20,289 bases of DNA from IMG/VR virus record IMGVR_UViG_3300033571_010519, positions 1-20,289 of that record; one strand, 5' to 3'. This DNA comes from a virus. Below, one piece after another: positions 1 through 20,289 of the stretch. Both the position numbers and the translations under genes were made by a program. The notes beneath the pieces are model-generated. The model saw only the letters and a program-made list of their open reading frames with translations. It did no database searches and was not told the origin of the DNA. Every line of letters starts with the position of its first letter. The stretch's first letter is position 1.

Positions 1-236
1 ATGACAGCACGACCAGAGTTCAGGTTTTCGTAGCTGGAAACATCAACACCGTCAACGCTACCAGTGGTAACGGCGGCAGGCATGTTGTCAGCCTGCCACT
101 GAAGCAGGGTGTTACCGGGCTTGTTGCCCTTGGGGGCCATGGAGACGATAGGGGTGTCCTTAGCGTCAACGAGGGAGATGTAGTCAGCAAGATCTTCGCG
201 CTTGCCAACCTGAGAGCGTTCAAAAAGAGCGGCCAT
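1..236 (-). CDS. Major capsid protein, SU10/DUF5309-like (N-terminal part only)
   Basis: This is the first 78 codons of a gene that runs off the left edge. The start is the ATG at 236-234, the only one that places the recognisable N-terminus in frame. The protein begins with a stretch containing RSQVGKREDLADYISLVDAK, followed by DTPIVSMAPKG and a WQAD motif. The order 'G-x-REDL, D-TP-x-x-SM, G-K, x-x-WQ-D' is what I recall for the SU10-type major capsid family (Pfam DUF5309). It would form the icosahedral head shell. It lies 27 bases after the scaffold-like gene, the usual scaffold-to-capsid order. The leader is A-rich (GAAAACTAACTATT before ATG) with no SD sequence, odd for what should be the most highly expressed protein. 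The C-terminal part is outside the window, so the fold cannot be confirmed here. Confidence 0.8.
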   Translation of the reverse strand, partial: MAALFERSQVGKREDLADYISLVDAKDTPIVSMAPKGNKPGNTLLQWQADNMPAAVTTGSVDGVDVSSYENLNSGRAV

Positions 237-263
237 AATAGTTAGTTTTCTTTGATTTGGGGT

Positions 264-1289
264 TTAGAGGAACCTTTCGGCAATGAGTGCCTTCAGGTTG
301 GATTCGTTTGGAGCTTTTCGGAAGCTGTCCGCAGCGAATTTAGACTTAGCGGCTTTGGAAGTAACAGAGGCAGGTGCAGAGGTGCTTTTAGGCGTCATCG
401 GTGCCTTCTTAACAGGCTGCGCTGGTTTTTTTGCCTTGCTTTCCCTGACCTTTCGCCCGCTGATCAAGTCTCCAATGGAGATTTTGAAATCGGGGAACTT
501 CTGGATTTCTGGGAATGCCTGCAAAAGTTGCTTTGCAAACTGATATTCAGGACTCTGACGCTGTTTCCAGAAGGGATACTCTTGCTCTGCTTCAGCATCA
601 AACTGCTTGCGGACTGCAACGTATTGAAGCTGTGCAGGAAGGTATTCTTCCAGTGCATCAATGGCGTTCAGGCGAATCTTCCTGACTTCTTCAGCGGAAT
701 ACTCGACTTCCTGACCATCTTTGCCTTTTACAACAGCACCATCAGCGTTCTCTTCAGCCCACCGTCTAACCTGTCGAGCGTTTTTGATTTCATCCTGGAC
801 TTCACGTTCTGACTGAAGCGCAAAATACGGGTTCAAATCTTTGCCAACTGGAACAACCTCTTTTTCAACAGGCTTTTCCGATGACTCTAGCTCTTTCAGC
901 TTTTCGGTAAGCTCGTGAATCTGCTTCTCAGCGTCTTTCTTTTGCGCAGTGAGTTTATCAATACGCTTCTGGACGCCTTTGGGCAGACCTTTGGAACTCT
1001 GCTCGGTTTCTTCCTCCGTCTCCTTATCCTCATCGGCTTTGTCAGCCTCTTCAGTTTCAGTTTCAGATTCGTTTTCGGCTTCCGTGTCCTCGGTTTCCTG
1101 CTCGGCATCATCTGCTTCGCTGGTGTCCTCGGTTTCGGTTTCCGTCTCAGTCTCAGCCTGAGCAGGCTGCTTTTCTTCATCAGCGAAAAGGGACTGGCGC
1201 AGAAGTCCGGTCAACTGTTCAGTGTCAATCGGCTTGTTTGGCATCGTGATTTTGGAAGGTTCACTAACCGTTTCGGAGTTTTCGGGCAT
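264..1289 (-). CDS. Probable head scaffolding protein (very acidic N-terminus)
   Basis: The protein has 341 residues. Residues about 40-98 are a low-complexity acidic stretch of alternating E/T/D (for example QAETETETETEDTSEADDAE). A Lys/Glu-rich predicted coiled coil follows at about 100-140 (KRIDKLTAQKKDAEKQIHEL), then a helical region and a basic, Ala/Pro/Lys-rich C-terminal segment (residues about 280-320). An acidic, helical protein with a basic C-terminus, encoded between portal and major capsid genes, is the standard picture of a tailed-phage scaffold that directs procapsid assembly and then leaves the head. No protease is visible that would process it. The start ATG at 1289-1287 has no SD in front (CCTTCTGCAAC). 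An internal ATG at residue 16 is a possible alternative start. Function is inferred from position and composition, not from a sequence motif. Confidence 0.72.
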   Translation of the reverse strand: MPENSETVSEPSKITMPNKPIDTEQLTGLLRQSLFADEEKQPAQAETETETETEDTSEADDAEQETEDTEAENESETETEEADKADEDKETEEETEQSSKGLPKGVQKRIDKLTAQKKDAEKQIHELTEKLKELESSEKPVEKEVVPVGKDLNPYFALQSEREVQDEIKNARQVRRWAEENADGAVVKGKDGQEVEYSAEEVRKIRLNAIDALEEYLPAQLQYVAVRKQFDAEAEQEYPFWKQRQSPEYQFAKQLLQAFPEIQKFPDFKISIGDLISGRKVRESKAKKPAQPVKKAPMTPKSTSAPASVTSKAAKSKFAADSFRKAPNESNLKALIAERFL

Positions 1290-1381
1290 GTTGCAGAAGG
1301 TTTAATGACCGTTCAGAGGTCGGAAGGCATGGTTTGAGACACCAAGAAACTTATGCAAAGCTAATATGCCGTGATAGTGGG

Positions 1382-1624
1382 TCAAGGGTTGAATTTAACC
1401 TCTGTCGAGGCTCGTTCAGCGTATTCCTGGATGATGGCACGCAGGTCAATGAGAGCGGCAACCTGTCCGGCATAATGCGCCCTGGCTTCACCAGTGTTTG
1501 CAATGTCCAGCAGGTTGGCTAGTGCGTTGTTATGCTCGCTCTGAATAACAGCATTCAAGGCTTCCCAGAACGCCACTGGCCCTTTTGCCAGGGTGAATGC
1601 TTCGATTACGTCTGTCTCGTTCAT
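1382..1624 (-). CDS. Small conserved-position protein between portal and scaffold
   Basis: I do not recognise the family. The product has 80 residues, predominantly helical, with no cysteine pairs, signal peptide or membrane segment; the sequence includes GPVAFWEALNAVIQSEHNNA. Its ATG overlaps the portal stop codon (ATGA at 1621-1624), so it should be translated together with the portal by coupling. The sequence before it (CAGCAGGC) holds only a weak SD. Position between portal and scaffold suggests a role in head assembly or as a minor virion protein, but the sequence does not show which. A 92-base gap follows (1290-1381) before the scaffold start; it has no gene and only a weak hairpin (GACC/GGTC). 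Confidence 0.65.
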   Translation of the reverse strand: MNETDVIEAFTLAKGPVAFWEALNAVIQSEHNNALANLLDIANTGEARAHYAGQVAALIDLRAIIQEYAERASTEVKFNP

Positions 1625-3744
1625 GCCTGCTGATTAAGTTGTTCGCTAACCGGTGTGACTCCCAGCCTTCCGATAGTGGCATTCTGCTGCTGCTGGATGC
1701 TCATCTGAAGGTTCTGCACGTAGTTTTTCAGCAAGGTCTGGAAAACAGGGTCAGCCTGTGCGGCCTGCTGTGCTTTCGGGTTCTTGCTGATGACATCCTG
1801 GGCATATTGCAGCCTTGCCTGTGCTGTCGGATCGTTTTCACGATACATCGGTTCATTGCCAAGCATCATCATGCCGATGTCAGTCTGCACATCCCTGAAC
1901 ATCTGCTCAGAAGCGGCAGTCTGGTCAACGATAAGCTCACGGGCAGATTCAGGAGCAACTGCCTCAATAATCATCTGGATCAGCTTGTTACGGTTAAGAA
2001 CGCCACCAGCGTCAAGGGGAACGACAAACTGAGAGATGGCTTGCAGCTTTTTAGCCACAAGATCGTTGTCGAGCGTCTGAATGTTAAACCGGATGATGAA
2101 ATCGAAGTTACCGGCAATGTCAGTGATATTTTGATTCAGCGGCACGCCGGTAATCCTGACAATCTCCTCCTGCGGCATGTATTGCAGGCACAGGCTGAAC
2201 ATCTGCGAATAAACACGGCTCCAAGTGGCAAGCCAGCGGTTCACAAGCTGCTGCTGCATAAGCTGCGACTTGAGCGGCATAACCGTCATGCGGTTCAGGC
2301 CAAAGTAATTGGCGTGATTGTTCTCGACTCGCTCAATCAGGTTGAACGCAGTCGTAGGAGCACGGCCAGGAGCTTCAAGCCATGAGTAATCGTCTGGACG
2401 GGTTACAGGAAGCTGTACACCTGGGCCAATCTTGTTGATCTGGCCGATTCGCTTCACAACCTTCATCGGCGGCAGCGTCTCAAAAGCAGTCCGGTCACGG
2501 ATGCTGTCATGCTGCGCCTTGATTTCATCCTGATCGGTCATGGCGATTTCAGGAATGCCACGGCTTTCAGTGATTGGCCTGCGGACTACTTCACGGCGAA
2601 ACTCGACGAAAGGATAATCACCATGGGCATAATCCAGCAGTTCATGCTTGGCAAAAAGTCCTTCCTGAACGAGCGGACTGAACACGGTGCAGTAAATGCC
2701 TGCGACACCATCAGGGCCAATCTGGCGGGCATAGGCATACACAATCTCGATCAGGTTATCCTGCCGAACGATAGGAGCGGCACCCAGGGTCGTGATGGTG
2801 TCGAGCGGGTCAGAATACCATGACTGTTTGCCAGCCGTGTTTGCGGCCTGGTCAACAAAAGCCTCGTCCCATCCGTCATCTTTGACGTGGGAACGAAGCT
2901 CAACCTCGGTCATATAGACACGGCGGAAGATGACCCTGGCGTTCTGAAGGTCAATCGTTTCAGGAGGAAAAGCCACCTCATCGAACGGCTTTAAAGCCGT
3001 CACCATCGGCAGATTCCTGCGCACATAGGTTTCTTCGATCTTACCAACACCAGTTTCACGCAGTTCGTTGACCAGCTTCTTCGCATCCTTGATGCTGTAT
3101 TGCGGAATGGCTGCGGTAATTAGCTGTGCTGCAAGGTCTGCGCTCTCTTTGTTGGCGATAAGAGCGGGCAGGTCAGCCAAGGATGATCCCTGCATCTGCT
3201 GGGCAATCGCGCCAATTTCGTCCATTGTGATAGACTGAAAGCGTGTCCCTAGCTGCTGATCCCAGCCAACGTGGAAGATAGTCCAGCCATAGTGTAGGCC
3301 ATACTGCGATCCTAGTTCAGCCTCCCTTGCGATGTCAGCCCGCAGCTTTTGCGTCGTGATCCAGTTCATCAGGGTGTTTGCCCCTGAAGCCGCTGTCATG
3401 TCGTTGAAATCCGTGGCAGTAATTGCAAGCTGGCTGCGTTCAAAGCTCGTAGTCAGTAGGCATGAAAGCTCATTGATGGTAGAATCAACCAGGCGATTGC
3501 GAACGTCAGAAGCTCCTTCAAAAGGGAATGCCTGGCGATTGTTCGGCAGATTCTCAGAGTGTTTCTTGCCGTCATCGGACTGACCAGACCACCGGCAAAA
3601 ACGGATGTCATCTGAGTTGGTGAGACGTTCCAGGTCTGCCGTGGTGTAAAGGCAACGGGTCAATTCCGTTGAAAGCTCGTTCACGTCTGGCGTTTCACTG
3701 TAAAACGTCAGCTTGTCGCCGTTGGTGCTGTTCTTGTAGTTCAT
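1621..3744 (-). CDS. Phage portal protein
   Basis: The protein has 707 residues, close to P22-type portal length (about 725) and longer than HK97-type portals. Residues about 45-130 contain the segment CRWSGQSDDGKKHSE and a DVRNRLVDSTINELSCLL helix, followed by a YGLHYGWTIFHVGWDQQ stretch, the kind of clip/wing region seen in large portals that start with FEGASDV-like sequence. The C-terminal quarter is Gln-rich and helical (QNLQMSIQQQQNA), matching a portal barrel or crown. It would form the dodecameric DNA entry ring at one head vertex and dock the terminase. The start ATG overlaps the terminase stop (TAATG at 3746-3742), with a weak GGAAG upstream. Assignment rests on length, recalled sequence features and its place directly after the large terminase gene. 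Confidence 0.85.
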   Translation of the reverse strand: MNYKNSTNGDKLTFYSETPDVNELSTELTRCLYTTADLERLTNSDDIRFCRWSGQSDDGKKHSENLPNNRQAFPFEGASDVRNRLVDSTINELSCLLTTSFERSQLAITATDFNDMTAASGANTLMNWITTQKLRADIAREAELGSQYGLHYGWTIFHVGWDQQLGTRFQSITMDEIGAIAQQMQGSSLADLPALIANKESADLAAQLITAAIPQYSIKDAKKLVNELRETGVGKIEETYVRRNLPMVTALKPFDEVAFPPETIDLQNARVIFRRVYMTEVELRSHVKDDGWDEAFVDQAANTAGKQSWYSDPLDTITTLGAAPIVRQDNLIEIVYAYARQIGPDGVAGIYCTVFSPLVQEGLFAKHELLDYAHGDYPFVEFRREVVRRPITESRGIPEIAMTDQDEIKAQHDSIRDRTAFETLPPMKVVKRIGQINKIGPGVQLPVTRPDDYSWLEAPGRAPTTAFNLIERVENNHANYFGLNRMTVMPLKSQLMQQQLVNRWLATWSRVYSQMFSLCLQYMPQEEIVRITGVPLNQNITDIAGNFDFIIRFNIQTLDNDLVAKKLQAISQFVVPLDAGGVLNRNKLIQMIIEAVAPESARELIVDQTAASEQMFRDVQTDIGMMMLGNEPMYRENDPTAQARLQYAQDVISKNPKAQQAAQADPVFQTLLKNYVQNLQMSIQQQQNATIGRLGVTPVSEQLNQQA

Positions 3745-5393
3745 TAGTAGCTTCCGATTTGTCCCTGGGGTTGGTAACTTGAAATGGTTTCGTCTGACGG
3801 ATTCATCACCGCAAGGTATCGCAGAACGTCAACCGGGTCTTTGGTTGCGCCCTTGTCTCCGTCTGCTCCTGTCCACTCGCGGAGTGAGTAAATAAGATTG
3901 CGGCAGTTCTCACTAACATACAACTTAGGCTCATTATGAAGGGCAAGCAAGGGTTCATCCTTGTTCCAGGCCAGCCAGTCATTGATAATGCTAATTCCCT
4001 CCTCGACTCGCAGACCTGCGGCAGGTGTGAACCACATCGGGTCTGGATCTTCCTGCAAAAGATCAATCAGGCTTGTTCCACCGTCCCTGCCGATGGCCTG
4101 TGTTCCGCCTGCTCTAGGGTCAATAAAGCGTTCTGCGATGCTTTCCCGGCCTTCTAGCTGTCGAATAAGGGCTTTGTAGTCGGCAATGCCTCTGCCGGCT
4201 CCGTTTCGCTGTGCTGTGCCTGGCCTGCCGTCCGCTTTATCGCTCGGCAAGGCCCATTCCCCGTGAGTGATGTCGGGAAATTCGCGGTAAATGAACTTTC
4301 TGCCGTATTCATCCACCCGCAGCCACAGCATGAACCAGTTTCGCGCTCCGGCAGGGTCAACGGCCATGTAATTCGTCCCTTTTTCTGGGATTTTATCATG
4401 CGGAATCACATTCCAGTCACCGAATCGAGGGAATTGTGATCCTGCCAGGCTTTCAGCATAGCCATAAGCTCTGATTTTGACCTCATAACCGGTTCTTCCG
4501 TGCAGTGCTCGCTGAATTTCGCTAAATGGAGAGTAGGAATTTAGCTCCGAATGATACCACATAATGCGGCCATTCGGTTTGTGGCACTTGGCAACATGCG
4601 GCATCATGCCCTTGTCGCCTCCCGGCACGTTAATCGAGTCCTTCAGCAGGCTTGCAGGCTTCCAGTCTGTGATGGAAGCACCTGCCATGTATTCCTTTAC
4701 TACGCTGGTATAGCCTGAAATGGGCGTGAAGGTAAGCACCATCTTGCCTCGACGACTTGCGAGACGATAACGAAGCGTTTTCAGCCAGTCGTTATTCACT
4801 TCTTCGTCAATCCAGAGGAAATCAATCTCACCACCCTCAATGACCTTCATGTCCTGGGACTGGTTCAAGAACCAGCATTGACTACGGTTAGGCAGAACGA
4901 AGGTGTTTTCGCTGAAACCGTTCTTCTGAGTGAAGCTGACGTTGGTGATTTTGGTCTTTTTGGCGGTCTTGAACTCGGCAGGAAGATACTTGTAAACAAG
5001 CGGCTGCTGCATCTGCACGCTGCTCATGTTCGTGGTATGCACGCACCACACTCGCTTATCAGGATTCCGGCTCAACACCTGGGCAACCCGCTTTGCTGCA
5101 TATTCAGACTTGCCTGCTCGGTTGCCTCCCAGGATGACAAGCTCGTTAACCTCTGGATCAGACAGCAGTGAATCTGCGGTTTTCCAGTGCTCTGGCTCGT
5201 AGCCGTGCCGATAGGGGTCCATCTTCTCCGCAAGAATCTTGTCCTCACGGAGTTGCAGCCGCCTGACCACCTCATCCATGCCGACCTTCTTCACTAGGGC
5301 TGCAATCGTCTCAGGAGACGGCGCAACTAGGATTGGATGCGGAGTCGGGCGATACTGCCCTAGATTCTCCTTTGTGACTTCAAGCTGGAACAT
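3744..5393 (-). CDS. Terminase large subunit (packaging ATPase and nuclease)
   Basis: The protein has 549 residues. The N-terminal ATPase has a Walker A motif GGNRAGKS at 89-96 and a Walker B with catalytic glutamate in IDFLWIDEEV at about 190-199. The C-terminal RNase H-like nuclease shows the expected acidic residues: D346 in YMAVDPAG, D425 in RFIDPRAGG, and D519/D522 in KDPVDVLRYL. The enzyme cuts concatemeric DNA and pumps it into the procapsid through the portal. It is followed at once by the portal gene. The leader of its ATG (TAGCCCTGC) has no SD, although the preceding gene ends only 14 bases upstream, so coupling is possible. No small subunit gene sits next to it; see the helix-turn-helix protein at 11129-11614. 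Confidence 0.95.
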   Translation of the reverse strand: MFQLEVTKENLGQYRPTPHPILVAPSPETIAALVKKVGMDEVVRRLQLREDKILAEKMDPYRHGYEPEHWKTADSLLSDPEVNELVILGGNRAGKSEYAAKRVAQVLSRNPDKRVWCVHTTNMSSVQMQQPLVYKYLPAEFKTAKKTKITNVSFTQKNGFSENTFVLPNRSQCWFLNQSQDMKVIEGGEIDFLWIDEEVNNDWLKTLRYRLASRRGKMVLTFTPISGYTSVVKEYMAGASITDWKPASLLKDSINVPGGDKGMMPHVAKCHKPNGRIMWYHSELNSYSPFSEIQRALHGRTGYEVKIRAYGYAESLAGSQFPRFGDWNVIPHDKIPEKGTNYMAVDPAGARNWFMLWLRVDEYGRKFIYREFPDITHGEWALPSDKADGRPGTAQRNGAGRGIADYKALIRQLEGRESIAERFIDPRAGGTQAIGRDGGTSLIDLLQEDPDPMWFTPAAGLRVEEGISIINDWLAWNKDEPLLALHNEPKLYVSENCRNLIYSLREWTGADGDKGATKDPVDVLRYLAVMNPSDETISSYQPQGQIGSY

Positions 5394-5407
5394 GCAGGGC
5401 TAGACGC

Positions 5408-5689
5408 TCACCACTTCGTTTTGTCGGCCCAGTATGCCGCTGACATCTTACCTTTCTTGATATTCTCGGCATGTCGAGCTTTGAAGGACTCCCGGCGGTT
5501 CTTATAGCTCTCGCTTTCACCCTTTTTAGGCGGTGAACCAGTCACACCCTGCTGGCCGAAGCGGATTGTTTTCACCTGTTCGCCCTGTTTGGCTACAACA
5601 ACATGGCTTTTCGTGGGATGTGATGGCGTGCGTTTAGGCTTATTATAGCCGGAAACGCCAACTCTAGCGAGACGTGGGTCTTTGCTCAT
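5408..5689 (-). CDS. Small basic phage protein upstream of terminase (DUF6321-like?)
   Basis: The product has 93 residues and is strongly basic, with no cysteines and few hydrophobic stretches. It begins SKDPRLARVGVSGYNKPKRT and contains HVVVAKQGEQVKTIRFGQQG and a C-terminal KKGKMSAAYWADKTKW. I recall this pattern (xSGxNKPKRTP... SHVVVAKxG... IRFGQQG... KGKMSAAYWAxKxKW) from many phage and metagenomic genomes, where I believe it is catalogued as a domain of unknown function; the number DUF6321 is from memory and unchecked. Charge suggests nucleic-acid binding. It sits 14 bases before the large terminase gene and is the first gene after the 359-base non-coding gap. No good SD is seen, only AGGGGA about 17 bases from the ATG. 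Confidence 0.8.
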   Translation of the reverse strand: MSKDPRLARVGVSGYNKPKRTPSHPTKSHVVVAKQGEQVKTIRFGQQGVTGSPPKKGESESYKNRRESFKARHAENIKKGKMSAAYWADKTKW

Positions 5690-5708
5690 ATTTTTACGCT
5701 ACTTCCCC

Positions 5709-5736
5709 TTGATTGACTTGCAAGGGTGAAGATATT
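5709..5736 (+). promoter_or_regulatory. Possible sigma70-like promoter for the plus-strand RNA
   Basis: TTGATT at 5709-5714 and GATATT at 5731-5736 are separated by 16 bases; each matches the sigma70 consensus at four of six positions. A start at about 5743-5745 would place the RNA start just before the first hairpin (5748). This is a weak match, and the host consensus is unknown. Confidence 0.3.
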
Positions 5737-5742
5737 GCGGCA

Positions 5743-5835
5743 AATAAGGTTCGCTCCGTCGCATGGTGTGATCCGTCCTCCTGCGGCGAACCGCAAAAGG
5801 GCCAGCACTATGCGACAGTGTTGGCCTTTTTGTTG
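5743..5835 (+). ncRNA. Candidate small RNA with two hairpins and complementary loops
   Basis: Hairpin 1 pairs GGTTCGC (5748-5754) with GCGAACC (5786-5792). Hairpin 2 pairs AAAAGGGCCAGCACT (5795-5809) with AGTGTTGGCCTTTTT (5817-5831). The 7-nt loop of hairpin 2, ATGCGAC (5810-5816), is the exact reverse complement of GTCGCAT (5758-5764) inside the loop of hairpin 1, so a kissing-loop or pseudoknot contact is possible. The two non-Watson-Crick positions of hairpin 2 are G-U as plus-strand RNA but A-C as minus-strand RNA, which favours a plus-strand transcript, opposite to all genes here. The loop of hairpin 1 also carries CCTCCT (5777-5782 region), the anti-Shine-Dalgarno sequence, so base pairing with SD-led mRNAs is conceivable. 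No known RNA family is recognised; transcription is inferred. Confidence 0.55.
5795..5831 (+). terminator. Intrinsic terminator (plus strand)
   Basis: A 15-bp stem (13 Watson-Crick and 2 G-U pairs as plus-strand RNA) with a 7-nt loop ends in a run of five T and TGTT. It may act weakly in the other direction too, since the left arm begins AAAA, but the minus-strand stem would have two A-C mismatches. Confidence 0.65.
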
Positions 5836-5967
5836 GTTACTTGCCCACCGTCCAAACAAAACAGGGCAGCAAAGCGGAGACGTTAGCAAGCTCGACACGC
5901 CAGCATTGAGACGCTGTGCTTTCCGTGGCTAAACGGAATATCTCGCAGGGGGCGCAAGTTCCAGGGC

Positions 5968-6031
5968 GAGTCTAAACAAGCCTGGATGGTCGCCTCTCCT
6001 CACCACCATTTCCATGGGGGGAGGGGGGGTC
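5968..6031 (+). repeat. G-rich intergenic element, copy A
   Basis: The element consists of GAGTCTAAACAAGCC (5968-5982) and, 31 bases later, ATGGGGGGAGGGGGGGTC (6014-6031). Both blocks recur in the same order on the minus strand at 11044-10995: GAGTCGCAACAAGCC (13 of 15 identical), then ATGGGGGGAGGGGGTC (same apart from two fewer G). Spacing differs (31 versus 19 bases). The copies are in inverted orientation 5 kb apart, each in a stretch without a recognised gene. Function unknown; a protein or packaging site, or a G-quadruplex former, are possibilities. Confidence 0.6.
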
Positions 6032-6048
6032 TTGGCAGAGAGAGAGGA

Positions 6049-6117
6049 TTAATCCTTCTTCAGCAGATAGTAGAACACAAAGCTGAAGCCGATAAAATGG
6101 ATTAGAAAGTCAATCAT
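6049..6117 (-). CDS. 22-residue hydrophobic membrane peptide
   Basis: The reading frame begins at the ATG 6117-6115, which overlaps the stop codon of the preceding gene (ATGA at 6114-6117), and ends with TAA at 6051-6049. The product starts MIDFLIHFIGFSFVFYYLL and ends with KKD, so almost its whole length is one hydrophobic segment long enough to cross a membrane, with a positively charged end that would stay in the cytoplasm. The stop/start overlap is the same as at many other gene junctions in this window, which is the main reason to believe it is translated. It resembles no named family. A small membrane-active or accessory lysis peptide is possible but not shown. It is the last gene before the non-coding gap. 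Confidence 0.5.
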   Translation of the reverse strand: MIDFLIHFIGFSFVFYYLLKKD

Positions 6118-6332
6118 AGATTTTTGGTCAGTTCTTCCTTGGCAATCATCACTTCCTCGCTGGTTTCCACGACTTTGACGCACCATTCGCCATTCCAGCC
6201 ATCCTGATCGGCGCCAGGGTAAAGAGGCTGGACGATGCTGTTAGCCTTCACGACGACCTGTTTCAGCCCGTCCATAGTGCTTACCCAGGTGCTGTTTCGC
6301 AGCTTCACTGCTCCTGGGAGTCCGTAGGGCAT
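6114..6332 (-). CDS. Hypothetical 72-residue protein
   Basis: I do not recognise this protein. It has 72 residues: an N-terminal segment (MPYGLPGAVKLRNSTW), a possible beta-rich centre (KQVVVKANSIVQPLY) and an acidic C-terminus. There is one cysteine and no membrane segment. The ATG follows the TAA of the preceding gene directly (6335-6333, then 6332), with no SD (GTTTTATTAA), so translation probably depends on ribosomes ending the upstream gene. Its stop overlaps the start of the 22-residue membrane peptide. It therefore belongs to a three-gene unit with the DpdA-like gene and that peptide. The start could also lie at the internal ATG at residue 20. Confidence 0.6.
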   Translation of the reverse strand: MPYGLPGAVKLRNSTWVSTMDGLKQVVVKANSIVQPLYPGADQDGWNGEWCVKVVETSEEVMIAKEELTKNL

Positions 6333-7031
6333 TTAATAAAACAGTTCATTGTGTGGTTGTGTTTCATTTGCAAGATAACTGGCTAATGCGCGTGCTTGCC
6401 TGCCGTTTTCGGTGCCCTGCATCCAGCCGGTGCCATCCACAGATTCGACACGCCAGCGCTCGCAAACAAATAGCCTTTCGACTTCGTTCACACGCCCGAC
6501 ATGGATGCGTCTGCCTGTCTCCGCCCACATCGGCAAAGAGCGCCATTTCCATTCTGTTGTGCCTCCAATAAAAATCACGTCAGCCTCGACAGGCACGTCA
6601 GCCGGTGTCATTCCATCCTGGACGGCCATGGAAAGCGGCCAGCCAAAACGGGCAGCGATTGGTGCATAGCAGTCCCACTTTGCAAGTGTGGCCTCCCGGT
6701 CTGCGACGACATCAGGCACCAGCACCCAACGAGGCGTCATCCCTTGTGCCCGCACATTACCAAGCATGTTCAGCCATGCCGTTTCGTCCCACGGCCTGCC
6801 CGTAGTCCAGCTCGCAAAAGCGTCATTGTCGAGCGCAAATGGTATCCACTTCCTGAGCTTGGTCTTGCGCATGGCAGACGGCCCCACAAGCCAGCCGATG
6901 CGGTCCTGGTAGCGCCCAGCCCAGTAATGGACAATGGCACTGGAATTGTTTGATGGCATCACCATGAGCTTTTGCCGTGGCTTGTCCCTCGCCATGATTT
7001 GCCCCCAGTGTAATTGAGATTTATTCGTCAT
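6333..7031 (-). CDS. Possible DpdA/TGT-like base-exchange protein
   Basis: The protein has 232 residues. I recall close relatives in phages with the same series of motifs: MPSNNSSAIVHYWAG near 25, ALDNDAF at 66-72, VPDVVADREATLAKW at 105-119, QDGMTP at 138-143, GGTTEWKW at 156-163, HVGRVN at 177-182 and SVDGTGW at 197-203. Repeated short strand-end motifs carrying Asp and Gly suggest a TIM barrel. The D-N/S-x-AF motif resembles the DSGAF of phage DpdA proteins, relatives of tRNA-guanine transglycosylase that exchange guanine in DNA for a 7-deazaguanine. This link is inference; candidate catalytic residues would be D68 and D199. No preQ0 synthesis genes are in the window. The start ATG overlaps the previous stop (ATGA at 7028-7031); ATG codons at residues 13 and 23 are alternatives. 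Confidence 0.5.
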   Translation of the reverse strand: MTNKSQLHWGQIMARDKPRQKLMVMPSNNSSAIVHYWAGRYQDRIGWLVGPSAMRKTKLRKWIPFALDNDAFASWTTGRPWDETAWLNMLGNVRAQGMTPRWVLVPDVVADREATLAKWDCYAPIAARFGWPLSMAVQDGMTPADVPVEADVIFIGGTTEWKWRSLPMWAETGRRIHVGRVNEVERLFVCERWRVESVDGTGWMQGTENGRQARALASYLANETQPHNELFY

Positions 7032-7231
7032 AGCTTATCGTGCTTCTTGATGATCTTGCCGATTTCATGGGCTGCGACCCGGTAAGTTCCAGCGATGTTT
7101 CCACAGCACTGCTGCCAGGGTGTGATTTCGTTCGGCCTGGCACCATCTGGAACCTTACCTTGCTTGGCATACCCTAGCGCTTCCTTCAGCAACATCTGCT
7201 GAAGAGCTTTGAGATCGTCAATGATGTTCAT
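7028..7231 (-). CDS. Hypothetical 67-residue protein
   Basis: The product has 67 residues, starts MNIIDDLKALQQMLLKEALG and ends KIIKKHDKL; it is helical, with a Cys-Cys pair at 42-43 and a proline-containing centre. A longer frame would begin at 7297, but the ATG at 7231-7229 is preceded by GGAGG at 7243-7239 with 7-base spacing, which decides the start. The 5' end overlaps the helix-turn-helix gene by 14 bases, and its stop overlaps the start of the DpdA-like gene. I do not recognise the family and give no function. Confidence 0.7.
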   Translation of the reverse strand: MNIIDDLKALQQMLLKEALGYAKQGKVPDGARPNEITPWQQCCGNIAGTYRVAAHEIGKIIKKHDKL

Positions 7232-7538
7232 GCTTTTTCCTCCATCCCTGCCCTGGTGACTTGCCAGCCTTGCGGCGATGCTGCCGGACAGCCTCAAGGG
7301 TTACTTCCATGCGGTCAGCGATGGCCTGATTAGACTCTGACCAGTCCACTTCAGCCCACATCTTTCGCCTGGTGGCTAGATCATGCGTTCTTTTGGCCTT
7401 GGACCGCTCTCTAACCCTGCGCTTGGCATAGCACTTCGGCCCCAAAACAAAGCCTGGAATGGCCTTTTCTTTGCAACAGATGCAGATTCCAGCAGCTTTG
7501 CGCCTGGCATACCAGGATTGTTGGTCAATAGCGGTCAT
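7218..7538 (-). CDS. Small DNA-binding-like protein (Cys cluster plus helix-turn-helix)
   Basis: The protein has 106 residues and is strongly basic. A cysteine cluster at C19, C21, C22 and C36 (GICICCKEK ... GPKCYAKRR) could bind zinc. Residues about 65-91 (DWSESNQAIADRMEVTLEAV and following RQHRRKAG) have the pattern of a helix-turn-helix: 'N-x-x-IA-x-x-x-x-V-x-x-x-x-V-x-x-HRR'. A role as a transcription regulator or DNA-binding adaptor is likely from this, but the target is unknown. The ATG overlaps the stop of the large coiled-coil gene (ATGA at 7535-7538). The downstream gene's SD lies within its last codons. Confidence 0.65.
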   Translation of the reverse strand: MTAIDQQSWYARRKAAGICICCKEKAIPGFVLGPKCYAKRRVRERSKAKRTHDLATRRKMWAEVDWSESNQAIADRMEVTLEAVRQHRRKAGKSPGQGWRKKHEHH

Positions 7539-8809
7539 GGCTGGGCTGGTTCAAGACAAAGGGTTGTGATCGGCTCAACCTGCAACTCGTTGTTGACGTT
7601 CATCCAGGCGCACATGAGGGACAGAGGATCAACGTGCGTCACCGTCATAACCGGCCCGCCCGACTTCAGCCGCACGGTGTCGCCCACGGCGGGCGTCCAG
7701 GGCTCGGCTGGCTCCGGCTCGTCGGCGTAGCGCCAGCCGATGATTGATACCGTCTCAACGCCCCAACTCCAACATTTAGCCTCCATAGCTCCATCGTAGC
7801 AATCTGGGCTGTTGCTGATACAAAACACTCTTCTACCGCCATCACACGGCATCGGATCGCCGGGCTTGTGCCGGGTCCAGGTGTAGCCGTGGGCTTCAAA
7901 GGTGGCGGGCTCGTCGGGTTGCTTCTCACCTTCACCGGACAAATCAGGTTGTTCCTCGCTTTTGGGCGGTTCGTTCACGCCAACGGGCTTGTCCTGCCCC
8001 TCGCCACGGGCGGCGGCGATGAGTCTGGCGCGGACACGGTTAAGAGCATCGTTATGGCAAACAGGGTTCCTCCCAGCCCAATACGCGGAATGCAACTCCA
8101 CCAGCGGCACGGCCTCCATGCGCCGGACGGCCTGGGCAAGCACCACGGCGGCGACGGCCTGGGCGGCGGCCTGGGCGGCGGCTTCGAGCATGTCATGCAC
8201 TTCTGCGCTTTCTTCCCAAGTCTCGATTTCCTGATCGGGAAACTTGATCTTTTGAATGGCATTCCCATCGTCGGCCAGGAGGGGCTGGCGCATGGCGGCG
8301 ATTTCGGCCTCCAGTCGCTCGTTTTCGAGACTCAAAGAGGCAATCTCAGAAGCCAAGTCTGCGATGCGGTGAGGCAGATTCTCAACCGTATGCGTTTCAA
8401 TGTTGCCAAACGGCATGGCCGACAGGCAGGCTTTTAGGATTCCTTGGGCCTTGTCGTGCTCAGACCGCCAAAAGTCGGCGTTTTTGCAGTATCGAAGGGC
8501 GTCCGCCTCCCATTTGTCTCGCTCGGCCAAGAGGCTGACAATCTCGTCAACCTTGGCCTGAAACTGTTTCTCGCTTTCGGCCAAGGCAGCTTTGAGGCTG
8601 GCAATCTCAGCGGCTTTCTCGCTCACAATACTGTTATGCGTCTCTGGGTTAATATACGTAAAAAAGGATTCTGCAATCTGCCGAGCTTCGGTCAAAGCGT
8701 CTTTGTGCTTGACAATCTCGCGCTCATGCCATGCCACAAGAGCACGGGCAAGGCGCATTTCGCCAGCATTCATCTCACCGAATTTGAGTCGAATTTCTTG
8801 ATCTGTCAT
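7535..8809 (-). CDS. Large coiled-coil protein with C-terminal DUF2158/YodC-like domain
   Basis: The protein has 424 residues and looks like a mosaic. Residues 1-190 are heptad-rich helices (for example KAAEIASLKAALAESEKQFQ and LASEIASLSLENERLEAEIA), a long coiled coil. Residues about 205-235 are almost pure Ala/Gln/Val, encoded by GC-rich repeats (8159-8182). Residues about 300-370 are Trp-rich (YTWTRHKPGDPMPCDGG, IIGWRYADEPEP), a type seen in other phage proteins. Residues 373-424 (VGDTVRLKSGGPVMTVTHVD and on) match the DUF2158/YodC domain, a small beta-barrel of unknown function. No enzyme motif is seen. The start is preceded by CACTAACACACT, without an SD. A possible host-interaction or accessory protein, but function is unknown. 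Confidence 0.7.
   Translation of the reverse strand: MTDQEIRLKFGEMNAGEMRLARALVAWHEREIVKHKDALTEARQIAESFFTYINPETHNSIVSEKAAEIASLKAALAESEKQFQAKVDEIVSLLAERDKWEADALRYCKNADFWRSEHDKAQGILKACLSAMPFGNIETHTVENLPHRIADLASEIASLSLENERLEAEIAAMRQPLLADDGNAIQKIKFPDQEIETWEESAEVHDMLEAAAQAAAQAVAAVVLAQAVRRMEAVPLVELHSAYWAGRNPVCHNDALNRVRARLIAAARGEGQDKPVGVNEPPKSEEQPDLSGEGEKQPDEPATFEAHGYTWTRHKPGDPMPCDGGRRVFCISNSPDCYDGAMEAKCWSWGVETVSIIGWRYADEPEPAEPWTPAVGDTVRLKSGGPVMTVTHVDPLSLMCAWMNVNNELQVEPITTLCLEPAQP
8159..8182. repeat. Tandem 12-bp repeat (CTGGGCGGCGGC x2)
   Basis: Two perfect copies of CTGGGCGGCGGC stand in tandem, with degenerate copies on the left (CCTGGGCAAGC at 8130-8140). On the minus strand they encode the AAAQAAAQ part of the coiled-coil/DUF2158 protein. 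The local GC content is clearly above that of neighbouring genes, which points to slippage or to a recently acquired segment. Confidence 0.8.
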
Positions 8810-9023
8810 AGTGTGTTAGTGTTGAGTTTGACCCGGTATTTTCGCACCCGCCGGGACGGTCGTTGGCCTTGATGAAGCAGGAGGCGCTGCAAATTGGTTG
8901 CGCAGGGCGGCCTACTCGCCAGCCCCCAGCCAAGGACTGCCGACCTCGCAGGGCCGGGCTTCTTGGGTTTTGCGGAGATACTAGGGCATCGAACCCTCTG
9001 CGCAAATTGGTTGTTGGAAAAGA
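8810..9023. other. Non-coding gap of 214 bases with a direct repeat and hairpins
   Basis: No convincing gene. It contains a perfect 12-bp direct repeat GCAAATTGGTTG (8889-8900 and 9002-9013), a stem-loop at 8972-9003 (AGGG/CCCT with loop CATCGAA inside a near-match GCGGAGA/TCTGCGC), and a 5-bp CCCGG/CCGGG hairpin upstream of the coiled-coil gene. On the minus strand AGGGTTCGATGCCCT (8993-8979) resembles a tRNA T-arm followed by TATCTCCG. The segment is GC-rich. Promoter signals are not obvious. Confidence 0.6.
8889..9013. repeat. Direct repeat GCAAATTGGTTG flanking 101 bp
   Basis: Exact 12-bp copies lie at 8889-8900 and 9002-9013, both preceded by CTGC within four bases. They bracket a GC-rich segment with the T-arm-like stem-loop. 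They could be insertion scars, protein-binding sites or recombination sites. Confidence 0.6.
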
Positions 9024-9512
9024 TCAGAACTTCCCAAGCCTCCTAGGCTGGAACTTGGCAACAAGGTTTTCACCATCCTGGCGGACAGGGATCACCATGC
9101 CGGGAACGAAGTAATGTGAATCCTTGCAAATGCAAATCTTTTTTTCACCGTGGTGATTCACCTTCAAAAGACGCCGATTCGGCATCCTGGTCACTAGCAC
9201 CGTTGCCGTGTCACTCTCCCTGAGCATCCTAGCCAGTGCAGGCTCGTTCTGCACCTCCTGGGGAGCCTCCACAGGCTTTTCAGCCGGTTCCGGCTCGACT
9301 TCGACCACAATCTCAGGTTCCTGCCCCTCCACAGGAGCAGCAAGCTGGCGCAGAGCTTCCTGGCCCGCCTTGGTCAGGTAGGACTTGTTATAACGTCCGA
9401 TAATCCAGTGCTTACCACGCTTTAGGCTGGCTTTGGCAGACTTAGCCTGCTTGTCGGTCATACCAAGGCTGGCAGCGTATTCGTCGAGGAGGATGGCTTT
9501 AGTTTCGCTCAT
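9024..9512 (-). CDS. Hypothetical protein with winged-helix-like N-terminus
   Basis: The protein has 162 residues. Residues 1-58 are helical and basic (DEYAASLGMTDKQAKSAKAS, then KRGKHWIIGRYNKSYLTKAG), a pattern suggestive of a small winged-helix or helix-turn-helix domain. Residues about 60-95 form a Pro/Glu-rich linker (EPEIVVEVEPEPAEKPVEAP). Residues about 105-162 look beta-rich (TATVLVTRMPNRRLLKVNHH ... VPGMVIPVRQDG). I do not recognise the family. The ATG at 9512-9510 has no SD (TTTACTCAACCC). Its first codons (ATGAGCGAAACTAA) equal those of the methyltransferase gene just upstream, which may mean a copied start region. It lies 30 bases after the methyltransferase gene. Confidence 0.6.
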   Translation of the reverse strand: MSETKAILLDEYAASLGMTDKQAKSAKASLKRGKHWIIGRYNKSYLTKAGQEALRQLAAPVEGQEPEIVVEVEPEPAEKPVEAPQEVQNEPALARMLRESDTATVLVTRMPNRRLLKVNHHGEKKICICKDSHYFVPGMVIPVRQDGENLVAKFQPRRLGKF

Positions 9513-9542
9513 GGGTTGAGTAAAAAGAGGATTTTGCAGGCG

Positions 9543-10757
9543 TCAAATCAAAAGAAGATCAGGCTCGGGCTTTTCCTGCTGAACTGCGCCAATCCTAGCC
9601 CTGGCGATCTGCACATATTCCGCCTCTCGCTCGATGCCGATGAACCGAAAGCCTTCCAGGACGGCAGCCTTGCCTGTGCTTCCACTGCCGGTAAAGGGAT
9701 CAAGAACGACACCACCTGGACAGGTGACAAGTCGGCAGAGGTAGCGCATCAGGTCTGTTGGTTTAACAGTTGGATGGAAATTTGCCAATTTGGCTGAGTG
9801 TTTCGCTTCCTCGCTTTCACGCGGTGCATTAACCCGCATGTTGTTTTGTTTCTGAAACCCCTCTAGCCCCTCATCCCTGTCCTTCTTGCTGGCCTTCGGC
9901 ACGTATGCAAATCGGCTTGGTTCGCACTTTAATTCCTCCCCTGCCTTTGTGTCCTGTCTGGTGAAGTCTCCTGTGGCATTCAAGTTACAAAGAGGGCATA
10001 CACTGTCGGATGGGCAGCATTTAAAGAACCGGGCGGCATCGTTTAGCAGTTCCGTCACCTCCTCGCTGCCATCGTGGATCAGGTTGGCGGGCCAGCGGCC
10101 TGAGTTTTGAAGAGCGCCAGGAACCCTACACCCGTCCACGTTAATCGCCCCAGTTCCATGCTCTAGCACGTTCTCAGCTACGGTTCCGATCAAAGGCTTC
10201 CTAGCTACTGTGATAGGCTCCAAAGCAGGTTTTAGAGCGGTTCCCCAGCCTTGCCACTGTTTAGCTGCTTCGGTGGCAGGGGCTGTAAGCATTGCTCCCA
10301 TGCCTGGGGTCTCGGCAAACGTGCTGCTTCCATTCAAACCCTCAAGCCGTTGCGTTTTCTTTCCAACATGCCTCGCGCTTTCACCAATCACTTCCCTTTC
10401 AGCCCCAGCCGCCTTATCAATCGCCTTGCTCACATCCAGCGACTTCGGAAACCCTGAGCCATAGACCCAGGCAATTATGTCGCGGATTTCAAAGCCCGCA
10501 TCCTCAATCCTAACCGCCATTCTGTGCTGCGTTCTGGTGCCAGCGAACGCTAGCAGATGTCCGCCAGGCTTGAGCACACGCAGGCACTCTTGCCAGACCT
10601 CCACAGCAGGAACGTCATAATCCCACTTCTTGCCCATGAACGACAAGCCATAAGGCGGATCACTCACCACGCTGTCAACGCTGCAATCCGGCAATGACCG
10701 CAGCACATCAAGGCAGTCACCGTGATGAATAGTAAAGCTCTCCTTAGTTTCGCTCAT
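9543..10757 (-). CDS. Site-specific DNA methyltransferase (DPPY, beta-type order)
   Basis: The protein has 404 residues. Motif IV, SDPPYGLSF, is at 32-40 (DPPY 33-36), and motif I, LDPFTGSGSTGKA, is near the C-terminus (DPF at 353-355). Having the catalytic motif first and the S-adenosylmethionine-binding motif last is the beta-class order of amino-methyltransferases, making N6-methyladenine or N4-methylcytosine. DPPY is compatible with either but more usual for adenine. The middle (residues about 100-330) is the target-recognition region. It contains a cysteine cluster (KCCPSDSVCPLC) that may bind zinc. A role in protecting phage DNA from host restriction is likely; no partner endonuclease is seen. 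The ATG at 10757-10755 is chosen because MSETKESFTIHHGDCLDVL is the family-like N-terminus. A 22-residue upstream extension would lie inside the neighbouring gene. Confidence 0.93.
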   Translation of the reverse strand: MSETKESFTIHHGDCLDVLRSLPDCSVDSVVSDPPYGLSFMGKKWDYDVPAVEVWQECLRVLKPGGHLLAFAGTRTQHRMAVRIEDAGFEIRDIIAWVYGSGFPKSLDVSKAIDKAAGAEREVIGESARHVGKKTQRLEGLNGSSTFAETPGMGAMLTAPATEAAKQWQGWGTALKPALEPITVARKPLIGTVAENVLEHGTGAINVDGCRVPGALQNSGRWPANLIHDGSEEVTELLNDAARFFKCCPSDSVCPLCNLNATGDFTRQDTKAGEELKCEPSRFAYVPKASKKDRDEGLEGFQKQNNMRVNAPRESEEAKHSAKLANFHPTVKPTDLMRYLCRLVTCPGGVVLDPFTGSGSTGKAAVLEGFRFIGIEREAEYVQIARARIGAVQQEKPEPDLLLI

Positions 10758-10929
10758 GGCGGAACTCACTAGAGGGCTGTTCCAGAATGTCAAGCAGGCT
10801 TTCAATGTCGTCCTGCAGCTCATCCACAGAGGCGGTGTCTATAGAGTCCGCATCCTCCTTGTAGTGGTCCAGGACGATAAGGCACTCTAGCAGGGCGCTA
10901 ACACAGCGCTGACGAAGGGAAGTGGACAT
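10744..10929 (-). CDS. Small acidic helical protein
   Basis: The product has 61 residues. It starts MSTSLRQRCVSALLECLIVL and continues with an acidic helical segment DELQDDIESLLDILEQ. No known family is recognised. Size and charge would suit a small inhibitor or partner protein, but nothing in the sequence proves this. The last 14 bases overlap the methyltransferase start, so the two are probably co-translated. The leader has no SD (TATCACAAAAGCCC before ATG). It is the first gene after the gap at 10930-11128 and may be driven by a promoter there. Confidence 0.6.
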   Translation of the reverse strand: MSTSLRQRCVSALLECLIVLDHYKEDADSIDTASVDELQDDIESLLDILEQPSSEFRHERN

Positions 10930-10984
10930 GGGCTTTTGTGATAAATTTTTCGACAGAGGGACTCATCAGCCTTTTTCGCTGTCG

Positions 10985-11080
10985 CTAGAAATCTGACCCC
11001 CTCCCCCCATGCTGAGACTCAACAAGGCTGGCTTGTTGCGACTCAACACCGGCTCGATGGCGTAGATCGTTGATCTTCAT
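10985..11080 (-). CDS. Doubtful 31-residue reading frame
   Basis: The frame begins at the ATG 11080-11078, preceded by AAGCTAACGCC, which resembles the TAACAC leaders of other genes here, and ends at TAG 10987-10985. The product starts MKINDLRHRAGVESQQASLV and ends in a Gly-rich tail encoded by the G-run. It overlaps the repeats and hairpin of this gap, so it may be chance. No family is recognised. Confidence 0.25.
   Translation of the reverse strand: MKINDLRHRAGVESQQASLVESQHGGRGSDF
10995..11044 (-). repeat. G-rich intergenic element, copy B
   Basis: Read on the minus strand: GAGTCGCAACAAGCC (11044-11030), then 19 bases, then ATGGGGGGAGGGGGTC (11010-10995). It matches copy A at 5968-6031 in both blocks, in inverted orientation. 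The first block here is part of a hairpin and of the GACTCAAC direct repeats. Confidence 0.6.
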
Positions 11081-11128
11081 GGCGTTAGCTTGGCTGCGAT
11101 GACTTTCTATTACGCTTATTAGATGTAG

Positions 11129-11614
11129 TTAAGCCTCTCCTGTCTCAATAGCGCCACCGTCGTTCACCTCGGTAAATTCACCGTCCAGGACGATGCCGTT
11201 AGCGTCAAAAAGCGAGTTAACTGATTGATGATCAACACGAAGCCGGTGCTCGACCACGGTTTGAGGCTGGTCGTGAAGCGCCTGGATTTTGTCAATGGCA
11301 ATCGCTATGGCGATGGGTAAACTCGCCAGTGGTATCTGCTCGACCTGCTCTTCCAGTTTAGTCGCTCCCTTGCTCACGAACCTGCTCAGGGTTGCTGCTG
11401 TGCTCTTCTTCCAAGCTGCCAGGTTAAAGCTAGGATCGTTCTCCTCTGCTTTGTCGCGGATAGCTGCCACGGTGTGAGTGGACAACCCATGCTCATTAGC
11501 TACGGCAACCATCCCTGTGCCTGACCTGAGTGCTTCCAGGACGCTCTTCTTGATCTCCTCTGGCACCTTTTCCCCTGTGCTTGGTGTGCTCTCTGTTCTT
11601 AGCTTTCCTTCCAT
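11129..11614 (-). CDS. Helix-turn-helix protein, possible terminase small subunit
   Basis: The protein has 161 residues. Residues about 18-55 (PEEIKKSVLEALRSGTGMVA, VANEHGLSTHTVAAI) form a clear helix-turn-helix with the sharp 'HGLSTHTV' recognition-helix entry. Residues about 65-125 are helical (AAWKKSTAATLSRFVSKGAT, LPIAIAIAIDKIQALHDQPQ), and the C-terminus is acidic. An N-terminal DNA-binding domain followed by helices that oligomerise and an acidic tail is the build of small terminase subunits, and no other candidate is in the window. It could equally be a transposase-like HTH regulator. It is not beside the large subunit, which is 5.7 kb downstream. The start has GGAGG 8 bases before the ATG and overlaps the metallopeptidase gene by 16 bases. 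Confidence 0.6.
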   Translation of the reverse strand: MEGKLRTESTPSTGEKVPEEIKKSVLEALRSGTGMVAVANEHGLSTHTVAAIRDKAEENDPSFNLAAWKKSTAATLSRFVSKGATKLEEQVEQIPLASLPIAIAIAIDKIQALHDQPQTVVEHRLRVDHQSVNSLFDANGIVLDGEFTEVNDGGAIETGEA

Positions 11615-11982
11615 GTTTTAGCCCTCCTTGTTGGTTTCCGCTGTGTTGATACTGCTTTAGTCCTGCGCTTCTTCTTTTCGGCATCTCTGCCCCATTTATA
11701 ACCCTGTGCCATCAGATGTTCCCAGGCTGGAAAGAAGATTGTTTCCATGCACCTAACTATTTGCTCCTCTTGATCTTCGGTTAACCCGAAGCCTACTCCA
11801 GAGATGGCTAGTGCAGCGTGCATAGCCTCATGTCTTAGCGTGGTGACAGTGTTTAGCGCATCTCCTTGCATGTCTGATCGCAGCAGGATCGCCCTGGAGT
11901 CATGGCAGTAGTTGCCATAATCCTCGATGTCAGCCCAGAGGATGTGAACCTTTTGCCCTCCTATTTCGATGAAGGCTTTCAT
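11599..11982 (-). CDS. HExxH zinc metallopeptidase-like protein
   Basis: The protein has 127 residues. LRHEAMHAAL at 49-58 contains the zincin motif HExxH (H51, E52, H55), and GLTEDQEEQIV at 66-76 offers an acidic third ligand (E72 or E73). The remainder is a short beta-strand N-terminus (MKAFIEIGGQKVHILWADIE) and a Lys/Arg-rich tail at 100-127. Small phage proteins of this design are known but their targets are not; it may be a SprT- or ImmA-type peptidase relative. A longer frame exists to 12003, but the ATG at 11982-11980 is preceded by AGGAG (11994-11990) with 7-base spacing and overlaps the upstream stop (ATGA), which fixes the start. The basic tail could bind DNA. Confidence 0.75.
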   Translation of the reverse strand: MKAFIEIGGQKVHILWADIEDYGNYCHDSRAILLRSDMQGDALNTVTTLRHEAMHAALAISGVGFGLTEDQEEQIVRCMETIFFPAWEHLMAQGYKWGRDAEKKKRRTKAVSTQRKPTRRAKTWKES

Positions 11983-12287
11983 TTCCAGTCTCCTTTGTGG
12001 CACATGGCTCCGATGATCCCGTAGTTTGCCAGGTCTAGCCAGCTATCGAGTTGGCTTTCGTTCTGTGGTTTCCCCTGCTTGAGCAGGTTAGCCAGTCTTG
12101 CGGTCTTGTCATCGCAGCGGACTAGGACACCGAACTCCCCATGCCTGGCAATGTTCTGTGATCCATAATCCTGCTGCTTGCGGTCTAGAGTCTGGATGTT
12201 TTCAAGGGCCAGGATTAGCGCTCTGCGTCCAATATCGGTCTTGAGTCCCAAGCTGTCAGCAATGTTGTCGTAAAAGTCAGGGTCCAT
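11979..12287 (-). CDS. DUF1599-like (nucleotide modification associated domain) protein
   Basis: The protein has 102 residues. The core ALENIQTLDRKQQDYGSQNI, followed by HGEFGVLVRCDDKTARLANLL and NESQLDSWLDLANYGIIG, matches the pattern I know for DUF1599: 'K-x-x-DYG-x-x-N, G-x-x-GVL-R-x-x-DK-x-AR-x-x-NLL, x-E-x-x-x-D-x-x-x-DLA-x-Y'. The domain is an all-alpha fold related to MazG/dUTPase-like NTP pyrophosphohydrolases and has been proposed to act in phage nucleotide metabolism or base modification. The acidic residues E77, D81 and D85 could bind metal. The ATG at 12287-12285 follows the helicase stop by 10 bases; no SD is seen (AACAAGCATAAT). An in-frame extension to 12443 lies wholly inside the helicase gene and is unlikely. 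Confidence 0.85.
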   Translation of the reverse strand: MDPDFYDNIADSLGLKTDIGRRALILALENIQTLDRKQQDYGSQNIARHGEFGVLVRCDDKTARLANLLKQGKPQNESQLDSWLDLANYGIIGAMCHKGDWK

Positions 12288-12297
12288 ATTATGCTTG

Positions 12298-13542
12298 TTA
12301 AGGTTCACGAAACTTGAAGAATCTGCCCATGAAGTCCAGTTCGATATTCCAGAACCTTTCGCCTGTCCTGTTCTTCTCGCAAGTGAGAATGCGTTTATCG
12401 TCCTGGTTCTCGACTTTGGACAGGAAAAGGATGTGGTCGGCATCCTGGCCGATGGCTCTGGATTCCCGAAGCTGGTTGTTGTCGTTTAGCTGTGATGCCG
12501 TGAGAATGACCTTCTGTGACTTCACAGCGGTTCGTTTCAACCTCCTGGATATGCTGGCAACCAGTTCTTCCCTGGTGCCACCTTTCCGGCCTTCATCCTC
12601 CATGAGTTGCAGGTAATCCACCATCACGATGTCCGCGTCTGATTGCTCGATGTCGGCTAGAATCTCCGTCGCTGAGGCTCCGTTAATATCCACGATGTCA
12701 GCTTTGGCCTTGTGAAGCCTCCTGATGGCCTCATGGAGTGCCTGTTGCTCTGCCCTGCTCATTAGACCTTGCCAAACGGTCTGATTGTCCAGATTGCCCT
12801 GGCTGCACAGGATGCGGTAAGCCTGCTCCTGCTGGCTCATTTCGAGCGGGTAAATCCTGACACGCTTGCCCAAGTCCAGGGCAGATTCCAGGAAGTTCTG
12901 CATCAAGACTGACTTTCCATCACCTGGCTTGCCTGCGATGACCCAGACTCGACCCGGCTGCATCCCCTGGGTTTTCTTGTCCACCGTGGTGAAGCCGGTG
13001 CTGATCCCTGGAAGGCTGTGGCCGTGCAAAGTCCTGCGCTCAATCTCCTCGATGATGTCAACGGATAGCTCGCTGATAGGCTTGCTAGAGAGCGGCTTCC
13101 CTGGGACTCTGCCGGCATCAGCCAGGATGGTTTCAGTCTCGGCAATCGCTGCTGGAATATCGCTTCCCTGGATTGCTGCTGATTCTAGCGTTTCTGCGGC
13201 CTTTTTAAGCGCTTCAATACGTTTCCGCACCTCATACCCTTGTCGAATGCTAGAAAGCAGCTTTGGGGCGTTTGTGTGCAAAACAGGGCTGGTCCAGAGT
13301 TCAGTCAGCCGTGAAGCCCCTCCAAAAGCCTCGAGAGTACCTTTTTCGCGTAGTTTTGCGGTGATGAGGATCAAATCTGGCGCTTCATCCCTGCCGATGG
13401 CGTCAACGAGTTCACGAAACAAGGGGCGATTCTCGTCACTCCACATATCGCTTGTGACGGCATGGAGTGACTTTCGCAGCGTTTCGGGATGCTGGGCGAA
13501 GATAGCCAGCAGGCTTTCCTGGGTTGCGTTGGTGATGGTCAC
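12298..13542 (-). CDS. dnaB: Replicative DNA helicase, DnaB type
   Basis: The protein has 414 residues counted from the GTG at 13542-13540. The N-terminal helical domain (residues about 5-110) includes DMWSDENRPLFRELVDAI. The RecA-like C-terminal domain carries Walker A GKPGDGKS at 204-211, Walker B DIVMVDYLQLM (D309), and a CEKNRTGE-type motif (residues about 389-396), all in DnaB order. It unwinds phage DNA ahead of the fork as a hexamer. The GTG start overlaps the stop of the DUF1376 gene (GTGA) and has GAGGA at 13554-13550 in front, better supported than an ATG 17 codons upstream within that gene. Coupling with the DUF1376 gene suits helicase and loader made together. The gene symbol indicates family only. 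Confidence 0.93.
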   Translation of the reverse strand: MTITNATQESLLAIFAQHPETLRKSLHAVTSDMWSDENRPLFRELVDAIGRDEAPDLILITAKLREKGTLEAFGGASRLTELWTSPVLHTNAPKLLSSIRQGYEVRKRIEALKKAAETLESAAIQGSDIPAAIAETETILADAGRVPGKPLSSKPISELSVDIIEEIERRTLHGHSLPGISTGFTTVDKKTQGMQPGRVWVIAGKPGDGKSVLMQNFLESALDLGKRVRIYPLEMSQQEQAYRILCSQGNLDNQTVWQGLMSRAEQQALHEAIRRLHKAKADIVDINGASATEILADIEQSDADIVMVDYLQLMEDEGRKGGTREELVASISRRLKRTAVKSQKVILTASQLNDNNQLRESRAIGQDADHILFLSKVENQDDKRILTCEKNRTGERFWNIELDFMGRFFKFREP

Positions 13543-14180
13543 AGGCTTATCCTCGGTTGTGTTGTGGTTGTCGCTGGCTTCTCGTCCTCCCATCGGCGTT
13601 GGTTCAGGTAGGTCGCAGGATGTGGAATGAATGCACCTTGGTCCTTCGTCCAGCCGTCCTGACGAGACTGCCAGGCTAGAGCGGAAAGCACGGTTTGCAA
13701 GTCAGGCTTCAGCTTTGACCAAGCCTTCTCTGCTGCTCCTTTCCCGACCTTTCGAGGGTAGGCTTGCCAGAACTCCGTGAAACCTATGGAAGTATTATTG
13801 GATATTGGATATTGGTTAGAACTAACGTTCAACGTCTGTTCAGCAGGTGTTGAACATCTGTTGGATCGTGCACTAGCAGAAGCCTTTCCTGCCCTAGTTA
13901 CAGCCTCCCTTTTGGCGTGTGCCTTTGCAATCTCATGATCGGCTCGATGATGCCTAAAACCAGCATCAGTTTGCTCGAAAAACTTCGTCAAAATGTATGC
14001 AACTTCGTCATGGTGTTGCATCATTCCAACAGAACGCGCAATGTCTGTTGAACACATGTTGAACGGATGTTCAGCAAGATAATAAGCATCAAGCAAACGC
14101 CTGTATGCCAGATCCTCAATTAGGCTAAGACCGCGAGTGTGGGCGGCATAATCGCCAATGTGAAAAGGGTAATAGTTCAA
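13539..14180 (-). CDS. DUF1376 (YdaU-type) replication initiation-like protein, TTG start
   Basis: The protein has 213 residues. The N-terminus MNYYPFHIGDYAAHTRGLSL followed by IEDLAYRRLLDAYYLAEHPF is the signature of DUF1376, found in phage and prophage replication regions just before a helicase or helicase loader. Residues about 130-200 (FTEFWQAYPRKVGKGAAEKA, then PHPATYLNQRRWEDE) form a second helical domain seen at the C-terminus of phage replication initiators. It probably recognises the origin or recruits the helicase encoded next. The start is TTG at 14180-14178 overlapping the previous stop (TTGA), supported by the exact family N-terminus; no SD is visible (AAAGTAACGC). A phage replication origin might lie within this gene, as often happens, but no iteron array was found. 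Confidence 0.85.
   Translation of the reverse strand: MNYYPFHIGDYAAHTRGLSLIEDLAYRRLLDAYYLAEHPFNMCSTDIARSVGMMQHHDEVAYILTKFFEQTDAGFRHHRADHEIAKAHAKREAVTRAGKASASARSNRCSTPAEQTLNVSSNQYPISNNTSIGFTEFWQAYPRKVGKGAAEKAWSKLKPDLQTVLSALAWQSRQDGWTKDQGAFIPHPATYLNQRRWEDEKPATTTTQPRISL
13550..13554 (-). promoter_or_regulatory. Ribosome binding site deciding the helicase GTG start
   Basis: GAGGA lies 7 bases before the GTG at 13542, inside the end of the DUF1376 gene. Together with the GTGA stop/start overlap it supports this start over the upstream in-frame ATG at 13593. Confidence 0.6.
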
Positions 14181-14371
14181 GCGTTACTTTCCTCCTCAGT
14201 AATTTGTTCTACGTGCTCGTATGGAACAGCATGAAGCGGACAGTTCCCATTGTAAATAAAGATGCCTTCAATACCTTTGTATCCCTTGCCGTGATGATTG
14301 TCGAGAATAGGGCATAGGCATCCTGCTTTAACGGCTTCTGGTGATCCTGGTGATGGGTCTTCGTGTGTCAT
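14177..14371 (-). CDS. Small Cys/His-containing phage protein
   Basis: The product has 64 residues. DPSPGSPEAVKAGCLCPILD followed by NHHGKGYKG and NGNCPLH is a pattern I recall from many phage proteins of unknown role ('SPEA-x-x-xGC-x-CP-x-LDN-x-HG-x-G ... CPLH'). C18, C20, H26/H27, C44 and H47 could bind a metal ion. The ATG overlaps the stop of the preceding gene (ATGA at 14368-14371), and its own stop overlaps the TTG start of the DUF1376 gene. No SD is seen; the leader is CTTTATCAAACC. It is part of the operon feeding replication genes, but no function can be given. Confidence 0.75.
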   Translation of the reverse strand: MTHEDPSPGSPEAVKAGCLCPILDNHHGKGYKGIEGIFIYNGNCPLHAVPYEHVEQITEEESNA

Positions 14372-14706
14372 GGTTTGATAAAGCGTTGGAGTTCGTCTTG
14401 AATCTGCTGTGCTATCGCCTCAATGCTTGCGATGTCTGGCAGTGGTTGCGTGGCTTGCCATTGTCTTCCCGCTTCGGTGAGAATGCAGGAGGCAAAATGC
14501 GATGCGTTCCTGATCGCCTCCCTCATGGCCTGAATCTCGGCGGCAGGATCGGTCATGCCCGCACAGGCGTTGACGCAGGCGACTAACCGTTTTGCATTTT
14601 TAGAATGGATACTATCAAGGTTTAAAACTTCTTTGTTATCCACATCTGTTATCCAATTTTCTCCATCAAAATCCCAAGGCTCGTCGTAGTCTTGTGTCGT
14701 GCTCAT
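14368..14706 (-). CDS. Phage accessory protein with 'RLVACVNACAGM' motif
   Basis: The protein has 112 residues. It starts MSTTQDYDEPWDFDGENWIT. The central segment (AKRLVACVNACAGMTDPAAE) is widespread in early-region proteins of many phages and is of unknown function. The C-terminal half is helical (IASIEAIAQQIQDELQRF). The ATG at 14706-14704 is preceded by AGGAGG (14718-14713) and overlaps the previous stop (ATGA); this decides the start over a 27-residue longer frame that would lie in the upstream gene. No catalytic residues are evident. It is one of a row of tiny early genes between the operator region and the replication genes. Confidence 0.75.
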   Translation of the reverse strand: MSTTQDYDEPWDFDGENWITDVDNKEVLNLDSIHSKNAKRLVACVNACAGMTDPAAEIQAMREAIRNASHFASCILTEAGRQWQATQPLPDIASIEAIAQQIQDELQRFIKP

Positions 14707-15062
14707 ACCTCTCCTCCTTTCCAAAGGTTGAGTGTTTTCAAAAGGGCTTCGCAGCGCTCCTCCGCAGATGCATGAATCAGGCACCAATCGGTGCAGGTGC
14801 CTATTGTTTCGGGATAAAAAATGGCGTTCTGAGAAAGAATGGACCGATATGCTTCACGATCTGAAATACTTAACCTTTTCTCCAACTCATGAACGGCGTT
14901 GAGGTCGTTCAGGTAGTCGGGAAGTTGTTCAAGATGCCAAGGCGAATTCCCAGGGCGATACCATGCCATGATTGCTTCATGCTTGATGCTGCTATTTGCA
15001 GATGGAGAGTATTTCCATCCAGCCCATTCAGCAAGGGCGATGCGTTGTTCTTCGGGTGTCAT
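14703..15062 (-). CDS. Phage ABA-sandwich-like accessory protein
   Basis: The protein has 119 residues. The motif series MTPEEQRIALAEWAGW, LPDYLNDLNAVHELEK and ASAEERCEALLKTLNLW is one I recall in early-region proteins of many phages, catalogued (from memory, unchecked) as 'Phage ABA sandwich domain'. Function is unknown. Three cysteines lie in the second half (C104-region and CTDWC at about 89-93). The ATG overlaps the preceding stop (ATGA at 15059-15062). There is no SD; the leader is ACAGAACACACC, a good example of the C/A-rich class of starts in this window. Confidence 0.75.
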   Translation of the reverse strand: MTPEEQRIALAEWAGWKYSPSANSSIKHEAIMAWYRPGNSPWHLEQLPDYLNDLNAVHELEKRLSISDREAYRSILSQNAIFYPETIGTCTDWCLIHASAEERCEALLKTLNLWKGGEV

Positions 15063-15310
15063 GGTGTGTTCTGTTTGTGTTTCTCGTAGGCGGCGAGGGC
15101 TTCCCTGACAACTATCGGGCAGCGCTCCATTGTGTCCAGGTGCGCGTTCCGCGACTCGCGCAGAGCCTCCGCCATCTTGTCAGCCAGGGCGGTCATGGCG
15201 GCGAGTTCGGTTTCAAGCTTTCTAGCAAACTCTGACGACACGGGATCAGGCGGGTAGCTTTTGGCCTTCTTGAGCGCTCGGCGCTCGGCGTCAGTGCGTG
15301 GTGTTTTCAT
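15059..15310 (-). CDS. 'TPRTDA' coiled-coil small phage protein 1
   Basis: The product has 83 residues. It begins MKTPRTDAERRALKKAKSYP and continues with a helix ARKLETELAAMTALADKMAE. The 'TPRTDA ... AR-x-LE-x-EL-x-x-M' layout is common in early-region proteins of phages and of some Verrucomicrobiota and Proteobacteria prophages; I know no function for it. The next gene encodes a clear relative, suggesting a tandem duplication. The ATG overlaps the previous stop (ATGA at 15307-15310); the leader AAAAAAACCGACCC has no SD. Confidence 0.7.
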   Translation of the reverse strand: MKTPRTDAERRALKKAKSYPPDPVSSEFARKLETELAAMTALADKMAEALRESRNAHLDTMERCPIVVREALAAYEKHKQNTP

Positions 15311-15537
15311 GGGTCGGTTTTTTTGTGGTTCTCGTAGGCATCAAGCGCTTCAGCAAGAGATTCATCATAAGGTGAATGTGCTATGGCCTCCGCCAGGCTG
15401 TCAGCCAGGGAGGTCATGGACTGGAGTTCGCGTTCAAGCTGGCGGGCTAGATCGTAGGTTTTGGCAAGCTCGACGTCGAAATCCACGCTGTCCATCTTGT
15501 TGCTGTGGGCGTCAGTGCGAGGTGTTGGTGTTTTCAC
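15307..15537 (-). CDS. 'TPRTDA' coiled-coil small phage protein 2 (GTG start)
   Basis: The product has 76 residues, begins MKTPTPRTDAHSNKMDSVDF and continues LARQLERELQSMTSLADSLA, parallel to its neighbour (LARK/QLE-EL-M-T-LAD). Both end in a short AY-E-NHKK/EKHKQ tail. This is a duplicated gene pair with separate divergence. The start is GTG at 15537-15535 with AGGAGG at 15549-15544, and it overlaps the preceding stop (GTGA). Function is unknown. Confidence 0.72.
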   Translation of the reverse strand: MKTPTPRTDAHSNKMDSVDFDVELAKTYDLARQLERELQSMTSLADSLAEAIAHSPYDESLAEALDAYENHKKTDP

Positions 15538-15845
15538 TTTTCACCTCCTTCCAGCGCGGTGACCGCAAGATCAGCAAGAATGAAGGCTCGCTCTATCATT
15601 GCTTCGTTACACGGGCCTTTAGAATAATCAGGCGCAATGGTCATGCTTGCCAAAGCCTGCCCGGCCAGCCGTTTGCGTCGGCCCTTGGCAATCATCTCGT
15701 CAAGCCAGGGCGTGCCGGAGCAGGGCTGGCCTGTGTGGATGGCGGCGTGCTCGACGGCGGTTAGGCCAATAGTAGGCCAATTATAGTCACCGCTAGGCAG
15801 ATGTGTTCCTGCGTTGGGTAATGCTGGGTCGTTTTTCTGTGTCAT
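15534..15845 (-). CDS. Small early phage protein, ligand unknown
   Basis: The protein has 103 residues. It contains LPSGDYNWPTIGLTAVEHAA, then IHTGQPCSGTPWLDEMIAKG and a helical C-terminal part (ALASMTIAPDYSKGPCNEAM). The segment 'GTPWLDEMI-x-KGRR' is one I have seen in other phage early proteins, but I cannot name a family. Cysteines are at positions about 38 and 77. The ATG overlaps the preceding stop (ATGA at 15842-15845); the leader GGAAGGAACCAACACC holds a weak SD with long spacing as well as a CCAACACC tract. Confidence 0.65.
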   Translation of the reverse strand: MTQKNDPALPNAGTHLPSGDYNWPTIGLTAVEHAAIHTGQPCSGTPWLDEMIAKGRRKRLAGQALASMTIAPDYSKGPCNEAMIERAFILADLAVTALEGGEK

Positions 15846-16027
15846 GGTGTTGGTTCCTTCCAGGTGAATGTTGTGTTTCCGTTCTCGTCGCTGACCCAGG
15901 TGGCGAAGCCACGCCGGACGGCTTCGATTTTCAAAGCTTCAAGGCGCCTGTGGTTGATATGAAATCCCTGCCAAAAAGCGATAGCAAAAAATGGCAGCAT
16001 GATTGCCATGGCTTTCTTTGTGCTCAC
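15842..16027 (-). CDS. Small single-pass membrane protein (GTG start)
   Basis: The product has 61 residues counted from the GTG at 16027. It begins MSTKKAMAIMLPFFAIAFWQ, a positively charged start followed by a hydrophobic segment at about 6-20 that could cross the inner membrane. The rest is hydrophilic (NHRRLEALKIEAVRRGFATW and following VSDENGNTTFTW). The tail motif 'A-V-x-x-GFA-x-WV-x-DE-x-G-x-x-x-F-x-W' is a common end of small phage membrane-anchored proteins. Start choice: AGGAGG at 16040-16035 and overlap with the upstream stop (GTGA at 16024-16027). A longer frame from 16066 lacks these signals. Role unknown; not enough to call it a spanin or holin. Confidence 0.7.
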   Translation of the reverse strand: MSTKKAMAIMLPFFAIAFWQGFHINHRRLEALKIEAVRRGFATWVSDENGNTTFTWKEPTP

Positions 16028-16104
16028 TTCGCCACCTCCTTCCCAGGCTTGCTGCATGGCCTCCATGCGTTTGCGTCCCAGCGTCCGGTGTCGGGGATGT
16101 TCAT
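16024..16104 (-). CDS. 26-residue peptide
   Basis: ATG at 16104-16102, TGA at 16026-16024. The product starts MNIPDTGRWDANAWRPCSKP and ends GKEVAK. The leader CACTAACACC directly before the ATG is nearly the same as that of other genes here. The stop overlaps the GTG start of the membrane protein (GTGA), while the preceding gene's stop lies four bases before its ATG. Both ends therefore fit the local operon pattern, which is the evidence for it. It may serve only to bring ribosomes to the next start. Function unknown. Confidence 0.5.
   Translation of the reverse strand: MNIPDTGRWDANAWRPCSKPGKEVAK
16035..16040 (-). promoter_or_regulatory. Ribosome binding site deciding the GTG start at 16027
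   Basis: AGGAGG with 7-base spacing to GTG 16027-16025. It sits in the end of the 26-residue peptide gene and supports the short membrane protein start. Confidence 0.7.
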
Positions 16105-16108
16105 GGTG

Positions 16109-16303
16109 TTAGTGAAGAAGTGATGAAAGTTCCTGAATCTGGCTCCTCGTGATGACTGCCGCTTGTGCTGCTGCAATGGCTTCAGCCTGGCGTTCCTTGT
16201 ATTGTGCGTAGCGCTTGGCTACGCTTTCGAGTTCAAGCTCCCTGGCTCTCTGTTCCAGCTTGTCAATGAGTTGCTGGATTTCAATGTGTGTTAGTTTGTG
16301 CAT
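16109..16303 (-). CDS. Small coiled-coil protein
   Basis: The product has 64 residues, almost wholly helical: THIEIQQLIDKLEQRARELE then a long Ala/Gln/Glu-rich segment. Heptad spacing of Leu/Ile (I8, L12, L16 and on) suggests a coiled coil that dimerises. No family is recognised. The ATG (16303-16301) lies inside the end of the zinc-finger-like gene and overlaps it by 23 bases; the leader CAAACAACACAGAG is C/A-rich without an SD. Confidence 0.6.
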   Translation of the reverse strand: MHKLTHIEIQQLIDKLEQRARELELESVAKRYAQYKERQAEAIAAAQAAVITRSQIQELSSLLH

Positions 16304-16445
16304 CTCTGTGTTGTTTGCGTTGTGTCCTGCAAGGCTTGCAATCCTTGCGAAGTTCTTCTGCCTCTAGCGCCTTTCCGCACCTTGTGCAGCGCCGGTCAGC
16401 AAGGCACTGTTTTCGCCATGTTCGGTATCGTTCTGCGTTTGTCAT
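16281..16445 (-). CDS. 54-residue zinc-ribbon-like protein
   Basis: ATG at 16445-16443 overlapping the preceding stop (ATGA at 16442-16445), TGA at 16283-16281. The product starts MTNAERYRTWRKQCLADRRC and contains CTRCGK at 20-25 and CKPC at 36-39: two CxxC pairs 12 residues apart, the arrangement of a small zinc ribbon or treble clef. The basic, Arg/Lys/Gln-rich flanks (TQRKQHRD) suggest nucleic-acid contact. Such mini zinc-finger proteins are common in phage early regions and their roles are mostly unknown. The gene is convincing because of the CxxC pairs and the stop/start overlap. Confidence 0.75.
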   Translation of the reverse strand: MTNAERYRTWRKQCLADRRCTRCGKALEAEELRKDCKPCRTQRKQHRDAQTNTH

Positions 16446-16648
16446 GGCCGGCTGGGGTCAAGAATTATATATTCAAGTAAACCACGGATGCGATCTTTAA
16501 CCGCAGGATTTTCGCTGACCAGCATTGTCAGCGTTTCCTTCAAGAATCCGACCAGATAATCTGAGTTAGGCTCAATGCTGGCCGTTCTCTTCACCTCTGC
16601 CACATACTCCTCCACCAAGGAGCGGGCTGTGATTCGTGATGTTTGCAT
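16442..16648 (-). CDS. Small helical protein of unknown family
   Basis: The product has 68 residues: TARSLVEEYVAEVKRTASIE, then DYLVGFLKETLTMLVSENPA and a C-terminal RIRGLLEYIIL. It is predominantly helical, acidic and basic in alternation, without cysteine. I do not recognise it. The leader ATAACACACAAC directly before the ATG is C/A-rich with no SD. A GC-rich hairpin CCGCG/CGCGG (16660-16678) lies upstream. Its stop overlaps the start of the zinc-ribbon-like gene. The DNA between it and the 48-residue gene (16649-16691) is non-coding. Confidence 0.65.
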   Translation of the reverse strand: MQTSRITARSLVEEYVAEVKRTASIEPNSDYLVGFLKETLTMLVSENPAVKDRIRGLLEYIILDPSRP

Positions 16649-16691
16649 GTTGTGTGTTATCCGCGTGTAGGATGCGCGGCCCCCGATGAGA

Positions 16692-16838
16692 TTAGGCTTT
16701 AGCCATGTAAATTGTGCCGTCGCGCATGACTGTCACTTCTCCAAAAGTTGCTTGCACGTTCACACTGACAACGGCTGCATCTTTGAAAAAATGGTCTGCA
16801 ACTGCTTTGATTTCAGTAAGGTTGGAAGGAAGTTTCAT
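16692..16838 (-). CDS. 48-residue protein, first gene after the operator region
   Basis: ATG at 16838-16836, TAA at 16694-16692. The product starts MKLPSNLTEIKAVADHFFKD and continues with a strand-like end GEVTVMRDGTIYMAKA. A helix followed by a beta-hairpin is likely. It is the first gene of the leftward unit of small genes, directly downstream of the ATTTGGCAA repeats and the terminator. The leader carries CTTAACACACC, without an SD. A small first gene after a promoter/operator region is often a regulator or inhibitor, but nothing here proves it. Confidence 0.6.
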   Translation of the reverse strand: MKLPSNLTEIKAVADHFFKDAAVVSVNVQATFGEVTVMRDGTIYMAKA

Positions 16839-16958
16839 GGTCTGTTTCGGTGTGTTAAGTGTTTCGCTGACGAAGTGACATTTGGCAAGAATCGCGCATT
16901 TGGCAAATTATTTTATTTGGCAAAGTTGCAAATCGTTGATTCTGAGCGCAACAAAACA
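16839..16958 (-). promoter_or_regulatory. Probable promoter/operator region of the small-gene operon
   Basis: A non-coding AT-rich stretch just after the terminator at 16983-17010 and just before the first gene of the leftward unit. It holds three ATTTGGCAA repeats (16880-16923) and, on the minus strand, AT-rich TAAAAT (16916-16911) as a possible -10 box; no convincing -35 box at 16-18 bases was found. Its place between a terminator and a new operon, and the repeats, are the evidence for promoter and operator function. Confidence 0.5.
16880..16923. repeat. Three ATTTGGCAA direct repeats, 17-18 bp apart
   Basis: Copies lie at 16880-16888, 16898-16906 and 16915-16923. The middle copy extends to ATTTGGCAAAT (16898-16908), an inverted repeat ATTTG/CAAAT around one G. 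The other two keep the left half. Spacings of 18 and 17 bp are between one and a half and two helical turns. A fourth half-like GCAAAT occurs at 16928-16933. Such an array is typical for a dimeric repressor or an iteron-binding protein. Confidence 0.7.
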
Positions 16959-17150
16959 TCATTCCTGCGATACCTGGGGATGAAAAACCCGCTCTTTCAG
17001 CGGGCTTTTTCGTGGATCGTATGCATCTACAGCTTTGAGCGCATACTGTAGCGAGTTGATGACCTTGCGGTTAGCCTGCCAATCGTCCAGCAGGTGTCCC
17101 ATGATGAGATTTATGTGAGCCTTTACCGTTTCCTTGTTCGTCCTGAGCAT
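16959..17150 (-). CDS. Hypothetical 63-residue protein, end overlaps terminator
   Basis: The product has 63 residues, starts MLRTNKETVKAHINLIMGHL and continues DDWQANRKVINSLQYALKAV; it is helical. The ATG at 17150-17148 is preceded by CACTCATCACAA, without an SD; a longer frame reaches 17204 but would lie deeper in the nuclease gene. The first 80 bases overlap the end of the nuclease gene in another frame. The last 16 codons overlap the hairpin terminator (16983-17010), so the gene ends with the transcript. I do not recognise the protein; which of the two overlapping frames is the real one in 17071-17150 is discussed under findings. Confidence 0.55.
   Translation of the reverse strand: MLRTNKETVKAHINLIMGHLLDDWQANRKVINSLQYALKAVDAYDPRKSPLKERVFHPQVSQE
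16983..17010 (-). terminator. Strong intrinsic terminator (minus strand; probably bidirectional)
   Basis: On the minus strand CCCGCT, loop GAAAG, AGCGGG is followed at once by TTTTT. On the plus strand the same stem is followed by C and TTTTT. It closes the rightmost operon and may shield it from reverse transcription. It overlaps the last codons of the 63-residue gene. Confidence 0.85.
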
Positions 17151-17487
17151 TTGTGATGAGTGGTTGATTTGTTTCGCGTAAGAGCGTGAAAAAGTCCTCT
17201 GCACGCAAAATGCAGAGCCATTCCCTGCCGTTCCGTTTGTGAGCTACAACAGGCATTTTTGCGGAGCCAGCGTCACGCTGTGCCTGCTCCATCCAGTGAT
17301 ACGGATTGCCTGCTTCGACTCGCTTAACCTCCCAATGTAGTCCTGGAAGGCTTTCACAGATTACGTCTGGGCTGTCTGCACCGCCTGAGAACTGCTGACC
17401 TCTGCGAGCATCAAATCCCTCGTTGCGCAACTGGTCACGCCATTCCCGTTCTCCTCTGGCTCCCTTTGCTCTGCTGTTGATCGGCAT
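17071..17487 (-). CDS. PD-(D/E)XK nuclease, Holliday-junction-resolvase-like
   Basis: The protein has 138 residues. KGARGEREWRDQLR at 8-21 gives the 'KG-x-x-GERE' helix with E13; GGADSPDV at 35-42 gives the catalytic D41; WEVK at 52-55 gives E53 and K55. This is the PD-(D/E)XK arrangement of small phage resolvases and VRR/Hjc-like nucleases. It would cut branched DNA in replication or packaging intermediates. The domain ends by about residue 110 (ILRAEDFFTLLRE). The remaining 28 residues (Gly, His, Ser, Asn-rich) lie where the next gene overlaps in another frame, and may not matter for function. The ATG at 17487-17485 has no SD and lies within the small gene upstream. Confidence 0.8.
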   Translation of the reverse strand: MPINSRAKGARGEREWRDQLRNEGFDARRGQQFSGGADSPDVICESLPGLHWEVKRVEAGNPYHWMEQAQRDAGSAKMPVVAHKRNGREWLCILRAEDFFTLLRETNQPLITNAQDEQGNGKGSHKSHHGTPAGRLAG

Positions 17488-17564
17488 TTTCGGAAGATGG
17501 TATCGTAGTTTGTTTCGTATGCGGCCAGATTGACCGGCCTTGGAGAGTCGCCTTTTCCAGCCAT
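17361..17564 (-). CDS. 'MxGKGDxPRPV' small phage protein with overlapping tail
   Basis: The protein has 67 residues. It begins MAGKGDSPRPVNLAAYETNY and DTIFRK; this N-terminus is conserved in many phages as a complete short protein of about 25-30 residues ending near IFxKK, of unknown function, commonly encoded beside a nuclease. Here no stop follows, and the frame runs on 41 residues inside the nuclease gene with a composition (Ser/Gln/Thr-rich) unlike a conserved domain. The first 26 residues are therefore likely the functional part. The ATG at 17564-17562 is preceded by GGAGG with 9-base spacing. A lost stop codon, or a genuine 127-base dual coding region, could explain it. Confidence 0.65.
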   Translation of the reverse strand: MAGKGDSPRPVNLAAYETNYDTIFRKCRSTAEQREPEENGNGVTSCATRDLMLAEVSSSQAVQTAQT

Positions 17565-17565
17565 G

Positions 17566-17772
17566 TCAGTAGTCCTCCGTGTTTAGCTCCGCCTCGTTTA
17601 GCGTGTATTCAGAGCGAACGGGCAAGGCTTCCATAATGCTGTCAATATGGTAGCCAATAGCTAGCAGACCGGCCCTGATCGCATCAGCAACTTCTGTGAT
17701 GTTGCTGTCCTCATGGATAGTGATTACAGCCTTTGTGAAGGGTGTTTCGCTGAGTTCAAAGGTGATATTCAT
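17566..17772 (-). CDS. Hypothetical 68-residue protein
   Basis: The product has 68 residues, an alpha/beta-like layout: NITFELSETPFTKAVITIHE (two strands), then EVADAIRAGLLAIGYHIDSI (helix) and an acidic C-terminus. The family is one I think I have seen among phage early proteins of unknown function, but I cannot name it. The ATG overlaps the preceding stop (ATGA at 17769-17772) with leader ACGCACTAAC, the C/A-rich type. It precedes the 'MxGKGD' gene by two bases. Confidence 0.65.
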   Translation of the reverse strand: MNITFELSETPFTKAVITIHEDSNITEVADAIRAGLLAIGYHIDSIMEALPVRSEYTLNEAELNTEDY

Positions 17773-17933
17773 GTTAGTGCGTTGTAAAGGCTTTTAGCTA
17801 CTTTATCCCACTTGTTCTGCGCTGGTGCTTCCAGCTTAGTCTTTACCTTCAGCTTTTCGTGGAGGTTCTTGATTTCCTGTTCTAGCTCCTGGATGCGGGT
17901 CAGAAGCTCTGCGTTTGTTGGTTCGTCTTGCAT
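17769..17933 (-). CDS. Small leucine-zipper-like protein
   Basis: The product has 54 residues. NAELLTRIQELEQEIKNLHE shows Leu/Ile at heptad positions and would form a short coiled coil. The C-terminal part (NKWDKVAKSLYNALT) is helical. The ATG at 17933-17931 is chosen over an in-frame ATG at 17960 because it has the leader TTTCACACACT, like that of the coiled-coil gene at 8809, and because the upstream part is occupied by the folded element. It directly follows the T-run of that element, so the element may control its expression. Confidence 0.6.
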   Translation of the reverse strand: MQDEPTNAELLTRIQELEQEIKNLHEKLKVKTKLEAPAQNKWDKVAKSLYNALT

Positions 17934-17946
17934 AGTGTGTGAAAAA

Positions 17947-18047
17947 GAGGGCTGCTTCACTAAGTGCTGTCTTGGCTATCCAGTCCTGCCCAGCACCATG
18001 GACACAGGCCACAAAAAGCCGCTGGAAATCATGGTGAAGCAGCCCAA
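17947..18047 (-). ncRNA. Folded intergenic element closed by a 12-bp stem, then T-run
   Basis: On the minus strand GGGCTGCTTCAC (18045-18034) pairs perfectly with GTGAAGCAGCCC (17960-17949). Within the 73-base interior, GTGCTG (17996-17991) pairs with CAGCAC (17969-17964), and CATG/CATG (18033-18030, 18000-17997) can close another arm, giving a three-way-junction-like fold. TCTTTTTC follows the outer stem, like a terminator or attenuator tail, just before the next ATG at 17933. It lies wholly between genes. No known RNA family is recognised; a cis-acting leader or stand-alone RNA are both possible. Confidence 0.5.
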
Positions 18048-18055
18048 AGGGTTAG

Positions 18056-18298
18056 TTACCAGGGAATTTCATTTTCTGGATCAGCCTTCTTTGCAGCAGG
18101 CTTTCCGGCGCCATCCTTGGGCTTCACGGCCAGCGAAATGAACCGCTTGCCTCCCTTGCTGGTTTTCTTCCAGGCGCTGATCCAGTAATCTTTACCCTCG
18201 ACATTCAGCGTGCCGGTAAAGTCAGGATGGGTGTCCTTTTCCTTGCGGTCATTGTCGAAGATCGTTCCACTGTTCGTGTTATCGTATTCTTTGCTCAT
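18056..18298 (-). CDS. Small protein with SSB-like tail (DUF736-like)
   Basis: The protein has 80 residues. The segment DNTNSGTIFDNDRKEKDTHP followed by DFTGTLNVEGKDYWISAWKK and GKRFISLAVKPK resembles a group of phage proteins that I relate to DUF736 ('NTG-x-LF-x-N-x-KK-x-x-x-HPDY-x-G ... YWISAW ... YMSLKF-x-PK'). The beta-rich core would suit a small OB-like fold. The C-terminus ADPENEIPW is acidic and ends IPW, much like the DDDIPF tip by which single-strand-binding proteins recruit partners. Encoded beside an exonuclease and a RecA-like ATPase, a role in ssDNA handling is a fair inference. The start ATG 18298 is chosen by family fit; SD weak (AGAAAG). Confidence 0.65.
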   Translation of the reverse strand: MSKEYDNTNSGTIFDNDRKEKDTHPDFTGTLNVEGKDYWISAWKKTSKGGKRFISLAVKPKDGAGKPAAKKADPENEIPW

Positions 18299-18647
18299 CT
18301 GGTTTCTTTCTAGTTTTGATTTCCTTAACCGTTTTCTTAACCACCCGAACAAATGTTTCGGGTGTGATCTTTAGCGCTCCATCACTCCAAGCATTCAGCC
18401 GGTGACAGAGGTCAGCACAAGCCGCACTCTTTAGCCAGGTTGCTCCGCCTTGCCAGTCAATCATGTCCTCTTTCAAGGGCGAATAAATAGGTTCAAGCGT
18501 CACAGGATCAACAATGCCAGCCAGAATCCCTTTAACAGCATCCTGGACTGACACTTTAATGATCTCGACGTAAAGCCAGCAAAGACGGTTTTCCTGCCCT
18601 CTCACAGGGTCACACCAGAAATCCCACTCTGCTACTTGTTGGCCCAT
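18279..18647 (-). CDS. Hypothetical 122-residue protein of recombination module
   Basis: The protein has 122 residues. It begins MGQQVAEWDFWCDPVRGQEN and includes LCWLYVEIIKVSVQDAVKGI, LAGIVDPVTLEPIYSPLKED and a helical, Lys/Arg-rich C-terminus. Several tryptophans and three cysteines are present without a recognisable motif. I do not recognise the family. The ATG at 18647-18645 is preceded by GAGGA with 5-base spacing. It lies between the exonuclease-like gene and the SSB-like gene (20-base overlap), so it probably takes part in the same DNA process. Confidence 0.65.
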   Translation of the reverse strand: MGQQVAEWDFWCDPVRGQENRLCWLYVEIIKVSVQDAVKGILAGIVDPVTLEPIYSPLKEDMIDWQGGATWLKSAACADLCHRLNAWSDGALKITPETFVRVVKKTVKEIKTRKKPDEQRIR

Positions 18648-18648
18648 A

Positions 18649-19452
18649 TCAGTCCTCTTTAGCTGCCCATTTGGGAAGGTTGAGTTCTATCGGGTAAGCA
18701 CTGATCCCAGGCCAGTCGCCAGTGTCGAAACAGCGGCGATATGTTTTCAGGTCTTGCATGTATTCACGCCGTCCCTGTTCAACCATGTCCTGACCAACGA
18801 TGTAAACGCAGGAAAGATATGGTGGCTTCTTCTCCTGGGCAATGAGAAGAAACGTGCCGTCCTGACCGGTTACTGCCTTCAGGGCGTCCAAATAAAACGC
18901 AGCCTGGACGTGATAGCGGAAGCTCATCACAGAGCGCAGGAAAGCCGCTGGGCTTGCGTTGTCTGTGGTCTTATAGTCCACGATGACACCATCCTTCCTG
19001 ATTGCGTCCATCCTGGCCCTGCATTGCACGTCTTGAACCTGATCAATCCAATACAACGAGGCTTCGACAAACTCAATATTCTGGACTGCGTTTCGACAGG
19101 CTTTATCGGCATAAAACGCATCTTTCATGCCTTCAAGCTGCTGCGCCTCGTCCAGTGTGATAATGGTTCGTCCTGCTGCTTCACGCATCGCCTGGGCATA
19201 CGTTTCCTTGCCTTCCTTAGTCCTGCGGTCACATGGAGGAAGGATAAAGACTTCATCATCGAACTTGTCAGGTTCCAGGATGACCGTATGAGCAAGCGTT
19301 CCCCAGCGCATAGCTGGCGTCTGCTCCTCTGGGTTGTTCTTCCTGTGAAGGTAGAGAGCAGGAGCGTGCCGGATCAAATCAAGGCCATGCTTGCTGATGC
19401 CTGCACTGCTGTGATAGGCCGCAGCCTCCATCTGTGGGATAAGCTCATTCAT
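18649..19452 (-). CDS. RecE-like PD-(D/E)XK exonuclease (DUF3799)
   Basis: The protein has 267 residues. YHSSAGISKHGLDLIRHAPA near the start, then WGTLAHTVILEPDKF (50-64), CRARMDAI (144-151, D149), DGVIVDYKTT (154-163, D159 and K161) and HVQAAFYLDAL (181-191, Q183) are the ordered motifs of the DUF3799/RecE-type PD-(D/E)XK nuclease group: H55, D149, D159-x-K161 and Q183 are the expected catalytic and metal-binding positions. It would digest one strand from double-stranded ends, leaving single strands for the partner recombinase. AGGAGG at 19465-19460 with 7-base spacing precedes the ATG, which overlaps the ATPase stop (ATGA at 19449-19452), so the two are co-translated. Confidence 0.9.
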   Translation of the reverse strand: MNELIPQMEAAAYHSSAGISKHGLDLIRHAPALYLHRKNNPEEQTPAMRWGTLAHTVILEPDKFDDEVFILPPCDRRTKEGKETYAQAMREAAGRTIITLDEAQQLEGMKDAFYADKACRNAVQNIEFVEASLYWIDQVQDVQCRARMDAIRKDGVIVDYKTTDNASPAAFLRSVMSFRYHVQAAFYLDALKAVTGQDGTFLLIAQEKKPPYLSCVYIVGQDMVEQGRREYMQDLKTYRRCFDTGDWPGISAYPIELNLPKWAAKED

Positions 19453-20285
19453 GCTTCCACCTCCTTGGCTTCCAAATAGATATAGATGCGGGTCAGTTCA
19501 CCTTCATCGCACTCATCAAGATTGGCCTTGTTGAGTTTGAGCAGCAGCCCTGGGACAGTAGCCTTTGCCAGTTTATGCTGCCGAATTGCCGTCTTGATGT
19601 CAACCGGTTCAGGCTCGACAACGGGAGCAGGAGTTTCACCAGCAGAAAGCCATTCAGCGAGACGCTTGCCTGACTCAGCCGTGATGACTTCCGGCTTTCC
19701 GTCGAATAGACGTGTGCGGTCTTTCTGCGCTTCGGCCATGTGGGCAGAATTGATGTTCCAGCAGACCGTGAACTCGAAGTCAATGCCGTCACGCTGCTGC
19801 GGGTCCATGCCGCTTTTCTGGACTTTGCCACGTTCATCCATGCTGTAACCCTGCTTGGCTCGAACCGTGGCAATGATGTGAGACTTGGAACGCATCATGG
19901 ACTGAATGAAGCGGTCATGTCGTGGCGTCACCTTGGCCCAATCCTGGAACCGGTCACCGAGCTTTGTCTTGATGTCCAAGCAGCCACCAGGACCGCTCCA
20001 TTCATGGGTGATGGAGTCAATAATAATGACCTCATATCCTGCCTGTTCTGCTGCCTCAATGGCCTCAGTGAAGCGCTCAGGAGCGTATGGTGGCGACAGT
20101 TCCAGAACGTCAAAGTCGAAGCGGTCAGCGTAGAGGCTTGCAGAACCGGCCTCAGTATCAATAAAGGCGATGCGTTTGCCAAGCTGGCTGGCAACGGTAA
20201 GCGCTGCCGTGGTCTTGCCAGAACCGCTGGCACCGGAGAAAAGCAGGCGTGCTTTAGCCTGCGCTTTAGTGGCTTTCTTGAACAT
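19449..20285 (-). CDS. RecA-like ATPase, Sak4-type recombinase
   Basis: The protein has 278 residues. Walker A GASGSGKT is at 18-25 and Walker B YEVIIIDSITHEW at 84-96 (D90). The segment KRIAFIDTEAGSASLYADRF with ELSPPYAPERFTEAIEAAEQ fits the AAA_24/Sak4 family of phage single-strand annealing and recombination ATPases. It probably coats and pairs single-stranded DNA with the help of the exonuclease and SSB-like protein encoded next. The C-terminal quarter (residues about 215-278) is Pro/Val-rich then helical. Only four bases precede the ATG at 20285, so the true start and any promoter cannot be judged beyond the edge. Confidence 0.88.
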   Translation of the reverse strand: MFKKATKAQAKARLLFSGASGSGKTTAALTVASQLGKRIAFIDTEAGSASLYADRFDFDVLELSPPYAPERFTEAIEAAEQAGYEVIIIDSITHEWSGPGGCLDIKTKLGDRFQDWAKVTPRHDRFIQSMMRSKSHIIATVRAKQGYSMDERGKVQKSGMDPQQRDGIDFEFTVCWNINSAHMAEAQKDRTRLFDGKPEVITAESGKRLAEWLSAGETPAPVVEPEPVDIKTAIRQHKLAKATVPGLLLKLNKANLDECDEGELTRIYIYLEAKEVEA

Positions 20286-20289
20286 GTGA

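Follow-up and report, generated by a model that had tools for sequence, protein, structure and literature searches.

In attenuators and antisense copy control of the pT181 RNAI/RNAII type, formation of a terminator hairpin is opposed by pairing to a complementary strand farther 5′, and a short RNA ends in the terminator. The prohead RNA of phi29 carries two complementary loops within one phage-encoded molecule, and these vary in sequence whilst their pairing is conserved. The sar antisense RNA of P22, approximately 70-90 nt in length, consists of two hairpins, the second of which is a terminator, and is encoded on the strand opposite to the phage genes. HEARO (HNH endonuclease-associated RNA and ORF, the IscB/IsrB omega RNA) is a mobile, intergenic structured RNA found directly 5′ of an optional nuclease ORF, with many copies lacking the ORF. 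Lastly, ROOL and GOLLD are large RNAs encoded by phages; their function is unknown, and their junction loops form covarying kissing pairs. The linkers of GOLLD sometimes hold tRNAs, whilst the covarying junction-loop kissing pair of ROOL is intermolecular (PMC12286853).

Here we compare with these systems a locus from a 20,289 nt stretch of viral DNA (IMG/VR record IMGVR_UViG_3300033571_010519; hereafter the window). It comprises a kissing-loop RNA (region A) and, directly 3′ of it, a second structured RNA (region B), together forming a cassette. Like sar, region A has two hairpins, the second terminator-like, on the strand opposite to the phage genes; however, no neighbour or target is constant from one carrier to the next. 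Its loops are complementary, sequence-variable and pairing-conserved, as in the phi29 prohead RNA, but in many carriers the cassette is not tied to packaging genes. Moreover, the Rfam model of the prohead RNA had no match, phi29-type packaging is absent and the terminase is of the Terminase_6N type. As in the pT181 type, region A would be a short RNA whose terminator hairpin may compete with a complementary strand 5′ of it. In contrast to pT181, the pairing partner is contained in the same RNA and no repressor gene lies downstream. The cassette resembles HEARO in being mobile and intergenic, with a structured RNA directly 5′ of an optional nuclease ORF that many copies lack. However, the nucleases here are small proteins of the HNH or PD-(D/E)XK-like kind, rather than IscB/IsrB with RuvC parts, and the cassette is bipartite, with a U-run and a covarying kiss in its first module. 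With ROOL and GOLLD it shares a covarying kissing pair and, in some copies of B, a tRNA-like arm recalling the GOLLD linkers, but it is smaller (330-390 nt), has no Rfam match and has nuclease ORFs attached. As there is no Rfam match and the ORFs are not IscB-like, the cassette is filed under neither HEARO nor ROOL/GOLLD.

Database searches

No Rfam match was found for the window (at E 10), for 10 carriers (at the gathering threshold), for carrier contig L015 (at E 5) or for four HNH-bearing carriers (at E 0.5), in keeping with the view of the first-pass annotation that the layout belongs to no described family. In particular, the Rfam covariance models for HEARO, GOLLD, ROOL, OLE and group I/II introns had no match in the window or the carriers searched. 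A group I/II intron was rejected on this basis and because the element lies between genes on the opposite strand. The cultured phages of INPHARED and the plasmids of PLSDB contained no match to the cassette. A search of 398 Pseudomonadota genomes yielded no RNA match above approximately 31 bits (chance level), no terminase match and one chance match to a B motif, and a pattern scan of genome contigs yielded 7 unrelated matches without kissing loops; absence across genomes therefore rests on these samples. No description of this layout was found in the literature searched, most subscription papers being outside the search.

Two hairpins with complementary loops

All phage genes in the window are on the minus strand. 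The element opposes the flanking late gene and lies in a gap bounded by a 72-codon ORF and by a small, conserved phrog_7595 gene of unknown function (5408-5689, minus strand), its downstream neighbour, which is found upstream of the large terminase. Region A (5741-5833, plus strand) was matched by covariance model R2 at 72.9 bits. P1 is formed by GGUUCGC (5748-5754) and GCGAACC (5786-5792) and contains both the kissing strand a, GUCGCAU (GTCGCAT in DNA, 5758-5764), and the P2 hairpin (5765-5777), in which GGUG (5765-5768) pairs with CGUC (5774-5777), including a tandem G-U. The terminator-like P3 hairpin (5795-5831), U-rich on its 3′ side, has arms AAAAGGGCCAGCACT (5795-5809) and AGTGTTGGCCTTTTT (5817-5831) that form 15 pairs, exactly two of which are G-U on the plus strand. 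Its loop contains a′, AUGCGAC (ATGCGAC in DNA, 5810-5816), the exact reverse complement of strand a. The first-pass annotation had both hairpins, the loop complementarity and the two G-U pairs correct to the base.

When G-U pairs are allowed, the complementarity of a and a′ reaches 12 pairs (5758-5769 with 5805-5816), such that the loop helix would enter the tip of P3. The minimum free energy structure of the window itself is a long nested fold joining both loops by this 12-pair helix (-50.1 kcal/mol, z -5.5). As a general ground state this rod was rejected, being the minimum free energy structure in only 3 of 27 members. Folding energy alone is evidently insufficient to decide the structure, and it is covariation that decides. 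Two further helices were considered. P0, pairing the A-rich 5′ leader with the U-rich 3′ tail, is convincing by eye but was rejected (own 13.0 versus swapped 12.5, permutation P ~0.1), whilst an alternative hairpin P4 around AAACC is weak (P ~0.03) and is left unclaimed.

Relatives and covariation of region A

Terminase-bearing relatives yielded homologous gaps, and covariance model R2 detected a single copy in each contig. Scanning IMG/VR for patterns drawn from P1 and P2 added carriers without terminase similarity, and later scans that used region B only brought in more. In total, 77 metagenomic phage contigs carry the element, including the window. In the alignment of P1-P3, 91% of cells are paired and 15 of 22 pairs show compensatory change: 4/7 in P1 (98% paired, 27 distinct sequences, both arms from the same alignment), 3/5 in P2 (74% paired) and 8/10 in P3 (95-96% paired). 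Double-change cells numbered 52, compared with 12.9 in shuffled alignments and 2-14 in slid structures.

Pairing between a and a′ is kept in all 39 distinct family members, with 6-10 Watson-Crick pairs formed by 29 different loop sequences. The first-pass annotation had named a covariance search over related phages as a check and, beforehand, compensatory changes in the two loops as decisive; such changes were found, and both the stems and the loop complementarity are kept in homologous gaps. In an alignment-free comparison, the mean pairing was 7.64 Watson-Crick bp for a member’s own loops versus 4.21 when loops were swapped between relatives (0/20,000 permutations). The extension of the pairing into the P3 tip likewise gave 0/20,000 permutations; however, the permutations ignore the relatedness of members, and competition at the P3 tip could therefore reflect shared ancestry. 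Inheritance alone is evidently untenable for the a/a′ complementarity, given the number of unrelated loop sequences.

Moreover, five contigs with region B (L160, L196, L198, L203 and L204) contain a front RNA of unrelated sequence. Four of these (all but L196) share the same layout, with 7-9 bp between the terminator loop and an upstream strand, and inspection of L196 revealed a 15-bp version of the loop pairing. Taken together, these comparisons clearly point to region A being real, and not a product of chance, with its RNA shape preserved by evolution. A separate observation is that a hairpin GACTC-GAAA-GAGTC, or a close variant, occurs just 5′ of the unrelated-sequence region A in L160, L198, L203 and L204.

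Strand, promoter and terminator signals

When P1-P3 are read on the plus strand there are 53 G-U cells versus 6 A-C cells. Folding the alignments of A, class 1 B and class 2 B on both strands favoured the plus strand each time. G-U versus A-C usage and the both-strand folds thus show region A as a predicted plus-strand structured RNA, which, with its kissing loops, is what had been proposed for it at the outset.

A candidate sigma-70-like promoter on the plus strand (5709-5736; TTGATT at 5709-5714 and GATATT at 5731-5736, separated by 16 nt) is weak, with 8/12 matches. The motif that the first-pass annotation had seen ending at 5736 is present, and the upstream regions of 39 members exceed shuffled sequences in mean score (8.56 versus 7.34), but the window alone is indistinguishable from shuffles (P 0.49). 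The promoter-like part lies inside the mobile block and its sequence is not common to distant carriers.

P3 followed by a U-run has the G+C-rich form of an intrinsic terminator. At least 5 T among the 8 nt after P3 were found in 36 of 39 distinct members, the run being short in L023, L035 and a few others, and UUUUU also follows P3 in the sequence-unrelated versions in L160, L198, L203 and L204. Conservation of the U-run, including in these versions, argues that P3 stops transcription. The P3 hairpin did not appear in a generic promoter and terminator scan of the window, probably because the T run is taken up in the stem itself.

A second structured RNA follows region A

In every carrier a noncoding stretch of at least 220 nt, of several classes, directly follows A. 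That of the window belongs to class 1, which is conserved in 26 contigs, and extends on the plus strand from 5834 to 6074 (3′ end approximate, 6050-6074); similarity of the window with L012 ends at A+333, and with L018, L071 and L082 at A+309. The RNA of approximately 88 nt originally proposed is therefore incomplete: it corresponds to the front module, A, behind which every carrier has a second structured RNA. For class 2 B, 60 pairs were predicted, 31 of them with compensatory changes, and double-change cells numbered 115 versus 34 in shuffled alignments and 6-19 in slid structures. Class 1 contains fewer changes, with compensatory changes in 11 of 29 pairs. Folded as single sequences, copies of B have energies only slightly below those of shuffles, and for L039 and L014 not below at all; hence the case for B rests on covariation in classes 1 and 2.

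Scans that began with B found A upstream in 69/69 copies having upstream sequence. All 26 matches for class 1 had A upstream, and the 51 matches for class 2 consisted of 43 with A, 2 at a contig start and 6 chance matches in coding sequence. The first helix of B begins a few bases past the U-run of A, leaving no room for a separate promoter, so transcripts of B would have to pass A, which argues for read-through from the promoter of A. No covarying pairs between A and B were found. Near-identical copies of A precede a class 1 B in L071 and a class 2 B in L068; from this pair, B modules are evidently exchanged behind A.

Several further features of B were observed. Near the end of the window’s B is a G-rich stretch, ATGGGGGGAGGGGGGG (6014-6035), whose G runs are kept in all class 1 copies and which could form a G-quadruplex or a hairpin between C/U-rich and G-rich strands. 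Class 2 B contains an apparent covarying pseudoknot between UUCGGC/UUCGGU (A5 columns 76-81) and a conserved loop near 170-177 (GCCGA/ACCGA). In L175, L171 and L058/L041, B has extra arms with tRNA T-arm-like sequence (GCAGGTTCAAATCCTGC or similar) and a long acceptor-like closing stem; an ARAGORN scan of L041 and L058 found no tRNA.

Mobility, genomic context and nuclease ORFs

Regions A and B form a unit of approximately 330-390 bp with sharp edges that is common to unrelated phages. For example, L005 and L116 are similar from -2 to 381 (85.5%), with nothing outside. Of 299 contig pairs that showed some similarity within 3-3.5 kb, 171 had it confined to the cassette, although contig ends limit some flanks. 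A close relative, L016, has both flanks but is missing the cassette as a whole block, which measures 425-605 bp between those flanks in L076, L071, L014 and L019. A+B evidently moves between unrelated phages as one unit.

Other carriers contain the element far from the terminase, e.g. beside capsid and scaffold genes, which leaves the packaging role suggested by the first-pass annotation without support. Insertion into the late operon is evidently tolerated at several places. In L041, L072, L073 and L074 the cassette was seen in the opposite orientation to a capsid-like gene and the structural gene after it, between which it lies.

On the strand of the cassette, immediately after B, HNH ORFs are found at four loci: L039 and L069 (above the Pfam cut-off), L059 (below it) and L064 (by sequence motif). 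A PD-(D/E)XK-like ORF occurs at one or two loci, namely L004 (a weak HSDR_N match) and L005, whose start appears similar by sequence reading. The nuclease ORFs begin 222-338 nt after A; they encode 136-268 aa, or 76 aa in the case of one fragment, and the best that Pfam gives for them is an HNH match. The remaining carriers have small ORFs or no ORF behind B. Within the HNH ORF of L069 (4782-4846, minus strand) there is also a sub-threshold match to the type-P1 twister ribozyme (E-value 5.5e-8; 48.3 bits, with a gathering threshold of 67.2).

Models for the cassette

Comparison of the carriers shows a predicted plus-strand structure, a covarying kiss, a U-run, adjacency of A and B, movement as a unit and optional nuclease ORFs. 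From these we infer the function of the cassette, including its transcription, termination, read-through and regulation. The reading we tentatively favour, at a little under even chances, sees A as the self-terminating leader, or attenuator, at the front of a mobile cassette of structured RNA, its terminator loop docking on the 5′ hairpin of the same molecule. Host RNA polymerase would start just 5′ of 5748 on the plus strand, and the nascent RNA would fold the P1/P2 hairpin before P3, the latter shaped like an intrinsic terminator. Loop a′ of P3 would then dock on strand a inside the first hairpin. The extension of the a/a′ pairing into the P3 tip implies that docking would compete with the tip, loop helix and P3 contending for three bases. 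The majority of transcripts would stop past P3, giving a compact RNA approximately 90 nt long, whilst read-through transcripts would contain A, B and, where present, the nuclease ORF; A would thereby act as an attenuator for the cassette. In addition, the free short RNA could act in trans by kissing nascent RNAs of like kind; this would account for loop letters that drift freely whilst complementarity is kept. Against attenuation are the weak promoter of the window, the few members with a short U-run and the pairing of the same A with different B classes (L071 versus L068), in which no A-specific response to B is visible. Moreover, many copies have no downstream ORF, so that attenuation would often have no protein product to act on.

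The strict linkage of A and B bears on two other explanations, both rather unlikely in our estimation. In one, A and B are a single continuous structured RNA of approximately 330-390 nt with P3 as its third helix, and the J1/2-L3 kiss may be intermolecular, driving homo-oligomers as in ROOL/GOLLD. The horizontally shared unit is exactly A+B, the two were adjacent in every B copy that could be inspected upstream (69/69), the B regions of L041, L058, L171 and L175 have variable T-arm-like arms, as GOLLD linkers can have, and a covarying junction-loop kiss in ROOL proved intermolecular (PMC12286853). However, this sits poorly with the U-run after P3 (36/39 members and the unrelated-sequence versions), with the lack of a covarying A-B pair, with a layout of A that is identical despite different B classes and with a helix between the 5′ leader and 3′ tail that was unsupported when tested. 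In the other, A acts alone and in trans, as a small RNA of approximately 90 nt directed at host or phage mRNAs, with B an unrelated neighbour. Its own promoter-like region, compact fold and terminator form would suit such an RNA, but it is then difficult to account for A being found strictly with B and transferred together with it. Moreover, the exposed a and a′ vary freely and pair mutually, such that no fixed target sequence is displayed, and the sequence is replaceable wholesale (L160, L198).

A fold conserved with unrelated sequence and restricted to phages could also be expected of a protein-binding or decoy RNA, e.g. against host defence or a nuclease, for which only the fold would matter; with no known decoy family matched in Rfam and no known partner, this is improbable. 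A DNA-level element, such as a cruciform, a cos or pac site or a replication structure near terminase genes, is very improbable: the copy in the window is near a terminase gene, but the pairing is strand-asymmetric, the promoter and U-run are arranged as for an RNA and the terminase is distant in other carriers. Least credible, and close to dismissed, is translational control in which CCTCCT in the first loop sequesters phage AGGAGG ribosome sites, as the first-pass annotation had suggested. CCTCCT is indeed present at 5777-5782, and six AGGAGG sequences precede plausible start codons outside the element, but CCTCC was found in only 1 of 62 member sequences, that of the window, which refutes it as a conserved function.

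Implications

The cassette adds a well-supported, undescribed RNA family to those of phages, present on 77 metagenomic contigs and absent from Rfam and from the cultured phages and plasmids searched. It joins three themes, namely mobile RNA-plus-nuclease cassettes, terminator-linked kissing loops and ornate phage RNAs. A kiss whose sequence is free but whose pairing is conserved offers a clean experimental handle on termination, stability and oligomerisation. It is possible, though on balance unlikely, that the cassette represents a new class of mobile RNA element, in which a front RNA with a private, drifting kissing code provides self-specific control or oligomer assembly ahead of exchangeable structured RNAs and homing-type nucleases. 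If self-specific control is true, each RNA would act only on copies of its own kind, in the manner of plasmid incompatibility.
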